Both the position numbers and the translations under genes were made by a program. The notes beneath the pieces are model-generated. The model saw only the letters and a program-made list of their open reading frames with translations, was not told the origin of the DNA and made no database searches. From contig NZ_JAGMWN010000008.1 in NCBI RefSeq assembly GCF_017963645.1, positions 62,001 through 126,000 of the forward strand: a DNA stretch of 64,000 bases, read 5' to 3'. Each line of letters begins with the position of its first letter. Position 1 is the first letter of the stretch. This document shows positions 1-64,000 of the stretch, one piece after another. This DNA is from Marivibrio halodurans (GTDB lineage: Bacteria; Pseudomonadota; Alphaproteobacteria; UBA8366; Aestuariispiraceae).

Positions 1-246
1 CCGGGCGAGGTGGAGGAGGATCGCGCCGGATTCGAAGACCGGTATCGGCCCGCCGTCGTCCGTCTCCCCCTCGTGGTCCAGGATCGCGGGCATGCGGTTG
101 TTCGGGCTGATCGCCAGGAAATCCGGGTGGAACTGGTCCCCCTTGCCGATATCGAGCGGGATCATGCGATAGGGAAGGGCGCATTCCTCCAGCATAATCG
201 CGATCTTCCAGCCGTTCGGCGTGGGCCAGTAGTGGAAATCGATCAT
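1..246 (-). CDS. Glutathione S-transferase family protein (N-terminal part, cut by window edge)
   Basis: The first 82 residues are visible and the rest lies beyond base 1. They read as the thioredoxin-fold half of a glutathione transferase: a beta-alpha-beta start (MIDFHYWPTPNGWKIAIMLE), then a segment with NNRMPAIL that carries the cis-proline of the glutathione site, then the ESGAILLHLA helix. The wording is closest to the YfcG/YghU disulfide-bond oxidoreductase branch, which reduces disulfides with glutathione. The gene starts 29 bp after the CoA-transferase gene on the same strand, so the two are probably co-transcribed. Substrate unknown. Confidence 0.85.
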   Translation of the reverse strand, partial: MIDFHYWPTPNGWKIAIMLEECALPYRMIPLDIGKGDQFHPDFLAISPNNRMPAILDHEGETDDGGPIPVFESGAILLHLAR

Positions 247-275
247 CGCGAGGCACTCCTTGCCGCGTCGTGGAA

Positions 276-1472
276 TCAATCGTCCGCCGCGCCGATCACG
301 CCCTCGGCCGTCAGCCGGTCCAGGGTCGCGGCGTCGTAGCCCGCTTCCGACAGCACCGCGCGGCTATGCTCGCCCAGTCGCGGCGCGCCGAAGCGGATAC
401 CGGCGGGGGTGGCGGAAAAGGCGGCCGCCGGCGCCGCCTGACGCAGTCGTCCGGCATGCGGATGGTCGCTTTCCAGGATAAGGCCGTTCTCGATCATCTG
501 CGGATGCTCGATCATCTGGGCGCGGGTTAGCACCGGCGCGCAGGGCACGCCCTCCGCCTCCAGGCGGTTCAGCCAATGCTCGGCCGTGTCGCTCGCCAGC
601 ACCTCCTGGGTCAGCGCGAGGCGCTCGTCGATATTCTCGTGCCGCAGCGCGGGCGTGGCGAAACGCGCATCCTCCAGCCATTCCGGCTTATCCAGCGCGC
701 GGGTCAGCCCGGTCCATTCCCGGTCGCTCTGCACCGCGACGGAGATATAGCCGCTTCGCGTCTCATAGATCAGGTCGATGAAGCTCGCGGCCTTGGCCTG
801 GGGGATTTCCGCGCCGACGAAGGTCTGGCTGCCCATGTCGGAGCCCCAGAGGAACGCGACGACCGCCCCCAGCATGGAGAGCGAGACATGCTGGCCCTTG
901 CCCGTGCGTTCCCGGTGGAGGAGGGCGGCGGTCACGGCCTGGGCCATCATCACGCCGGTCAGCTTGTCCGGCAGGATGGTGCGCACCAGACGCGGACGTT
1001 CCGTGTCGGCACCCGCCTGCACCGTCGTCAGGCCGGAAAGCGCCTGGACCAACGGGTCGTAGACCGGCTTGGCGACATAGGGGCCACGATCGCCGAAACC
1101 GCTGATCGAGACATAGATGATGTCCGGGCGCACGGCGCGGATCGCGGCCTCGCCGATGCCCATGCGCTCGGCCACGCCGGGGCGGAAGTTCTGGACGAAG
1201 ACGTCCGAATCCGCCGCCAGCCGCTTGAGCGCCGCGATCCCTTCCGGGTGCTTCAGGTCGAGCGCGACCGAACGCTTGTTGCGGTTGTTGTTGAGGAACC
1301 CGGCCGACAGATCGCCGCGCCGGTTGGCGATGGCGCGGGTATGGTCGCCGCCCGCGCGTTTCTCGACCTTGATGACGTCGGCCCCCTGATCCGCCAGCAT
1401 CATGGTGCCGAGCGGTCCGGAGATCATCGATGTCGTATCCAGCACGCGGATATCGGCGAGGGGGCCGGCCAT
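276..1472 (-). CDS. CaiB/BaiF family CoA-transferase
   Basis: 398 residues, normal length for class III CoA-transferases, which move CoA between carboxylic acids through an aspartyl-CoA intermediate. The N-terminal LADIRVLD, the VIKVEKRAGGD stretch and the NNNRNKRSVALDLK segment are family hallmarks. Asp169 in ILPDKLTG is at the position of the catalytic aspartate. The C-terminal lobe has the usual GVPCAPV. The ATG is preceded by AAGGAGAG at good spacing. It lies upstream of the glutathione-transferase gene on the same strand, which suggests a shared role in acid or xenobiotic metabolism. The acyl substrate cannot be read from the sequence. Confidence 0.9.
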   Translation of the reverse strand: MAGPLADIRVLDTTSMISGPLGTMMLADQGADVIKVEKRAGGDHTRAIANRRGDLSAGFLNNNRNKRSVALDLKHPEGIAALKRLAADSDVFVQNFRPGVAERMGIGEAAIRAVRPDIIYVSISGFGDRGPYVAKPVYDPLVQALSGLTTVQAGADTERPRLVRTILPDKLTGVMMAQAVTAALLHRERTGKGQHVSLSMLGAVVAFLWGSDMGSQTFVGAEIPQAKAASFIDLIYETRSGYISVAVQSDREWTGLTRALDKPEWLEDARFATPALRHENIDERLALTQEVLASDTAEHWLNRLEAEGVPCAPVLTRAQMIEHPQMIENGLILESDHPHAGRLRQAAPAAAFSATPAGIRFGAPRLGEHSRAVLSEAGYDAATLDRLTAEGVIGAADD

Positions 1473-1686
1473 GGGTGCTCTCCTTTAATGCGGCACGGGT
1501 CAGCGTCCCTATATAACCCGCACCGGCCCCGCCTTCGATAGGCCACGGGCGGCCAAGCACTTTTGCCGTCCGGTCACGGCCGTTTCGCCCCGGGATGGCT
1601 TGTCCGGTCCGGATAAAGGCGGCATCACTGTAATCGCCATCGCGCGCCCGGTTCCGGGCGCTCCATCCGAATAGGTCGCTGCATTC

Positions 1687-2289
1687 ATGTTCTTCGAGCC
1701 CGGTCACCATCGCGCGGCGGGTTTGCCGCATAATCCGTTCAAGGCGCTGATCCTGCCCCGGCCGATCGGATGGATCAGTTCCGTGGATGCCGGGGGGACG
1801 GTCAATCTGGCCCCCTTCAGCTTCTTCAACGCGGTCTCGGAGGATCCGCCGATCCTGCTCTTCTCCGCCAACCGGAAGGAGGGGGGCGCGCGGAAGGATA
1901 CGCTCGCCAATATCGAGGCGACGGGCGAATTCGTGGCGAACATCGCGACCCACGCGCTGCGTGACGCGGTGAAGAGGAGCGGCGAGGCCGTCGATCCCGA
2001 GATCGACGAGTTCGCGTTGAGCGGCCTGACCCCCATGCCCTCCGAACGGGTGGCGCCGCCCCGCGTGCGCGAAGCGCCGGCGCACATGGAATGCGTGCTG
2101 GAGCGTCTCGTCGACATGCCGCCGGGCGCGGATGGGCGGCATTGCACGCTGGTCCTCGGCCGGGTCGTCGGTATCCATGTCGACCCGGCCGTGCTGGCCG
2201 ACGGGCTGGTCGATGTGCGCCGCTTGCAGCCGCTCTCCCGTCTCGGCTATCGCGAATATGCCTCCACTCTCGATGCGTTCGAGGTCTGA
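1687..2289 (+). CDS. Flavin reductase family protein (FMN-binding split barrel)
   Basis: 200 residues, matching the flavin-reductase-like/DIM6-NTAB family: LPRPIGWISSVD near residue 25, then NLAPFSFFNAVSEDPP and a phosphate-binding stretch around KDTLANIEATGEFV. These proteins bind FMN in a split beta-barrel and reduce flavin with NAD(P)H, often for a partner monooxygenase. No monooxygenase lies next to it. The following TSUP permease gene starts 6 bp after its stop, so the two form an operon. No strong Shine-Dalgarno precedes the ATG, so the start is less certain than the family call. Confidence 0.85.
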   Translation: MFFEPGHHRAAGLPHNPFKALILPRPIGWISSVDAGGTVNLAPFSFFNAVSEDPPILLFSANRKEGGARKDTLANIEATGEFVANIATHALRDAVKRSGEAVDPEIDEFALSGLTPMPSERVAPPRVREAPAHMECVLERLVDMPPGADGRHCTLVLGRVVGIHVDPAVLADGLVDVRRLQPLSRLGYREYASTLDAFEV

Positions 2290-2295
2290 GGACGC

Positions 2296-3075
2296 ATGCC
2301 GGAGCTTGCGACCCTCTTCGCGGGGATGACGCCCGGGGCCTGGGCGATGCTCGTGTTCGCCATGCTGTGCGGCGGGCTCGTCAAGGGCGTGCACGGGATC
2401 GGCCTGCCCCTCGTATCGGTGCCGATCCTGTCGGCGGCGTTGCCGGTCCAGACCGCGATCGCGGTGACGCTGCTGCCGGTTCTCGTCACCAACGCCTATC
2501 AAATCCGGCTGGGGCGCGATGTGCTGCCGATCGCGCGCCGGTTCGCGCTTCTGCTGGCCGGGTTGGTGGTCGGAATACTGGCCGGCGTCTATATGCTCGC
2601 CAACCTGTCGACGGATTTCGTGACGGTGATCCTGGGGGTGATCGTGCTTTGTTTCGTCGTGCTCCGGCTATGCGCTCCGCGATGGCGGTTGGGCGCGCGG
2701 GGGGAACGCGTGTGCGCGCTTCCCGTCGGTCTGACCGCGGGCGTGATCGGCGGGGTTTCCTCGCTCTATGGAATACCGGTCACGATCTTCCTGAGCACGC
2801 TAGGCCTCGACCGGCAGACGTTCGTGCGGACCATCGGCCTCGTCTTCGTGACGGGCATGGTGCCGCTCTATGCCGCCTTCACGGCCTTCGAAATCCAGGG
2901 CCCGCGTGAGATCGCGTTGTCCCTCGTGGCGCTCGTTCCGGTCTTTATCGGCTATCTGATCGGGGAGCGCCTGCGCGGGATCATTTCCGAGGTGGCGTTC
3001 CAACGGGGCTTCACGGTCCTGCTCGCCGCGCTCGGCGTCACCCTGCTCTATCGCGGGATAAGCGCGCTTCTATAG
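2296..3075 (+). CDS. TSUP (TauE/SafE) family membrane permease
   Basis: 259 residues made almost entirely of hydrophobic helices, about seven or eight segments. The layout fits the TSUP family: an early helix with GGLVKGVHGIGLPLVSVPIL, a central loop, and a second half beginning GLTAGVIGGVSSLYGIP. Family members export or import sulfite, sulfoacetate or other organosulfur and organic anions across the inner membrane. It follows the flavin reductase by 6 bp and is probably translated from the same message. Cargo is not deducible. Confidence 0.85.
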   Translation: MPELATLFAGMTPGAWAMLVFAMLCGGLVKGVHGIGLPLVSVPILSAALPVQTAIAVTLLPVLVTNAYQIRLGRDVLPIARRFALLLAGLVVGILAGVYMLANLSTDFVTVILGVIVLCFVVLRLCAPRWRLGARGERVCALPVGLTAGVIGGVSSLYGIPVTIFLSTLGLDRQTFVRTIGLVFVTGMVPLYAAFTAFEIQGPREIALSLVALVPVFIGYLIGERLRGIISEVAFQRGFTVLLAALGVTLLYRGISALL

Positions 3076-3218
3076 GGAAACGGTCCGGGCCCGGGAATCG
3101 AACGGCCGGCGACCCGATGCGGGCGGCCGGCCGTCCTCACGCTCGTATTCCCGTTGTTTCCCGCTCTACCGCGGTGGCGCCTCCATTTACTGGGTGGGTT
3201 TTGCTGGGGCCGCGACGA

Positions 3219-3632
3219 TCAGCCGTAGAGCCGGCGGAAACCTTCGCTTACCCGATCGAGGATGGCGGGGTCCTTGTCCCGCCAATAGCGCGGGTCCCGC
3301 ATCATCCGGCGCAATGCCTCCTCGTCCGGGGCACGCCCGGCATGGGGGGCGGCCAACGGATCGCGGTCGACCCGGGGTGTGGCGCCGGGCAGGGAGGTGT
3401 CGGGCATCGCGGCGCGCGGTTTCCCGTCGGGTCCGTCATCGCGGGTCAGCGGGCGCATCAACTCGTAGAATTCCGGCCCGAAGGCCTTGGCCATCAGGGC
3501 GGCGACGCGCGGGGTCACCGCCGCGTCGAGTTCGAGACGCTCGGCCCGCGTCAGGACGAGCAGTCCCTCCGCCAGCACCGCGACACCGTCGGCGCGCGGC
3601 GCGGCATTCGTCTGGGACATCGGGTGTTCCAT
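3219..3632 (-). CDS. Phage-type hypothetical protein sharing the scaffold C-terminal motif
   Basis: 137 residues. The C-terminal 27 residues (MRDPRYWRDKDPAIL then VSEGFRRLYG) nearly repeat the end of the scaffold-like protein encoded just upstream. The middle contains FGPEFYELMRPL and a Pro/Asp-rich linker. The N-terminus could start at the first ATG (MEHPM) or four codons later (MSQTN). It is the last gene of the phage module, at the position where a major capsid gene would be expected. Function not known; a small accessory head protein using the same docking tail as the scaffold is an inference. Confidence 0.65.
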   Translation of the reverse strand: MEHPMSQTNAAPRADGVAVLAEGLLVLTRAERLELDAAVTPRVAALMAKAFGPEFYELMRPLTRDDGPDGKPRAAMPDTSLPGATPRVDRDPLAAPHAGRAPDEEALRRMMRDPRYWRDKDPAILDRVSEGFRRLYG

Positions 3633-3763
3633 GGTCCTTTATTTCTCCTTCGTTCGCGTGATTGTTTCGATCCGGTGGGGCTATGCGCCGTCCCTGGGGG
3701 CAGGCGCGCGCATTCCGTCCGCGATCGCCAGGGGCGGACGGGCGCCGGGGACCCCGCCGGCGG

Positions 3764-4591
3764 TCAGCCGGACGGGTAAAGTCGTTTGAAGCCGTCGCTC
3801 ACCTCGCGCTGGATCGCGGGGTCGCGGTCCCGCCAGTAGCGGGGGTCGCGCATCTTCCGGCGCAACTGGTCCTCGGTCAGTTCGGGCACCGGCTCGCCCT
3901 GGCCAAGCGGGGCCGGCTCCTCCTTCCGTTCCATCATCCGGTGGAGCGCGAGAACCCCTTCATAGGTCGAGGCGAGGGCCTTGTAGGCATCCTCCGGCAG
4001 CTTGCCGCGCGCCCAGCGCAGCAACTGACGGCGCACCTCCGTCCAGCGTTCCGGCCCACCGAAATGCGCTTCCAGTCGCGCCTTGTGCTCCGCGCCGGCG
4101 GCCCGCATGGCGAGGCCGCGCGCGACCGGAGTCAGCACCTCGGACGCCAGATCGTAGACGAGTTGCACCTGATCCTCGGTGAAACCGGCGGCATGAAGCA
4201 TCTCGTTGACCGCCGGATCGGATCGCACGAAGGGATCGTCGATATCGATGCGGTAGGCCGCGGCGCTGTCCGGGACGCCCGGCCGGGGCAGCTGCGCGGC
4301 GGCCGGCATGTGGGCCGGGGCGTCGGTGCCTTCCGACAGCCGTCTTTCCAATGCGCGGTAGGAACGGATCAGCGCGTCGAGGCGCACCGTGCCGCCGGCG
4401 GCGTCCCAGAATTTGTCGGGCAGTCCCTTCGGCTTGGTGCCGGGCGCGGCGGCCTCATCCGGATGCGGCGTCGTGTCGGCGACACCGTGGACGGCGCCGG
4501 CCGGGCTGCCCTTCGGCGGCGTGGAGGGCCGGAACGTGGGTGAAGAGGGCACGGGGGCCTCTTCGGTCCGGGGTGGGGTGGGGATAGGCAT
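3764..4591 (-). CDS. Phage capsid assembly/scaffold-like protein
   Basis: 275 residues with a Pro-rich N-terminus, then PDKFWDAAGGTVRLDALIRSY followed by RALERRL near residues 80-105, an opening typical of T7-like capsid assembly (scaffolding) proteins. A helical middle ends in the basic, aromatic tail MRDPRYWRDRDPAIQ...VSDGFKRLY, which scaffolds of this kind commonly carry. It lies directly downstream of the portal and Bbp19-like genes, the usual place for a scaffold gene. The capsid gene that should follow is absent. Confidence 0.7.
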   Translation of the reverse strand: MPIPTPPRTEEAPVPSSPTFRPSTPPKGSPAGAVHGVADTTPHPDEAAAPGTKPKGLPDKFWDAAGGTVRLDALIRSYRALERRLSEGTDAPAHMPAAAQLPRPGVPDSAAAYRIDIDDPFVRSDPAVNEMLHAAGFTEDQVQLVYDLASEVLTPVARGLAMRAAGAEHKARLEAHFGGPERWTEVRRQLLRWARGKLPEDAYKALASTYEGVLALHRMMERKEEPAPLGQGEPVPELTEDQLRRKMRDPRYWRDRDPAIQREVSDGFKRLYPSG

Positions 4592-4630
4592 GAATATCGT
4601 CTCCTTGGTCGTCCGGTGTCGTGGTGGCCG

Positions 4631-4900
4631 TCAGGCGCGCGCGCCGGGGGCGGTGCGCCCACGTTCGATCAGGCCGAGGATGTGGTGATGGAGTCGCCGC
4701 TGCCCTTCGAGGTCGCGCAGGCCGGCGTCGCTCGCCTCTGGGCCGAGAACGCGCTCGACCGTGATGCGGGCCAGATGGGCGAGCGCGCGCTCGCCATCCG
4801 CGCCGGCGAAGCAGCGCGCGAAGGCAACTTCCGTCAATCGACGCTCCTCGGCGGCGGCGTCGGGCGTGGGGGCGTCGTGCGGGCGATAGGGGCGGCTCAT
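4631..4900 (-). CDS. Bbp19-like phage protein
   Basis: 89 residues starting MSRPYRPHD. The core (AFARCFAGADGERALAHL near residues 26-43, then LEGQRRLHHHILGLI near 64-77) matches the small Bbp19-like proteins found beside portal genes in podophage-like elements. Its ATG overlaps the end of the portal gene by 4 bp, so the two are translationally coupled. The molecular role of the family is not established. Confidence 0.7.
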   Translation of the reverse strand: MSRPYRPHDAPTPDAAAEERRLTEVAFARCFAGADGERALAHLARITVERVLGPEASDAGLRDLEGQRRLHHHILGLIERGRTAPGARA

Positions 4901-6585
4901 GCGGCGCTCTCCTTGGTCGGGGCCGGCGTGGGCGCGCCCGGTGCGGCGGCGGGATCGCGCGCCGCGTGGGACGCGGGGCTGCCGGCCGCGCCGAGCAAGT
5001 CCACCGCCGCGGCGAGTTGCGATGCACCATCGGGGGGCGGGATATCCCCCGAGACGCCTGCCGGTGTGCCGGACGGCATGCCGGCGGGCGCCTCGGAAGC
5101 CGCGTCGTCGCGCAGCAGATGCTCCGGCACATCCATGCTCCGGGCGAGCCAGCGCGCGGCCTCGCCGGCATCGATCACGGCACCTGCCTCCGGGCCGAGC
5201 ATCATCACCATCTCGACCCATTTCATCGCGTTCTGGGTTTCCGCCCGCTTGCGATGGCGGGTGATCGGGGCGACCACATGCAGGTCGATCTCGCGGCCGT
5301 CGATCCGCATCGCCGGAATCTCGCCCCGGCGTTGCAGGATGGCGAGCGCGCGCCGCGCGAGCGGCATCATCAATTCGCTCTGCAATCGGCCATAGGTCGC
5401 GCCAAGCATGCGCGCGGTCTCGGCCGAGCGCTCCAGCACCTCCGTCGCCGTCATGCGGGGATCGTTGATCTGGCCGAGCCGGTCGGCGAGCAGCCCCCGG
5501 CGGATGCGCGCGCGGACATCCTCCAGCACCAATTGGGAGATATCGAACTCCCCCGGTGCCTTCAGCGGCGTCAGGCCGGAGGACCCCACCGCCTTCGGGA
5601 TGATCGTGCCGGGGGCGAGTTTCACCGTCGCCGGGTTGAGCACGCCGTCGTCATCGGCCTGCCAGATGCCGGTCACCGCGATGGTCGCGTTCTTGAGCAC
5701 CAGTTCGACCACCTTGTTGGCGGTCTTGATGTCCGGCAGGGTCTTCATGACGGGCGAGCGGCCGTAGATCTCGCCCGGTGCCTTCATCCATCGGAAATTG
5801 ATGAAAGGGGAGGCGTCGAAGCGGCCCTCGGCCAGGATTTGGGAGTCCCCGCCGCTTCCCGCGCCACCCTCCAGGATGGCCATGTAGCGGAAGCCGCGCG
5901 GCCGGTCGGGCAGCACCGCCTCGATCACCGCATGGCGCGGCTCGCCGTCGTCGCCGTCCCGGTCGGTGGCATCCTCCGGCGGCCGGGCGTCCGGAAAGCG
6001 TTCCCGGAATTGCAGACCGGTCAGCCGGACGCGGCGATAGGTGACGTCTAGGCGGCCGCTCGCTCCTTCCTCAAGCACCGCCTCGCCGACCGGCACGGCG
6101 GTAAAGCGGAAGGCGCTGCGCTCGCCCAGATCGGCTTCCTCGAACATCAGGCTGGCGGTACCCGCCGTCACGAGGTCGAGGAAGCACTGATGGATCTCGA
6201 CCGCGATGTTCGAATTGTCGAAATGGCTTTGCAGGACGGCGGAAATTTCGTCCAGCGGCTTCGCCACCCGCTTGGCCTGCGCCGGGGTCAGGTCGCAGCC
6301 GGGGACGAGGTCGAACCACCGCGCATAGGGCGGGGTCAGTTCCGCCATCAGACTGGCTGCCAACTGCTCCACGGCATCGGGCGCGGTCGAATCGAACAGG
6401 CGGTCCGTCTTCTTCGCGCCGGGCGCCTGCCGGTCCAGGGCGCCGTCGCGCTGCGGCAAGGCATGGGCGTAGCATTCGCGCCAATGGCTTTCCCAGGCGC
6501 TACGGCGGCTTTTCGCCCGCTCGTAGCGGCGGGTCAGGCTGTCCGGAGCGATGGCCGGAGCGATGGCCGTGGTGATGGGGGACAT
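4897..6585 (-). CDS. Phage portal (head-to-tail connector) protein
   Basis: 562 residues from MSPITT, the length of T7-type head-tail connectors, which form the dodecameric portal at one capsid vertex. The N-terminal region has the signature RYERAKSRRSAWESHWREC and then DRLFDSTAPDAVEQLAASL and ARWFDLVPG. Later family features include NFRWMKAPGEIYGRSPVMK, GGLTPLK-like text and MTATEVLERSAE. The C-terminus is Ala/Pro-rich. The ATG at 6585 is preferred because an upstream extension would overlap the neighbouring small gene and reads as low-complexity Arg/Pro. The frame is intact. Confidence 0.88.
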   Translation of the reverse strand: MSPITTAIAPAIAPDSLTRRYERAKSRRSAWESHWRECYAHALPQRDGALDRQAPGAKKTDRLFDSTAPDAVEQLAASLMAELTPPYARWFDLVPGCDLTPAQAKRVAKPLDEISAVLQSHFDNSNIAVEIHQCFLDLVTAGTASLMFEEADLGERSAFRFTAVPVGEAVLEEGASGRLDVTYRRVRLTGLQFRERFPDARPPEDATDRDGDDGEPRHAVIEAVLPDRPRGFRYMAILEGGAGSGGDSQILAEGRFDASPFINFRWMKAPGEIYGRSPVMKTLPDIKTANKVVELVLKNATIAVTGIWQADDDGVLNPATVKLAPGTIIPKAVGSSGLTPLKAPGEFDISQLVLEDVRARIRRGLLADRLGQINDPRMTATEVLERSAETARMLGATYGRLQSELMMPLARRALAILQRRGEIPAMRIDGREIDLHVVAPITRHRKRAETQNAMKWVEMVMMLGPEAGAVIDAGEAARWLARSMDVPEHLLRDDAASEAPAGMPSGTPAGVSGDIPPPDGASQLAAAVDLLGAAGSPASHAARDPAAAPGAPTPAPTKESAA

Positions 6586-6593
6586 CGCGACGC

Positions 6594-6842
6594 TCACTCG
6601 CCGAGCTTGGTCTTGCCGGCCTGCGCGCCGGGAATGGGCGCGAGCGCGCCGGTGGCGGAGGTCTTGATCGTGCCCGTCCGCCCCCGGCGGCGGCGGGCGA
6701 TGGATTCCAGGCGCGCCTCTCGCGCGCTTTCCTCGGGATCGTCGTTCGTCTCCGCGTCGAGGTCGAGCGGTGCGGGTTCGCTGGACGGCGCCGACGCGGG
6801 GGCGGGTGCCGGCGGCTCGGGGCTGCTGAAAATACCACCCAT
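6594..6842 (-). CDS. Small Pro/Ala-rich phage-module protein
   Basis: 82 residues beginning MGGIFSSPEPPAPAPA, then an acidic stretch, a basic helix (ARLESIARRRRGR) and TGTIKTSATGALAP. Short proteins with an MGG-phobic start and a proline run commonly precede portal genes in podophage-like clusters. AGGAAAGGA lies a few bases upstream of the ATG and fixes this start over a longer open frame. It ends 9 bp before the portal ATG. The MGG start might be processed or inserted into membrane, but no function is known. Confidence 0.65.
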   Translation of the reverse strand: MGGIFSSPEPPAPAPASAPSSEPAPLDLDAETNDDPEESAREARLESIARRRRGRTGTIKTSATGALAPIPGAQAGKTKLGE

Positions 6843-6927
6843 GGGATGTTCCTTTCCTGTCTTGAGGAAGCTGTGCGCGGAGGTCGAGGGGCCGTTCCGC
6901 ATGAAATTTATCCCGATATGTTCTCAA

Positions 6928-7377
6928 TTATCGGAATTTAAGGATTGTGGTCGAGAATAATTTTTTGTCAACACTTTCATCGTGTGATTTTGATAAAATA
7001 CCGAATAACCCGCGTGGAGTAAGAACATATACAGACTCCATGGCGAGGAGGCGGATGCACAATTCCACGCAAGTGAAGGGGCGCATCCGCCGGATACATG
7101 GGGGGGCGCGGCGTGCCGAACGGATCGGCAGGACCCGATCTCCCCTGCGGGTCAACCGGCCCAGCAGGCGGGTTAGCGCGGCCGTGTCGAAGCGTTGCAA
7201 CGCCACGCGGCCAGGCAGGGAATCGATCATCAGCCAGTCGTCATCGCCTTGCGGCAGAATCAAGAAGCAATGTCGGAAGCCGCGCGGCAACAGCCGCATC
7301 CAGCCTATGCCCGTCCGGTCGGAGAAGACGATCAGCGCCGTTTTCGAAGGGGTGGGGGAATTCAGGCATAAATTCAT
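6928..7377 (-). CDS. Phage-module hypothetical protein (FTCVE motif)
   Basis: 149 residues from MNLCLNS. It has GFRHCFLILPQGDDDWLMID near residues 36-55 and FTCVELCIRLL near 108-118 followed by VYVLTPRGLF. A Cys in FTCVE after an upstream His-containing strand recalls small permuted NlpC/P60- or papain-like phage proteins, but this is only a resemblance. The last 40 codons are AT-rich and Lys/Ser-rich, unlike the rest of the window. The ATG is preceded by AAAGAGAACA, a modest ribosome site. Confidence 0.55.
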   Translation of the reverse strand: MNLCLNSPTPSKTALIVFSDRTGIGWMRLLPRGFRHCFLILPQGDDDWLMIDSLPGRVALQRFDTAALTRLLGRLTRRGDRVLPIRSARRAPPCIRRMRPFTCVELCIRLLAMESVYVLTPRGLFGILSKSHDESVDKKLFSTTILKFR

Positions 7378-7390
7378 ATTTTGTTCTCTT

Positions 7391-7762
7391 TCATGATTGT
7401 ATGAAGCCCTTGGCGCGCAAGATATCGTCGACCTCTCGAAGGCCGGCGTCCCATAGATCGGCGGCCTCCGTCTCTTCCTCGACCCTTGGGTCCGGCGGAC
7501 GGTGCAGGCGGGCGAAGCGAAACATGACGTCGAGGTGCTCACGCCCGATGCGGCGTGAGCGGTATAGACGCGCGGCGGCGTTCAAGATGTCACGCGCCTC
7601 GCACGGGCGGATTATCGCGGCGCGGCCGGCGCGATTTCGGGCGCCGGCCATGCGATTGTCGTGGGAGTCGATGGCCCAGAACCAGGCTTCCTCCGCGCAG
7701 GCGAAGGGGGTTTCCGATCCGGCGCAGTCGATCGACCGGGGCGAATAGCGCGGGTGCGGCAT
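7391..7762 (-). CDS. Phage-module hypothetical protein
   Basis: 123 residues. AEEAWFWAIDSHDNRMAGAR near the start, RPCEARDILNAAARLYRSRR in the middle and REVDDILRAKGFI at the end match a small conserved protein seen in alphaproteobacterial phage-like clusters next to the FTCVE-type gene. It is the first gene of the minus-strand module. No catalytic motif is visible and no function is known. Confidence 0.55.
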   Translation of the reverse strand: MPHPRYSPRSIDCAGSETPFACAEEAWFWAIDSHDNRMAGARNRAGRAAIIRPCEARDILNAAARLYRSRRIGREHLDVMFRFARLHRPPDPRVEEETEAADLWDAGLREVDDILRAKGFIQS

Positions 7763-8074
7763 TCGACCATCCTTCCAATCGGCGCTGGCGGAAGTCGGGA
7801 AGACACTGAATACGAGCGTTGAATATGAGTTACATTCTATCCGTTAAGGAGTCAATATGACCGGACTCAAATGACGGTTATTTTAGAACAAAACAAGGTT
7901 CTATTGGAGGTTTGAACTGCCGATGGGTGTGGCGAGAGAGGTCCGTTTCCTTGGAATCGCTTGAGCAGCCGGGATTCAGCGGTAAAGTGAACGCCGTTCC
8001 GAACGCGTTCCACACCTTCTGTTCACTGGAACTAGGGGAGCGCGCCTTTCCATGAGGCCCGCAAGGGTAATTAA
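7763..8074. other. AT-richer intergenic region between phage module and S24 regulator
   Basis: 312 bp without a convincing gene. It should hold the promoter of the minus-strand phage module and that of the plus-strand regulator. The right half carries the GAAC/GTTC palindrome cluster listed separately. The stretch 7815-7910 is AT-rich, which is unusual here and compatible with promoter or transferred DNA. Confidence 0.6.
7989..8032. promoter_or_regulatory. Cluster of GAAC/GTTC palindromes with a LexA-box-like direct repeat
   Basis: Three adjacent palindromes: GAACGCCGTTC (7989-7999), GAACGCGTTC (8001-8010) and GTTCACTGGAAC (8021-8032). Bases 7996-8010 also fit GTTC-N7-GTTC, the SOS box form described for alphaproteobacteria. 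The cluster ends 42 bp before the ATG of the S24-type regulator, so it is a good candidate for its own operator or for LexA control. Confidence 0.5.
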
Positions 8075-8698
8075 ATGAAGCATGAGGATATCTGGCGCGG
8101 TATCGACCGGTTGGCGGAGGCCCGGGGCCTCTCCGTCTCCGGCATGGCTCGGCGTGCCGGCCTTGACCCCACCACCTTCAACCGCAGCAAACGAATCGGC
8201 GGCGACGGCAAGAGGCGGTGGCCGACGACGGAGAGCCTGGCCAAGATCCTGCGGGCGACCGACGCGACGCTCGGCGATTTCGTGGCGATGATGCATGACG
8301 GTTCGAACGCCGTCACCTACACGATCCCCGCCGCCGAGACGAGCGAGGCCGCGCTGCCCGAGATGTTCGACGAGGATGGCTTTCCGATGGGGCCGAGCTG
8401 GGGCAAGATCGAGTTTCCGGCGGTCAACGACCCGGATGTCTTCGGCCTGTTCGTCGAGGGGGACGGGTTCGAGCCTGTCTACCGCGATGGCGATGTTCTG
8501 ATCGTCTCGCCCCATGCCAGCGTCCGGCGTGGGGACCGCGTGCTCGCGCGGCAACGCGGCGCCGGCCTGATCATCCGCCGGCTGGTGCGTCAAACCGCCC
8601 ATCGGGTCGAGTTGTCGCCCGTCGCGATGGGGGAGGTGGAGACGCACATGGCGCAGGATGTCCTGTGGATGTCCCGAATCGTTTGGGCGCAGCAATAG
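8075..8698 (+). CDS. XRE helix-turn-helix regulator with S24/LexA-like C-terminal domain lacking protease residues
   Basis: 207 residues. Residues 1-70 form a helix-turn-helix (GLSVSGMARRAGLDPTTFNRS, then WPTTESLAKIL). Residues 105-205 form an S24 peptidase-type barrel (FGLFVEGDGFEPVYRDGDVLIV, then RRGDRVLAR and RRLVRQTAHRVEL). In active relatives the equivalent of G131 is the catalytic Ser (GDSM) and the equivalent of R168 is the catalytic Lys; both are replaced here. The protein therefore looks unable to self-cleave and may use the domain for dimerisation only. It resembles a chromosomal alphaproteobacterial family rather than an ordinary phage repressor, although the phage remnant is next door. 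Confidence 0.85.
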   Translation: MKHEDIWRGIDRLAEARGLSVSGMARRAGLDPTTFNRSKRIGGDGKRRWPTTESLAKILRATDATLGDFVAMMHDGSNAVTYTIPAAETSEAALPEMFDEDGFPMGPSWGKIEFPAVNDPDVFGLFVEGDGFEPVYRDGDVLIVSPHASVRRGDRVLARQRGAGLIIRRLVRQTAHRVELSPVAMGEVETHMAQDVLWMSRIVWAQQ

Positions 8699-8749
8699 CC
8701 GGGCACGGTCGTCCGGGATCTTTAGTTTGGACCGAGGAGAAGGAAGACG

Positions 8750-9592
8750 ATGGCTATCGGATATACCTATGTGGACGGCGATTGGCGCGACATGAACGAT
8801 CCGCTTTTCGCGTCGAGCTGCCATGGGGTTTGGCTGTCCTCCTTCATTTTCGACGGTGCCCGCGCCTTCGAGGGCGTGGCGCCCGATCTCGACCGGCATT
8901 GCGAGCGGACGGTCAATTCGGCCGAAACGATGGGGCTCGGCGTGCCGATGGCGGCCGGCGCGATGGAGGAGATCGCGCGCGAGGGGATCGCCAAGTTCGG
9001 CGCCGACGCGGAACTTTATGTCCGCCCCATGGTCTGGACCGACGGCGGTTTCGTGGCCCCGGATCCGGAGACGGTGCGCTTCGCGCTTACCGTCTATGAA
9101 ATGCCGATGCCGAGCGAGACCGGTTTCACGGCGTGCTTGTCGACCCGCCGTCGACCGTCGCCCGACATGGCGCCGACCGATGCGAAGGCGGCGTGCCTCT
9201 ATCCCAATGCCGGCCGCGCGATCGCGGAGGCGCGGGCGCGCGGCTTCGACAATGCCGTCATGCTGGACCCGATGGGCAATGTGGCGGAGTTCGCGACCGC
9301 CAACCTGTTCATCGTCAAGGACGGGGTCGCGGTGACGCCGGCGCCGAACGGCTGTTTCCTCAATGGCATCACCCGCCAGCGCGTCATCAAGCTGTTGCGC
9401 GACAAAGGCCAGGAGGTTGTCGAGGGCCGGGTCACGCCGCGCGACCTGATGGAGGCCGACGAAATCTTCAACACCGGCAATTACGGCAAGGTCCTGCCGG
9501 TGGTGAAGTACGAGGATCGCGCGCTTCAGCCGGGCCCGGTCTTCCGGATGGCGCGGGACTTGTACTGGTCGTTCGCGCACGCGGGGCGGTAA
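8750..9592 (+). CDS. Class IV aminotransferase (branched-chain aminotransferase-like)
   Basis: 280 residues with the class IV PLP fold: an FDGARAFEG segment near the start, Lys146 in TDAKAACLY as the probable Schiff-base lysine, the FDNAVMLDPMGNVAEFATANLF block with the Glu that holds the pyridine nitrogen, and CFLNGITRQRVIKLL. It is shorter than and divergent from the second class IV enzyme encoded at 13405, so they probably differ in substrate. GAGGAGAAGGAAG lies upstream of the ATG. Candidates are branched-chain amino acids or a D-amino-acid type reaction. Confidence 0.82.
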   Translation: MAIGYTYVDGDWRDMNDPLFASSCHGVWLSSFIFDGARAFEGVAPDLDRHCERTVNSAETMGLGVPMAAGAMEEIAREGIAKFGADAELYVRPMVWTDGGFVAPDPETVRFALTVYEMPMPSETGFTACLSTRRRPSPDMAPTDAKAACLYPNAGRAIAEARARGFDNAVMLDPMGNVAEFATANLFIVKDGVAVTPAPNGCFLNGITRQRVIKLLRDKGQEVVEGRVTPRDLMEADEIFNTGNYGKVLPVVKYEDRALQPGPVFRMARDLYWSFAHAGR

Positions 9593-9611
9593 CGCCCCGT
9601 TGGCGCGGCGC

Positions 9612-9890
9612 TCAGTCGCGGCGTCGTCTTCCCGACATGGCATTGACCAGGGTGACGATCAGCCAAAGCGGCACCACGATCACGGCCCCGATCACGATAT
9701 AACCGGCGCCCCATTCGACGAATTCCGTCGCCTTGGTGAAGATCGCCAGGACCGTATCGCCGAAATTGGCGAAGATGTCCTCCGGCGTGATGTCGAGCCA
9801 TCGCAGGACGAGCCCCACGACGAGGCTGGCGAGCGCCAGCTTGAGCACGGTCTTGAGCACATCGCTGGGTGTCGGGGCTTGGATCGCCAT
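9612..9890 (-). CDS. DUF6460-like small membrane protein
   Basis: 92 residues with two hydrophobic segments (about residues 16-34 and 60-80) flanking an amphipathic stretch, ending in a basic RRRRD tail. The pattern TVLKLALASLVVGLVLRWLDITPEDIF followed by a FVEWG...IVIGAVIVVPLWLI helix is like the DUF6460 family. Function unknown. It converges on the aminotransferase gene with a gap of only 19 bp. Confidence 0.65.
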   Translation of the reverse strand: MAIQAPTPSDVLKTVLKLALASLVVGLVLRWLDITPEDIFANFGDTVLAIFTKATEFVEWGAGYIVIGAVIVVPLWLIVTLVNAMSGRRRRD

Positions 9891-10012
9891 CGGCCGGATC
9901 TCCCGGATCGCGTTTCACGAATATCCTATCCGCCTAGCCCAAGCATCGGACGAGGGCAAGTCCGGGCGCGTCGCCATGGCATGACGCCCGTGTCCCGCCT
10001 ATATTCCAGGAC

Positions 10013-10351
10013 ATGGGACGATCCGTCGCGATAGGGGCCATCGGCGCCGTGCTATTCCTGCTGCCCCCGGCGGCCGGTACGGTCCGGGCGGACGATAGGG
10101 CCGGTTACGGCGCCGGCGGCCCGTCGGTGGGGGAACATGGCGTCACCGGGGGCGTCGCCGGCCCGGGCTCGGAATCCGGGGCGCGGGCCTTGCCCTATGG
10201 CCGTTCGCCGACCCCGACCGACGAGCAATGGCGCGAGATCGAACGACGCATCGAGGCGGAACTGGAAGCCAGCCGCCGCCTGCGCCGGGGTGCCGGCACG
10301 CTGGAGAAGAATCTGACGCCGCCGCCGTCCGAGGCGCCCGCCCCCGACTGA
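10013..10351 (+). CDS. Putative secreted small protein
   Basis: 112 residues. An N-terminal signal peptide is visible (MGRSVAIGAIGAVLFLLPPA, cleavage probably after VRA near residue 26), followed by a Gly-rich stretch and a charged helix (PTDEQWREIERRIEAELEASRRLRRG) and a Pro-rich end. No known domain recognised. The stop codon lies in the first unit of a 16-bp tandem repeat. It converges on the histidine kinase gene. Confidence 0.6.
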   Translation: MGRSVAIGAIGAVLFLLPPAAGTVRADDRAGYGAGGPSVGEHGVTGGVAGPGSESGARALPYGRSPTPTDEQWREIERRIEAELEASRRLRRGAGTLEKNLTPPPSEAPAPD

Positions 10352-10397
10352 TTGGGTGAGCGATTGACTGGGTGAGCGACTGATTTGGGGCACCGAT
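10349..10397. repeat. Three tandem 16-17 bp units
   Basis: Units at 10349-10364, 10365-10380 and 10381-10397 begin TGATTGGGTGAGCGAT, TGACTGGGTGAGCGAC and a degenerate third copy. They sit between two convergent genes and include the stop codon of the secreted protein gene. A 14-bp palindrome (GGCCGCATGCGGCC) follows at 10402-10415. Confidence 0.7.
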
Positions 10398-10431
10398 TGT
10401 TGGCCGCATGCGGCCGGGATTGGCGGTCGCC

Positions 10432-11751
10432 CTACATCGGCAGGCGAATCCGTGCGCGCAGCCCGCCATGGGGGCTGTCCTCCAGCGTCAGATCGCCACC
10501 ATGGACGCGCGCCACGTCGAGCGAGATCGAGAGGCCGAGGCCCGTGCCGCCCGTTTCCGGATTGCGCGAGCGGTCGAGGCGATAGAAGGGCCGAAACGCA
10601 TCCTCCCGGCTGTCGGCGGGGATGCCGGGGCCGTCGTCATCCACCGTCACCTCGATCGCGTCGCCCCGCTTGCCGGCGCGGAGCCAGACCGTCTTGCCGT
10701 AGCGGCTGGCGTTGGCGACGAGATTGTCGACGCAGCGCCGGAAGGCGTTCGGCTTGATCCAGGTGATGATCCGTCCTTCCACATGACAGTCGATGGAAAT
10801 GCCACCGGCCTTCCATTTCTCCGCCACGTCGATCACCAGGTCGGAGAGGTCGGTTTCCATGGAGGCCTCGCCACCCTCGCCCCGGGCGAAGGTGAGATAG
10901 CCTTCGATCATCTTCTCCATTTCCAGGACGTTTTCCTTCAACTCCCGGCTTTCCGGGTCGTCGCGCAGCATGGCGAGTTGCAGGCGCATGCGGGTCAGCG
11001 GCGTGCGCAGGTCGTGGCTGACGCCGGACAGCATGTCGGTGCGCTGACGGATCTGGCGGCGGATACGTTCCGCCATCAAATTGAAGGCGGCGGCGGCCTG
11101 GCGGACCTCCAGCGCGCCTTCCAGCTTGTATTCCTCCTCCGGTTCCCGCCCCTTGCCGAAACTATCCACCGCACGGGCCAGTCGGCGCAGCGGGCGCACC
11201 TGATTGCGCATGAAGACGGACGCGACCGCGAACAGGATCAGCGAGGTGCCGATCATCCACAGAATGAAGATATAGGTCGTGGAGGAGAACAGCCGGCTGC
11301 CCGGCACCACCACGCTCAGGACCGCGTCGGCCAGTTGCACGTCGATCACGACCCGGTCCTCGAATTGGGTGCTGTCGATGCGATAGGGGCGCTTCACCCG
11401 CTCGTCGAGCGCCTTGGCCAGCAGCGCGTCGATGAAGCCATAGCGCTTCTGCTCCTCCTGGTTCGGCAGGATCTCGCCCGGCTCCAGGCTGAGCTTGAGT
11501 TCCATCGAGCGGGCCGCATCCTCGAAGATACGCTCGGCCGCGTCCGGCTCGCGCCGGACCTGTTGCATCACATTGGCGATGTCCCCGGCGAGCGAGGATG
11601 TCAGCCGCCAGGTGATCGTGTCCCAATGCCGGTCATAGAAGATATAGGCGGAGACCACTTGCAGCAGGATCAGCGGACTGACGATGATCAACAGCGACCG
11701 GCCCAGCAGGGTGCGGGGCAGGAAGCCCTTGATCCACGCGCGAATGTTCAT
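10432..11751 (-). CDS. EnvZ-like sensor histidine kinase
   Basis: 439 residues from MNIRAWIKGF. A membrane helix near residues 18-40, a periplasmic sensor region, a second helix near 160-180, a HAMP linker, and a DHp helix with phospho-acceptor His246 in GVSHDLRTPLTRMR. The ATP-binding domain has the N box (DNLVANASRYGK), DDDGPGIP and TGLGLSIS. The response regulator gene ends 11 bp upstream on the same strand, so the pair is one two-component system. Placement beside a PetP-like MarR gene suggests the PetR-type regulatory group, but the signal is unknown. Confidence 0.9.
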   Translation of the reverse strand: MNIRAWIKGFLPRTLLGRSLLIIVSPLILLQVVSAYIFYDRHWDTITWRLTSSLAGDIANVMQQVRREPDAAERIFEDAARSMELKLSLEPGEILPNQEEQKRYGFIDALLAKALDERVKRPYRIDSTQFEDRVVIDVQLADAVLSVVVPGSRLFSSTTYIFILWMIGTSLILFAVASVFMRNQVRPLRRLARAVDSFGKGREPEEEYKLEGALEVRQAAAAFNLMAERIRRQIRQRTDMLSGVSHDLRTPLTRMRLQLAMLRDDPESRELKENVLEMEKMIEGYLTFARGEGGEASMETDLSDLVIDVAEKWKAGGISIDCHVEGRIITWIKPNAFRRCVDNLVANASRYGKTVWLRAGKRGDAIEVTVDDDGPGIPADSREDAFRPFYRLDRSRNPETGGTGLGLSISLDVARVHGGDLTLEDSPHGGLRARIRLPM

Positions 11752-11762
11752 GAGGCCCCCGA

Positions 11763-12473
11763 CTAGTCCGGTCGCAGGACGTAGCCACGCCCGCGGATCG
11801 TCTGCAGATAGCGTGGCACGCGCGGGTCGGGCTCGACCTTCCGGCGCAGCCGGTTGACCTGGACATCGACCGTCCGGTCCCCGCCGTCGATGTCGCACAG
11901 GCGGGTCAGTTCCTCCCGGCTCATCACGCGGCCCGGTTCCCCGGCCAGCGCGCGCAGCAGCGCGGTTTCCGTCGTGGTCAGCCGTACCGGCGCCTCGCCC
12001 TCCAGCAGCAATTCGCGATTGAGGTCGAAGCGGAAGCCGCCGAGCCGCACCTGATTGGGCCGGATCGGCATATCGGCCTGGGGCGCGCGTCGCAGGATGG
12101 CGTTGATGCGCAGGACCAATTCCCGTGGCTCGAACGGCTTCGGCAGATAGTCGTCGGCGCCGGCCTCCAACCCTTCGATCCGGCTGTCGGAATCGCCCAT
12201 CGCGGTCAGCATCACGATCGGCACGCCGCTGTCCTCTCGCAGGGATTTGGCGAGGTCCAGCCCGCTTTCCCCCGGCATCATGATGTCGAGGACGAGGAGA
12301 TCGAAGGCGAGCGCCGCCATTTTCTGCCGGGCCTCGGCGGCATGGGCGGCGGTGGTTACCCGGAATCCTTCCTGGCTGAGATAACTTTTCAACAGATCGC
12401 GCAGCCGCGTGTCGTCATCGACCACCAGCACATGCGCTTCCGATCCGGGATAATCCATTGTCGCGGAAACCAT
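11763..12473 (-). CDS. OmpR/PetR-like response regulator
   Basis: 236 residues: an N-terminal receiver (acid pocket VVDDDTRLRD, phospho-acceptor Asp63 in LLVLDIMMP, KPFEPRELVLRI) and a C-terminal winged helix ending in DVQVNRLRRKVEPDP and the RGRGYVL beta-hairpin. It is partnered with the kinase gene directly downstream. In alphaproteobacteria a similar regulator next to a MarR-type gene is PetR, involved in electron transport gene control in Rhodobacter. An ATG at 12458 is an alternative start. Confidence 0.9.
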   Translation of the reverse strand: MVSATMDYPGSEAHVLVVDDDTRLRDLLKSYLSQEGFRVTTAAHAAEARQKMAALAFDLLVLDIMMPGESGLDLAKSLREDSGVPIVMLTAMGDSDSRIEGLEAGADDYLPKPFEPRELVLRINAILRRAPQADMPIRPNQVRLGGFRFDLNRELLLEGEAPVRLTTTETALLRALAGEPGRVMSREELTRLCDIDGGDRTVDVQVNRLRRKVEPDPRVPRYLQTIRGRGYVLRPD

Positions 12474-12572
12474 CGCACCATTGACCCAAGCGGCTGATCC
12501 AAGCGGCGCTCCGGCCGCGTGGCCGGGCCGCCGGCGCAGTATAACGACGGGGCGCGGCGCGCGCGAGGCTCG

Positions 12573-13217
12573 CTATCGTCGTGGAGGGGTGCCGTCGAAC
12601 TTCGCGCGGTCCTTGGAGTCCGACATGATGCCGCGCATCACCTTGCGGAAGCCTTCAACGGCTTCCGCGCCGGCCTCGCGATAGGCGCGCGCGATGCGGT
12701 GGCGTTGGTTCTCGGTCAGGGCCTGTTCCAGTTCCCGCCCGCGCTCGGTCAACTCCAGCAAGCGCTGACGCCGATCCTGGGGGCCCGGCGTCTGGCGGAT
12801 ATAGCCGTCCTCGACCAATTGGCCGAGAACGCGGCTCAGGCTCTGTTTGGTGATTTGCAGGATTTCCAGCAAGGCCGAGACATGCAGGCCCGGATAGCGG
12901 CCGACGAAATAGATCACGCGGTGATGCGCCCGGCCGAGTCCGCGCTCGGCCAGCATGGCGTCCGGCTCCGCGATGAAATCGCGGTAGGCGTAGAACAGCA
13001 TCTCGATGCCCTGGCGCAACTCCTCCTCCCGCAGGAAGAGCGGGTTGGCCCCCGCCTTGCCGAGTGGCTTCGGACTCGCCGCGCCCATCGGGCGACGCCG
13101 GATCGAGGCGCCCTGCTCGATGCCGCCTTCGACCTTGGCGTCGGTCCCCCGTTCGACTCCCCGGGTGGGATCGGAAATGTCGCTCTTCGGGTTTTTGTCG
13201 AAATTTTGGTCAGCCAT
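12573..13217 (-). CDS. MarR-family regulator (PetP-like)
   Basis: 214 residues, with a MarR winged helix from about residue 68 to 190 (NPLFLREEELRQGIEMLFYA, VIYFVGRYPGLHVSALLEILQ, QSLSRVLGQLVEDGYIRQTPG, DRRQRLLELTERG). The N-terminal 60 residues are polar and probably disordered. Gene order with an OmpR-type regulator downstream and a class IV aminotransferase divergently upstream is the arrangement of PetP in alphaproteobacteria. The GTTACGTAAC palindrome at 13240-13249 is a possible operator for this gene and the divergent one. Confidence 0.85.
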   Translation of the reverse strand: MADQNFDKNPKSDISDPTRGVERGTDAKVEGGIEQGASIRRRPMGAASPKPLGKAGANPLFLREEELRQGIEMLFYAYRDFIAEPDAMLAERGLGRAHHRVIYFVGRYPGLHVSALLEILQITKQSLSRVLGQLVEDGYIRQTPGPQDRRQRLLELTERGRELEQALTENQRHRIARAYREAGAEAVEGFRKVMRGIMSDSKDRAKFDGTPPRR

Positions 13218-13239
13218 GTTGACGTATATGCCTCACGAT

Positions 13240-13249
13240 GTTACGTAAC
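13240..13249. promoter_or_regulatory. GTTACGTAAC palindrome in petP-ilvE divergent region
   Basis: A perfect 10-bp palindrome 22 bp upstream of the MarR start and about 155 bp upstream of the aminotransferase start. MarR proteins usually bind short inverted repeats in the divergent region upstream of their own gene. No experimental link is implied. Confidence 0.35.
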
Positions 13250-13404
13250 GCAAGCTCAGGGCGTAATAGATCGTGGCAAAAGCGCGGTCAAATTGGAAAC
13301 TAAATTACGCAAAATCTGAGATCGATAGGGATAACAGTGACTTGACCCCATCACGCAATTCGGCGCGGCGATGGGGCCGGGCGGAAACGGTACGGAGTGG
13401 AACA

Positions 13405-14319
13405 ATGTCGCTAATGCCATTCGACGATCGGGACGGGTTCATCTGGATGAACGGCGCGATGGTGCCGTGGCGCGAGGCCAATCTTCATGTTCTGAGCCAC
13501 GCGCTGCACTATGCCTCCGCCGTTTTCGAGGGGGAGCGCGTCTATGGCGGCGAGGTCTTCAAGCTGACCGAGCATACCGAGCGTTTGGTCGAGTCCGGGC
13601 GTCTGTTGGATTTCGAGGTGCCCTACACGGTCGAGGAGATCGACCAGGCCTGCCGCGACATCGTCGAGAAGAACGGCATCGTCGACGGCTATCTGCGCCC
13701 GATTGCCTGGCGCGGGTCGGAGATGATGGGTGTTTCCGCGCAGAAGACCCGGGTGAATGTCGCGATCGCGGCGTGGGAATGGCCGGCCTATTTCTCGCCG
13801 GAGGCGCGGATGCGCGGCCTCAGGATGCGCATCGCCGATTGGCGCCGTCCGGCACCGGACACCGCGCCGACGCGGTCCAAGGCGGCGGGTCTCTACATGA
13901 TCTGCACCTTGTCCAAGCACAAGGCGGAGGCCGAGGGCTATCACGACGCGCTGATGCTCGATTGGCGTGGCTATGTCGCCGAGGCGACGGGCGCGAACAT
14001 CTTCTTCCTGATGCCGGATGGGAAGCTGCATACGCCGAAGCCGGATTGTTTCCTGGACGGGATCACCCGGCGCACGGTGATCGATCTGGCCAAGCGACGG
14101 GGGTTCGAGGTGGTGGAGCGCCATATCGAACCGCACGAATTGGCCGAGGCGACGGAAGCCTTCCTGACGGGCACGGCGGTCGAGGTCACGCCGATCGCCT
14201 CGATCGGGGAGTATGAGTTCCAGCCGGGGCGGACCTGCGAGACGCTGATGGATGATTATGATCGGGAGGTCCGGCGCGTCTCCAAGGAGGCCGCGCTGAT
14301 TTCCGGTTCGGCGGCCTAG
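13405..14319 (+). CDS. ilvE: Branched-chain amino acid aminotransferase
   Basis: 304 residues, usual length. It interconverts leucine, isoleucine and valine with their 2-oxo acids, using 2-oxoglutarate/glutamate. Class IV features: ALHYASAVFEGERVYGG, PLP-binding Lys159 in RSKAAGLYM, HDALMLDWRGYVAEATGANIFF and CFLDGITRRTVIDLA, and a TGTAVEVTPI segment near the C-terminus. The ATG at 13405 follows GGAGTGG at ideal spacing; an in-frame upstream extension has no ribosome site. A strong intrinsic terminator follows. Confidence 0.92.
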   Translation: MSLMPFDDRDGFIWMNGAMVPWREANLHVLSHALHYASAVFEGERVYGGEVFKLTEHTERLVESGRLLDFEVPYTVEEIDQACRDIVEKNGIVDGYLRPIAWRGSEMMGVSAQKTRVNVAIAAWEWPAYFSPEARMRGLRMRIADWRRPAPDTAPTRSKAAGLYMICTLSKHKAEAEGYHDALMLDWRGYVAEATGANIFFLMPDGKLHTPKPDCFLDGITRRTVIDLAKRRGFEVVERHIEPHELAEATEAFLTGTAVEVTPIASIGEYEFQPGRTCETLMDDYDREVRRVSKEAALISGSAA

Positions 14320-14352
14320 ACGGCCGGACGATAAACCGGGTTCGTATCGATT

Positions 14353-14398
14353 GGGCGCGATGGGGCGATGAATGAATCGCCACCGTCGCGCCCTTTTT
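14353..14398 (+). terminator. Intrinsic terminator of ilvE
   Basis: An outer stem GGGCGCGA (14353-14360) with TCGCGCCC (14386-14393), an inner stem GGCGAT (14364-14369) with ATCGCC (14376-14381), then TTTTT at 14394-14398. It begins 34 bp after the ilvE stop. Confidence 0.9.
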
Positions 14399-14492
14399 CT
14401 TCGCTTGCCGTCCTTTCTCCTCGATTAACAAGGATCGCCGTCCGGTTAATCCGCCATGGACCGCGGCCCATGAACCGGCCCCATGAAAAAGA

Positions 14493-14539
14493 GAGGCCCC
14501 GGCGGCGACCCGACGATATGTCGGCGCGGCCGGGGCCTC
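14493..14539 (-). terminator. Minus-strand intrinsic terminator, possibly ending a small RNA
   Basis: Ten-base arms GAGGCCCCGG (14493-14502) and CCGGGGCCTC (14530-14539) pair perfectly. Read on the minus strand the stem is followed after two bases by TTTTT (complement of 14486-14490). No minus-strand protein gene lies upstream for more than a kilobase. A second hairpin, GGCCC-GAAAT-GGGCC, sits just before it on the same strand. Confidence 0.65.
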
Positions 14540-15475
14540 CCGGGTCGAGGCCCATTTCGGGCCGGACCGTTCGCGCCACCTTGAACGGGGCGCGGGTGAC
14601 GTCGCGGACGCCTCGGGTCGAGGGCGCCGATACCCGCGCGAACCCGGCCTGACGGCCGGCGCGCGAGGTGACCGGGCCTCGCGATCCGCCGGATGATCCG
14701 GTTTTCGATCCGATCGGCTGCGAGTCCTGTCCCGTCCGGTATCCCGGTCACCCTGGCAAAGCACCAAGCTGCCGGACGGATCGACCGCCACGACCGGACC
14801 GGCATGCCGGTCCGACGGATATTCCCGAACCAAGCCCCGTGGATCCAGGTCGGCAGCCCACGGTTTTACCCGTGCCCTGACGCGACTCAGGAGATCCCCG
14901 GCCGTTTCGGCGCCGTTCCGCGATGCCCGTTCCCGTGCCCCCTCGTGGGAGAAACGGGGTCAAGCGCCGTGGCCCGGCCTCGACCGGCCGCCGCCTTCCG
15001 GCTGCGAGGGAGATGTTCTCCCAAGCCCGTCCGGCGGGGTGCCGCCCCCGGGTCGCCGCCCGTTCCCGGCCGCGTCGCTGCGCGGCCGATCGACTTCGAC
15101 CCGGCGGCTTACGGTTCTCCGCCGACCGTCCGTTGCCGAACGTCCGACGGAACCGGGCGTCATCGAAATCGACTCCAGCGCCAGACCTTGAGGTCTGGGC
15201 GGACCGATCGGGCATGGGCCGGGGAGGTGAGCCCCCGGCGCCGTCGCGCCACTCACGTCCCGTCCGGCCCCGTTGGAGCCGTCCGGACGCGAGCCGATGC
15301 GCCCGCCGACGTCTCCCCATCGGTTCCGCGCCGGCCCAGGACCGTCACGCCATCTGGCGCCGTCCTTCATGACCGGGCGGAAGCGATGGATACCGTCGGC
15401 GCATCCGCGTATTCCACAGTCTGCGAACCAAGCACGGGGCTGTCCATGGAAAAGTAATTTTCGGGCGGAATTTTC

Positions 15476-15536
15476 TGTTGATAAGAAAATATCTTAGTCA
15501 CTATTTACAAACGACTTATCAACAAGCTTATCCACA
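15476..15536. other. Cluster of DnaA boxes in an AT-rich island (candidate replication origin)
   Basis: TTATCCACA, the canonical DnaA box, is at 15528-15536. TTATCAACA is at 15516-15524 and its inverse TGTTGATAA at 15476-15484. A weak TATTCCACA is at 15410-15418. They lie within an approximately 95 bp AT-rich island inside a long non-coding region. That combination is typical of bacterial origins, but the usual alphaproteobacterial neighbours (hemE, parAB, dnaA) are not in the window. A DnaA-regulated promoter is the alternative. Confidence 0.45.
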
Positions 15537-15653
15537 GATCCTTTGATCGCCCCTGCATGGCAACGACTTACCGCGCCGCGTCAATCGCCCTACGCGGTTC
15601 TTCCTCCAATACCGCTCGCACGTCCATGCCCGCTCTGCTGCACCGCAAAAGCT

Positions 15654-15681
15654 TTGACAGGACGGTCGAGAGCCTTAGTTT
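15654..15681 (+). promoter_or_regulatory. Sigma-70-like promoter of sdhCDAB
   Basis: TTGACA at 15654-15659, a 16-bp spacer and TAGTTT at 15676-15681, about 70 bp upstream of the sdhC ATG. Confidence 0.55.
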
Positions 15682-15751
15682 ACGGACCCGGAAAGGCGCG
15701 CGCGCCAGGAAGCCGCGCCGACCGTTCGATAGGCGAGGGGGCCGAAACGCC

Positions 15752-16138
15752 ATGAAAACCCAAGACCGTCCGCTGTCGCCCCATCTGCAGATCTACCGCT
15801 GGCAGTGGACGATGCTCTATTCGATCCTGCACCGGGCGACTGGCATCGCGCTGTCGGCCGGAACGCTGCTGCTTGTCTGGTGGCTGCTGGCGCTGGCCAG
15901 CGGTCCGGAGGCCTTCGCGGTGGTGCAGGGCTTCATCGGATCCATCATCGGCCAGATCATGCTGTTCGGTTGGACTTGGTCGCTGATGTATCATCTCGGC
16001 AATGGAATCCGGCATCTTGTCTGGGACGCCGGTTACGGCTTCGACCTCGACGTCGCCCAGAAGTCCGGGCACGGCGTGGCGGCCCTGACCGGCGCGCTGA
16101 CGATCCTGATCTGGATCGCCGGTTATCTGGTCATTTGA
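15752..16138 (+). CDS. sdhC: Succinate dehydrogenase cytochrome b556 subunit
   Basis: 128 residues, three membrane helices. It anchors complex II in the inner membrane and helps bind heme b and ubiquinone. Hallmarks: RPLSPHLQIYRW at the N-terminus, SILHRATGIAL at the first helix, and HLGNGIRHLVWDAG with the heme-binding His. The start at MKTQDRPLSPH is chosen because GCGAGGGGG precedes it and the upstream in-frame sequence lies in the promoter region. First gene of sdhCDAB. Confidence 0.93.
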   Translation: MKTQDRPLSPHLQIYRWQWTMLYSILHRATGIALSAGTLLLVWWLLALASGPEAFAVVQGFIGSIIGQIMLFGWTWSLMYHLGNGIRHLVWDAGYGFDLDVAQKSGHGVAALTGALTILIWIAGYLVI

Positions 16139-16162
16139 GTGGATTGAGCGGAGGATAACGGG

Positions 16163-16543
16163 ATGAGCCTCAAGACCCCGCTTGGCGCCGCGCGCGGCCT
16201 GGGCAGCGCGAAGAACGGCACCCATCATTGGATCATGCAGCGGATCACGGCGGTCGCGCTGGTGCCGCTCACGCTATGGTTCGTCTTCAGCGCGCTGGCG
16301 CTGTCCGGCGCCGGATACGCGGAAGCCGCCGGCTGGCTCGCCGATCCGGTCAACGCGGTGCTGATGCTGTTGCTGATCGTGGCGACCTTCCACCACCTTC
16401 AACTCGGCCTTCAGGTGGTGATCGAGGACTATATCCATGGCGAGGCCGCGAAGATCGTGACCCTGCTGGTGGTCAAGTTCGCCGCCTTCGCGCTGGGCAT
16501 GGCCGGGGCCTTCGCGGTGCTGAAGGTGGCCTTCACCGCCTGA
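16163..16543 (+). CDS. sdhD: Succinate dehydrogenase membrane anchor subunit
   Basis: 126 residues with three membrane helices. KNGTHHWIMQRITAVALVPL near residues 17-36 and HHLQLGLQVVIEDYIHGE near 76-93 are typical SdhD elements; the latter supplies a heme b ligand. It starts 24 bp after sdhC and is followed by a 145-bp gap containing two hairpins before sdhA. Confidence 0.92.
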   Translation: MSLKTPLGAARGLGSAKNGTHHWIMQRITAVALVPLTLWFVFSALALSGAGYAEAAGWLADPVNAVLMLLLIVATFHHLQLGLQVVIEDYIHGEAAKIVTLLVVKFAAFALGMAGAFAVLKVAFTA

Positions 16544-16563
16544 TACGGCGGAAGCGCCCCGCG

Positions 16564-16618
16564 CGATCGTCCGGGCGGCCGTCCAGGACGATCGGTCGCA
16601 CCCGTCTTATCCGACGGG
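16564..16618 (+). promoter_or_regulatory. Two hairpins between sdhD and sdhA
   Basis: CGATCGTCC (16564-16572) pairs with GGACGATCG (16586-16594), and CCCGTC (16601-16606) with GACGGG (16613-16618). No T-run follows, so they more likely mark an RNA processing or stability element than a terminator. Confidence 0.4.
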
Positions 16619-16688
16619 CGCGGCGCGCTAGAATGATTATTGGTCGGCGACGGGGGCCGGCCTGCGAGGGAACGAGACGAGGGACGTC

Positions 16689-18482
16689 ATGACCGAGTCA
16701 TATGAGATCATCGACCATAGCTACGACGTCGTGGTCGTGGGCGCCGGCGGGGCGGGCCTGCGGGCCACCTTCGGCTTGGCGGAGGCGGGGCTCAAGACCG
16801 CCTGCATCACCAAGGTCTTTCCGACCCGCAGCCATACGGTGGCGGCGCAGGGCGGGGTCTCGGCCGCGCTCGGCAATATGGGGCCGGACGACTGGCGCTG
16901 GCACATGTACGACACGGTCAAGGGATCGGACTGGCTGGGCGATCAGGATTCGATCGAATACATGGTCCGCGAGGCCGTGCCCGCGATCGTCGAGCTGGAG
17001 CATTACGGCGTTCCCTTCAGCCGAACCGAGGACGGCAAGATCTATCAGCGCCCCTTCGGCGGCATGACGACCAAGTTCGGCGAGGGCCCGGCGGCCCAAC
17101 GCACCTGCGCGGCCGCCGACCGGACCGGCCACGCCATGCTGCACACGCTCTATCAGCAGGCGATCAAGCATAATGCCGAGTTCTATATCGAGTATTTCGC
17201 GATCGACCTGATCATGGATGACGAGGGCACCTGCCGCGGCGTCCTGGCCTGGAACCTGGACGACGGCACGCTGCACCGCTTCGCGGCCAAGCAGGTGGTG
17301 CTGGCGACCGGCGGGTACGGCCGCGTCTTCTTCTCCGCCACCTCCGCCCATACCTGCACGGGCGACGGTGGCGGCATGGTGCTGCGCGCCGGCCTGCCCT
17401 TGCAGGATTCGGAATTCGTGCAGTTCCATCCGACCGGCATCTACGGCGCGGGCTGTTTGATCACCGAGGGCGTGCGCGGCGAGGGGGGCTACCTCACCAA
17501 TTCCGAGGGCGAGCGTTTCATGGAACGCTACGCCCCCTCGGCCAAGGATCTGGCGAGCCGCGACGTGGTCAGCCGGTCCATGACGATCGAGATTCGCGAG
17601 GGACGCGGCGTCGGCGCCAACAAGGATCATATCCACCTGCATCTGGAGCACTTGCCGCCGGAGGTCATCCACGAGCGCCTGCCGGGCATCGCGGAGACGG
17701 CGAAGATCTTCGCCGGCGTCGATGTGACGAAGGAGCCGATCCCGGTCCTGCCGACCTGCCATTACAATATGGGCGGCATCCAGACGAATTATCACGGCGA
17801 GGTGGTGACGCTGAAGGACGGCGATCCGAACAGCATCGTTCCCGGCCTGATGGCGGCGGGCGAGGCGGCCTGCGTTTCCGTGCACGGGGCGAACCGGCTC
17901 GGCTCCAACTCGCTGCTCGACCTCGTGGTTTTCGGGCGGTCGGTGGCGCTGCGCTGCGCGGAGACGGTCGATCCCAACGCGAAGACCCGGCCGCTCGACA
18001 AGGACGCGGGCGAGCAGTCTATCGCGCGGCTGGATCGGCTGCGCCATGCCAAGGGCTCGACCCCCACGGCGGAGCTGCGCGCCCGGATGCAGAACACGAT
18101 GCAGAACAACTGCGCCGTCTTCCGCACGGGCGAGGTGCTCGACGAGGGCGTGAAGAAGATGCAGGAGGTCTGGCAGGGCCTCGATGATATCCGCGTCTCA
18201 GACCGCAGCATGGTATGGAACTCCGATCTGGTCGAGACGCTGGAGTTCGAGAACCTGATCGGCAACGCGATGGTGACCATCGTCGGCGCGGCCAACCGGA
18301 CGGAGAGCCGCGGCGCCCACGCCCGCGAGGATTATCCGGACCGGAACGACGATGAGTGGATGAAGCACACGCTCGCCTGGTGCGACGACAAGGGCGCGGT
18401 CAAGCTCGACTATCGCCCGGTCACCATGAAACCGATGTCGAACGACGTGCAGGCCTTCCCGCCGAAGGCGCGGGTCTATTGA
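16689..18482 (+). CDS. sdhA: Succinate dehydrogenase flavoprotein subunit
   Basis: 597 residues. It oxidises succinate to fumarate with covalent FAD. Seen: dinucleotide-binding [12 protein letters not shown] near residues 15-26, His49 in [10 protein letters not shown] as the FAD attachment site, [34 protein letters not shown] in the substrate/FAD region, and a C-terminus ending in the RPVTM...FPPKARVY typical of SdhA. Third gene of sdhCDAB; sdhB starts 50 bp downstream. Confidence 0.96.
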
Positions 18483-18532
18483 TCGTCCAACCGCGCCGGT
18501 CGGCGACCCGATGGAAGAGAGTGTGAGGGACC

Positions 18533-19315
18533 ATGGCTGAATTCACGCTGCCCGCCAATTCGAAGATCGGCAAGGGCAAGACCTGGCCGACCAAGGACGG
18601 CGGCAAGAAGGTCAAGAAGTTCAACGTCTATCGCTGGACCCCGGACTCGGGGGAAAATCCCACGGTCGATACCTATGAGATCGACCTGGAGGCCTGCGGG
18701 CCGATGGTCCTGGACGCGCTGATCAAGATCAAGAACGAGGTCGATCAGACGCTGACCTTCCGCCGCTCCTGCCGCGAGGGAATCTGCGGGTCCTGCGCGA
18801 TGAATATCGACGGGACCAACACGCTCGCCTGTACCAAGTTCATCGACGAGGTCGATGGCGATGTGAATATCTATCCGCTGCCCCACATGGCGGTGATCAA
18901 GGATCTGGTGCCGGATCTGAACCGGGCCTACGCGCAGCTCTCGGCGATCGAGCCCTGGCTCAAGACCGCCTCGCCCACGCCGCCCGACAAGGAGCGGGTG
19001 CAGACGCCGGAGGATCGGCGCCAACTCGACGGACTTTATGAGTGCATCCTGTGCTTCTGTTGCCAGACCTCCTGCCCGAGCTATTGGTGGAACGGGGAGC
19101 GTTATCTGGGCCCGGCGATCCTGTTGCAGGCCTATCGCTGGTTGGCGGACAGCCGTGACGAGATGACGGGCGAGCGCCTGGACGCGTTGGAGGATCCCTT
19201 CCGCCTCTATCGCTGCCACACCATCATGAATTGCTCCAAGACCTGCCCCAAGGGCCTGAACCCGGCCAAGGCGATCGCGGAGATCAAGAAGATGATGCTG
19301 GCCCGTCAAGCCTGA
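18533..19315 (+). CDS. sdhB: Succinate dehydrogenase iron-sulfur subunit
   Basis: 260 residues. It carries electrons from FAD to ubiquinone through three clusters. Visible ligands: [14 protein letters not shown] with a later Cys in NTLACTKF for [2Fe-2S]; [16 protein letters not shown] and [17 protein letters not shown] for the [4Fe-4S] and [3Fe-4S] clusters. The C-terminus ends with the usual [10 protein letters not shown] helix. Last gene of the operon. Confidence 0.96.
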
Positions 19316-19329
19316 TGCGCGTCTTGCCA

Positions 19330-19353
19330 CGCCATGGCGCCATGGCGCCATGG
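19330..19353. repeat. Three tandem CGCCATGG octamers
   Basis: Three exact 8-bp units between the convergent sdhB and EamA-transporter genes. They form overlapping palindromes and could fold into a hairpin, but no T-run follows. Confidence 0.6.
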
Positions 19354-19378
19354 AGGGCGGACGGATGATGGCGGTGGC

Positions 19379-20308
19379 TCAGACCGGCTGACGCTGGGCG
19401 AGTAGATCGCCCGCGTCCCGTTTCGGGCGGACGGCCGGGGACAGCAGCACGGCCGAGATGACCAGTGCCGCCGCGATCCATTCGCGGGGGCCGATGCTTT
19501 CCCCGAAGGCGAGCCAGCCGATCGCGAACATGGTGGGCAATTCGACGCTGCCGGCGGCGGCGGAACGCGCGGCCCCGACCATCGGCGCGGCGATGGTGTA
19601 GAGCAATTGCGGGATCAGCGCCGTGACGAGGCCGAGACCCGCGATCAGCGCCAGGGCCTCTCCGCCGAGGGGGATGTCGGCGAGGCTGGTCCGCGACAGG
19701 GTAAGCGGGGCCAGTCCGATCAAGGCCCCCAGCATGCTGCAGGCCATTCGCTCCAACACGGCGAGGCGCCGGACCAGCGCGCTCAACACCACGATGATCA
19801 GGCCGAAGCCTACCGGCGCCGGCAGCGACCAAAGCAACGCGGCCACGGCACCGTCGGTCAGCGTGGACGGGTCGAGGACGAGCCCGGCGGCCAGCAGCAC
19901 CAAGGACCCGGCGCCCAGCGCGCGGACGCCCAGCTTCTGCCCGGCCAGCAGCCAGGCGAACAGCACCGCGAACAGCGGATAGGACATATAGACGACGCCG
20001 GCGGCCGCGACCGGCGCGTGCCGCACGGCCTCCAGATAGCCGACCCAGCCGAGCCCCATGAAAAGGCCCGCCCCGGCGAGCATCAGCGCCTCGCCCCGCT
20101 TCTCCCGCGCGCGGGGCAGGAAGGGCAGCATGACGGCCGCGCTGAAGAGATACCGCACCAGCGCGATCGCCGGGGAGTTGAGGCCGAGCGCTTGAAGCTC
20201 TCGCGCGAACAGCGGCACCAACCCGAAACAGAAGGCGGTCACGACGATGATCGCCGTGGCCGTCGCGGGCGTCAGGGAAAGATTGGCGAAGGGGTCGCTG
20301 CGTTTCAT
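19379..20308 (-). CDS. EamA/DMT-superfamily transporter
   Basis: 309 residues with ten predicted membrane helices in two repeats, the EamA drug/metabolite transporter form. ALGLNSPAIALVRYLFSAAVMLP and YLEAVRHAPVAAAGVVYMSYPLFAVLFAWLL correspond to the first repeat; GAARSAAAGSVELP and AIGWLAFGESIGPREWIAAALV to the second. Cargo unknown. It is divergent from a LysR gene 78 bp away, which probably controls it. The ATG at 20308 is preferred to a TTG two codons upstream. Confidence 0.85.
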   Translation of the reverse strand: MKRSDPFANLSLTPATATAIIVVTAFCFGLVPLFARELQALGLNSPAIALVRYLFSAAVMLPFLPRAREKRGEALMLAGAGLFMGLGWVGYLEAVRHAPVAAAGVVYMSYPLFAVLFAWLLAGQKLGVRALGAGSLVLLAAGLVLDPSTLTDGAVAALLWSLPAPVGFGLIIVVLSALVRRLAVLERMACSMLGALIGLAPLTLSRTSLADIPLGGEALALIAGLGLVTALIPQLLYTIAAPMVGAARSAAAGSVELPTMFAIGWLAFGESIGPREWIAAALVISAVLLSPAVRPKRDAGDLLAQRQPV

Positions 20309-20352
20309 GCGCAAGAGATAGTCCGGCCCATGGAATTAGGGAAATTCCGAGT

Positions 20353-20380
20353 TTTCATTGTCTCCATGAAATGATTTCAT
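20353..20380. promoter_or_regulatory. Palindromic LysR-type site between transporter and lysR genes
   Basis: ATGAAAT-G-ATTTCAT at 20366-20380 is a perfect 7-1-7 palindrome, and a further TTTCAT at 20353-20358 forms an inverted repeat with its left half. The cluster lies 6 bp upstream of the LysR start and 58 bp upstream of the transporter start. Confidence 0.5.
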
Positions 20381-20386
20381 TTACCC

Positions 20387-21328
20387 ATGGTGCCGCGTCT
20401 GACCCTCAATCATCTGGTCGTCCTCTCCGCGTTGGCGGAGACGGGCAGTGTGACGGTTTCGGCCGGGCGGTTGGGGCTGACGCAATCGGCGGTCTCCCAC
20501 CGGCTGCGGGAAGCGGAGCGGCGCGCCGGCGTTCCCCTTGTCCGCCGTGGCGAGCGGGAGTTGAGCCTGACCCCGGCGGGGGAGCGGTTGCGCGTGCTCG
20601 CCGACCGCTTCATCGACGAATTGGTGGGGATAGAGCAGGAATTCGAGGCCGAGCGCGCGGACGGCCGTACCCTCGTCCGTTTGGGGCAGTCGACTTACAG
20701 CCGTTATCACTGGCTGCCCGACTTCGTGGATTATCTCGCGGTGGCGGAGCCGGGGCTTAATCTCGACCTCTCGGCGCGGGCGGCCGCGCGACCCTTCGCG
20801 GCGCTGATGGACGGGTCGGTCGATGTCTCGACCGTCTATGGCCGACCTGGCGTCAGTCCGAAATTCCGATGGGACAAGCTGGCAACCGACCCGCTGGTCG
20901 CGGTGATGGCGCCGACCCATCGGTTGGCGGATCAGCCCTATCTCGACAGCACGATCCTGGAGGATGAGCGCTATTACACCTATCCGCTGACGGCGGAGCC
21001 GGGTTTCGAATGGGAGGCGCTGATCGGCACGCCGAGCGTGCCGTTCCGGCGCCTGACCCCGATGCCGACGCCCGAGGCGGTGATCGATCTGGTTCGGGCG
21101 GGCTATGGTATCGGCATTTTCAGCCGTTGGGCGATCAAGCCCGAGCTTGCCAACGGCACGATGATCGAGAAGCCATTGGGGCTGGAGGGCATGGCGCTCG
21201 ACTGGTGGGCGGTGACGCGCGCCGACGATCCGGACGGCGGGCCCGCGCGCCGCCTGGCCGAGGCGATGATACGATGGAATGCGCGCTCTTCGGTAGGGTT
21301 GTCGACCCTCGGGTTCGCGGGGGACTGA
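20387..21328 (+). CDS. LysR-family transcriptional regulator
   Basis: 313 residues. The N-terminal winged helix-turn-helix is clear (LTLNHLVVLSALAETGSVTVSAGRLGLTQSAVSHRLREAERRAGVPLV, in two parts), followed by a linker helix and a periplasmic-binding-like co-inducer domain (LVRLGQSTYSRYHWLPDF, DVSTVYGRPG, GYGIGIFSRWAI). The DNA-binding start resembles MetR-type LysR proteins. Its divergent partner is the EamA transporter, the likely target. The co-inducer is unknown. Confidence 0.9.
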   Translation: MVPRLTLNHLVVLSALAETGSVTVSAGRLGLTQSAVSHRLREAERRAGVPLVRRGERELSLTPAGERLRVLADRFIDELVGIEQEFEAERADGRTLVRLGQSTYSRYHWLPDFVDYLAVAEPGLNLDLSARAAARPFAALMDGSVDVSTVYGRPGVSPKFRWDKLATDPLVAVMAPTHRLADQPYLDSTILEDERYYTYPLTAEPGFEWEALIGTPSVPFRRLTPMPTPEAVIDLVRAGYGIGIFSRWAIKPELANGTMIEKPLGLEGMALDWWAVTRADDPDGGPARRLAEAMIRWNARSSVGLSTLGFAGD

Positions 21329-21348
21329 AGGCCCCAGCCGTCGAAACC

Positions 21349-21804
21349 TTAGCTCGGATCAATAGGGGCGAGGCTTGGCGCCGGGTTCCAGATACGATTC
21401 GGCGTATCCATTTCGGAATCGACGCCCGTCGGCGCGATGTTCCGTGATGGACGCGTCGTCGGGTCCGGGCCGGCGGCGGGCGCGATGTCGGATAATAGGT
21501 CGGCATCCCGGTCCGCGACCGGCGCGATGCCGCGTGCCAGGGGTGTCCAAAGCGCCGCGACGACAAGGATTATAAGCAGGCATGTCGCGACCGAGCCGAT
21601 CGCGATCGACAGCCGTGCCGTTGTGGCATGCACCCGTGCTTGCCGCGCGTCGCGCGTCGCTTCCGCCATCTCCGGAACAGGCGTGTGCGCGTCGGTCGAA
21701 TCCGTGGGGTCGAATCCGATATCCGAGCCGGACAGCCCACGATCTCGCAACGCCTCGTCCAGGCGGCGTCTCGGTTTTTCCAGATATGGACTGACCACGC
21801 GCAC
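21349..21804 (-). CDS. Hypothetical single-pass membrane protein
   Basis: 151 residues from a GTG start with AGGGAG at proper spacing. A charged N-terminal helix (EKPRRRLDEALRDRGLSGSDIGFD), a second helix (MAEATRDARQARVHATTARL), one membrane segment near residues 67-88 (IAIGSVATCLLIILVVAALW), then a Pro/Asp-rich tail. No family recognised. It converges on the LysR gene. Confidence 0.55.
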   Translation of the reverse strand: MRVVSPYLEKPRRRLDEALRDRGLSGSDIGFDPTDSTDAHTPVPEMAEATRDARQARVHATTARLSIAIGSVATCLLIILVVAALWTPLARGIAPVADRDADLLSDIAPAAGPDPTTRPSRNIAPTGVDSEMDTPNRIWNPAPSLAPIDPS

Positions 21805-22191
21805 GGTCTCCCTGCCTCCGGCCTCCCCTCATCGACCGGACGCAAACCCCGATATCAGACTTTTCAGGTACTGTCCCCCATGGAGAGGGCCCCCCGTATG
21901 TCCCCGGAGGTCCGCCCCGCGATACAATCTCCCGATATGAGTGCACACCCAAAGCCCGGTCACGTTAATGCCGGACCGGCAAGCCAAACCCATCTATACC
22001 ACACACTGAAAACCACGATTAAACGCCATGGTCATTTTAACCATAAGCATGACGAGTAGATTAGCACAATTCGATGCGCGATTGAAGCGATCCATGATCG
22101 CGGACGCGATCGCCGGGCGATAATGGTCCTTTTCGGGATTCCAACGGCCCGGCATCCTGGCGTTCGCACGTTCGATCGAGGGAATCCAGAT
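21805..22191. other. Intergenic region, AT-richer than surroundings
   Basis: 387 bp between divergently transcribed genes. No protein-like frame is seen. The segment 21960-22070 is AT-rich and should contain promoters in both directions, but no clear -35/-10 pair or operator stands out. Confidence 0.5.
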
Positions 22192-22854
22192 ATGTTCACG
22201 CCCGGCCCCTTTGTCATGCCCGTGGATCGGGTTCGTCCACACGCGGCCCGTCACGACTTCGCCTATCTGACGATCGCGGATACGGACCCCCTGAACCCGC
22301 CGCATGCCGTGCAAATCCCTATCTTGCTGCGGGAGGCCGATGGGGCCTCCCCGGCGGAGGTATCGCCGCGCCTGATCGGTCATGTGGCCCGCGCCAATCC
22401 TGTCTGGCATCTTTTCGATGGACGGCGGCGCGCGCGGGTCCTGTTTCCCGGGCCCCATGCCTATATAGCACCACGTTGGTATGCCGTGCCGGACCACAAG
22501 GCGGTGCCGACATGGAACTATACCGCCGTGGAGGCGGTCGGCGCGCCGCGCGTGATCGAGGACGCTGAGGCGGCGGTGGCGATTCTACGCGCCCTGAGCG
22601 AGGCGCAGGAGCCGGAGCCGGGCGGTTGGCGACCGGATGGCGAGGCGGCCGGGACCGTGGCCCGCATGCTGGCCGGGATCGTCGCCTTCGAGATGCCGGT
22701 CGAGAGGCTTTCCGGCAAAGCGAAGCTCAGCCAGAACAGAAGCCCGGCCGACCGCGCGGGGGTGATCGAGGGATTGCACGCGCGCGGCGATTCGGAGGCG
22801 CGGGCGGTGGCGGCGCTGATGGCCGCGCTCGACAGCGACGGCGGGAGCGGGTAA
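22192..22854 (+). CDS. PaiB-like FMN-binding negative regulator family protein
   Basis: 220 residues matching the PaiB family: MFTPGPFVMPVD at the start, DFAYLTIADTDPLNPPHAVQIP, GHVARANPVWHLFDG, AYIAPRWYAVPDHKAVPTWNY (read in parts) and FEMPVERLSGKAKLSQNRSPADR near the C-terminus. PaiB is named for repression of sporulation/degradative enzymes in Bacillus; the fold is a flavin-type split barrel and its role in proteobacteria is uncertain. The start at MFTPGPF is the family's standard start. The rarD gene follows within 11 bp. Confidence 0.88.
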   Translation: MFTPGPFVMPVDRVRPHAARHDFAYLTIADTDPLNPPHAVQIPILLREADGASPAEVSPRLIGHVARANPVWHLFDGRRRARVLFPGPHAYIAPRWYAVPDHKAVPTWNYTAVEAVGAPRVIEDAEAAVAILRALSEAQEPEPGGWRPDGEAAGTVARMLAGIVAFEMPVERLSGKAKLSQNRSPADRAGVIEGLHARGDSEARAVAALMAALDSDGGSG

Positions 22855-22865
22855 GTCCCCGCCTC

Positions 22866-23789
22866 ATGACAGACCTATCCCCTGTCCCGGGCGAACGCGA
22901 CCGGGCCGCCGGCTATGCCCTGGCGCTCGGCGCCTATGGAAGCTGGGCGCTCTTCCCGCTGTTCTGGAACTTGATGGCCACGTTGTCGCCACTGGAAATC
23001 CTGGCGCATCGGGTGCTTTGGACGATTCCGGTCTGCGCGCTCGCCCTGTTGCTCTCCCGGCGCTTCGACGCGGTGCGCGCGGCCTTGGCCTCGCCCCGCA
23101 CGGTCCTTTTCCTGGCGCTTTCGACGCTCCTGATATCCTGCAATTGGGGGGTCTATATCTGGGCCGTGACGGTCGGGCATGTGCTGGATGCCAGCATGGG
23201 ATATTTTCTCAACCCACTGGTCAGCGTGCTGGCCGGGCTGGTGCTGTTCGGGGAGCGGCTGCGGCGTGCGCAATGGGCGGCGATCCTGTGCGCGGCCTTT
23301 GGCGTCGTGGGCGCGGGCATCGCGGTCGGGGAGGTATCCTGGATCGGGCTTTCCGTCGCCTTCAGCTTCGCGGGCTATGGCGCGGTGCGCAAATTGCTCG
23401 ATGTGCCGGCGATCCCGGGATTGCTGATCGAGACGCTGTTGCTGCTGCCCGTTTCCGCCGGGACGGTGATCTGGTTCACGGCGACCGGCGAGGGCGCCTT
23501 CCTGCGGGGGGATGTCCGCACCGACCTGTTGCTGCTGGCCTCGGGCCTCGTGACGGCGCTGCCGATGCTGTTCTATGTCGGCGGCGCCCGGCGTCTGCCG
23601 ATGTCGACCATGGGGATGCTGTTCTATCTGACGCCGACGGGTCTGTTCCTGTTGGCGACGCTTGTCTATGGCGAGACGGTCACGCGGGGCGACATCGTCA
23701 GTTTCGGTTTCATTTGGCTCGGCCTGGCGATCTTCAGCTACGATATCCATCGCAATGCCCGGCGGAAGAACCGCGCGGTCGCGATCTGA
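22866..23789 (+). CDS. rarD: RarD-family EamA transporter
   Basis: 307 residues with ten membrane helices. The segment SWALFPLFWNLMATLSPLEILAHRVLW near residues 20-46 and NWGVYIWAVTVGHVLDASMGYFLNPLVSVL near 95-124 are characteristic of RarD (named for chloramphenicol sensitivity). PMLFYVGGARRLPMSTMGMLFYLTPTGLF belongs to the second repeat. Its transported substrate is not established. Starts 11 bp after the PaiB-like gene and converges on the glyoxalase-like gene. Confidence 0.88.
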   Translation: MTDLSPVPGERDRAAGYALALGAYGSWALFPLFWNLMATLSPLEILAHRVLWTIPVCALALLLSRRFDAVRAALASPRTVLFLALSTLLISCNWGVYIWAVTVGHVLDASMGYFLNPLVSVLAGLVLFGERLRRAQWAAILCAAFGVVGAGIAVGEVSWIGLSVAFSFAGYGAVRKLLDVPAIPGLLIETLLLLPVSAGTVIWFTATGEGAFLRGDVRTDLLLLASGLVTALPMLFYVGGARRLPMSTMGMLFYLTPTGLFLLATLVYGETVTRGDIVSFGFIWLGLAIFSYDIHRNARRKNRAVAI

Positions 23790-23805
23790 CGCTCCAGGTA
23801 GGTGC

Positions 23806-24762
23806 TCAGAGCTGCGCGAAGGCGAGGGCGGTGCCGAACAGATCGTCCGACGGCACCACCAGACCCGCGCGCGCCCAGCGCGTGGGAATGCCGTTTCCGT
23901 CGAGCAGCTTCTGCGTCGCCGCCAGATCGCGGACACCGACGCGCACCGCCGCGAAATGCGGGCCGGTGGGCGCGTCGCCGCGCGGGCTCTCGCCATAGAG
24001 TTCGGCATAGCGCGCGGGCGTGAGCACCAGCACCGCGCCCCGCGCGGTCTCCACCGTCAGCCCCCCGGCCTCGTCGATAAGTACCTTGTCCTCGCCTTGC
24101 AGCGCCTCCCAATAATGGCGCAGCGCGGTTGGGTCGTCGGCGACCATGACGACCTCGACGATCGCTTCCGCCCCATTGGCGTGGCGCTGATAGTCGGGCT
24201 TCCAGAAATGTTCCGGCGCATGCTGCTGACAGGTGAAGACGGCGGCTTCCGGCGCGCCCCCCGGCGGCACGAAGGCCAGGCTGAAGGCGACCGTCACGCT
24301 TTCGCCGGACGGCAGGCGCGCCTGCCGCTCGAAATAGAAGGGGTCGAGGTCCGCGAGGTCGTTTTCCGCGAATTCCGCCCGGTCCGCCTTCGCGTCGGCG
24401 CTGTCGAAGACGAGCATCCCGAACCCCTCGCGCGAGGCAAGATAATCGCGGTTGAAGGCGCCGAAGCTGAAGGATCGTGCGCCATGCTCTGGGATCAGCG
24501 ACGGGTCGGCCACGCTCAGCACCTCCAGGAAGCTGCGATGGCCGAACTGAACCAACCGGTTGGCCGTGCCCCAATCATGCTGGGCGCGCGGCGTCACGGT
24601 GAAGCCCAGCGCCTCGTATCGCGCGCCGGCGGCATCCAGATCCGCGACGCACAGGACGAGATGGTCGATGCCCCGCTTCGGGGGGGATATCGCGGGTTCC
24701 GGCGCGACATCGCGCGGGCCCTCGCCCGGGATCGGCGCCGGGGGTGGTGCGGTCGAGGTCAT
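23806..24762 (-). CDS. Glyoxalase/VOC-superfamily protein
   Basis: 318 residues. A Pro-rich leader is followed by GIDHLVLCVADLDAAGARYEALGF, the opening of a VOC beta-alpha-beta module, then NRLVQFGHRSFLEVLSV with likely metal-ligand residues, FHW-like CQQHAPEHFWKP, and a second module ending in VRVGVRDLAATQKLL. This matches the Glyoxalase_3 type of protein. The chemistry is unknown. An ATG at 24762 is used; a TTG three codons upstream would overlap the rhodanese gene. It starts 5 bp after that gene and is co-transcribed with it. Confidence 0.82.
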   Translation of the reverse strand: MTSTAPPPAPIPGEGPRDVAPEPAISPPKRGIDHLVLCVADLDAAGARYEALGFTVTPRAQHDWGTANRLVQFGHRSFLEVLSVADPSLIPEHGARSFSFGAFNRDYLASREGFGMLVFDSADAKADRAEFAENDLADLDPFYFERQARLPSGESVTVAFSLAFVPPGGAPEAAVFTCQQHAPEHFWKPDYQRHANGAEAIVEVVMVADDPTALRHYWEALQGEDKVLIDEAGGLTVETARGAVLVLTPARYAELYGESPRGDAPTGPHFAAVRVGVRDLAATQKLLDGNGIPTRWARAGLVVPSDDLFGTALAFAQL

Positions 24763-24767
24763 GGGCG

Positions 24768-25151
24768 TCAAACGTCCTCGATATCGCCGCCGATCGCCTT
24801 ATAGGCTTCGAATCCGCCGGCCATGTTGATTGCCTGGACGACGCCCATTCTTTTGGCGGTCGCGGCGGCCAACGCGGACCGTCCGCCGCTGGCGCAATAG
24901 AAGACGATCTTCTTGTCCATGAGAAGCTGGGGGTTGTGCGCGGGACTGTCCGCCGCGATCGCGAATTCCAGAAGGCCGCGCGGCAGATGGATCGCGTGCG
25001 GCACCTTGCCTTCCCGCGCGACTTCGACCGGTTCGCGCACATCGACGAAAATCGCCTGATCGGTGTCGACCAGATCGGCGGCCGCCTCTGCGTCGATGAC
25101 CTCGACGGTGCTGTTGGCTTCGTTGACGATGTCTCGAATGCTGGTGGCCAT
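24768..25151 (-). CDS. Rhodanese-like domain protein
   Basis: 127 residues, a single rhodanese module. VIDAEAAADLVDTDQAIFVDVREPVEV opens the fold and the active-site loop is CASGGRS with the catalytic Cys near residue 88, followed by GVVQAINMAGGFEAYKAIGG. Such proteins transfer sulfane sulfur to acceptors such as cyanide or thiols. The downstream VOC-type gene shares the message. Physiological acceptor unknown. Confidence 0.87.
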   Translation of the reverse strand: MATSIRDIVNEANSTVEVIDAEAAADLVDTDQAIFVDVREPVEVAREGKVPHAIHLPRGLLEFAIAADSPAHNPQLLMDKKIVFYCASGGRSALAAATAKRMGVVQAINMAGGFEAYKAIGGDIEDV

Positions 25152-25305
25152 GGTCTCGCGCGGGGCTCCTTCCTTCGCTTCGGGTTTCGTCCGAATTGGT
25201 GGCACGACCCCGGCACGGGGCCGACCGGGACATATCCTGCCGGAATGTAGCGCCGAACGAAAGGGTGCAGCCCGGGGCGTGGCCAAGACCGGGCGGCCGC
25301 GCCGG

Positions 25306-28128
25306 TCATTCCGCCGCGTCGGAGCGGCCCGGCAAGGGGGCCGCGTCCTCGTCCAGGGTCCGGTTCCGGCCTTCGTCGCGGGGCAGGCGGACCGAGAAGC
25401 TGGAGCCCGCGGGCGAGGAGGCGGTCAGCGTCAGTTCCCCGCCGAACTGAAGGATGATCTGTTTCGAGATGGCGAGGCCGAGCCCGCTGCCGGTCGGTCG
25501 GCGTGCGCCCTCCTTCCAGCCGCGAGAGAATTTGGAGAACAGGGTCTGTTGCTCGGCCGGTGGGATTCCGGGACCGTTGTCCCGCACCAGGATGGCGCAG
25601 ACCGTTTCGGTCGTGCTCCGGCGATCGACCTCGATCCACACGCGTCCGGTGCCGCCGCGCTGGGGGGCATCGTTGAACTTGATGGCATTCGAGAGGAGGT
25701 TGACGAAGACCTGTTTCAGGTGGTCCGGCTCCGCCACCACCGGCAAGTGCGCTTCGCCAAGGCGGTCGATCACCTCCACCCCGTTATTGGTCGCCAGCCC
25801 GCGCATCGTCTCGATCGCGGCGCGCGCGATATCGGCGAGGTCGCAGGCCTCCAGATCCCAGTCGAGTTGCCCGTTCTCCATCCGGTTGAGATCGAGGATC
25901 TGATCCAGCAGGCGCGTCAGACGCACGCTTTCGTGCTGGATGATGGATAGGAAATGCTGGGCCTGTTCCTCGTCGATGGTGGGGGCGCCGTCGCCGTCGC
26001 GCTCGACCAGCATCTCGGAGAAGGAGCGGATCGAGGTCATCGGCGTGCGCAATTCGTGACTGACCCGGCTCAGGAAATCGTCCTTCAGGCGGTCCAGCTC
26101 GGTCAATTGCGCGTTCGCCTCGCGCAACTGGCGCGCGGTTTCCTCCAGCTCGCGGGATTTCCGTTCCAGTTCGCGGCTATAGCGGATCGCCTCCTGCGTT
26201 TCGTCCAGGATCTGGATCACCGATTCCAGGCTGATCGTTTCGCCCTTGGCGATGCGCGAGACGAGACTGCGCGCCGACGCCGCGCCGATCGACCCGGCGA
26301 GCGCGCGCTCGACATAGTGGATCAGGCCGGGTTCGGTCTTGCGGAATTGCTCGCGCGCGCCCATGCCGCGCGCGGCGGCATAGTCGCTGAACAGCCGGTC
26401 CGCGCGCTCGCGCCCAAGGATTCGCCGGGCCAGTTGGATCAGGTCCTCGGTGGTGGCGGAGCGCGGAATCGCGCCCTCGACCCCGCGCCGGCCCCGGTCG
26501 AAGACATGCACGAAGATCGCGCTCTGCAACCGTTCCAGCGGCGATTGGATGCTGAACAGCGAGACGCCGATATAGCAGACGATATTGAGGGTCAGGCTCC
26601 AGGTCAGCCCATGAACCAGCGGGTCCCAGCCGTGGAAACCGAAAAGCGCGCCGGGCCGCAGTAGCTCGATCCCCATCGGCCCATGCTCCACGATATCCTT
26701 GAAGCCCCAGCCGGCGCTGGCGAAATTCGGCAGCAGCAGGGTGTAGAGCCAGAAGGCGAACCCGACCAGAAGCCCCGTCGTGGCGCCCTGCCTGGTCGCT
26801 CCTTCCCAATAGATGCCGCCGATCAGGGCCGGCAGGAACTGCGCCACGCCGGCGAAGGAGATCAGGCCGATGGAGGCCAGCGGGCTCGCCGTGCCGATCG
26901 AATGATAATAGAGGAAGCCTAGCGCCAGGATCGCCACGATGCTGAGCCGGCGCACCAGGATCAGGACGGGCGAGAAGTCGCTGGCATGCTGATGCATGAA
27001 ATGGCCGAAGCGCAGCAGCAGCGGTGTCACCAGATGGTTGGAGATCATGATCGACATGGCGATCGAGGAAACGATCACCATCGATGTCGCGGCCGACAAC
27101 CCACCGATGAAGGCGATCAGCGCCAGCCCCGTCTTTCCCGCCGAAAGCGGTACCGTCAGGACATAGAGGTCGGGGTTCGCCGTCTCCGGCAACTGCGTCA
27201 TGCCGCTGATCGCGATCGGAATCACGAACAGGCTGACCAGCATTAGATAGAGCGGGAACATCCAGGAGGCGGTGGCGACGTGGCGCTCGTCGTTATTCTC
27301 CACCACGCCGACATGGAACTGGCGGGGCAGGCAGATGAAGGCGGCGGCCGACAGGAAGAGCGTGATCAGCCAGCGCGTCTCGAATCCCGCCTGGAAGGTG
27401 GTCAACCTATCGACACCGGCATGCCAGTCGGCGCGGCTGAAGATATCGACGATGCCGTCACCGAGACCGTAAAGGGCGAAGAGCGCGATCGCGCCGAGGC
27501 TGATGAGCTTGACGATCGATTCGAAGGCGATGGCGGCGACGATGCCGGGCTGGCGCTCGTCCGCGCTTTGATTGCGCGTGCCGAACAAGATGGTGAACAG
27601 CGCCATGCAGACCGCGACCCAGAAGCCGGTATCCTGCAGCACGCCGCGCGGGGTGAGGTCGACGGTATGCTGCATCTGCAACCCGCCGAGCGCGTCGACG
27701 CTGGCCGCCACGGCCTTGAGCTGCAGCGCGATATAAGGGGCGACGCTGCTGACCGCGATGATGGTGACGAGGGCGGAGATCGACGCGCTCTTGCCGTAAC
27801 GCGCGGAGATGAAATCGGCGATCGAGGTGATGCGCTGTGCCTTGCTGATACGCACCAGCTTGCGCATCAGGAACCACCAGGCCATCAGCACCAGGGTCGG
27901 CCCGAGATAGATGGTCAGGAATTCCAGGCCGTTGCGCGAGGCGGAGCCGACCGCGCCGTAGAAGGTCCAACTCGTGCAATAGACGGCGAGCGAAAGGGTG
28001 TAGACCAGCGGCGAGTTGATGAAGCGCGCCCGGCCCCGGGCCGCCCGCCGCTCGCTGATGAAGGCGAGCAGGAACAGCCCCCCCAGATAGAAGGCCGCGA
28101 TCAGGATGATGGAGCCGGTCGTCAGCAT
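25306..28128 (-). CDS. SLC5-type symporter/STAC/histidine kinase hybrid (CbrA/CrbS-like)
   Basis: 940 residues. Residues 1 to about 540 form a sodium:solute symporter (SLC5) membrane domain with about 13 helices. Residues about 560-640 fit the STAC linker (SATTEDLIQLARRILG). A coiled coil (ELERKSRELEETARQLREAN) leads into a DHp domain with phospho-acceptor His691 in RVSHELRTPMTSIRSF and a HATPase domain (NLLSNAIKF, RDNGPGIP, GSGLGLAIS). CbrA and CrbS are kinases of this build that respond to nutrients such as histidine or acetate. There is no PAS or receiver domain. It ends the four-gene minus-strand locus. Confidence 0.9.
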   Translation of the reverse strand: MLTTGSIILIAAFYLGGLFLLAFISERRAARGRARFINSPLVYTLSLAVYCTSWTFYGAVGSASRNGLEFLTIYLGPTLVLMAWWFLMRKLVRISKAQRITSIADFISARYGKSASISALVTIIAVSSVAPYIALQLKAVAASVDALGGLQMQHTVDLTPRGVLQDTGFWVAVCMALFTILFGTRNQSADERQPGIVAAIAFESIVKLISLGAIALFALYGLGDGIVDIFSRADWHAGVDRLTTFQAGFETRWLITLFLSAAAFICLPRQFHVGVVENNDERHVATASWMFPLYLMLVSLFVIPIAISGMTQLPETANPDLYVLTVPLSAGKTGLALIAFIGGLSAATSMVIVSSIAMSIMISNHLVTPLLLRFGHFMHQHASDFSPVLILVRRLSIVAILALGFLYYHSIGTASPLASIGLISFAGVAQFLPALIGGIYWEGATRQGATTGLLVGFAFWLYTLLLPNFASAGWGFKDIVEHGPMGIELLRPGALFGFHGWDPLVHGLTWSLTLNIVCYIGVSLFSIQSPLERLQSAIFVHVFDRGRRGVEGAIPRSATTEDLIQLARRILGRERADRLFSDYAAARGMGAREQFRKTEPGLIHYVERALAGSIGAASARSLVSRIAKGETISLESVIQILDETQEAIRYSRELERKSRELEETARQLREANAQLTELDRLKDDFLSRVSHELRTPMTSIRSFSEMLVERDGDGAPTIDEEQAQHFLSIIQHESVRLTRLLDQILDLNRMENGQLDWDLEACDLADIARAAIETMRGLATNNGVEVIDRLGEAHLPVVAEPDHLKQVFVNLLSNAIKFNDAPQRGGTGRVWIEVDRRSTTETVCAILVRDNGPGIPPAEQQTLFSKFSRGWKEGARRPTGSGLGLAISKQIILQFGGELTLTASSPAGSSFSVRLPRDEGRNRTLDEDAAPLPGRSDAAE

Positions 28129-28158
28129 GCAGCCCGCCTTCCCGCGCCCGCCCGTCCG

Positions 28159-28413
28159 TCAGGGCCCGACCTGGGGCTGATCGCTGGCGGCCTCGTTCGC
28201 CAGATCCTCGTCGATTTCCGCGATGAGCCGGCGCCCGAGCGCCCAGGCGAGGCATATCCCGACGAACCACAGCGCGAAGAGAAAGATCAGCAGCAGCGGC
28301 ACCCCGAGGAACCGGCCCACCTGGTCGAAGGTTAGCATGAAGGGTGGCGTGAAGATGAGGCAGGCGCCCAGTGGCAGGGCGACGGCGGCGTCCTTGTGAC
28401 GTCTCAGGCGCAT
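28159..28413 (-). CDS. Small two-helix membrane protein linked to the symporter kinase
   Basis: 84 residues with two hydrophobic segments (about residues 10-30 and 36-60: LPLGACLIFTPPFML and LGVPLLLIFLFALWFVGICLA) and an acidic tail. Proteins of this size often accompany SLC5-type solute symporters and may be an accessory subunit. The gap to the kinase start is 30 bp. No family name can be given with confidence. Confidence 0.7.
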   Translation of the reverse strand: MRLRRHKDAAVALPLGACLIFTPPFMLTFDQVGRFLGVPLLLIFLFALWFVGICLAWALGRRLIAEIDEDLANEAASDQPQVGP

Positions 28414-28446
28414 CGGGCGTCTCCCGCTCCGTCCACGGGAAGGGGC

Positions 28447-28848
28447 CTAGCGGCTCGGCGTTGAGCCCCGCGCCGCGCGGCCACCCTCCAACAGCATTTC
28501 GACCCGGCTCAAGAGGTCCTTGTTCGAGAAGGGCTTGGTCACGAAATCGTCGGCACCGAGTTCGATCATCCGATTGCGGTCGGCTTCCTGGCCCTTCGCG
28601 GTCAGGATCATGACAGGCATGTCGGCCAGTTCCGGCTCGCCGCGCAGACGGCGCAGCACATCGAAGCCGTTGGTCTCCGGCAACATGATGTCGAGCAGCA
28701 GCAGATCGGGTCGGTGGCCGCGCATCGCCTGAAGGGCGCGCGACCCGGTATCCACGGCGTCGACCCGGTGGCCGGCGCGCGTCAGTAGAAAATTCAAGGA
28801 TTCGACGATGAACGGCTCGTCCTCCGCGATGAGGATGCTTGCCCCCAT
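28447..28848 (-). CDS. Receiver-only response regulator
   Basis: 133 residues, one CheY-like domain with no output domain: acid pocket AEDEP, phospho-acceptor Asp53 in LLLDIMLPETNG, conserved Lys in ILTAKGQ, and a C-terminal helix with VTKPFSNKDLLSRVE. The ATG at 28848 sits 10 bp after GGGAGG; an ATG three codons earlier is too close to that site. It lies between the XRE regulator and the symporter-kinase genes on the same strand and is the obvious phosphorylation target of that kinase. With no DNA-binding domain it must act on another protein. Confidence 0.88.
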   Translation of the reverse strand: MGASILIAEDEPFIVESLNFLLTRAGHRVDAVDTGSRALQAMRGHRPDLLLLDIMLPETNGFDVLRRLRGEPELADMPVMILTAKGQEADRNRMIELGADDFVTKPFSNKDLLSRVEMLLEGGRAARGSTPSR

Positions 28849-28924
28849 GATGCTCATTCCTCCCGCCGGCTTCCGATCTTTTCCCGTCGGTATCGCCGTC
28901 CGTGACTGTCCCCAGCCCATCATT

Positions 28925-30580
28925 TCACGTCCGCGCCGTGCTTGCGAGCCCCTGTTTGCGTGATTGTTCGCGCGATTCCGGACCCCCTGCCTCGGCTTCG
29001 TCCATGCGCGGGGCCGCGGGGGGCGCACCGCCCGGCGGCGTGGGGGCAGAGATGATCGCCGCCTGGGCGCGCTGGGCACAGGCCGAGCGCGGGCAGGACC
29101 GGCAGTTGAAGCCGACGGGCGTGGCCAGGGAAGCGCGGCCGGAGGCGTAGGAATCGAAATAAACCACGCGCTCACCATAAACCACGTCGCACCCCAGCAT
29201 CACCGAGAAGCGCGCTTGTGCCCGGCCATAGACGGGCGCGCGCTTCGACTGGCTGCGCGCGATGAACAGGAACTGTTCGCCGGAAGGCATCTCGGCCAAT
29301 TGCGATACGGTGCGGTCGGGAGTTGCCTGCGCGGCATAGACCGCCCAGAGCGGACAGGCCCCGCCGAGACGCGGCATGCGCAGGCCCGCGATGCTGAAGG
29401 GTTTCGAGATATTGCCCGCCGGATCCGCCCGTAGGAAGGCGAAGGGAACGCCCTGCGCGTCCGGCCGGCGCAGCGTGACGAGACGGTGGGCGATCTGCTC
29501 GAAACTGCCGCCGAAACGTTGCGCCAGGCGGTCGATGTCGTATCGCGTCGCCTCGGCCTCATCGTGAAAGGCGTCATAGGGGAAAAGCAGCGCGCCGGCG
29601 GCGTAGTTGGCCATGGCGCGCCGGGCGATGTCGCGGGATTCGTCGCTGGTCAGGCGGTCGTCGGCGACCAGTTCCTCCGTGACGTCGCCCAATTCCAGGT
29701 CCGCGAGGGTGCGGGCGAGCTGAAATCGATGCGTGGCGTCCAGCGCCTCCTCGTCGAGGAGGACAAGGTCATGTCGACGCACGTCGCGGCGATCGATGTT
29801 CGCGCGGCCCCTGCGGATGGTGAGGCCGTGGGTGCGGACGAGGCGATTCTCGATCGCCGCCGGCAACATCTCGATGGAGGTTTCCAGGCGGGCACGAAGG
29901 GCGTCCGCCGCTTCCTCCAACCGGGGCAAGTGGTTGTCGCAATGGTGGATGAAATCATCCACCTCGCTCTGCGGGGAGGTCGGCGTCGGCGCGTTGCGCG
30001 CGCCGTCGAGCAGGGCGATCATCTCCCGCGCGCTGGAGCCGAGCCGGTCCGACTGGTCGGCGATGATGCCGCAGAAGCGTTCGCGCTCGGCCGGCTCCAA
30101 GTCGGGATATTGCTCCATGATCTCCGCGAAGGATCGGATCGCGCTGATCTGTGTCAGCACCGCGTGGCTGAGTTCCATCAACGCCGGGTCCTGGCTCAGC
30201 CGATCCGAGAGCGCGAGCGCCGTTTCCGTCGCGTCGCGATAGCGCCGATGCAACTGCACGAAGGCGTTGGCCCAGTCGGGATATTGTCCGGTGAAGCGCG
30301 AGGCGGCCGCCTCGTCCAGCCCACGGAAGGAGAGGCTGCGCGCGAGTTCGGCCACCTCGCTGGCCAGTGGCGCGTCGTTGGCGCCGCTCAACACCGCCAG
30401 CGGCGTGTCGAGCGCGCCGGCGATTCGCTTCAGCAGCGCCCCCCCGATCAAGCGTTTGTCGTGCTCGATCAGGTTCAGATAGGAGGGGGAGATGCCGATC
30501 GCCTTCGCCAGATCGGTCTGGGTGACGCCGGCGTCCATCCGGCTTTCCCGAATGCGCCGGCCGATCGCGATACGTGTCAT
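28925..30580 (-). CDS. XRE-type short-chain fatty acyl regulator (ScfR/MccR-like) with DHp-like segment
   Basis: 551 residues. Residues 3-60 are an XRE helix-turn-helix (IGRRIRESRMDAGVTQTDLA, ISPSYLNLIEHDKRLIGG). Residues about 134-192 resemble a histidine-kinase DHp domain, with His139 at the phospho-acceptor position. Residues about 280-350 are the degenerate IrrE/ImmA-like domain without HExxH, and the rest is a DUF2083-type domain with Cys residues (GGACPLW, FNCRSCPRSACA). Family members bind acyl-CoA and govern short-chain fatty acid metabolism. It is first in a locus with a receiver-only regulator, a small membrane protein and the symporter kinase. Confidence 0.85.
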   Translation of the reverse strand: MTRIAIGRRIRESRMDAGVTQTDLAKAIGISPSYLNLIEHDKRLIGGALLKRIAGALDTPLAVLSGANDAPLASEVAELARSLSFRGLDEAAASRFTGQYPDWANAFVQLHRRYRDATETALALSDRLSQDPALMELSHAVLTQISAIRSFAEIMEQYPDLEPAERERFCGIIADQSDRLGSSAREMIALLDGARNAPTPTSPQSEVDDFIHHCDNHLPRLEEAADALRARLETSIEMLPAAIENRLVRTHGLTIRRGRANIDRRDVRRHDLVLLDEEALDATHRFQLARTLADLELGDVTEELVADDRLTSDESRDIARRAMANYAAGALLFPYDAFHDEAEATRYDIDRLAQRFGGSFEQIAHRLVTLRRPDAQGVPFAFLRADPAGNISKPFSIAGLRMPRLGGACPLWAVYAAQATPDRTVSQLAEMPSGEQFLFIARSQSKRAPVYGRAQARFSVMLGCDVVYGERVVYFDSYASGRASLATPVGFNCRSCPRSACAQRAQAAIISAPTPPGGAPPAAPRMDEAEAGGPESREQSRKQGLASTART

Positions 30581-30637
30581 GGGTGTCGTCCTGCCTCCCC
30601 CGCGCGTCAAGGCCGGGACCCTCGGCCAAGCACGAAT

Positions 30638-30653
30638 TGTAAATAATTTTACA
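30638..30653. promoter_or_regulatory. TGTAAA-N4-TTTACA palindrome upstream of XRE regulator
   Basis: Perfect inverted repeat at 30638-30643 and 30648-30653 in an AT-rich stretch, 58 bp upstream of the XRE regulator start and about 150 bp upstream of the divergent livK-type gene. Likely operator for autoregulation. Confidence 0.5.
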
Positions 30654-30716
30654 TTGCGCTGCGACGCAAACACTGGATTTTTACAGAACTTTTCAACTTT
30701 GGAAAGATTCTCTTGA

Positions 30717-30731
30717 TGGCGGATCGGTTGC
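30717..30731 (+). promoter_or_regulatory. Sigma-54-like promoter of the liv-type operon
   Basis: TGGC-N7-TTGC at 30717-30731 reproduces the -24/-12 spacing (GG-N10-GC) of RpoN promoters, 75 bp upstream of the substrate-binding protein ATG. Nitrogen control of such transporters is common, but the match could be chance in GC-rich DNA. Confidence 0.35.
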
Positions 30732-30805
30732 GGATGCTAATGGGGCGCAATCGGATTCCGGCATAATGCCGTTACCGCAGAAAAAGTCGCGAAAGGGAGG
30801 TTTAC

Positions 30806-32146
30806 ATGTTCAAGGACAAGTCTCTGACGCGCCGCACGATGCTTAAGGGCACGGCGATCGCCGGTGCGGCTCTCGCCGCTCCGACGGTCTTCAGCCGCGG
30901 CGCGTGGGCGCAGGATTTCCGTAACAACCCGGGCGATGCCTCGTCGATCACGCTGGGCTTCAACGTCCCGCAGACCGGCGCCTATGCCGAGGAGGGCGCG
31001 GACGAGCTGCGCGCCTATCAACTCGCCGTCAAGCATCTGAACGGCGAAGGCGACGGCGGCATGATGAATACGCTCAAGCCACTCAACCTCACGGGGAACG
31101 GCGTGCTCGGCAAGAAGGTCGAGTATGTGACGGGCGACACGCAGACCAAGTCGGACGCGGCCCGCGCCTCGGCCAAGCGCATGATCGAGCGTGACGGCGC
31201 GCTGATGATCACCGGCGGCTCGTCCTCGGGCGTGGCCATCGCGGTCCAGGCGCTGTGCCAGGATATGGGCACGATCTTCATGGCCGGCCTGACGCACTCC
31301 AACGACACGACTGGCAAGGATCGTCGTCGCTACGGGTTCCGTCACTTCTTCAACGCGCATATGTCGGGCGCCGCGCTGGGCCCGATCCTGAAGGAGGAGA
31401 TGGGCACCGATCGCCGCGCCTATCACCTGACCGCCGACTATACCTGGGGCTGGAGCCAGGAGCAGTCGATCAAGGAAGTCACCGAGGCCATGGGCTGGGA
31501 GACGGTCGCGGCCGTCCGCACGCCGCTCGGCGCGGGCGACTTCTCGCAGTACATCACGCCGGTGCTCGACAGCGGCGCGGACGTGCTGATCCTGAACCAC
31601 TACGGCAAGGACATGGTCGACAGCCTGACGCAGGCGGTTCAGTTCGGTCTGCGCGACAAGCAGGTGAACGGCAAGAACTTCGAGGTCGTCGTGCCGCTCT
31701 ATTCCCGCCTGATGGCGCAGGGCGCGGGCAAGAACGTGGCCGGCATCTACGGGTCCACGGCGTGGAACTGGCAGTTGCAGGACGCGGCCTCGCAGAACTT
31801 CACCAAGTCGTTCGGCAATGAGTACGGCTTCCCGCCGTCGCAGGCCGCGCATACCTGTTACGTGCAGACCCTGCTCTATGCCAATGCATGCGAGTCGGCC
31901 GGCACCTTCTATCCGCCGGAAGTCATCAAGTTCCTTGAGGGTTTCGAGTTCGACGGCGCCGGCAACGGCCCGACGCTCTATCGCGCCGAGGATCACCAGT
32001 GCTTCAAGAAGGTTCTGGTGGTGCGAGGGAACGAGAACCCGACCAGCCAGTTCGACCTGCTGCAGGTCGTCAAGGAAGTGCCGGCCGAGGCCGTCACCTA
32101 TCCGCCGGATCTGTATGCCGGCGAGCTTGGCCCCTACGAGGTCTGA
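30806..32146 (+). CDS. ABC transporter substrate-binding protein (branched-chain amino acid/amide type)
   Basis: 446 residues. The N-terminus has a twin-arginine signal (LTRRTMLKGTAIAGAALAAP, cleavage near AWAQ). The mature part is a type I periplasmic-binding fold: SITLGFNVPQTGAYAEEGADE, a loop MITGGSSSGVAIAVQ, YHLTADYTWGWSQEQS and ADVLILNHYGKDMVDS. It is the extracytoplasmic receptor for the downstream livHMGF-type genes. The ligand could be a branched-chain amino acid, urea or an amide. GGGAGG precedes the ATG. Confidence 0.9.
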   Translation: MFKDKSLTRRTMLKGTAIAGAALAAPTVFSRGAWAQDFRNNPGDASSITLGFNVPQTGAYAEEGADELRAYQLAVKHLNGEGDGGMMNTLKPLNLTGNGVLGKKVEYVTGDTQTKSDAARASAKRMIERDGALMITGGSSSGVAIAVQALCQDMGTIFMAGLTHSNDTTGKDRRRYGFRHFFNAHMSGAALGPILKEEMGTDRRAYHLTADYTWGWSQEQSIKEVTEAMGWETVAAVRTPLGAGDFSQYITPVLDSGADVLILNHYGKDMVDSLTQAVQFGLRDKQVNGKNFEVVVPLYSRLMAQGAGKNVAGIYGSTAWNWQLQDAASQNFTKSFGNEYGFPPSQAAHTCYVQTLLYANACESAGTFYPPEVIKFLEGFEFDGAGNGPTLYRAEDHQCFKKVLVVRGNENPTSQFDLLQVVKEVPAEAVTYPPDLYAGELGPYEV

Positions 32147-32220
32147 GCGAACGGTTGCGTGAACGGGCGCGCGGCGTCGGGGTGTCCCGGCGTCGCGTTC
32201 CCGGCGCGCATCACCGGATC

Positions 32221-32240
32221 GCCGCGCCGTGAGGCGCGGC
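32221..32240 (+). terminator. Hairpin between substrate-binding protein and permease genes
   Basis: GCCGCGCC-GTGA-GGCGCGGC, a perfect 8-bp stem with a tetraloop, followed by TCGTGTTAT. Too T-poor for a strong terminator. It may partly terminate or protect the upstream message so that the binding protein exceeds the permease. Confidence 0.5.
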
Positions 32241-32390
32241 TCGTGTTATAGTGTATCCTGGGGTCCTCCATAGCGACCGTCCGTGTCGGAGGAGATTTGC
32301 CGGGAGCTTTTCGATACTGACTTCTGCTTGAGCCCGGAGGGTCCGTGACGGGGACGGCGGCCCAAGGATCCGGGTGGGGGATGCCACCAG

Positions 32391-33407
32391 ATGGATACCA
32401 TACTCCTCCAATTGCTGAACGGGCTGGACAAGGGGGGGGCCTATGCGCTGATCGCGCTCGGCCTGACGCTGGTCTTCGGCACGCTCGGCGTCGTGAACTT
32501 CGCGCACGGCGCGCTCTTCATGCTGGGCGCCTTCGTGGCGGTCTCGGTCAACGCGCTCTTCACCATCTCGAAGCGTGTGAAGGACGAGAGCGTCACCTTC
32601 TTCGACGCCTATAAGGAGCAGCCCTATCTCGAGATTTGGTTCGGCGACACGGGCACGGCCCTGATTCAATGGTCGGTGCCGATCGCCATTCTGGTGGCCA
32701 TACCGGTCATGTTGGTGATCGGCTTGGCGATGGAGCGCGGCCTGATCCGCTTCTTCTACAAGCGTCCCCATGCGGAGCAAATCCTGGTGACCTTCGGTCT
32801 CGCCATCGTCATCGGCGAGATCATCAAGGCGACCTACGGCGCGAATCCGATCCCGGTGCACGCGCCGCCTCCCGTCGCGGGCGCGGCGCCGATCGGGGCG
32901 TTGTTCGGTGGCAACGAGGCGCTGGTCTATCCCTGGTGGCGGTTGATCTATCTGGCGGGATCGCTCGGCATCATCGCCGCGGTCTTCTCCTTCCTGCAAT
33001 TCACCACCTACGGCATGGTGGTGCGCGCGGGTATGGCGGATCGGGAGACCGTCGGGCTTCTCGGCATCAATATCGAGAAGCGTTTCACCATCGTCTTCGG
33101 CATCGCGGCCGTGGTGGCCGGTGTCGCGGGAACGATGTACACGCCGATCCTTCCACCCGATTACAATCTGGGTATGAACTTCCTGGTGCTGTCCTTCGTG
33201 GTCGTCGTGGTAGGCGGCATGGGCTCGCTTCCGGGCGCGGTGCTGGCGGGCTTCCTGCTCGGCGTCGTGCAGTCCTTCGCGTCGATCGGCGCGGTGAAGG
33301 AGATCGTTCCCGGTATCGACCAGATCATCATCTATCTCATCGCCGTCGGCATCCTGCTGGCCCGTCCGCGCGGGCTGTTGGGACGCAAGGGCGTGATGGA
33401 GACCTGA
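32391..33407 (+). CDS. livH: ABC transporter permease, LivH type
   Basis: 338 residues, about eight membrane helices. LNGLDKGGAYALIALGLTLVFGTLGVVNFAHGALFMLGAF (in parts) at residues 7-46 is the LivH signature, and the GINIEKRFTIVFGIAAVVAGVAG loop near residue 220 is the ATPase-coupling (EAA-type) region. A 30-residue insertion after the first helices (ISKRVKDESVTFFDAYKEQP) is longer than in typical LivH. It forms the translocation channel with LivM. livM starts 3 bp after its stop. Confidence 0.9.
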   Translation: MDTILLQLLNGLDKGGAYALIALGLTLVFGTLGVVNFAHGALFMLGAFVAVSVNALFTISKRVKDESVTFFDAYKEQPYLEIWFGDTGTALIQWSVPIAILVAIPVMLVIGLAMERGLIRFFYKRPHAEQILVTFGLAIVIGEIIKATYGANPIPVHAPPPVAGAAPIGALFGGNEALVYPWWRLIYLAGSLGIIAAVFSFLQFTTYGMVVRAGMADRETVGLLGINIEKRFTIVFGIAAVVAGVAGTMYTPILPPDYNLGMNFLVLSFVVVVVGGMGSLPGAVLAGFLLGVVQSFASIGAVKEIVPGIDQIIIYLIAVGILLARPRGLLGRKGVMET

Positions 33408-33410
33408 CCC

Positions 33411-34583
33411 ATGGCCAGCATCACTCAATTCAATCCATCCAGCCCGAAGCGCGACCTGATCATCATGGTGGTCTTCGCCGTGGCGGTCCTGACGGCACCG
33501 ATCTGGCTCGCGCCGGTCGGGGCGAGTTACCCGGACCTGCTGCAGCGCTTCGCGATCTTCGGAATCTTCGCGCTCGGCTTCAACATCCTGTTCGGGCTGA
33601 CCGGCTATCTCTCCTTCGGTCATGCGGCGTTCCTCGGCGTCGGCTCCTATGCCGCCGTTTGGATATTCAAGCTGCTGACGATGAACGTGGTGCTCGCGAT
33701 CATCTTCGGTGTGCTCGTCGCGGCGATCTTCGCCGTGGTGGTCGGCTTCATCTGCCTGCGGCGTTCGGGCATCTACTTCGCGATCCTGACGCTCGCCTTC
33801 GCGCAGATGTTCTATAATCTGGCCTATTCGGTGCTGACGCCGATCACCAACGGCGAGACGGCTTTGACGCTCGCGCTCGACGATCCCCGGGCGATCGATG
33901 CCATGTTCGGCGTCGATCACGGGGCGGGCTTGCCGGCTCCGTCCCTCTTCGGACTGGAGTTGACGGGGTTCACCGCCTTCTACTTCTGCGCGGTGGTGTT
34001 GATCATCGCCTTCTGGGTCTCGCTCAAGATCTTCCGCTCGCCCTTCGGGTTGAAGCTGTTGGCGATCAAGTCGAACCAGAATCGCATGCTCTATACCGGC
34101 TTCAATCCTAAGCCCTATCTGCTGGTCGCCTTCGTCATCTCCGGCATGTATGCCGGTCTGGCGGGGTCGCTGATGGTGATCACCGATCCGTTGGCGGGCG
34201 CGGAGCGCATGCAGTGGACGGCATCGGGCGAGGTCGTGCTGATGACCATCCTGGGCGGTGCCGGCACCTTGATAGGCCCGTTGCTCGGCGCCGGGATCAT
34301 CAAGTATTTCGAGAACATCTTCTCGGCGTTGCACCATGCCCAACTCGCCGAGAGCTTCGGCTTCCTGCCGAATGCCCTCGTCGAACCGGTGGTCAGCGTC
34401 GTTTCCCTCTTCGTCGGCGAGGGGTGGCACCTGACCCTGGGTATCCTGTTCATGCTGGTCGTCATCTTCCTGCCGGGGGGTCTGATGGAAGGCATCCGGC
34501 GCCTGTCCGCCTATGTCCGCGCCAAGCGCGCGGGCGATGGCGAGGAAACCGTCGCCGGCGGCGCGACCCAGCCTTCGGAATAG
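33411..34583 (+). CDS. livM: ABC transporter permease, LivM type
   Basis: 390 residues with about ten membrane helices. [34 protein letters not shown] (in parts) and [20 protein letters not shown] are LivM hallmarks, and [21 protein letters not shown] is the cytoplasmic coupling loop. The tail is charged ([15 protein letters not shown]). Partner of the preceding LivH-type permease. Confidence 0.9.
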
Positions 34584-34614
34584 CGGACCGCTCCAGCGTA
34601 AGGATCATCGGACC

Positions 34615-35376
34615 ATGAACGATATCGTTCTAGACGTCTCGGACGTGAACAAGACCTTCGGCGGGCTGCAGGCGCTGTCGAACATCAATCTGAAGATCAA
34701 CAAGGGGAAGACGCACGCCGTCATCGGTCCCAACGGGGCCGGCAAGTCGACCCTGCTCAATGTATGCGTCGGGCGATTGGAACCGGATACCGGGTCCGTC
34801 ATGTTCGACGGCACGAACCTGACCGGCCGCACCCCGCACGAGATCAACCAACTCGGCGTGGCGCGGGTGTTCCAGACGCCGGAGATCTTTCTCGACCTGA
34901 CGCTATTGCAGAATGTCGAGATCGCGGCTCTGGCCCGGCGCGACGGGTCCTTCAGCTTCAACCCCTTCAAGGCGATGGCGGCGGAGAAGGAACTGACCCG
35001 GGAAGCCGAGCATATGCTGGGCGAGGTCGGGCTCGGCAAGTTGACGGAGGAGCATACCGGCAACCTGTCGCGCGGGGACAAGCGCCGGCTGGAAATGGCG
35101 ATGTGCCTGATCCAGCATCCGAAGCTGCTGCTGCTGGACGAGCCGACGGCGGGCATGTCGCGCCACGACACCAACCGCACGATCGATCTGCTCAAACGCA
35201 TCAAGGAGCAGGGCATGACCAAGGTTATCATCGAGCACGACATGCATGTGGTCTTCTCGCTTGCCGATTGGATCACCGTGCTCGCGCAGGGAACCATCAT
35301 CGCCGAGGGTACGCCGGATGAAATCCGGGGCAATCCCAAGGTCAAGGAAGCCTATCTCGGGGGAGCGGAGGTATGA
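34615..35376 (+). CDS. livG: ABC transporter ATP-binding protein, LivG type
   Basis: 253 residues. Walker A GPNGAGKS at residues 38-45, Q-loop in RVFQTPEIFLDLT, Walker B LLLLDEPTAGMS and the switch His in VIIEHDMHVVFSLAD. The ABC signature reads LSRGDKRRLEMAM instead of the usual LSGGQ/LSYGEQ, a variant seen in part of the family. Start at MNDIVLD. Its stop overlaps the livF ATG (ATGA). Confidence 0.92.
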   Translation: MNDIVLDVSDVNKTFGGLQALSNINLKINKGKTHAVIGPNGAGKSTLLNVCVGRLEPDTGSVMFDGTNLTGRTPHEINQLGVARVFQTPEIFLDLTLLQNVEIAALARRDGSFSFNPFKAMAAEKELTREAEHMLGEVGLGKLTEEHTGNLSRGDKRRLEMAMCLIQHPKLLLLDEPTAGMSRHDTNRTIDLLKRIKEQGMTKVIIEHDMHVVFSLADWITVLAQGTIIAEGTPDEIRGNPKVKEAYLGGAEV

Positions 35377-36137
35377 GCCAAGCCGCCACGCATGAGCAGA
35401 TTCCGCCGCGGGACAAGGTCGCCGCCTCGCCGCCGGCTTTCTTCTCCTGCCGCAATCTGCACGCCTATTACGGCGAGAGTTACATCGTCCAGGGTGTCAG
35501 CTTCGACATTCGCGAGGGGCAGATCCTGGCGCTTCTCGGCCGTAACGGCGCCGGCAAGACGTCGACCCTGCGCACCATCGCGCGCACGGGGTCGCCGGAG
35601 TTGAAGCAGGGCGAGATTTGGCTGGATCACAAGGCCATCCATTCGATGCGCAGCCACGAGGCGGCCTGCAACGGCATCGCGCTGGTGCCGGAGGATCGGC
35701 GGATCATTCCGGGCCTGACGGTCGAGGAGAACCTGCAACTCGCCCAGATCGCCGAGCCGGTCGGCTGGTCGATCGAGCGGATTTACGATCTCTTCCCCCG
35801 CCTTGGGGAGCGGCGCGCGCAGGAAGGCATCACGCTTTCCGGCGGCGAGCAGCAGATGCTGGCGATCGGCCGGGCGCTGGCCCGCGATCTCAAGCTTCTC
35901 CTGCTGGACGAGCCCTATGAGGGCTTGGCGCCGGTCATCGTGCAGGAGATCGAGAAGACCCTGCAGGAAGTTCGCGAACTGGGTATTACCACGATCATCG
36001 TGGAGCAGAACGCGATCGCGGCGTTGAAGCTCGCCGACCGCGCCCTGATCCTCGATATGGGCGAGGTCGTCTATGAAGGCGCGGCCCAGGATGTGCTCGA
36101 CAACAAGGATATCCGCGAGGAATACCTCGCCGTGTGA
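35373..36137 (+). CDS. livF: ABC transporter ATP-binding protein, LivF type
   Basis: 254 residues. An extra 25-residue N-terminus precedes NLHAYYGESYIVQGVSFDI. Walker A is GRNGAGKT (residues 56-63), the signature is LSGGEQQML, Walker B LLLLDEPYEGLAP, and the switch region IIVEQNAIAALKLADRALIL is typical LivF. It overlaps livG by 4 bp and completes the importer; a terminator-like hairpin follows. Confidence 0.92.
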   Translation: MSQAATHEQIPPRDKVAASPPAFFSCRNLHAYYGESYIVQGVSFDIREGQILALLGRNGAGKTSTLRTIARTGSPELKQGEIWLDHKAIHSMRSHEAACNGIALVPEDRRIIPGLTVEENLQLAQIAEPVGWSIERIYDLFPRLGERRAQEGITLSGGEQQMLAIGRALARDLKLLLLDEPYEGLAPVIVQEIEKTLQEVRELGITTIIVEQNAIAALKLADRALILDMGEVVYEGAAQDVLDNKDIREEYLAV

Positions 36138-36167
36138 TCCGGCCGCGTCGACCGAACAGCGTTGAGT

Positions 36168-36199
36168 GAGGCGGGCCCGGTGTCCGCCTCATTCCTTTA
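36168..36199 (+). terminator. Terminator-like hairpin after livF
   Basis: GAGGCGG (36168-36174) pairs with CCGCCTC (36184-36190), followed by ATTCCTTTA. It lies 30 bp after the livF stop. T-run is short, so termination may be partial. Confidence 0.6.
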
Positions 36200-36259
36200 G
36201 TCGTTGGCCTTTTAGGAGCCTTTTAGTCGTCGGCCGTGAGCGGGTACCCGGCGGGGCGG

Positions 36260-36772
36260 TCATTGCCATTCGGGTGGAAGCTCGAAATCCTCTTCCCCCT
36301 TCGCGTCGTCCGCATCCTGCCCCTTCGCGGTTCCGTCAACCGCCGCATTTCCAGCGGTCGCGTCGGCGATATCCTCGTCCGCCCGGTCGGTTTCCCCGGC
36401 ATCCTGACCGGCGGGAGGCGAATCACCGGCATCGGGGCCTTGGTCTGCTTCCCTCGCCCCGTCCGATATGGAGGCAGCCCCTTCCGCGAAGGCGGCGAGG
36501 CGAATGTCGGCCAATGTCTCCGCCCCCTCGGGCAGCGCATAGCCGTCCGCGCCGTGGATCAGCGTACGGATGCGGTCGCCATCCTGAAAGGTGATCCGTT
36601 CGGGCGGGGCCGATGCCCCCGTTTCCTTCCGAAGCCGTGCGACCTCCCGTTCGAGGCGCTCGATCTCCTCGGCCGCGAGATGCATCACCACGCCGCGTAC
36701 GGGCACGAGGTCGCGATCGTCCGGTTTGCGAAGCCATGCCTTGAGGTCATGCGCGGTTAGGGTTTCCTTCAT
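36260..36772 (-). CDS. Hypothetical acidic protein
   Basis: 170 residues. The N-terminal third is ordered-looking with a helix (AAEEIERLEREVARLRKET) and VPVRGVVMHL, then FQDGDRIRTLIHGADGYALPEG. From about residue 100 the chain is low-complexity, rich in Asp, Ala and Gly and strongly acidic. No family recognised. Convergent with livF. Confidence 0.55.
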   Translation of the reverse strand: MKETLTAHDLKAWLRKPDDRDLVPVRGVVMHLAAEEIERLEREVARLRKETGASAPPERITFQDGDRIRTLIHGADGYALPEGAETLADIRLAAFAEGAASISDGAREADQGPDAGDSPPAGQDAGETDRADEDIADATAGNAAVDGTAKGQDADDAKGEEDFELPPEWQ

Positions 36773-36836
36773 GGACGCGTGATCTCCTTCTCCTTAATCG
36801 CGGCCTCGGCATGGGAGGCGGGGGCGCGGCGACGGA

Positions 36837-37310
36837 TTAGAATATCCCGGCCTCCAGGCCGGCGGCCATCAGTTGGCCGAGTTCCTCCGCCTGTCCCAGG
36901 AACGCATCGTCCCATTCCCCATGGAAGATAGTGGGGTCCTGCACCGGGTTCCAGCGCAGCCCGGAACAGATGCCGGTGACGGCGCGCTTCGTTCCCGTCC
37001 CGTCGAGGCCCGCGCGGATATAGAGGAGATAGGGCAGGCCCTCCTTCTCCTCGATCACCCGGTAATAGGTGCGATCGAAGAAATCCTTCAGCGCGCCGGA
37101 CATATAGCCCAGATTTTCCGTCGTCCCCAGGATGATGCCGTCGGCGGCGCGCACATCCGCCGCGCCGGCTTCCAATGGTGGGATCCAGCGCGCCGTGACA
37201 CCGTCGATCTCCTCATGCCCCGCGCCGCGCAGGACCGCGTCCTTCAGCGCCGCCGTGTTGGTCGAGGGCGCGTGCGCCACGATCAGCAGGGTCTTGGTCT
37301 CGGCCATCAT
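36837..37310 (-). CDS. Flavodoxin-fold NAD(P)H-dependent reductase-like protein
   Basis: 157 residues. KTLLIVAHAPSTNTAALKDAV forms the first strand and phosphate-binding loop of a flavodoxin fold; GIILGTTENLGYMSGALKDFFDRTYY is the second FMN-contacting loop typical of NADPH-dependent FMN reductase/flavodoxin-like proteins. AGGAGG at 7 bp spacing supports the ATG at 37310. Redox partner unknown. Confidence 0.82.
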   Translation of the reverse strand: MMAETKTLLIVAHAPSTNTAALKDAVLRGAGHEEIDGVTARWIPPLEAGAADVRAADGIILGTTENLGYMSGALKDFFDRTYYRVIEEKEGLPYLLYIRAGLDGTGTKRAVTGICSGLRWNPVQDPTIFHGEWDDAFLGQAEELGQLMAAGLEAGIF

Positions 37311-37406
37311 CGAATCGCCTCCTCTCAAGGGGAGTTGGTCAAGGGAAGTTTGGGCATCCCCATGGCTTTGACAAGTTTCGGCTTTCGGCGTGCCGGAGGG
37401 CGTGCG

Positions 37407-37991
37407 ATGTCGGCGGGAACCGGACTGTTGAAGGCGGATGGCATGCCCTTGACGATCGATCGCGCGCGGCTCGACGAGAAGCCGGTCGTGGCGCGGCTAT
37501 TGCAGCTCTATCTACATGATTTCTCGGATTTCGCGGCGGCGGACGGCCCGCATGGCGACGTCGAGGATGACGGCCGTTTCGCCTATCCGCATCTGGAGAG
37601 CTACTGGATGGCTTCCGACCGGGAACCGCTCCTGTTCCGGTGGGCGGGCACGCTGGTCGGCTTCGCCTTGATCAACGGTTTCGCGCCGTCGGGCACGCGG
37701 GTGGACCACGCGATGGCGGAATTCTTCATCCTGCGCAAGTACCGGCGCGGCGGGCTGGGCATGCGGGCGGCGCTGGCGGTCATTCGCGCGCGGCCCGGCG
37801 TCTGGGAGATCGGCGTGGCAGCCTATAACGCGCCCGCGATCGTCTTCTGGCGCGCGGTGCTCTGTGGTCTAGACGGTTGGCGATGCTCGGAAGGGGCGGG
37901 CGACGGCGCGCGCTGGCGCGGGCCGGTCTTCCGCCTCATACCAAATCTTGTTGATCACGCCCCATGCGGATCGTGTTCGGCTTTCCCCTGA
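37407..37991 (+). CDS. GNAT-family N-acetyltransferase with repeat-derived C-terminus
   Basis: 194 residues. IDRARLDEKPVVARLLQLYLHDFSDF opens the fold; AEFFILRKYRRGGLGMRAALAVI near residues 115-137 contains the acetyl-CoA pyrophosphate loop (RRGGLG), and EIGVAAYNAPAIVFWRAVL is the last conserved strand-helix. GGAGGG supports the ATG at 37407. The final 18 or so codons and the stop fall inside a 94-bp inverted-repeat element, so the tail was probably altered by its insertion. Acceptor substrate unknown. Confidence 0.8.
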   Translation: MSAGTGLLKADGMPLTIDRARLDEKPVVARLLQLYLHDFSDFAAADGPHGDVEDDGRFAYPHLESYWMASDREPLLFRWAGTLVGFALINGFAPSGTRVDHAMAEFFILRKYRRGGLGMRAALAVIRARPGVWEIGVAAYNAPAIVFWRAVLCGLDGWRCSEGAGDGARWRGPVFRLIPNLVDHAPCGSCSAFP

Positions 37992-38031
37992 ACGGACGTC
38001 CCCATGGGTCGTGATCAACAAGATTGGGTAT
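37938..38031. repeat. 94-bp inverted-repeat element (MITE/REP-like)
   Basis: The outer 22-bp arms (37938-37959 and 38010-38031) are inverted copies with one mismatch, beginning ATACCAAATCTTGTTGATC and ending in its complement. The inner sequence also pairs imperfectly, so the whole could fold into one long hairpin. It encodes the end of the acetyltransferase and ends 1 bp into the OsmC stop codon. No second copy was noticed in the window. Confidence 0.75.
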
Positions 38032-38543
38032 CACCCCGTCAGCTTGATCCCCGGCGCCGGCAGGGCGGGTGTGTTCTTCAGCGTCTGGTAGACGACGCAA
38101 TAGCGCTCGGTCAGCTTCATCAGCGTGGCGAGTTGCTCCTCATCCGCGTCGGCGTCGATCTCGAAGGCGAGCGTGATGTCCCGGAAGCCGACCGGCGCGT
38201 CCTTGGCGACCCCCAGCGTGCCGCGGAAGTCGAGCGTGCCGCTGGCCGTCACCGTACCGTCGCGCACCGCGATCCCAAGCGCGGTCGCCACCGCCTTCAG
38301 CGTCACGCCGGCGCAGGCCACAAGCGCCTCCAGCAGCATGTCGCCGGAGCAGAGTTGCGTGCCGTCACCGCCGGCATAGGGGTGCAGACCGGCTTCCGCG
38401 ATCTGCTTGCCGGTCTCGAGCGAGCAGGCCACCCCCTCGCCGAGCCGTCCGCGCGCGCTCAGCGTCAGGACCGCGCTGTCCGGCGCGTCGCGGTATCGAT
38501 CCTTCAGCGGCGCCTGGGTGGCGCGCAGGCTCTCGGCATCCAT
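38031..38543 (-). CDS. OsmC-family peroxide-reductase-like protein
   Basis: 170 residues. Both OsmC catalytic cysteines are in place: ALVACAGVTLKAVA near residue 78 and ERYCVVYQTL near residue 147. GGDGTQLCSGDMLLEALVACAG is the family's central helix start. OsmC proteins reduce organic hydroperoxides using thiols. The stop codon touches the edge of the 94-bp inverted repeat. Same strand as the methyltransferase and ubiA genes upstream. Confidence 0.87.
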   Translation of the reverse strand: MDAESLRATQAPLKDRYRDAPDSAVLTLSARGRLGEGVACSLETGKQIAEAGLHPYAGGDGTQLCSGDMLLEALVACAGVTLKAVATALGIAVRDGTVTASGTLDFRGTLGVAKDAPVGFRDITLAFEIDADADEEQLATLMKLTERYCVVYQTLKNTPALPAPGIKLTG

Positions 38544-38577
38544 TGCGTGATGATCCTTCCGTTGGGCCGCGTGGCCG

Positions 38578-39279
38578 TCAGGCCGCCGGCAGCACGTCCT
38601 CCGCCCGCGCGAAGCGCCAAACGCCCGCGTTGCGCAGGTCGCTATCCTCCATCAGGGCGGTCGTCGGGGCGTGATAATGGGCGATCCGCTCCAGCCCCAG
38701 TGTCGGCAGGTGGAAGCGGCCGGGATCGCCGATCAGCACCGTGCGCCCCGCGCCGTCCAGCGCCTCCAGCCACGGGATCAGCCGGTCCGCGATCTCCTTG
38801 TCGTAGCAGACGTCGCCGACCAGCACGACCTCGAAGGCCGGGTCCGTGGACCCGATCACATCCTCAAGCAGCACGTCGATATAATGATCGTTCGCTTCGG
38901 CGTTGAGGCGGATCGCGGCGGCGCAGAGCGGGTCGATCTCGCTCGCCACCACGTCGAAGGCGCCGGCCGTGGCGGCCGCGATGCCGACAAGGCCGGAGCC
39001 GGACCCGAAATCCAGCACCCGGCGCCCCCGCACGATCGCGGGATTGTCGAGCACATAGCGCGCGAGCGCCTGCCCCCCGGCCCAGGCGAAGGCCCAATAG
39101 GGCACGCCCAGCCCACGTTCGGCCAACTCGTCTTCGCCCATGCGGAAGAAGGGAAGGTCCTGGGCCGCCAGATGCAACTGCACCTCCGGCACGAGGCGCG
39201 GCGCCTCCAGGCTGGTATGGTCCAGGATCAGACCGGATTCGGGCAGTTCCAGCGTACCTTGGTCGAGCGGCGAAATCAT
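38578..39279 (-). CDS. SAM-dependent methyltransferase (ETF-beta lysine methyltransferase-like)
   Basis: 233 residues. The SAM-binding motif I is VLDFGSGSGLVGIAAA near residues 83-98, with ASEIDPLC as motif II acidic loop and LVGDVCYDKEIADRL as the post-motif. VPYWAFAWAGGQALARYVL just before motif I is the text of the METTL20/EtfB-KMT type family that methylates electron-transfer flavoprotein. It shares an ATGA overlap with ubiA. Target protein is inferred from family only. Confidence 0.82.
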   Translation of the reverse strand: MISPLDQGTLELPESGLILDHTSLEAPRLVPEVQLHLAAQDLPFFRMGEDELAERGLGVPYWAFAWAGGQALARYVLDNPAIVRGRRVLDFGSGSGLVGIAAATAGAFDVVASEIDPLCAAAIRLNAEANDHYIDVLLEDVIGSTDPAFEVVLVGDVCYDKEIADRLIPWLEALDGAGRTVLIGDPGRFHLPTLGLERIAHYHAPTTALMEDSDLRNAGVWRFARAEDVLPAA

Positions 39280-40244
39280 AGCGGCACCGTCACCGCGCCC
39301 GCGACGAAGGCGGCCGTCACGATCATGCCGAAATGGCGGTTCGCCCTGAAGCGGTGCAGGCAGCTTTTTGCGCCGTCGAAATCGACCGTGCGCACCTGCC
39401 AGCCGAGATGAAGGGCCGCGAGGGCGAGCAGCGCCCACACGCCCCACCCGACCCCGCCGGCCCCAACCCCACCGGTCCAGGCGGCGGCACACAGAAGCGC
39501 CATCACCAGGACATAGAACCCGGCGATCCAGGGGCGGGTCGCGTCGCCGAACTTGAGCGCGGTGGACTTCACCCCGATCAGGGCATCGTCCTCCTTGTCC
39601 TGATGGGCGTAGATCGTGTCGTAGCCCATGGTCCAGAAGAAGCCGGCGGCATAGAGCAGAAGCTGGCGCGGGTCCGGCGCGCCGGCGACCGCGATGAACC
39701 CGACATGCACCCCCCAATTGAAGGTGAGGCCGAGCCACGCCTGCGGGAAATAGGTGATCCGCTTCATGAACGGATAGCAGAACACCAGGGCGAGCGCGCC
39801 GATCCCGGTCCAGATCGCGGCCGCGTTGAATTGCAGCAGGACGGCGAGGCCGATCAGGCACAGGAATACCAGGAAGGCGAAGGCCTGCCACGGGCTGACA
39901 TCGCCGGACGGGATCGGCCGGGTCGCGGTGCGCGCGACCTTGCCGTCGATATCGCGGTCGACGATGTCGTTCCAGGTACAGCCGGCGCCGCGCATGGCGA
40001 TCGCGCCGATTCCGAACAGCACCCCATACCAGAGATGCAACCAGGTCAGCGTTTGACCGGTCGCGCTGACCGCATAGGCCAGTCCCCACCAGCAGGGCAG
40101 CAGCAGCAGCCAGGTGCCGATCGGCCGGTCCAGCCGGGCGAGCCGCGCATAGGGCCGCGTGCCGGCCGGTAGCCAGCGATCGACCCAGTTGCCCTGGGCG
40201 ATATCGGTCGGGTCGATGCCGGAGGGGGGGCCGGCCTTCGCCAT
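39276..40244 (-). CDS. ubiA: 4-hydroxybenzoate polyprenyltransferase
   Basis: 322 residues, about eight or nine membrane helices. It joins a polyprenyl chain to 4-hydroxybenzoate in ubiquinone synthesis. The first Mg-pyrophosphate motif is NDIVDRDIDGKVART near residues 92-106; the second is YAHQDKEDDALIGVKSTAL. RLDRPIGTWLLLLPCWWGLA is a UbiA hallmark. The start at MAKAGPP follows GGAGGAA by 6 bp. Ends by overlapping the methyltransferase start. Confidence 0.93.
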   Translation of the reverse strand: MAKAGPPSGIDPTDIAQGNWVDRWLPAGTRPYARLARLDRPIGTWLLLLPCWWGLAYAVSATGQTLTWLHLWYGVLFGIGAIAMRGAGCTWNDIVDRDIDGKVARTATRPIPSGDVSPWQAFAFLVFLCLIGLAVLLQFNAAAIWTGIGALALVFCYPFMKRITYFPQAWLGLTFNWGVHVGFIAVAGAPDPRQLLLYAAGFFWTMGYDTIYAHQDKEDDALIGVKSTALKFGDATRPWIAGFYVLVMALLCAAAWTGGVGAGGVGWGVWALLALAALHLGWQVRTVDFDGAKSCLHRFRANRHFGMIVTAAFVAGAVTVPL

Positions 40245-40315
40245 TGGTCGTTCCTCCATGCCGTTGGCGACGGGGCTCTTGCCTTGCGCCGTTCGGGTGC
40301 AGGATAGTCCGCCGC

Positions 40316-41086
40316 ATGGCGACTGCAACCCGACTTTATGTGACGGACGACCTTGGCCCCGGCATGCCCGTGGAGGCACGGGCGGATCAGGCGCACTATC
40401 TGCGCAACGTGCTGCGCTTCAAGGGCGGGGAGGTGGTGCATCTCTTCAACGGACGCGACGGGGAGTGGCGCGCGCGGGTGGATGCGCTCGGCAAGGGGCG
40501 GGCCCGTTTCGTGGTGGAGGAAAAGCGCCGCGATCAACGCACCTCGCCCGATCTCTGGTTGCTCTACGCGCCGATCAAGCGCGCGCGTCACGATTTCTTG
40601 ATCGAGAAGGCGGTGGAGCTCGGCGTCTCCCGCCTCCTGCCCGTCCTGACCGGCCGTACCCAGGTGGAGCGGGTGAAGGAGGAGCGTCTGCAAGCCAATC
40701 TGATCGAGGCGGCGGAACAGTGCGAGCGGCTGGATATCCCGGCGTTGGAGGCGCCGCTGGCGCTCGACGCCCGGCTCGACGGTTGGCCGTCGAATCGCCG
40801 GTTGATCCTGTGCGCGGAGGCCGGTGCCGCGCCGCCGATCGGCGAGGCGCTGGCGGCCGCGCGCGCGACGCCCGACCCGGCCCGTCCGGCCTGGGCCGTG
40901 CTGACGGGGCCGGAAGGCGGATTTTCGGATGCGGAGCTTGAAACTTTGCGTCATCTTCCCTTTGTATTGCCGGTCGGTCTCGGCCCGAGAATTCTGAGGG
41001 CGGAGACGGCGGCCATGACGGCGCTCGCCGTCTGGCAATCGGTCCTGGGCGATGGGGGTATGCGCCCGCCGGATCGGGTGGAGTAG
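40316..41086 (+). CDS. rsmE: 16S rRNA (uracil-1498-N3)-methyltransferase
   Basis: 256 residues. RsmE layout: an N-terminal PUA-like barrel (HYLRNVLRFKGGEVVHLFNGRDGEW) and a C-terminal SPOUT knot (QVERVKEERLQANLIEAAEQCERLDIP, then LTGPEGGFSDAELE and LGPRILRAETAAMTAL). It methylates N3 of U1498 in the 30S decoding region. Divergent from ubiA by 71 bp. Confidence 0.92.
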   Translation: MATATRLYVTDDLGPGMPVEARADQAHYLRNVLRFKGGEVVHLFNGRDGEWRARVDALGKGRARFVVEEKRRDQRTSPDLWLLYAPIKRARHDFLIEKAVELGVSRLLPVLTGRTQVERVKEERLQANLIEAAEQCERLDIPALEAPLALDARLDGWPSNRRLILCAEAGAAPPIGEALAAARATPDPARPAWAVLTGPEGGFSDAELETLRHLPFVLPVGLGPRILRAETAAMTALAVWQSVLGDGGMRPPDRVE

Positions 41087-41237
41087 CGGCAGGGCGCCGC
41101 TGTTCCCGGGAGAGGATGGACCTAGTCCCCGAGCGTCATGGGGCTTCGGCGCTGGATGACGGGTCGTTTGAGGCGGGTGGCGGAACCGGCGTCGTCATGA
41201 TCGGTTCCCGCGAGAGAAGTAGACGGGAAGGAAGCCC

Positions 41238-42617
41238 ATGTCCGGACCTTCAGCCACGGATTCGACGCCCGTCGAGTCCAAGCAGCAGCTTATTGATTAT
41301 CTGGCCTCCGGCTCCAAGCCGCGCGACCAGTGGCGCATCGGCACGGAGCACGAGAAGTTCGCCTATGAGGAGGCGAGCCTGCGTCCGCTCCCCTATGCCT
41401 CGGGCGGGGAGGGGCCGGATATCGAGAAGCTGCTCCGCGCCATGGCCGGCCCCAATTGGGAACCGGTCGAGGAAGCCGGCAAGATCATCGCGCTCAAGGG
41501 TACCGACGGCGGCAGCGTGACGCTGGAGCCGGGCGGGCAGTTGGAGCTTTCCGGCGCGCCGTTGGAGACCATCCACCAGACTTGTAGCGAGGTGCATCGT
41601 CACCTTGACCAGGTGCGCCGTGCGACGGAAGCGATCGGCGCGGGCGTCGTCGGCCTCGGCTTCAACCCGATCTGGCGGCGCGACGAAATTCCCTGGATGC
41701 CCAAGGGCCGTTACAAGATCATGCGCGACTACATGCCGAAGAAGGGCAATCTCGGCCTCGACATGATGACGCGGACCTGCACGGTCCAGGTCAATCTCGA
41801 CTTCGAGGACGAGCGCGACATGATCGCCAAGATGCGCGTCGGCCTCGCGCTCCAGCCGCTCGCCACCGCGCTCTTCGCCAATTCCCCCTTCACCGAGGGT
41901 AAGCCGAACGGCTTCCTCAGCTATCGCAGCCATATCTGGACCGATACGGACCCGGACCGGTGCGGCATGCTGCCCTTCGTCTTCGACGATGATTTCGGGT
42001 TCGAGCGCTGGGTCGATTACGTGCTCGACGTGCCGATGTATTTCTTCATGCGCGACGGGGTGTTCCGCGATGCCTCGGGCCTCAGCTTCCGCGATTTCAT
42101 GGCGGGCAAGCTGCCGGGTTATGAGGGCGATACGCCCACGATGAGCGATTGGGCCGACCATCTGACGACCGTCTTCCCAGAGATTCGGTTGAAGAAGTTC
42201 ATTGAGATGCGCGGCGCCGACGGCGGCCCCTGGGGTAATCTCTGCGCGCTGCCCGCCTTCTGGGTCGGACTGCTCTATGAGGAGAAGGCGCTGGCACGGG
42301 CACAGGCCCTGATCGCCGACTGGTCGGTCGCCGAGATCGAGGCGCTGCGCGATCAGGTGCCGCGCACGGCTCTCAAGACGCCCTTCCGGGGCGGGACGTT
42401 GAACGACGTGGCCAAGGATGTTTTGGATATCGCCCGCGACGGGTTGCGCGACCGCGCCCGGATCAGCCCCGGCAATCAACTCGACGAGCGGCAATATATC
42501 GAGCCGCTACGCTCCATCGTCGCGTCCGGCAGCACCTTCGCGGAGGATCTGCTGGAGGCCTATGAAACGCGCTGGAAGGGCGACATCACCGAGATTTATG
42601 AAGAGTGCCGCTACTAG
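41238..42617 (+). CDS. gshA: Glutamate-cysteine ligase
   Basis: 459 residues, the length of the plant/alphaproteobacterial type of this enzyme. It makes gamma-glutamylcysteine, the first step of glutathione synthesis. RIGTEHEKFAYEEA near residue 34, LEPGGQLELSGAPLETIHQTC, GLGFNPIWRRDEIPWMPKGRY and FIEMRGADGGPWGNLCALPAFWVGLLY are conserved in that group (each seen here in order). GGAAGGAAG precedes the ATG. It fits with the glutathione-transferase gene at the left end of the window. Confidence 0.93.
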   Translation: MSGPSATDSTPVESKQQLIDYLASGSKPRDQWRIGTEHEKFAYEEASLRPLPYASGGEGPDIEKLLRAMAGPNWEPVEEAGKIIALKGTDGGSVTLEPGGQLELSGAPLETIHQTCSEVHRHLDQVRRATEAIGAGVVGLGFNPIWRRDEIPWMPKGRYKIMRDYMPKKGNLGLDMMTRTCTVQVNLDFEDERDMIAKMRVGLALQPLATALFANSPFTEGKPNGFLSYRSHIWTDTDPDRCGMLPFVFDDDFGFERWVDYVLDVPMYFFMRDGVFRDASGLSFRDFMAGKLPGYEGDTPTMSDWADHLTTVFPEIRLKKFIEMRGADGGPWGNLCALPAFWVGLLYEEKALARAQALIADWSVAEIEALRDQVPRTALKTPFRGGTLNDVAKDVLDIARDGLRDRARISPGNQLDERQYIEPLRSIVASGSTFAEDLLEAYETRWKGDITEIYEECRY

Positions 42618-42658
42618 GCGGCCTCGCGCCCCGCTCCCGGTCCCCCCGGGCGCACCGA

Positions 42659-43858
42659 TCAATCCAGCGTGAAGAACAGGGCCTTCAGATAACCGCTCTC
42701 CGCCAGACGGGGGTGGAGTGGATGGTCGGGACCGGCCCCGGCACGACGGATCAGGCGGGCTTCGCGTCCAGCCTCCTTCAAGCCCTGACGGCAGGCCTCC
42801 AGGAAGGCGTCCTCGCTCACCAGATGACTGCAGGAGGCGAGCATCAACTCGCCGCCCGGCGCCGTGGCGCCGGCGGAGAGCCGGGCCAGCTTCGCATAGG
42901 CGCGCAGCCCCTGCTTCAGGCTCTTCCGGTTCTTCACGAAGGCGGGCGGGTCGGCGATGACGAGGTCGAAGGGCGTCTCCAACCGCTCCAGATACTGGAA
43001 GACGTCCGCCCTTTCGAAGGTAATCCGGTCCGCGACGCCGTTCGCCTCGGCCGAGCGGGCGGCGAGCACCTGGGCCTCGGCGGAGCGGTCGATGCCGACC
43101 ACGCGCGTCGCGCCCGCCAATGCCGCCGGGATCGCGAAGGCCCCGGCATAGCCGTAGAGGTCGAGGACGCTGCGCCCCTTCGCCAGCCGCGCGGCGAAGG
43201 CCCGGTTCTCCCGGTGGTCGAAAAACCAGCCGGTCTTCTGCCCGGTCGATAGATCCGCATGGAAGAGGGCGCCATTCTCGCGCAGCGTGACCGGCCCGTC
43301 CAGGGTGCCGCGCGCGACCTCTATCCCCTCGGCCAGCCCTTCCAGGCCCCGGGTCGCGCTGTCATTGCGGTGGACGATCGCGGTGGCGCCCAGACGGTCG
43401 GTCAGTGCCGCGTCGATGCGCGGCAACAGCCGGTCCATCCCGGCGGTGTTCGCCTGGACGGTGAAGATGTCCCCGAAGCGGTCGATCACGAGGCCCGGCA
43501 GCCCGTCCGCCTCGGCATGGACAAGGCGGTAATAGGGCTCCTCGAAAAGCCGCGCGCGCAGGGCGGCCGCGCGTTCGATACGCGCCTCCAGCCAATCCGC
43601 CGGCAGCGCGCCCGCGGCCAGATGGTCCGGCTCGCGGCTCAAGGCCCGCGCCGCGATCAGGCTGTGCGGATTGAAATGGACGAGGGCGGCGGGCTCCCCC
43701 TCCGGCAGGCAAAGCCGGGCGAGCGTCCCGGGCGCCAGCTTCCGGGCGGCGTTGTCCATCTGGATCTCGTTGCTGAAGGCCCAGGGCGCGCCCTCGGCGA
43801 AGCGCTTCCAGGCCTTGGGTTGCAGCAACAGACGGGGGGTGGGGCTCTCGGTATTCAT
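42659..43858 (-). CDS. Class I SAM-dependent rRNA methyltransferase (RlmI-like)
   Basis: 399 residues: an N-terminal PUA-like part with the PWAFSNEI segment and LPGLVIDRFGDIFTVQANTAGMD, and a C-terminal Rossmann fold with GQKTGWFFDHRENR, VLDLYGYAGAFAIPAALAGA (motif I) and DLVIADPPAFVKNRKSL (motif IV). This is the layout of RlmI, which makes 5-methylcytosine in 23S rRNA; the exact target is by family only. The ATG at 43858 is the family start, and longer upstream text is not conserved-looking. Confidence 0.87.
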   Translation of the reverse strand: MNTESPTPRLLLQPKAWKRFAEGAPWAFSNEIQMDNAARKLAPGTLARLCLPEGEPAALVHFNPHSLIAARALSREPDHLAAGALPADWLEARIERAAALRARLFEEPYYRLVHAEADGLPGLVIDRFGDIFTVQANTAGMDRLLPRIDAALTDRLGATAIVHRNDSATRGLEGLAEGIEVARGTLDGPVTLRENGALFHADLSTGQKTGWFFDHRENRAFAARLAKGRSVLDLYGYAGAFAIPAALAGATRVVGIDRSAEAQVLAARSAEANGVADRITFERADVFQYLERLETPFDLVIADPPAFVKNRKSLKQGLRAYAKLARLSAGATAPGGELMLASCSHLVSEDAFLEACRQGLKEAGREARLIRRAGAGPDHPLHPRLAESGYLKALFFTLD

Positions 43859-43933
43859 GGCCCGGCTTTTAGAGATTGGCCGGAGGTCCGTCCAGGCAAC
43901 ACAGCGGTTTGATGAGCTGTACATTTCATCAAT

Positions 43934-43979
43934 AACACGTATAACTAGATTGTGCGATATGACGCTCATAATACGTGTT
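43934..43979. promoter_or_regulatory. AACACGTAT inverted repeat upstream of lipoprotein hydrolase gene
   Basis: Exact 9-bp arms AACACGTAT (43934-43942) and ATACGTGTT (43971-43979) with a 28-bp AT-rich spacer, ending 19 bp before the ATG of the next gene. Suggestive of a dimeric regulator site or looped operator. Confidence 0.45.
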
Positions 43980-43998
43980 CCGGAGGTGATGGGGAATA

Positions 43999-45648
43999 AT
44001 GACAGGGATAGGAACCGTTCTGTCACGGATCGTCTCGATCCTGGTCGTGGGGACGATAGGCTTGGCAGCCACGGGGTGTTCACCCACCGGCATGATGACG
44101 GAGGCGGCGGGCGGAATGCCGGCCGAAATCGCCGGTTACCCGACGGTTCTTCACCCCGATCATCGCGTCGCCACGCAGGATGCGGTGATTTCCCAACGGG
44201 AGCGCGAGTATCTCGACGAGGCCGTTCCGCTGGCTTTCGCGGTCTCGGAAGACGGGGATTTCGCGGACTGGTGGCGATGTGGAAGCGCGGCCAAGTGCGA
44301 CGTCACGGTCGAAAGCGTTGTCGAGGATCTGATCGAATATTGCGAGCGCAGGGTGCTGGGCGCCCGCTGCGTGCTGCACAGTCTCGGGACCCGGCGGATC
44401 GATCCGACCCTTCGGGACGTGGATTACGCGCCGATCGATTTTGTCCGACTCGCCTCGACGGTACGTCACGGTCCGGACGAGGCGAAGGGGCTGCTCGTCT
44501 TCCTGCCCGGTTTCAGCGGATGGGGCAAAGTCGCCAATGACCGCCCGCGCGCCGATGCCGATCAGGGGCCACCCCTGCTTGTCGTGTTGAACGGGCGCGG
44601 GTGGGATGTCGTGCGCGTCAATATTCCCTATTCCCGGCGCCTCGTGCACTGGCGGAACGCGGGGCATTGGCGCGCGCTCCTCGAATCCTTCGTGGATCGT
44701 GCCCGCGCGGAAGGCTATGACCGTGTGAGCTTCCTCGGTTATTCACGGGGCGGTGCCGAGCTTCTGGGCGCCTTGTCGGCCGGCGCGATGGTCGACGGTG
44801 CCGCCGTCATCGAACCCGATCGCCTGGGACCGACGCTTTCGCCTACCGGCGATCTTGCGGTATCGGACGCGCGGCGGAGGGAGGATCTCGCGTCGCTCTT
44901 GTCGGGGCATGCCGGAACGCCGTTGCTGTTCGCCTATTTCCGGGAAAGCCGATGGTACGGGACGATGGCGCCGGGCATGGTGAAGGGCATGCTGGCGGAG
45001 ACCGGAAGCATGACGCGACGCCGATCGGTCCTGATCGATGCCCCCAACGGCTTCGCCAGCCATTTCGCTGGCTATAGCGATGCTTTCGCGGCCGTCTACT
45101 CGTCCTGCTTCGACCGTGTCCTGAGCGGCGATAAATCGGGCCGGATGTGCGAGCGTGCGTCGCCGGACAGAAGCCGGCCGCCATTTTGGGCGGTCGAGGC
45201 GGATCTGCGTCGCGCCGGTCTGCGGGCCCTGCCGCCCGCTGAACTGCGCGCGCGGATGTCCGGCACGCTCTATTGCGCGGTCGACGCCGCGACCGGCGAA
45301 CGGGCGGAGCCGATACAGTGTTTCACCATGCGTGACGGGTATTTGATTTCGAGTCCCCGTCTCGACACCAAGGAACCCTATCTCTTCGCCGGCGAGATCG
45401 AATGGCGGGCCCAGGATGCGTGCTTCCATGATTTCGACAATATCGAACGTCCCCGCTGTCTACGCTTTCATGAGGGGCAGGAGGGCGCGCTGTGGATGGT
45501 CGATGGCACGACCGGGCATGTGTTCGGCGCCTATGCGACGGGCGAGGAGGATCGGATGCCCCCGGCGCGATGGCGGTGCATCGTGACCCGGGACGACGAC
45601 GGCCCGGTCTGCGAGGAAATGGCGCCGCCGAGCCCGGCGGCTTTCTAA
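43999..45648 (+). CDS. Lipoprotein with alpha/beta-hydrolase fold
   Basis: 549 residues. A lipoprotein signal ends in GLAATGC (lipidated Cys27), so the protein should be tethered to the periplasmic side. Residues about 160-380 look like an alpha/beta hydrolase: GLLVFLPGFSGWG, VVRVNIPYSRR, the nucleophile elbow FLGYSRGGAE with Ser249, and a candidate His in NGFASHFAGYSDAF. A Cys-rich C-terminal region (CFHDFDNIERPRCLRF) follows. Named substrate family not recognised. Good Shine-Dalgarno GGAGGTGAT. Its stop overlaps that of the convergent lipoprotein gene. Confidence 0.75.
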   Translation: MTGIGTVLSRIVSILVVGTIGLAATGCSPTGMMTEAAGGMPAEIAGYPTVLHPDHRVATQDAVISQREREYLDEAVPLAFAVSEDGDFADWWRCGSAAKCDVTVESVVEDLIEYCERRVLGARCVLHSLGTRRIDPTLRDVDYAPIDFVRLASTVRHGPDEAKGLLVFLPGFSGWGKVANDRPRADADQGPPLLVVLNGRGWDVVRVNIPYSRRLVHWRNAGHWRALLESFVDRARAEGYDRVSFLGYSRGGAELLGALSAGAMVDGAAVIEPDRLGPTLSPTGDLAVSDARRREDLASLLSGHAGTPLLFAYFRESRWYGTMAPGMVKGMLAETGSMTRRRSVLIDAPNGFASHFAGYSDAFAAVYSSCFDRVLSGDKSGRMCERASPDRSRPPFWAVEADLRRAGLRALPPAELRARMSGTLYCAVDAATGERAEPIQCFTMRDGYLISSPRLDTKEPYLFAGEIEWRAQDACFHDFDNIERPRCLRFHEGQEGALWMVDGTTGHVFGAYATGEEDRMPPARWRCIVTRDDDGPVCEEMAPPSPAAF

Positions 45649-46184
45649 TCCGCCACCGCCGCCCGGGTTCCGTCGGTTTCGACCACGCGGTTAAGCTCGT
45701 GAAAATTACCGCCGTCATCGCGCGCCCAGTAGTGCAGCGTGATGCGGTCGCGGTCCGCCTTGGTCGCGACATGGTGGTTCGCCTGGACCAGCGTGGTGCC
45801 GCCCGCGATCCGATAGGAAACGCAGGCGTCGGCGCATTCCGCCCCGTTTTCCACGCAGACCTTGCCGCGATAGATCGTGACCGGCACGCCATTGGCCTCG
45901 GCGAAGCTGCGGCTGTGGGGGTAGCGGTTGCGGCCGTCGACGATCTCGTGACCGAGATCGGCGATGGTAAGGGTAAGGCGCGCCTTGTTCTCCGCCGCCA
46001 GCGGCGGATCGGGCAACTCGCGTCGGCAATTGAGCGCGACGTCGGAATCCGAAGCGCCCGGGGATCCGGCCCCGGCGGTCGTCTTGCCCTCCTCCTGGCA
46101 GGCGGCGAGGCCCAGCAGCAGAAGGATCGCGAGCATCGCCCGTCCCGCGTTTGCGCGCCCGGTTCTCCTCGATACCCCCAACAA
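45645..46184 (-). CDS. Hypothetical lipoprotein
   Basis: 179 residues from a TTG start preceded by GGGGAGGA; an ATG at 46136 would leave the signal peptide without its basic N-region. The lipobox LGLAAC gives a lipidated Cys near residue 29. The mature part contains a repeated Cys pattern (CVENGAECADACVSY), LTIADLGHEIVDGRN and HYWARDDGGNFHELNRVVETDG. No known domain. Convergent with the alpha/beta-hydrolase lipoprotein. Confidence 0.6.
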   Translation of the reverse strand: MLGVSRRTGRANAGRAMLAILLLLGLAACQEEGKTTAGAGSPGASDSDVALNCRRELPDPPLAAENKARLTLTIADLGHEIVDGRNRYPHSRSFAEANGVPVTIYRGKVCVENGAECADACVSYRIAGGTTLVQANHHVATKADRDRITLHYWARDDGGNFHELNRVVETDGTRAAVAD

Positions 46185-46248
46185 CGCGTCCTCCCCACCT
46201 TTAAGCCCGAAGCCCGGCGCCGAACCGCCGCCGAATCGTCCTGGCCGG

Positions 46249-47679
46249 TCAGCCCGTTCCGCCGACGGTCAACCCGTCGAGCCGCATGGTCGGCTGGCCG
46301 ACGCCCACCGGCACGCCCTGGCCGTCCTTGCCACAGGTGCCGATGCCGGGATCGAGCGCCATGTCGTTCCCGATCATCGACACCTTGGTCAGCGCGTCCG
46401 GCCCGTTGCCGATCAGCGTTGCCCCCTTGACCGGGGCGGTGACCTTGCCGTCCTCGATCTTATAGGCCTCGGTGCAGGAGAAAACGAATTTCCCGTTGGT
46501 GATGTCGACCTGGCCGCCGCCGAAATTGACGGCATAGAGGCCGTTGGGGACGGAGGCGATGATCTCCGCCGGGTCCTTGTCGCCGCCCAGCATCACCGTG
46601 TTCGTCATGCGCGGCATGGGGGCGTGGGCATAGGATTGACGCCGGCCGTTGCCGGTCGGGGCCATGCCCATCAGGCGGGCATTCATGCGATCCTGCATAT
46701 AACCCTTGAGGATACCGTCCTCGATCAGGACCGTGCGGTTGGTCGGCGTGCCCTCGTCGTCGATGGTAAGGGACCCGCGCCGGTCGGCGAGCGTGCCGTC
46801 ATCCACCACCGTGACGCCGGGGGCGGCCACGCGTTGCCCCATCAGGCCGGCGAAGGCGCTGGTCTTCTTGCGGTTGAAATCGCCCTCCAGGCCATGGCCG
46901 ATCGCCTCGTGCAGCAGGATGCCCGGCCAGCCCGAGCCGAGCACGACCGTCATCTCGCCCGCCGGGCAATCGACACTTTCCAGATTGACCAGCGCCTGAC
47001 GCAGCGCCTCGTCCACCGCGCCCTGCCAGAAGGCGGGATCGATATAGGCGGCATAGTCCGCGCGCCCGCCCGCGCCGTGGCTGCCGCTTTCCATCCGGTC
47101 GCCCTCACTGACGACGACGGAGACGTTGAGACGCACGAGCGGGCGGATATCCGCCACCCGTTCGCCGTCGGCGCGTACGATCTGCACGGCCGTCCATTCC
47201 CCGGCGAGCGAGGCGGAGACCTGGGAGACGCGGGTGTCCTTGCCGCGCGCGTAGGCGTCGATCTCGGAGAGCAGTTTCACCTTGGCGTCGAAATCGAGCG
47301 TCGCGATCGGATTGACGTCCGGATAGAGCGAGGCGTTGGTGCCGGGCGGCGGGGCGGCAAGCGTTCCGGCATGGCCGTGCTTCACCGCGCGCACCGCCTC
47401 GGACGCGCGTTTCATCGCCGCTTCCGACAGGTCGCCCGCATGGGCGTATCCGGCCGCGTCGCCGCAGACCGCGCGCAGACCGAATCCCTGGCTCGAATCG
47501 AAGGCGGCGTTGCGGATGCGGCCGTCGTCGAAGGTGACGCTCTCCGACTGGCTATATTCCAGATAGAGTTCGCCATCGTCGGCGCCGTGCAGGGTCTCGT
47601 CCACCAGCCCCTCGACCCGCGTCCGGTCAAGCCCGGCGCGATCGAAGAAAAGCTCGTCGGTTCTCGCCAAATCGGCCAT
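46249..47679 (-). CDS. tldD: Metalloprotease TldD
   Basis: 476 residues. TldD, with TldE/PmbA, forms a zinc protease that trims peptides such as microcin B17 precursors or antitoxin CcdA in E. coli. The zinc-binding stretch HEAIGHGLEGDF, the upstream YLEYSQSESVTFDDG and the C-terminal GVGQPTMRLDGLTVGG are characteristic. The tldE partner is not in the window. GGATTT near the ATG gives a weak ribosome site. Confidence 0.92.
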   Translation of the reverse strand: MADLARTDELFFDRAGLDRTRVEGLVDETLHGADDGELYLEYSQSESVTFDDGRIRNAAFDSSQGFGLRAVCGDAAGYAHAGDLSEAAMKRASEAVRAVKHGHAGTLAAPPPGTNASLYPDVNPIATLDFDAKVKLLSEIDAYARGKDTRVSQVSASLAGEWTAVQIVRADGERVADIRPLVRLNVSVVVSEGDRMESGSHGAGGRADYAAYIDPAFWQGAVDEALRQALVNLESVDCPAGEMTVVLGSGWPGILLHEAIGHGLEGDFNRKKTSAFAGLMGQRVAAPGVTVVDDGTLADRRGSLTIDDEGTPTNRTVLIEDGILKGYMQDRMNARLMGMAPTGNGRRQSYAHAPMPRMTNTVMLGGDKDPAEIIASVPNGLYAVNFGGGQVDITNGKFVFSCTEAYKIEDGKVTAPVKGATLIGNGPDALTKVSMIGNDMALDPGIGTCGKDGQGVPVGVGQPTMRLDGLTVGGTG

Positions 47680-47830
47680 CGAAAATCCTCATAAATCCTA
47701 TTTCTGGTGGGGGCGTCGATGCCCCATCGGGCGGTGCGTCGCGTCTGGATACCCAATCCCGGTTCCGTGATAGCATGCCGCTCCCACCACGGAAATGGCG
47801 TGGCACCGCCCTCGGATCAAGCAAGGCGGC

Positions 47831-47870
47831 GGGCCACGGCGGGCCACGGCGGGCCACGGCGGGCCACGGC
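47831..47870 (+). repeat. Four exact tandem copies of GGGCCACGGC
   Basis: Ten-base unit repeated four times, with a partial fifth flank, ending 31 bp before the ATG of the DUF3422 gene. It lies in the 5' untranslated region and could vary in copy number by slippage. Confidence 0.9.
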
Positions 47871-47901
47871 GGATCGGGAAGAGCGGGAGAGGGGAACGGG
47901 A

Positions 47902-49248
47902 ATGTCGGATGTTGGGACGGCCGCCGCCGAGCCGGGCCACGGGGTCTTGCCGCCGACGGAACATCCGTTGCGCTATCAACTCTCGAACGAACTGCATGCG
48001 CGGCCGTTCGAGGAACTGACCGCGCCGGCGGATATCGTGCTCTATGCCATGGTGACCGGGGAAGGGACCGCGGGGGACGACCGCGCCCATCTGACCCGGC
48101 TGTGCGATCGGTTCGGGATCAATCCGCCGATGGCGGGGGCGAATTTCTTCTCCGCTGATTTCGGGGCCTTCCGGTTGCGCTGGGAACGGCATTCGGAATT
48201 CACCGGCTATACCGTCATCCGCCCGCGCACCGGCGGGGCGCCTTTCGCCGAGCCGGCGGGGAACGCCTTGCCCGCCGATTGGTTCGAGGGGCTTCCGGGC
48301 GAACTTCTCGTCGCCACGCACCTGGTGCTGCTCTCGCGCGACGATCCGGTGCCGGATCAACGGACGCTGGAGCGCCTGTTCGTGCCGGCCAGTCTGGTGA
48401 CCAGCCTGCTCGCCGGCGGGTCGGCGCAGGTCTGGACGGATCTGCGCATCCACCCCGATGGGCATAACCGCATCCTGCTGCGCGATCTGCATATGCAAAA
48501 CCGCAAGGCGGGCCGGGTGGTTCAGCGGCTGCTGGAAATCGCGACCTACCGCAACGTGGCGCTGCTGGCCCTGCCGCTGGCGCGGGAGACCAGCCCGCGA
48601 ATCGCCCGTATCGACCGGGCGCTCGCCGATTTGACGGCGATGATGGCGGAAACCGGCGCGGCCGATTCGCACGATGACGGGGACTTGCTGGAGCGCCTGA
48701 CGCGCCAATCGGCGGAGATCGAACGGCTGGCCTCCGAGACCGCCTATCGTTTCAGCGCCGCCAAGGCCTATCACGCGCTGATCGAGACCCGCCTCCTGGA
48801 ATTGCGGGAGGAGCAGATCGACGGCTATCAGACGATCGCGGAGTTCCTGGAACGCCGGCTGGGCCCCGCGATGCGGACCTGCGCCTCGGTCGGCGACCGG
48901 CTCGCCGATCTGTCCCGGCGCGCGACGCGGGCGGCCAATCTGCTGCGCACACGGGTCGATTTCGCGCTGGAGCGGCAGAATCAGAACCTGCTGCATTCGA
49001 TGGATCGTCGCGCGAAACTCCAGCTTCGGCTGCAACAGACGGTGGAGGGCCTCTCGGTCGCCGCGATCAGCTATTACCTCATCGGCTTGATCGGGTACGC
49101 GACCAAGGCGCTGGCCAAGGCGGGCGCGCCGGTCGATCCGACCCTGGCGACGGGGGTGTCGGTGCCGTTCATCGTCGCCCTGCTGTGGGTCGGCATGCAC
49201 CGGACGCGGCGAATGATCCAGCGCCGCGACGAGGGGCGGGAGCCTTGA
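47902..49248 (+). CDS. DUF3422 family membrane-anchored protein
   Basis: 448 residues. The start PPTEHPLRYQLSNELHARPFEELTAPADI is the family signature; long helices follow (LTRQSAEIERLASETAYRFSAAKAYHALIETRLLELREEQIDG, in parts, and LSRRATRAANLLRTRVDF). Two C-terminal membrane segments (SVAAISYYLIGLIGYATKAL and VSVPFIVALLWVGMH) make it tail-anchored. The family is widespread in proteobacteria and resembles predicted egg-lysin/CorA-like membrane proteins, but has no proven function. Confidence 0.87.
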   Translation: MSDVGTAAAEPGHGVLPPTEHPLRYQLSNELHARPFEELTAPADIVLYAMVTGEGTAGDDRAHLTRLCDRFGINPPMAGANFFSADFGAFRLRWERHSEFTGYTVIRPRTGGAPFAEPAGNALPADWFEGLPGELLVATHLVLLSRDDPVPDQRTLERLFVPASLVTSLLAGGSAQVWTDLRIHPDGHNRILLRDLHMQNRKAGRVVQRLLEIATYRNVALLALPLARETSPRIARIDRALADLTAMMAETGAADSHDDGDLLERLTRQSAEIERLASETAYRFSAAKAYHALIETRLLELREEQIDGYQTIAEFLERRLGPAMRTCASVGDRLADLSRRATRAANLLRTRVDFALERQNQNLLHSMDRRAKLQLRLQQTVEGLSVAAISYYLIGLIGYATKALAKAGAPVDPTLATGVSVPFIVALLWVGMHRTRRMIQRRDEGREP

Positions 49249-49551
49249 AAACCGCCGGTCGCGGCGGCGCGCGTGCGCGGGACAGGTCGTCGCAGGCGCC
49301 TGAAAGCCGTTGATTCCGGGCGCCCCATGGTGTTTAACCCGGCACGATGAACAGGCCTTGAGCACGGGGGCGAAGCCGGGGCGCGCGAGGGGACATGGGA
49401 AATGGTCCGGCGCCCGCTCGTCCGAACGGGACGGTCCCCCGAGGGGGCCGTCCGGCGCGGGTGGTTCGAGGTCGTAAGGTTTGCTGATTTGCGGCACCGG
49501 GCGTTTCGATCGTAAGGGGATCGGGCGGCGCGCGGGGCGAGCGACGGGGAG
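49249..49551. other. Intergenic region before coxB
   Basis: 303 bp, no gene seen. It should contain the coxB promoter. A GC-rich hairpin, GGACGG with CCGTCC flanking CCCCC/GGGGG, lies at 49429-49453. No clear -35/-10 pair or T-run was recognised. Confidence 0.5.
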
Positions 49552-50508
49552 ATGGCGCGCATGAGCGTTGGCAGTTTCACGAAACGGATGACCACGGCCG
49601 CGGGCGCTTCCGCCCTGGCCGCGATCGGCATGCTGGCGAGCGGCGGCGCCGCCCTGGCCGCGAAATCGGAACCCTGGCAGATGAGCCTGCCGGAGCCGGT
49701 GAGCCCGATCGCCGAGCAGATGCGCGACTTCCATGATTATTGGCTGCTGCCGATCATCACGGTGATCACGATCTTCGTGTTGGCGCTGCTGCTCTACACC
49801 TGCTGGCGATTCCGGGAGAGCGCGAACCCGACCCCCTCCAAGCGTCAGCACAACACGCTGCTCGAGGTGCTTTGGACCGGCATTCCGGTGATCATCCTGG
49901 TCGTCCTGGCCGTGCCGTCGATGCGGTTGCTCTACGCCACCGACGATGTGGCGGATTCGGACATGACGCTGAAGATCGTCGGGCATCAATGGTACTGGGA
50001 GTACCAGTATCTCGACGAGAACTTCCAGTTCGACGCCTTCCTCGCGGCGCGCACCCACGAGGAGGCGGATGAGCAGGGCGTCCACCGTCTGATGGATACG
50101 GACAATGTCGTCGTTCTGCCGAGCGGGACGAAGATCCGTCTTCAGATGACGTCGGCCGACGTCATCCACAATTGGTCGATGAGCGATTTCGGCGTGCGCG
50201 TCGATACCGTCCCCGGCCGGCTGAACGAAAGCTGGACGCTGATCGAGGAGGGCGAGGAAGGCATGTATTACGGCTTCTGTTCCGAGCTTTGCGGCACGGA
50301 TCACGCCTATATGCCGATCGCGGTGAAGGTCGTCACCAAGGACGAGTACCGTCAGTGGGTGGCCGAGGCGAAGGACCAGTACGCCGCCATCGATCCCACG
50401 CTGGAGGACGGCGCGGACGAGGATACGAAGACCGCGGCCGCCGACGCGGCCCGGGACGAGGGCGCGGCCGAACCCGTCAAGCTCGCCGCCGACGAGACGT
50501 CGCGGTAA
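49552..50508 (+). CDS. coxB: Cytochrome c oxidase subunit II
   Basis: 318 residues: a signal-like N-terminus, two membrane helices (about residues 65-90 and 100-125) and a periplasmic cupredoxin domain. The binuclear CuA site is CSELCGTDHAYMP with Cys243 and Cys247, preceded by the HQWYWEYQY segment. It accepts electrons from cytochrome c in aa3-type oxidase. A C-terminal Asp/Ala-rich tail extends beyond the core. First gene of the oxidase cluster; coxA follows after 39 bp. Confidence 0.95.
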   Translation: MARMSVGSFTKRMTTAAGASALAAIGMLASGGAALAAKSEPWQMSLPEPVSPIAEQMRDFHDYWLLPIITVITIFVLALLLYTCWRFRESANPTPSKRQHNTLLEVLWTGIPVIILVVLAVPSMRLLYATDDVADSDMTLKIVGHQWYWEYQYLDENFQFDAFLAARTHEEADEQGVHRLMDTDNVVVLPSGTKIRLQMTSADVIHNWSMSDFGVRVDTVPGRLNESWTLIEEGEEGMYYGFCSELCGTDHAYMPIAVKVVTKDEYRQWVAEAKDQYAAIDPTLEDGADEDTKTAAADAARDEGAAEPVKLAADETSR

Positions 50509-52137
<1,629 letters not shown>

Positions 52138-52196
52138 GGCGGGCCGGCGTCGCGTCCCGGGGCGAGGGGGCCTGGGGACGTGCCCGAAAGATGCGG

Positions 52197-52235
52197 CCGG
52201 CGGTTCCGACCGATATATGGGGTCGGAACCGCCGG
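52197..52235 (+). terminator. 15-bp perfect hairpin between coxA and ctaB
   Basis: CCGGCGGTTCCGACC (52197-52211) pairs perfectly with 52221-52235 across a 9-base loop. No T-run follows, so it is more likely an RNA stability or processing element, or a Rho-independent terminator of poor efficiency, lowering expression of the assembly genes relative to coxBA. Confidence 0.55.
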
Positions 52236-52340
52236 TGCCTCCCGAGGGGGGCATCACCGCTGCATGCGACGCGATGCGTGGCATCATGGCATTGGCGAGC
52301 CGTGATATTGATGATCCTTGGACAAGGGACCCCGTGATCC

Positions 52341-53297
52341 GTGAGCGATAGCACCTACAGCCAGGATATCGAGTTCCGCTATGCCGGCGGCATGCGCGAC
52401 GCGGTCGCGGTGACCGGCGCGCCGGCGCAGGTGCGCGACTATATCCAGTTGCTCAAGCCCCGGGTCATGTCGCTGGTGGTCTTCACGGCGGTGGCAGGGT
52501 TGATCGCCGCGCCCGGCACGCTGCATCCGGTCCTGGCCGCGGTCGCCATCCTGTGCGTCACGGTCGGCGCGGGCGCGGCCGGTGCCATCAATATGTGGTA
52601 CGACCGCGACATCGACGCCATCATGAGCCGGACCCGGGGCCGTCCCCTGCCGACCGGCCGGGTGCCGGCGGCGGAGGCGCTCAGCCTCGGCGTCGTTCTC
52701 GCGCTTTTCTCGGTCGGGTTGATGGCGGTCGCGGTCAATTACGCGGCCGCGGCGCTGTTGGCCGGCACGATCCTCTTCTATGTCTTCGTCTACACCATGT
52801 GGTTGAAGCGCCGCACGCCGCAGAACATCGTCATCGGCGGGGCCGCCGGGGCATTCCCGCCGATGATCGGCTGGGCGGCGGTGACGGGGGACGTCTCCTT
52901 CGCGTCGATCGCGCTTTTCGCCATTATTTTCTTCTGGACGCCACCGCATTTCTGGGCGCTGGCGCTCTTCAAGACCGGTGACTACGACAAGGCGGGCGTT
53001 CCGATGCTGCCCAATGTCGCGGGCAGGGCGGCGACGAAGCGGCAGATTCTGCTCTATACCGTGCTATTGTTCCCCATCGGATTGGCGCCCTGGCTGCTTG
53101 GCGCGGCGGGTTCCGTTTACGGTTTGTCGGCCGCGGTGCTGGGGGGGCTGTTCCTGGTATCCGCGCTCGCCGTGTTGCGCGAGCCGGACGATGCCGGGGA
53201 CAAGGCGGCGAAGCGGATGTTCGGCTATTCAATCTTTTATCTGTTCGCGATCTTCGGCGCGCTTATCGTCGATGCCGCGAGCGCCGCGATGGCTTAA
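52341..53297 (+). CDS. ctaB: Protoheme IX farnesyltransferase (heme O synthase)
   Basis: 318 residues, about nine membrane helices. It adds a farnesyl group to heme b, the first step to heme a for the oxidase. [23 protein letters not shown] near residues 92-114 has the Asp-rich prenyl-pyrophosphate motif; the second motif region is [26 protein letters not shown] start at 52341 is used. Confidence 0.93.
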
Positions 53298-53336
53298 CCG
53301 TCGCGCGCGGACCGTCAGGAAAGGCCCGAAGGAGCC

Positions 53337-53507
53337 ATGAACACCATCGTGAAGGACGAGGACCGCCAAGCCCTCGACGGCGACATCCGCCGCGATCCGA
53401 AGCAGGTTCACCGCCGTCAGCGCGGTAAGAACCTGGTGGTGGCCGGCTTGGTCGTGGCGTTCGTTGTGATCGTCTATATCGTCTCGATCGTTCGGATGGG
53501 AGGCTAG
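53337..53507 (+). CDS. Small cytochrome-oxidase-associated membrane protein (CoxF-like)
   Basis: 56 residues, starting MNTIVKDEDRQ after GGAGCC, with a basic stretch (RRQRGKNL) and one membrane helix (LVVAGLVVAFVVIVYIVSIV). It lies between ctaB and ctaG with a 3-bp gap to ctaG. Short single-helix proteins at this position are common in alphaproteobacterial oxidase clusters; the CoxF name is by position only. Confidence 0.75.
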   Translation: MNTIVKDEDRQALDGDIRRDPKQVHRRQRGKNLVVAGLVVAFVVIVYIVSIVRMGG

Positions 53508-53510
53508 TCG

Positions 53511-54143
53511 ATGGGCGAGGGCGAACACGCGCGACCGGATGACGCGGGAGGGCGGCGCGACGCGCGGCGGTCGAAGAACCGTCGGGTCGCGCTCGGCGCG
53601 TCATGCGCCGTCCTGGCCATGGTGGGACTCAGCTTCGCCAGCGTGCCGCTCTACGACCTATTCTGCCGCGTCACCGGCTATGGCGGCACGACGCAGACGG
53701 CCTCGGGCGATGGGGTCGCGGTGATCGACCGGCAGGTTACGGTGCGTTTCGACGCCAGCACCAATGCGGGGCTGCCCTGGGAATTCCGGGCGGCGCAGAA
53801 GCCGATGACGGTCCAGGTGGGGGAGACGAATCTCGCCTTCTACAAGGCGGCCAATCTGGCCGACCGGGAGACGCTGGGGACCGCCACCTTCAATGTCACG
53901 CCGCTCAAGGCGGGGCAGTATTTCGTCAAGATCGACTGTTTCTGCTTCACGGAGCAGCGGCTGAAGCCGGGGGAAGCGGTCGACATGCCGGTCAGCTTCT
54001 ATATCGATCCGGCGATCGCCGAGGACCCCAATCTGGACGACACGAACACGGTCACGCTCTCCTATACCTTCTTCCCGAAGGAGGATGAAGGGAGCGGCGG
54101 CGATCAGGTCTCCTCGCTGGACAGCGCGAGTGGGCTGGAGTAA
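53511..54143 (+). CDS. ctaG: Cytochrome c oxidase copper chaperone CtaG/Cox11
   Basis: 210 residues. One membrane anchor (VALGASCAVLAMVGLSFASVPLYDLFCRVTGYGGT, in parts) and a periplasmic copper-binding domain with the CFCF motif (KIDCFCFTEQ) near residue 145. It delivers copper to the CuB site of subunit I. Its length and both hallmarks match Cox11. Confidence 0.95.
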   Translation: MGEGEHARPDDAGGRRDARRSKNRRVALGASCAVLAMVGLSFASVPLYDLFCRVTGYGGTTQTASGDGVAVIDRQVTVRFDASTNAGLPWEFRAAQKPMTVQVGETNLAFYKAANLADRETLGTATFNVTPLKAGQYFVKIDCFCFTEQRLKPGEAVDMPVSFYIDPAIAEDPNLDDTNTVTLSYTFFPKEDEGSGGDQVSSLDSASGLE

Positions 54144-54245
54144 CTGAATTCCGGGCCCGGGCGGCAGGACGCCCGGCCCGGCGCGCCGGCGGATCGCCGC
54201 GAGGGAAATCTGGGGGAAGGACCCCGAGACCAAGGGGAATGAGGA

Positions 54246-55082
54246 ATGGCTAGCGAACACCACGCGCCCAATCACGATTACCATCTGGTGGACCCGAGCC
54301 CGTGGCCGGCGCTCGGCGCGCTCTCGGGCTTCGTGCTCGCGATGGGCGCGGTGCTCTATATGCACCCGGACCTGATCGGGATCGATATCGGCGTCCTGAA
54401 GTTCGTCCCGGGCATCATCCTGGTCCTGGCGACCATGTTTTACTGGTGGCGCGACGTCGTGCGCGAGGCCAGCGCGGGCGACCATAAACCGGTGGTGCAG
54501 CTCGGCCTGCGCTATGGGATGGCGCTGTTCATCGCGTCGGAGGTGATGTTCTTCGCGGCGTTCTTCTGGGCCTATTTCGATGCCAGCCTGTTCCCCGACG
54601 CCGCGGAGCAAATGACGCGGGCGGAAGTAACCGGCGGGCAGTGGCCGCCGACGGGGGTCGAGACCTTCGATCCCTTCCATCTGCCCTTCATGAACACGTT
54701 GATCCTGCTGCTCTCCGGCTGCACGGTCACCTGGGCGCACCATGCGTTGCGGGAGGGCGACCGGAAGGGCCTGATCCAAGGGTTGTGGCTGACGGTCCTG
54801 CTGGGCTTCACCTTCACCTGCCTGCAGGCTTATGAATACAGCCACGCGACCTTCGGCTTCACCGATGGCATCTATGCCTCGACCTTCTTCATGGCCACGG
54901 GCTTCCACGGCTTCCACGTGATCGTCGGAACCATCTTCCTGGCGGTTTGCCTGGTGCGTTCCTACAAGGGTCATTTCAGCCCGAGCCAGCATTTCGGCTT
55001 CGAGGCGGCGGCTTGGTACTGGCACTTCGTCGACGTGGTGTGGCTGTTCCTGTTCGTGGCGATCTACTGGTGGGGCGCCTGA
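54246..55082 (+). CDS. coxC: Cytochrome c oxidase subunit III
   Basis: 278 residues with seven membrane helices. Typical text: HDYHLVDPSPWPALGALSGF at the N-terminus, LGLRYGMALFIASEVMFFAAFFWAYFDASL (in parts), WPPTGVETFDPFHLPFMNTLILLLSG and ATGFHGFHVIVGTIFL, ending YWHFVDVVWLFLFVAIYWWG. It stabilises the aa3 oxidase. Last core subunit gene, followed by a terminator. Confidence 0.96.
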   Translation: MASEHHAPNHDYHLVDPSPWPALGALSGFVLAMGAVLYMHPDLIGIDIGVLKFVPGIILVLATMFYWWRDVVREASAGDHKPVVQLGLRYGMALFIASEVMFFAAFFWAYFDASLFPDAAEQMTRAEVTGGQWPPTGVETFDPFHLPFMNTLILLLSGCTVTWAHHALREGDRKGLIQGLWLTVLLGFTFTCLQAYEYSHATFGFTDGIYASTFFMATGFHGFHVIVGTIFLAVCLVRSYKGHFSPSQHFGFEAAAWYWHFVDVVWLFLFVAIYWWGA

Positions 55083-55176
55083 CCGGGATGCTCGACCCCG
55101 GCGCTAAGCCCGGGTGGATCACTACGTAGCGCGCTGCAGTGCCACCCGCTCGGGATTGGCACCGTGAGTGAGGGGG

Positions 55177-55216
55177 CGGGCGCCGGGCGGATCATGCCGG
55201 CGCCCGTTCTCGTTCG
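55177..55216 (+). terminator. Terminator-like hairpin after coxC
   Basis: CGGGCGCCGG (55177-55186) pairs with CCGGCGCCCG (55197-55206), followed by TTCTCGTTCG. T-rich rather than a pure T-run. Confidence 0.55.
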
Positions 55217-55306
55217 TGGCGCCTTCCCGCCGGGCATGTGAGCGCGGTGGGGTAAGCGACTACCGACCAACCGGTGGTTAGCCGCCGGCCAATGGAATGG
55301 AAATCG

Positions 55307-55708
55307 ATGCCCGACACAGACAACGATACCGACAGAGAGATATATCCAAGCCCCTGGCGCACCGGCTGGAAAGGGCGGTGCCCGCGCTGCGGGCAGGGCC
55401 GGCTCTACCGCAGTTTCCTGAAGGTGGCGGACCGCTGCGCCGTTTGCGATCTGGAGCTCGGGCGCGAGGATGCGGGCGACGGCGCCGTGCCCTTCCTGAT
55501 CTTGCTGATCGGCGGGCTCGGCGTCGGCGTGGCGATGATCCTGCTCTTCGGCCTCGAATGGCCGGTCTGGGGGGTCTTTGCCCTGACGCTTCCGTTAATG
55601 GCTCTTCTGACCGTGATCGCGATCCCCAAGGCGAAAGGGGTGCTGATCGCGCTGCAATTCGTCACCCGTGCCGGCGACACCGGTCGTAACAGCTTCGAGG
55701 AAGAGTGA
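55307..55708 (+). CDS. DUF983 family protein
   Basis: 133 residues. Two zinc-type pairs, CPRC and CAVC (RCPRCGQGRLYRSFLKVADRC in parts), precede two membrane helices (FLILLIGGLGVGVAMILLFG and WGVFALTLPLMALLTVIAI). DUF983 genes regularly sit beside surf1 and oxidase genes. The start at MPDTDN is preferred; an ATG at 55292 and a GTG at 55274 are alternatives. Function unknown. Confidence 0.8.
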   Translation: MPDTDNDTDREIYPSPWRTGWKGRCPRCGQGRLYRSFLKVADRCAVCDLELGREDAGDGAVPFLILLIGGLGVGVAMILLFGLEWPVWGVFALTLPLMALLTVIAIPKAKGVLIALQFVTRAGDTGRNSFEEE

Positions 55709-55714
55709 GCATTC

Positions 55715-56467
55715 ATGGCGTTCCGCCCGAAACTGATCCCAACCCTGTTCACCCTGCCGGCCCTGGTCGTGCTGATCGCGCTGGGGGTTTGGCAGCTTCA
55801 GCGGCTCGGTTGGAAAGAGGATTTGATCGACAAGCTCCAGTCGCGCTCCGTCGCGGAGGTCGTGCAATTGCCGACCGGGTCGCTCGACCGGGAGGCATGG
55901 GAATATCGTCGTGTCCGGGTGACGGGGCGTTTCCATCATGACGAGGAGATGCATCTCCTCAACCGGTCGCTGAATGGCAATCCGGGGCTGCATGTCCTGA
56001 CTCCGATGACCCGAACCGACGTGGCGGGGGAGCCGACGATCCTGGTCAATCGCGGTTGGGTGCCCTTCGACCGCAAGGATCCGGAGACCCGGCCCGAAGG
56101 ACAGTTGGAAGGTGAGGTGACAGTCGAGGGCATCCTGCGCTTTCCCCGGGAAGTGACGGGGTTGCAACGCGTTTTTCTGCCGGAGAACGAGCCCGATAAT
56201 AACATGTGGTATGATGCGAATATCGGCCAGATGAGCACGCGGATCGGCGCCGACTTACCGAATTATTATCTCGTCGACGGGCGGGAGGAGACGCCCGGTC
56301 TCTATCCCGTGGGTAAGCAATGGCGGCTCGATATCCGCAACGACCATCTGCAATATGCGCTGACGTGGTTCTTCCTGGCCGGGGCGCTGGCCGTGATCTA
56401 TGTGCTCTATCACCGTCCGAAGCGCGCCGAGGAGGACGGTGACGGAAACGGGACGGAGGCGTCATGA
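55715..56467 (+). CDS. SURF1-type cytochrome oxidase biogenesis protein
   Basis: 250 residues with membrane anchors at both ends (LIPTLFTLPALVVLIALGVWQLQRLGWK and LTWFFLAGALAVIYVLYHRP) and a periplasmic domain in between. WEYRRVRVTGRFHHDEEM, ILVNRGWVPFDRKDPETR and NMWYDANIGQMS are SURF1 hallmarks. It helps insert heme a into subunit I. 6 bp after DUF983 and overlapping the carboxypeptidase gene by 4 bp. Confidence 0.92.
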   Translation: MAFRPKLIPTLFTLPALVVLIALGVWQLQRLGWKEDLIDKLQSRSVAEVVQLPTGSLDREAWEYRRVRVTGRFHHDEEMHLLNRSLNGNPGLHVLTPMTRTDVAGEPTILVNRGWVPFDRKDPETRPEGQLEGEVTVEGILRFPREVTGLQRVFLPENEPDNNMWYDANIGQMSTRIGADLPNYYLVDGREETPGLYPVGKQWRLDIRNDHLQYALTWFFLAGALAVIYVLYHRPKRAEEDGDGNGTEAS

Positions 56468-57984
56468 GCGCCTTGCCCCAGGCTTCCCCCGCTTCCTGCC
56501 CCGCCTACACCGACTTGGCGGACCGTTTCCGGCGCATGGCGGTCTTGGCGGAATGCGAGACGGTGCTGCATTGGGACGCCGCCGTGATCATGCCGGCCAG
56601 CGCGGCGGGGCCGCGCGGCGATCAACTGGCCGAGCTGCGCGTCATCCTGCACGAGCAATCGACCGACCCCGCCCTCGCCGAATTGCTTCAGGCGGCCGGG
56701 GGCGAACCGCTGGACCCATGGCAGGCCGCGAATCTGCGGGAGATGCGGCGGGACCATCTGCACGCGGCCGCGGTTCCGGGCGATCTGGTGGCGGCGTTGA
56801 GCCGGGCCTGCTCGGCCTGCGAATCCGTTTGGCGCGATGCCAGGCCGCGTAACGACTACGCCGCCGTGGCGCCGCATCTGGAGGAGGTGCTGCGCCTCAC
56901 CCGGCGGGCGGCGGCGGCGAAGGCCGATGCCCTGGGGCTCGATCCCTATGATGCCCTGATGGATCAGTTCGAGCCGGATGCCCGCCGGGCCGAGGTCGAT
57001 CCGATCCTGGAGGATTACGCGGCGTTCCTGCCCGATTTCCTGGGCGAGGTCCTGGAGGAACAGGCGCGCCACCCCGCGCCGAGGGTGCCGGAGGGGCCGT
57101 TTCCCGCCGATGCGCAACGCCGCTTGGTGCGCACCCTTCTGGAAACGGTGGGCTTTCCCTTCGATCAAGGGCGCATGGATGAAAGCGCGCATCCCTTCTC
57201 CACCGGCTATCCCGGCGACAGCCGCATCACCATCACCATCAAGGAAGACGACCCCGCGATGGCGGTGATGGCGGCGCTGCACGAATGCGGGCACGCGCTC
57301 TACGAGGCGAACCTGCCGTCTGACTGGGCGCGGCAGCCGGTCGGGCGGGCGCGCGGCATGGCCGTGCATGAGAGCCAGTCCCTGATCGTGGAGATGCAGG
57401 CCTGCCGCTCGCCGGAATTCATCGGCTGGTTGGCGCCGCGTCTGAGCGAATGGCTCGGCGACGATCCCGCCTTCGCGCCGGACAATCTGCGTGCCCTCTA
57501 TGGTCGGGTGACCCCGGATTTCATCCGGGTCGAGGCGGACGAGGTGACCTATCCCGCCCATGTCATCCTGCGGTACCGGCTGGAGAAGGCGCTGCTCGCC
57601 GGCGATCTGTCCGTGGCGGACCTGCCGGGGGCGTGGGACGAGGGCATGGAAGCGCTGCTCGGCATCCGCCCGCCATGTCCGGCGAAGGGCTGCATGCAGG
57701 ATATCCATTGGTTCGACGGCGCCTTCGGCTATTTCCCGACCTATACGTTGGGCGCCATGACCGCGGCCCAACTTATGGCGGCGGCGCGGGCCGAGCGGCC
57801 CGGCATTCCGGATGATCTGACGCGCGGTGATTTCGGCCCGCTGCTTGATTGGTTGCGCCGGCATGTGCACTCTCGGGCCTCCAGCCTCTCGACGCGGGAG
57901 CTGGTCACGGAGGCGACGGGCCGGTCGCTCGACCCGGCGGCCTTCCGGGCGCATCTGCGCGCGCGTTACCTTGGGAGAGACTAG
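56464..57984 (+). CDS. M32-family carboxypeptidase
   Basis: 506 residues. A zinc metallocarboxypeptidase of the Taq-type M32 family: the HECGH motif has His273, Glu274 and His277, and the third ligand lies in the downstream GMAVHESQSLIVEMQ block. HPFSTGYPGDSRITITIKEDD and the C-terminal IPDDLTRGDFGPLLDWLRRHVHSRAS (in parts) match the family. It cleaves C-terminal residues of peptides. Translationally coupled to SURF1. Confidence 0.93.
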   Translation: MSALPQASPASCPAYTDLADRFRRMAVLAECETVLHWDAAVIMPASAAGPRGDQLAELRVILHEQSTDPALAELLQAAGGEPLDPWQAANLREMRRDHLHAAAVPGDLVAALSRACSACESVWRDARPRNDYAAVAPHLEEVLRLTRRAAAAKADALGLDPYDALMDQFEPDARRAEVDPILEDYAAFLPDFLGEVLEEQARHPAPRVPEGPFPADAQRRLVRTLLETVGFPFDQGRMDESAHPFSTGYPGDSRITITIKEDDPAMAVMAALHECGHALYEANLPSDWARQPVGRARGMAVHESQSLIVEMQACRSPEFIGWLAPRLSEWLGDDPAFAPDNLRALYGRVTPDFIRVEADEVTYPAHVILRYRLEKALLAGDLSVADLPGAWDEGMEALLGIRPPCPAKGCMQDIHWFDGAFGYFPTYTLGAMTAAQLMAAARAERPGIPDDLTRGDFGPLLDWLRRHVHSRASSLSTRELVTEATGRSLDPAAFRAHLRARYLGRD

Positions 57985-57987
57985 ACG

Positions 57988-58824
57988 ATGGACGTCACCG
58001 CCAAGCAGGTTCAGGAACTCTACGAGCAACTGATGCCCATGGTTCTCGACTATGGGGAGAATATCGTCAGCGCGATCCTGATCCTGATTGTCGGCTATTG
58101 GGTGGCCAACCGCCTGTCGGGCGGCATGCGCCGGCTGGTCGACCGGCAGAAGCGCCTTGATGCGACGGTCAAGCCGTTGCTGGCCAATCTGGTCAAGTAC
58201 ACGGTGATCGCGATCACCGTGATCGCGGTCCTCAACCGCTTCGGTGTGCAGACCGCCAGCATCATCGCGGTCGTCGGTGCCGCCGGCCTCGCCATCGGTT
58301 TGGCCCTGCAGGGGACGCTGCAAAACATCGCCGCCGGGATCATGCTGCTGGGGCTGCGCCCCTTCAAGGTGGGGGAATATATCCAGGCGGGCAGTCTGGG
58401 CGGCACGGTGGAGGAGATCGGCCTCTTCACCACCACGATGACGACGGCGGACGGGGTCTATATCTCCGCGCCGAATTCGTCGCTCTGGAATCAGGCGATC
58501 ACCAACTATTCGCGTAACGCGACCCGGCGCCTCGATTTCGAGGTCGGCATTTCCTATGACGACGATATCGCGAAGGCGCAGGCGGCTCTCATGTCCCTGA
58601 TGCAATCCGATCCGCGTATCAAGCCCGACCCGGCGCCGATGACCATGGTGACCGCGCTGGCGGACAGTTCGGTCAATATCAATATGCGCTGCTGGATCTC
58701 GACGGCGGACTTCTGGGCCGTGAAATGGGATATGCAGAAGGGTGCCAAGAAGGCGGTGGAGGATGTCGGCTGCACCATCCCCTTCCCGCAGCGCGATTTG
58801 CACATGATCGAGGCGAAGGGCTGA
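57988..58824 (+). CDS. Small-conductance mechanosensitive channel (MscS)
   Basis: 278 residues, the length of E. coli MscS. Three membrane helices: the third is GAAGLAIGLALQGTLQNIAAGI, lining the pore. The cytoplasmic beta domain has LGLRPFKVGEYIQAGSLGGTVEEIGLFTTTM (read in parts) and PNSSLWNQAITNYSRN, and the C-terminal part ends in FPQRDLHM. It opens on membrane stretch during osmotic downshock. 3 bp after the carboxypeptidase stop. Confidence 0.93.
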   Translation: MDVTAKQVQELYEQLMPMVLDYGENIVSAILILIVGYWVANRLSGGMRRLVDRQKRLDATVKPLLANLVKYTVIAITVIAVLNRFGVQTASIIAVVGAAGLAIGLALQGTLQNIAAGIMLLGLRPFKVGEYIQAGSLGGTVEEIGLFTTTMTTADGVYISAPNSSLWNQAITNYSRNATRRLDFEVGISYDDDIAKAQAALMSLMQSDPRIKPDPAPMTMVTALADSSVNINMRCWISTADFWAVKWDMQKGAKKAVEDVGCTIPFPQRDLHMIEAKG

Positions 58825-58834
58825 CACGGTGGCG

Positions 58835-60241
58835 ATGCGTTATATCAGTACAAGGGGAGCGGCGCCCGAACTTGGCTTCGGTGAGGTGCTTCTGACCGGC
58901 CTCGCGCGCGATGGGGGGCTTTACGTCCCGGCATCCTGGCCGCGCTGGAAGGCGGAGGATTGGGCCGCGTTGCGGGGCCTGTCCTATGTCGATCTGGCGA
59001 CCCGGATCATGCACCCTTTCGTCTCCGAGGTGTTGAGCGAGGGGGAACTCGCCGATCTGTGCGCCGACGCCTATGCGGAATTCGATCACGACGCGGTCGC
59101 GCCCCTGAAGCAGCTCGACGCCAATAGCTGGTTGATGGAGCTGTTCCACGGGCCGACGCTCGCCTTCAAGGATTTCGCGCTGCAGGTTTTGGGTCGGCTG
59201 TTCGACCATGTCCTGCGCGAGCGTGGGGAGCGGGTGACCATCGTCGGCGCGACCTCCGGCGATACCGGGTCGGCCGCGATCGAGGCCTGCCGCGACCGGG
59301 AGGCGATCGATATCTTCATCCTGCATCCGAAGGGGCGGACCTCGGAGGTGCAGCGCCGGCAGATGACGACCGTCGAATCCGCGAACGTCCATAATATCGC
59401 GATCGAGGGCAGCTTCGACGATTGCCAGGATCTGGTGAAGGGGCTCTTCAACGATCCCGCCTTCCGGGACGAAATGAACCTCTCCGCCGTCAATTCTATC
59501 AACTGGGCGCGCATCATGGCCCAGATCGTCTATTACGCGCATGCCGCGATCGCGTTGGGCGCCCCGGATCGGGAGGTGGCCTTCGCCGTGCCGACCGGCA
59601 ATTTCGGCAATGTCTTCGCCGCCTATGGCGCGCGGGAGATGGGCTTGCCCGTGGCGCAGCTCATCGTCGGATCGAACGAGAACGACATTCTGACCCGCTT
59701 CCTCGACGGCAACGACATGTCCGTGCGTGACGTGCATGCGACGACCTCGCCCTCGATGGATATCCAGGTTTCCAGCAATTTCGAGCGCCTGCTGTTCGAT
59801 CTGCTGGACCGGGACGGGGAGGCGACGGCGCACGCGATGCAGACCTTCCGGGCGAGCGGGCGGCTACCGTTGGACGAGGCGCGCTGGCACCGTGCGACGC
59901 AGCTTTTCGCCGGTGGACGCTTCACCGATGCCGAGGCCGGCGCCGCCATCGCCGGCGTGCTGGAGGCGACGGGCGAACTGCTGGACCCCCACAGCGCCAT
60001 CGGCGTGTTGGCCGGCTGGACCAAGCGTCGCGACCCCGCGATCCCGTTGGTCAGCGTCGCGACCGCGCATCCGGCGAAGTTCCCGGACGCGGTCGAGGCC
60101 GCCTGCGGCCGGCGCCCGCAATTGCCGGAGCGTCTGGCCGACCTGTTCGAGCGCGAGGAGCGCTATAGCGAGATGCGCAACAATCTGGGCGACCTCCAGG
60201 CCATGATCCGGGCCAACAACCGCGCGGGGGCGCCGGCATGA
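58835..60241 (+). CDS. thrC: Threonine synthase
   Basis: 468 residues, the long form found in many proteobacteria. It converts O-phosphohomoserine to threonine. The start MRYISTRGAAPELGFGEVLLTGLARDGGLYVP (in parts) is diagnostic; PLP-binding Lys112 sits in GPTLAFKDFALQ; the phosphate-binding loop is VGATSGDTGSAAI. A GTG two codons upstream is possible. The M16 gene overlaps its stop by 4 bp. Confidence 0.95.
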   Translation: MRYISTRGAAPELGFGEVLLTGLARDGGLYVPASWPRWKAEDWAALRGLSYVDLATRIMHPFVSEVLSEGELADLCADAYAEFDHDAVAPLKQLDANSWLMELFHGPTLAFKDFALQVLGRLFDHVLRERGERVTIVGATSGDTGSAAIEACRDREAIDIFILHPKGRTSEVQRRQMTTVESANVHNIAIEGSFDDCQDLVKGLFNDPAFRDEMNLSAVNSINWARIMAQIVYYAHAAIALGAPDREVAFAVPTGNFGNVFAAYGAREMGLPVAQLIVGSNENDILTRFLDGNDMSVRDVHATTSPSMDIQVSSNFERLLFDLLDRDGEATAHAMQTFRASGRLPLDEARWHRATQLFAGGRFTDAEAGAAIAGVLEATGELLDPHSAIGVLAGWTKRRDPAIPLVSVATAHPAKFPDAVEAACGRRPQLPERLADLFEREERYSEMRNNLGDLQAMIRANNRAGAPA

Positions 60242-61509
60242 GCGTTCGGGTCACGCGTCTTTCCAACGGACTCACCGTCGCGACCGACCGGATGGATCAT
60301 GTCGCGACCGCCAGCCTTGGCATATGGGTCGGCGCCGGCACGCGGGCGGAGCCGGCGGAGATCAACGGTGTCGCGCATTTCCTGGAGCATATGGCCTTCA
60401 AGGGGACGGAGCGGCGCAGCGCGCGCATGATCGCGGAGGAGATCGAGGCCGTCGGCGGCATCCTCAACGCCTATACCGCGCGCGAGAACACCGCCTATTA
60501 CGTCAAGGTGCTGGCGGAGGACGTGCCGCTCGCTCTCGATATCGTCTCCGACATCCTGATGAATCCGACCTTCGACCCGGTGGAGTTGGATCGGGAGCGC
60601 TCCGTCATCCTGCAGGAGATCGGTCAGGCCCACGATACGCCCGACGACATCATCTTCGACCACTTCCAGGAGCACGCCTATCGCGACCAGGCGATGGGGC
60701 GTCCGACCCTGGGCACGGTGGAGACCGTGCGCGCCATGCCGCGCGAGGCGATCCGCGATTTCATGGGGCGGCGCTATGCCGGCGACCGGATGGTGCTGGC
60801 GGCGGCCGGCAATGTCGATCACGACCGGATCGTGGCACTGGCGGAGGCGGCCTTCGGCGCGTTGAGGCCGCGGGCCGACGTCTCGATCGAGGCCGCGCGC
60901 TATACCGGCGGCGAGATCCGCGAGACGCGGGAAAGCGAGCAGGTGCACCTGATCCTCGGCTTCCAGGGGTCGAGCTACACGGACCGGGATTTCTATCCGG
61001 CGGCCGTGCTGAACACCGCCTTGGGGGGCGGCATGTCCTCGCGTCTGTTCCAGCAGATCCGGGAGGAGCGGGGCCTCGTCTATTCCATCTTCTCCTTCAA
61101 CGCCTCCTTCGCGGATGACGGGATATTCGGCGTCTATGCCGGCACCGGACCGGAGGATGTGGGCGAACTCGTGCCCGTGCTGTGCGACGAGATCGCGGGT
61201 GTCGCCGCGCGCCCCATGCCGGCGGAGGAGATCGCCCGCGCCCGCGCCCAGGTGAAGGCCGCGATGCTGATGGCGCGGGAATCGACCGGCGCGCGCTGCG
61301 ACCAACTCGGTCAGCAGATCCTGATCCATGGTCAGCCTATTCCGATCGAGGAACAGGTCGCGAAGCTGGAAGCCGTCGACGCCGAAGCCGTGGCCCGCGC
61401 GGCCGGCCGGATATTCGGGACCGCGCCGACGCTGGCGGCGACGGGGCCGCTCGGCCGGTTGGAATCCTTCGACCGGATCGCCGGCCGCCTGCCCGCGCGC
61501 GCGGCCTGA
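60238..61509 (+). CDS. M16-family zinc peptidase (processing peptidase-like)
   Basis: 423 residues in two homologous halves. The inverted zinc motif HFLEH has His47, Glu50 and His51; the second zinc Glu is in the downstream region around residue 125. TGGEIRETRESEQVHLILGFQG and GGGMSSRLFQQIREERGLVYSI mark the second half. The family resembles mitochondrial processing peptidase beta. thrC and this gene overlap (ATGA), an arrangement often seen in alphaproteobacteria. Confidence 0.92.
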   Translation: MSVRVTRLSNGLTVATDRMDHVATASLGIWVGAGTRAEPAEINGVAHFLEHMAFKGTERRSARMIAEEIEAVGGILNAYTARENTAYYVKVLAEDVPLALDIVSDILMNPTFDPVELDRERSVILQEIGQAHDTPDDIIFDHFQEHAYRDQAMGRPTLGTVETVRAMPREAIRDFMGRRYAGDRMVLAAAGNVDHDRIVALAEAAFGALRPRADVSIEAARYTGGEIRETRESEQVHLILGFQGSSYTDRDFYPAAVLNTALGGGMSSRLFQQIREERGLVYSIFSFNASFADDGIFGVYAGTGPEDVGELVPVLCDEIAGVAARPMPAEEIARARAQVKAAMLMARESTGARCDQLGQQILIHGQPIPIEEQVAKLEAVDAEAVARAAGRIFGTAPTLAATGPLGRLESFDRIAGRLPARAA

Positions 61510-61531
61510 CGGGCGGCGGGACGGCGGCGCG

Positions 61532-62152
61532 ATGGCGAGGGGACGGGTGTTCGGTCTGCTCGCGCGGCGCCAGCCAAGGCTCCGCCTCGTCGGCCCCAGC
61601 GTCTCGATTCGCTGCCCCCAGCGCCGCGACCGGCGCGCCTGGATCGCCGTGCGGCAGGAAAGCAAGGGCTTCCTGGAGCCGTGGGAGCCGGTCTGGCCGC
61701 GCGATGCGCTCACCCCCGGCGGCTATCGCCGGCGGCTTGAGCGGTTCCATTCGGAATGGCATGCGGGAACCGGGTTCGGCTTCTTCCTCTTCACCAATGA
61801 CGGCGGGCATCTCGTCGGCGGCATCACGCTCGCCAATGTGCGCCGCGGCGTGGTGCAGAGCGCCAATGTCGGCTATTGGACGGGCGAGCCCTATATCCGC
61901 CGGGGCTATATGTTCGAGGGGGTGCAGCTCTGCCTCGACTTCGCCTTCCGGCATCTGTCCCTGCACCGGATCGAGGCTGCCTGCCTGATCGACAATGAGG
62001 CGAGTCGCCAACTCCTCCTGAAGTCGGGATTCCGCGCCGAGGGCGTCGCGCGAAAATATCTGTGCATCGCCGGGAAATGGCAGGATCACGAGACCTTCGC
62101 CATCCTGTCCAGCGACCCACGCCCCAGCGTGCCCGTCGTGGAGACGACGTGA
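61532..62152 (+). CDS. GNAT-family acetyltransferase (RimJ-like)
   Basis: 206 residues. The opening PSVSIRCPQRRDRRAWIAVRQES resembles RimJ; VGYWTGEPYIRRGYMFEGVQLCLDFAF contains the acetyl-CoA loop (RRGYM), and HRIEAACLIDNEASRQLLLKSGFRAEGVARKYLCIAGKWQDHETFAIL (in parts) is the family ending. RimJ/RimI/RimL proteins acetylate ribosomal protein N-termini. Start 61532 lies 23 bp after the M16 gene. Confidence 0.85.
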   Translation: MARGRVFGLLARRQPRLRLVGPSVSIRCPQRRDRRAWIAVRQESKGFLEPWEPVWPRDALTPGGYRRRLERFHSEWHAGTGFGFFLFTNDGGHLVGGITLANVRRGVVQSANVGYWTGEPYIRRGYMFEGVQLCLDFAFRHLSLHRIEAACLIDNEASRQLLLKSGFRAEGVARKYLCIAGKWQDHETFAILSSDPRPSVPVVETT

Positions 62153-62244
62153 GGCGCCCGGCACGCCCTCTTTCCGTCCCCGGCCGCAGGGGCTAAAAGG
62201 CCAGCGGACGTTTAATGCTGCTCTCAATGGGAGGATAATGCGCG

Positions 62245-63357
62245 ATGGCCGCCAACAAGACGCTTTTGATGTTGCCGGGGGACGGGATCGGGCCCGAGGT
62301 CTCGGCCGAGGTCACCAAGGTGATCGACTGGATGGACAAGCGCCGCGCGATCTCCTTCGATATCGAGCAGGGGCTGGTCGGCGGTGCCGCCTATGACGCC
62401 CACGGCGTGGCCATCACGGACGAGGTGATGGACCGCGCGATGAACACGGACGCCGTGCTGTTCGGCGCGGTCGGCGGGCCGCAATATGATAACCTGGGCT
62501 GGGACGTGCGGCCGGAGGCCGGGCTGCTTCGTCTGCGCAAGGAGATGGATCTCTTCGCCAATCTGCGCCCGGCGGTCACCTTCGACGCGCTGTTGGAAGC
62601 CTCCACCCTGAAGCCGGAGGTCATCCGGGGCCTCGACATCCTGATCGTGCGCGAACTGACCGCCGGCGTCTATTTCGGCGAGCCGCGCGGCATGCAGGAA
62701 TGGCAGGGTCAGGAGCGTTGCATCGACACCCAGTCCTACACCAAGGCGGAGATCGAGCGCGTGGCGGAAGTCGCCTTCGATCTGGCCCGCAAGCGGGGCA
62801 AGAAGGTCACCTCGGTCGAGAAGGCCAATGTCATGAAGACCGGCGTCTTCTGGCGCCAGACCGTGACGGCGCTGCACGGGGCGGGCGGTTATGCCGATAT
62901 CGAGCTCGGCCATATGTATGCCGACAACTGCGCCATGCAGCTCGTGCGCAACCCGAACCAGTTCGACGTGATCGTCACCGACAATCTGTTCGGCGACCTG
63001 CTGTCGGACTGCGCGGCGATGCTGACGGGTTCGCTTGGCATGCTGCCGTCGGCCTCGCTCGGCGCGGTGGACGGCACGGGTCGGCGCAAGGCGCTTTACG
63101 AGCCGGTGCACGGCTCCGCCCCCGATATCGCGGGCGAGGGCAAGGCGAACCCGCTGGCCATGCTGCTTAGCTTCGCGATGGCGCTGCGCTATAGCTTCGA
63201 CTTGCAGGAGGATGCCGATCTGGTGGAGCAGGCCGTTCAGGATGTGTTGAGCGAGGGCAAGCGCACCGCGGATATCATGGGCACGGGCGGGGAAGTGCTC
63301 TCGACCCGGCAGATGGGCGACGCGGTGTGCGCCGCGCTCGATCGCCGCGCGGCCTGA
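62245..63357 (+). CDS. leuB: 3-isopropylmalate dehydrogenase
   Basis: 370 residues. It oxidises and decarboxylates 3-isopropylmalate in leucine synthesis. [16 protein letters not shown] near the start, [20 protein letters not shown]-type substrate loop ([15 protein letters not shown]), DKANV-like [16 protein letters not shown] and [29 protein letters not shown] (in parts) are all in order. GGAGG precedes the ATG by 10 bp. asd follows after a regulated 326-bp leader. Confidence 0.96.
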
Positions 63358-63401
63358 TTGGAGCGAAAGGTCGGGGCGGGGAACGCTGGGGCGGGGAACG
63401 C

Positions 63402-63430
63402 TTGATTATCGCGTCACCCGTCCCTATCTT
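63402..63430 (+). promoter_or_regulatory. asd: Sigma-70-like promoter of the asd leader
   Basis: TTGATT at 63402-63407, a 17-bp spacer and TATCTT at 63425-63430. Start expected near 63437, about 25 bp before the leader ATG. Confidence 0.65.
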
Positions 63431-63442
63431 CCTCGTGAATTA

Positions 63443-63460
63443 GGGGAAAGGGGTTTCCCC
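63443..63460 (+). promoter_or_regulatory. Hairpin covering the leader ribosome-binding site
   Basis: GGGGAAA (63443-63449), loop GGGG, TTTCCCC (63454-63460) pair perfectly just upstream of the leader ATG at 63463, masking the likely Shine-Dalgarno. Confidence 0.5.
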
Positions 63461-63462
63461 AA

Positions 63463-63549
63463 ATGTGGACGGATAAGGCGATGATTCGCAGTCACGCGGC
63501 CCACGTGGCCACGAAAACGACCGCGACGACCAAGACGGGGCCCCGCTAG
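63463..63549 (+). CDS. Threonine-rich leader peptide of asd (attenuation leader)
   Basis: 28 residues plus stop. It begins MWTDKAMIRS and carries the run TKTTATTKT at residues 17-25; seven of 28 codons are threonine (residues 3, 17, 19, 20, 22, 23, 25), far above the normal frequency. An in-frame internal ATG at 63481 could also serve. It stands between leuB and asd and precedes the terminator at 63606-63637, with a matching antiterminator segment between. Threonine is the end product of the asd pathway, so the composition fits a stalling leader like thrL. Too short for ordinary ORF calls and no homologue is claimed. Confidence 0.8.
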   Translation: MWTDKAMIRSHAAHVATKTTATTKTGPR

Positions 63550-63553
63550 GGGA

Positions 63554-63612
63554 CGGCCCGCGCCACCGACGTCTGCCGCTTCAGGGAAGTGAGATGGAAT
63601 TGGATCGGGCCG
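63554..63612 (+). promoter_or_regulatory. asd: Antiterminator pairing of the asd attenuator
   Basis: CGGCCCG at 63554-63560 is exactly complementary to CGGGCCG at 63606-63612, the 5' arm of the terminator. The same segment can instead pair with GGGCC at 63538-63542, right after the last Thr codons. The two states are mutually exclusive, as attenuation requires. Confidence 0.65.
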
Positions 63613-63637
63613 GGACCTTCCCGGCCCGTTGTCGTTT
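63606..63637 (+). terminator. asd: Attenuator terminator before asd
   Basis: A perfect 10-bp stem, CGGGCCGGGA (63606-63615) with TCCCGGCCCG (63619-63628), a 3-base loop and TTGTCGTTT. It ends 46 bp before the asd ATG. A GCGGCCCGAAGGCCGC hairpin follows at 63641-63656. Confidence 0.8.
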
Positions 63638-63683
63638 GGGGCGGCCCGAAGGCCGCGCTGGAAGCAAGGAAGGATGGAGTATA

Positions 63684-64000
63684 ATGGGGTACAAGATCGC
63701 CGTGGTCGGCGCGACCGGCAATGTCGGCCGAGAGATTCTGAAGATCATGGACGAGCGCGGCTTTCCGGCGGACGAGGTGGTGGCTCTCGCCTCCTCGCGC
63801 TCCGTCGGGAGCGAGGTCAGCTTCGGCGAGGACAAGGTTCTGAAGGCCCGGAACCTCGCCGATTTCGACTTCACGGGCACGGATATCGTGCTGTCCTCGC
63901 CGGGCGCCAAGGTTTCGGCCGAATATTCCCCGAAGGCCGCCGCCGCCGGCGCGATCGTCGTCGACAACACTTCGCACTGGCGCATGGACCCGGATTGCCC
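63684..64000 (+). CDS. asd: Aspartate-semialdehyde dehydrogenase (N-terminal part, cut by window edge)
   Basis: The first 105 residues are visible: MGYKIAVVGATGNVGREILKIM with the NADP-binding GATGNVG at residues 9-15, then a SSRSVGSEVSFG loop, DIVLSSPGAKVSAEYSPKAAA and VVDNTSHWRMD, all standard for the enzyme that reduces aspartyl phosphate to the semialdehyde. The catalytic Cys lies beyond the window. AAGGATGGAG precedes the ATG. It is under the apparent attenuator and on the same strand as leuB. Confidence 0.93.
   Translation, partial: MGYKIAVVGATGNVGREILKIMDERGFPADEVVALASSRSVGSEVSFGEDKVLKARNLADFDFTGTDIVLSSPGAKVSAEYSPKAAAAGAIVVDNTSHWRMDPDC

Follow-up and report, generated by a model that had tools for sequence, protein, structure and literature searches.

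The region between leuB and asd at the end of the window (the whole 64 000-nucleotide stretch of DNA that was analysed) contains a promoter, a short leader ORF rich in threonine codons, a segment complementary to one arm of a hairpin and the hairpin itself, all preceding asd (Table 1). This observation, taken from a first-pass annotation of the DNA, is confirmed, and the sequence elements are conserved and covary across relatives. Together they are highly likely to form a ribosome-mediated transcription attenuator of asd.

Organization of the asd leader region

The two flanking ORFs are presumed to be leuB and asd, following the names given in the first-pass annotation. In the sister species (G001) a 218-residue ORF is located between leuB and the leader and the leader still adjoins asd, suggesting that the leader belongs to asd. 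An ORF farther upstream in the window (58829–60241, 3.2 kb before the leader) resembles what we take to be thrC (threonine synthase); it begins 5 nt past the end of the preceding ORF, so that a separate leader does not seem to fit there.

The promoter boxes read directly as TTGATT (63402–63407) and TATCTT (63425–63430) with a 17 nt spacing, as annotated. Upstream of the leader, the pattern CTTGATT-N17-TA is seen again in genera g1, g2 and g4 (G001, G002 and G004) and, by eye, in g6 (G006), where an automated motif search chose another site. A strict sigma-70 scan found no promoters, that of the leader included. The 28-codon ORF is likewise present as described, with the product MWTDKAMIRSHAAHVATKTTATTKTGPR containing seven threonines, six of them within the cluster TKTTATTKT. 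Such a density (at least six Thr in 12 codons) occurs in two of the 817 small ORFs of 10–60 residues on both strands of the 64 kb window. The leader is a short ORF with many codons for one end product of the pathway that would be controlled.

Table 1. Features of the asd leader region and loci of the exported-type leaders
Feature	Position	Strand	Remarks
leuB (3-isopropylmalate dehydrogenase; presumed)	62245–63357	+	370-residue ORF; upstream neighbour, outside the switch
Promoter, alphaproteobacterial type	63402–63430	+	CTTGATT, 17 nt, CTATCTT; predicted from sequence
Leader peptide ORF	63463–63549	+	28 codons, or 22 (a 22-residue leader) from an inner ATG at 63481; start and ribosome-binding site putative
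Regulatory codon cluster T K T T A T T K T	63511–63537	+	From the codon list
Antiterminator 5' arm (predicted)	63554–63560	+	Pairs with 63606–63612; a ribosome at the stop codon would cover it
Spacer hairpin	63563–63603	+	Would bring the antiterminator arms together; from RNA folding only
Terminator-like hairpin	63606–63628	+	10 pairs, nine of them G–C; loop of 3
Weak T-rich tail TTGTCGTTTG	63629–63638	+	From the terminator scan
asd (aspartate-semialdehyde dehydrogenase; presumed), start	63684–64000	+	ATG at 63684; extends past the window; 338 residues
Exported-type leader loci	L005, L007–L009, L012, L015, L016, L021–L027, L029, L030, L032, L113, L195, L196, L200, L203		Upstream of asd

The segment CGGCCCG (63554–63560) is the exact complement of CGGGCCG (63606–63612) in the 5' arm of the hairpin, which agrees with the annotation. 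The annotated terminator of a 10 bp stem and a T-rich tail holds for the stem; the tail TTGTCGTTTG is weak, with merely 5 T in 8. A terminator scan of 62800–64000 returned two sites, the present hairpin and another on the minus strand, versus 0.7 (s.d. 1.0) in shuffled sequences. In the window alone the antiterminator complementarity is not significant (shuffle p = 0.38), and the whole leader RNA folds no better than its shuffles (z = −0.84). These window-only statistics are weak, and the evidence beyond chance is comparative.

A scan of 62500–64000 against Rfam (E up to 1) gave no riboswitch or known leader RNA above threshold, Thr_leader included, and such an RNA was not adopted as a reading of this region. 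A sub-threshold match to SorX at 63569–63632 (E = 0.25; 18.1 bits against a gathering threshold of 46.6) is taken as chance.

Conservation and covariation

The first-pass annotation proposed a comparison of related genomes, and in this comparison the ORF is conserved: a Thr-rich ORF is found upstream of asd in all 14 family genomes examined, each of which has asd. The family leaders are short in 11 of the 14, with endings such as TKTGPR, KTTTGV and TKTRY; the remaining three (G003, G007 and G008) have a longer leader ORF with a signal-like start. A search of 43 genomes of the order gave an asd match in 41. Upstream regions were read in 40 of these, and 33 have either a short Thr-rich leader or an exported-type leader (see below); the seven without one are G017 in family f3 and G014, G019, G024, G033, G035 and G202 in family f2. 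In the 41st genome (G027) asd is represented only by a fragment at the end of a contig, and an exported-type match lies upstream of it. Loci L033 and L035 were left out of the counts as they are the same loci as L005 and L021. Among short-type loci, the N-terminal part of the leader varies by eye and the Thr/Lys end is kept. The outgroup leaders (G176 and G067) have an identical layout, including a T tract.

The complementary segment, which lies at or after the stop codon, differs by lineage: CGGCCCG in the window, CCTCCCG in the sister species, GAAGAACCTC in G002, CGAACCTC in G004 and GACCCCG in G009. Several Rhodospirillales-type MAGs have a GCGGGC-like post-stop segment that is complementary to the terminator 5' arm. 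For 15 short-type loci, one per genus, each segment pairs better with its own arm than with foreign arms (−18.7 versus −15.2 kcal/mol; 0 of 20 000 permutations). The values are similar (−18.3 versus −14.7 kcal/mol; 0 of 20 000) for a hand-picked set of 18 loci in which g1, g5 and g47 are each represented twice, and own-arm preference is also found for 13 loci, roughly one per lineage (2 of 20 000). In a seven-locus family set, the segment of the window pairs better with two foreign arms than with its own arm.

For the terminator helix, an alignment of 11 family sequences (row G006 being misaligned by one column) has 88.2% of cells paired and five double-changed cells, values reached by 2 and 1 of 500 shuffles, respectively; pair types are no more numerous than in the shuffles (293 of 500). 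The stem covariation looked for in relatives is thus seen for the antiterminator as a whole helix, and for the terminator as some compensatory changes with a pair-type number not above shuffles. The complement in the window and the covariation across loci indicate mutually exclusive antiterminator and terminator helices that share one arm.

Threonine and lysine codons

Asd produces the last intermediate that lysine and threonine synthesis share before the two branches part, and its gene stands where the routes to threonine, methionine, lysine and the diaminopimelate of the cell wall branch off. Joint sensing of threonine and lysine would therefore make sense for an asd leader. The last 15 codons of 35 short-type leaders are 41% Thr and 19% Lys (214 and 99 of 517 residues), the set being hand-picked, selected for Thr only and with some genera repeated (g5 four times and g1 twice). 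Lysine accounts for 99 of the 303 non-Thr residues (33%) in this set and for 70 of 218 (32%) in 25 leaders chosen as one per genus or lineage, versus 2 of 70 (3%) in a small control of seven Thr-rich ORF ends elsewhere in the same DNA. At least two lysines are present in the last 15 codons of 33 of the 35 leaders, 23 of the 25 and 43 of 46 leaders from the Phyllobacterium family. Proline, glutamine, histidine and asparagine together contribute 20 of the 517 residues of the 35 leaders; as these other amino acids with CA-rich codons are rare, the enrichment of Thr and Lys is codon-specific and not a mere effect of unstructured CA-rich RNA.

The lysine-codon enrichment suggests that the leader may sense both amino acids. 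The description of the leader as tuned to threonine is sound with regard to the Thr codons and is too narrow, since Lys codons are co-enriched in nearly all leaders. Sensing of threonine alone, with the lysine codons accompanying it for reasons of unstructured RNA, nascent-chain charge or descent, has nearly an even chance of being correct. Threonine is the more common of the two residues, and it also served as the criterion by which the leaders were selected; the excess of lysine over the small control, the recurrence of at least two lysines per leader and the rarity of other CA-rich codons are points against a threonine-only sensor.

Proposed mechanism

The attenuation model that we infer from these elements runs as follows. 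RNA polymerase would start near 63437, as judged from the promoter, with translation of the leader ORF following in its wake. If Thr-tRNA and Lys-tRNA are plentiful, the ribosome would reach the stop codon and cover 63554–63560, the hairpin at 63606–63628 would form and transcription would end prematurely, before asd. When threonine (and probably also lysine) is short, the ribosome would stall on the TKTTATTKT codons, 12–36 nt before the stop codon; the post-stop segment would then be free to pair with the 5' arm of the hairpin before the 3' arm is made, and with the antiterminator paired transcription would proceed into asd.

RNA folding agrees with this order of events. When the RNA is free from 63550, as with a stalled ribosome, folding predicts the antiterminator up to the point at which the 3' arm of the hairpin appears, and when the RNA is free only from 63562, as with a ribosome at the stop codon, the antiterminator cannot form. 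The regulatory codons are so placed that a stall would free the antiterminator and completion of the leader would cover it, given an assumed ribosome footprint. In constrained folds of the complete RNA the terminator is the more stable by 3.6 kcal/mol even if the antiterminator arm is left free, so that the model needs co-transcriptional kinetics. Two results from other genes of the pathway in the same genome count against attenuation: no Thr-rich ORF is found upstream of hom, and the sole candidate upstream of lysC is an ORF with four Thr that ends 470 nt upstream. Ribosome-mediated attenuation of asd is very probably the right class of mechanism.

The first-pass annotation spoke of the full architecture of attenuation. 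This overstates the terminator: the U-tract is weak here, and both the sister species and genus g5 lack it. A hairpin without a T tract in these genomes could indicate that it is an inefficient terminator and that the leader acts mainly at another level, with a stalled or released ribosome governing Rho-dependent termination, the stability of the RNA or the translation of asd. This alternative is considered unlikely; T tracts are clear in genera g2, g4 and g6, in the outgroups G176 and G067 and in the majority of f4 loci, which argues against it. The observations that favour it further come from Rhizobiales-type loci and are described below.

Distribution beyond the order

An ORF with four or more Thr in 12 codons lies within 500 nt upstream of asd in 42 of 80 named loci; by eye, at least six of these ORFs resemble the ends of other genes. 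Represented among the 42 are Mesorhizobium, Brucella/Ochrobactrum, Chelativorans, Nitratireductor, Phyllobacterium and several Rhodospirillaceae MAGs. For the Phyllobacterium trifolii family (57 of 61 genomes read, with three partial-hit genomes and the centre genome left out), 46 of the 57 genomes have at least four Thr in 12 codons before asd and 40 have at least five; the next best amino acid at the latter density is alanine, in 20. The ending is exactly KTTTKTV in 18 of the 46 leaders and KTV in 30. A class-wide draw gave 152 genomes with asd, of which the best-scoring 80 and 11 more were read (G000 and G005 being set aside); at least five Thr in 12 codons were present in five of the 80 best asd matches and in one of the 11 further genomes, indicating an element that is common in some lineages and absent in many. 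Judged by these sequence features, the element is one that recurs in several alphaproteobacterial lineages beyond the present one.

The 20 nt that directly follow the stop codon in leaders of the Phyllobacterium family covary with a segment 25–70 nt downstream (0 of 5000 permutations for 41 hand-picked loci of the 46). Rhizobiales-type loci show complementarity between the post-stop segment and the Shine–Dalgarno region of asd, with strong pairs by eye. Both features would suit control at a level other than transcription termination. Pairing with the Shine–Dalgarno region was unsupported by permutation in a set of 15 hand-picked loci (4008 of 20 000) and borderline in two others (278 of 5000 for 41 loci; 227 of 5000 for 22 loci), and was thus not adopted as the Rhizobiales-type read-out and is kept as a possibility. 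With RNAalifold, the covariation term for 23 Rhizobiales-type sequences was weak (−0.38 of −19.61 kcal/mol). There look to be at least two RNA designs of asd leaders among alphaproteobacterial lineages.

At many of the loci L066–L112 and L218–L274, the leaders, mostly 80–125 nt upstream of asd, often have KTV endings, and their C/U-rich post-stop segment is the one that is complementary to the Shine–Dalgarno region of asd, a pairing for which permutations give borderline support or none.

Relation to known systems

The thrL leader of gammaproteobacteria (Rfam Thr_leader) controls thrABC and contains Thr and Ile codons. The asd leader resembles it in having a Thr-codon leader peptide, a choice between terminator and antiterminator and a place in the threonine pathway, and differs from it in preceding asd, in combining Thr with Lys codons and in the lack of a Thr_leader match in 62500–64000. 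The trp attenuator of Sinorhizobium meliloti (rnTrpL/peTrpL) is also a case of leader-peptide attenuation in an alphaproteobacterium; according to the available part of its description, it concerns tryptophan and trpE, has a 14-residue leader and gives trans-acting products, unlike what is proposed for asd.

The closest published report found is that of SEP5 of S. meliloti, as given in the available sections of PMC10117765; an earlier prediction is possible in Vitreschak 2004 or Lopatovskaya 2010, and the term asd is absent from the main text of PMC2965389, PMC4833913 and PMC1273637. SEP5 is an sORF that is translated, carries six Thr and three Lys codons towards its end, lies in the 5'UTR of a gene named aspartate dehydrogenase and is possibly a leader peptide (PMC10117765, in the sections available). 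This gene is probably asd. The statement in the first-pass annotation that no asd case was known to be described in alphaproteobacteria needs to be limited in this respect: SEP5 is a precedent, in the form of a possible Thr-rich leader only (PMC10117765, same sections). Both SEP5 and the present leader are rich in Thr and Lys, and family-level relatives (the Phyllobacterium family) carry the same kind. In the same sections, PMC10117765 describes no RNA switch for SEP5, whereas a predicted antiterminator and a hairpin are found here; it also states that SEP5 is 'conserved only in Sinorhizobium', whereas Thr-rich asd leaders are present in 46 of the 57 Phyllobacterium family genomes. A role as an asd leader could explain this translated small protein, the role of which is unconfirmed in S. 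meliloti.

Exported-type leaders in sister families

In families f3 and f4 and in parts of f2 and f1, the leader is a homologous protein of 52–73 residues. These proteins mostly have a positively charged start, followed by a hydrophobic stretch, usually an A-x-A motif, an invariant cysteine and a Thr-rich tail that mostly ends in GG or GS. The signal-peptide-like start suggests putative export. A profile search of 42 genomes of the order produced 23 strong matches (E below 1e-8) in 22 genomes, all no more than 670 nt upstream of asd, and eight weak matches (E from 8e-5 to 1e-2) located elsewhere. The leader in the window and six exported-type leaders gave no hit above curated cut-offs against protein families, and a plasmid search with one exported-type protein gave no match. 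SecM-type monitoring leaders also begin with a signal-like segment, and the exported-type asd leaders differ from these in having a Thr-rich end and a terminator instead.

The complementary arm lies within the last codons in six of the seven f4 loci. Own-arm preference is less clear than in the short type: it is found for the eight f3 and f4 loci (415 of 20 000 permutations), although over all 13 exported-type loci it amounts to p = 0.089 in the main arm-fit test (27 of 35 loci, hand-picked), with no convincing fit in f1g3, f1g7 and f2g13. The exported-type leaders as a whole were thus not accepted as attenuators.

A protein of this size with a signal-peptide-like start, together with the three lineages in which no convincing antiterminator is found, could be taken to mean that an unrelated small gene ends with this ORF and that the hairpin serves only as its terminator. 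This explanation is very improbable, given that the short-type N-terminal parts differ by eye with the Thr/Lys end retained, that the antiterminator covaries and that all of the strong exported-type matches occur close upstream of asd. A chance combination of GC-rich repeats and a Thr-rich frame would be in keeping with the weak statistics of the window alone and is scarcely credible in the face of recurrence and covariation in dozens of genomes.

The attenuator in the window may, tentatively, be one form of an old and widespread alphaproteobacterial element that, through one leader, jointly senses threonine and lysine, the two principal end products past the Asd step. The read-out of this element would have changed, being a terminator in the Rhodospirillales type and probably masking of the ribosome-binding site in the Phyllobacterium family. 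Within one order, the leader would have become a conserved exported-type protein that still senses for its own asd. Such leaders would form a natural series, with a sensor that stays and an RNA read-out that seems to change. If both Thr and Lys codons are indeed read, asd would receive feedback from both branches without a regulator protein.

One genome of the order (G016, locus L012) has two exported-type leaders in tandem, about 140–670 nt upstream of asd. Each of the two units has a promoter-like sequence, a complementary segment and a terminator-like hairpin of its own.
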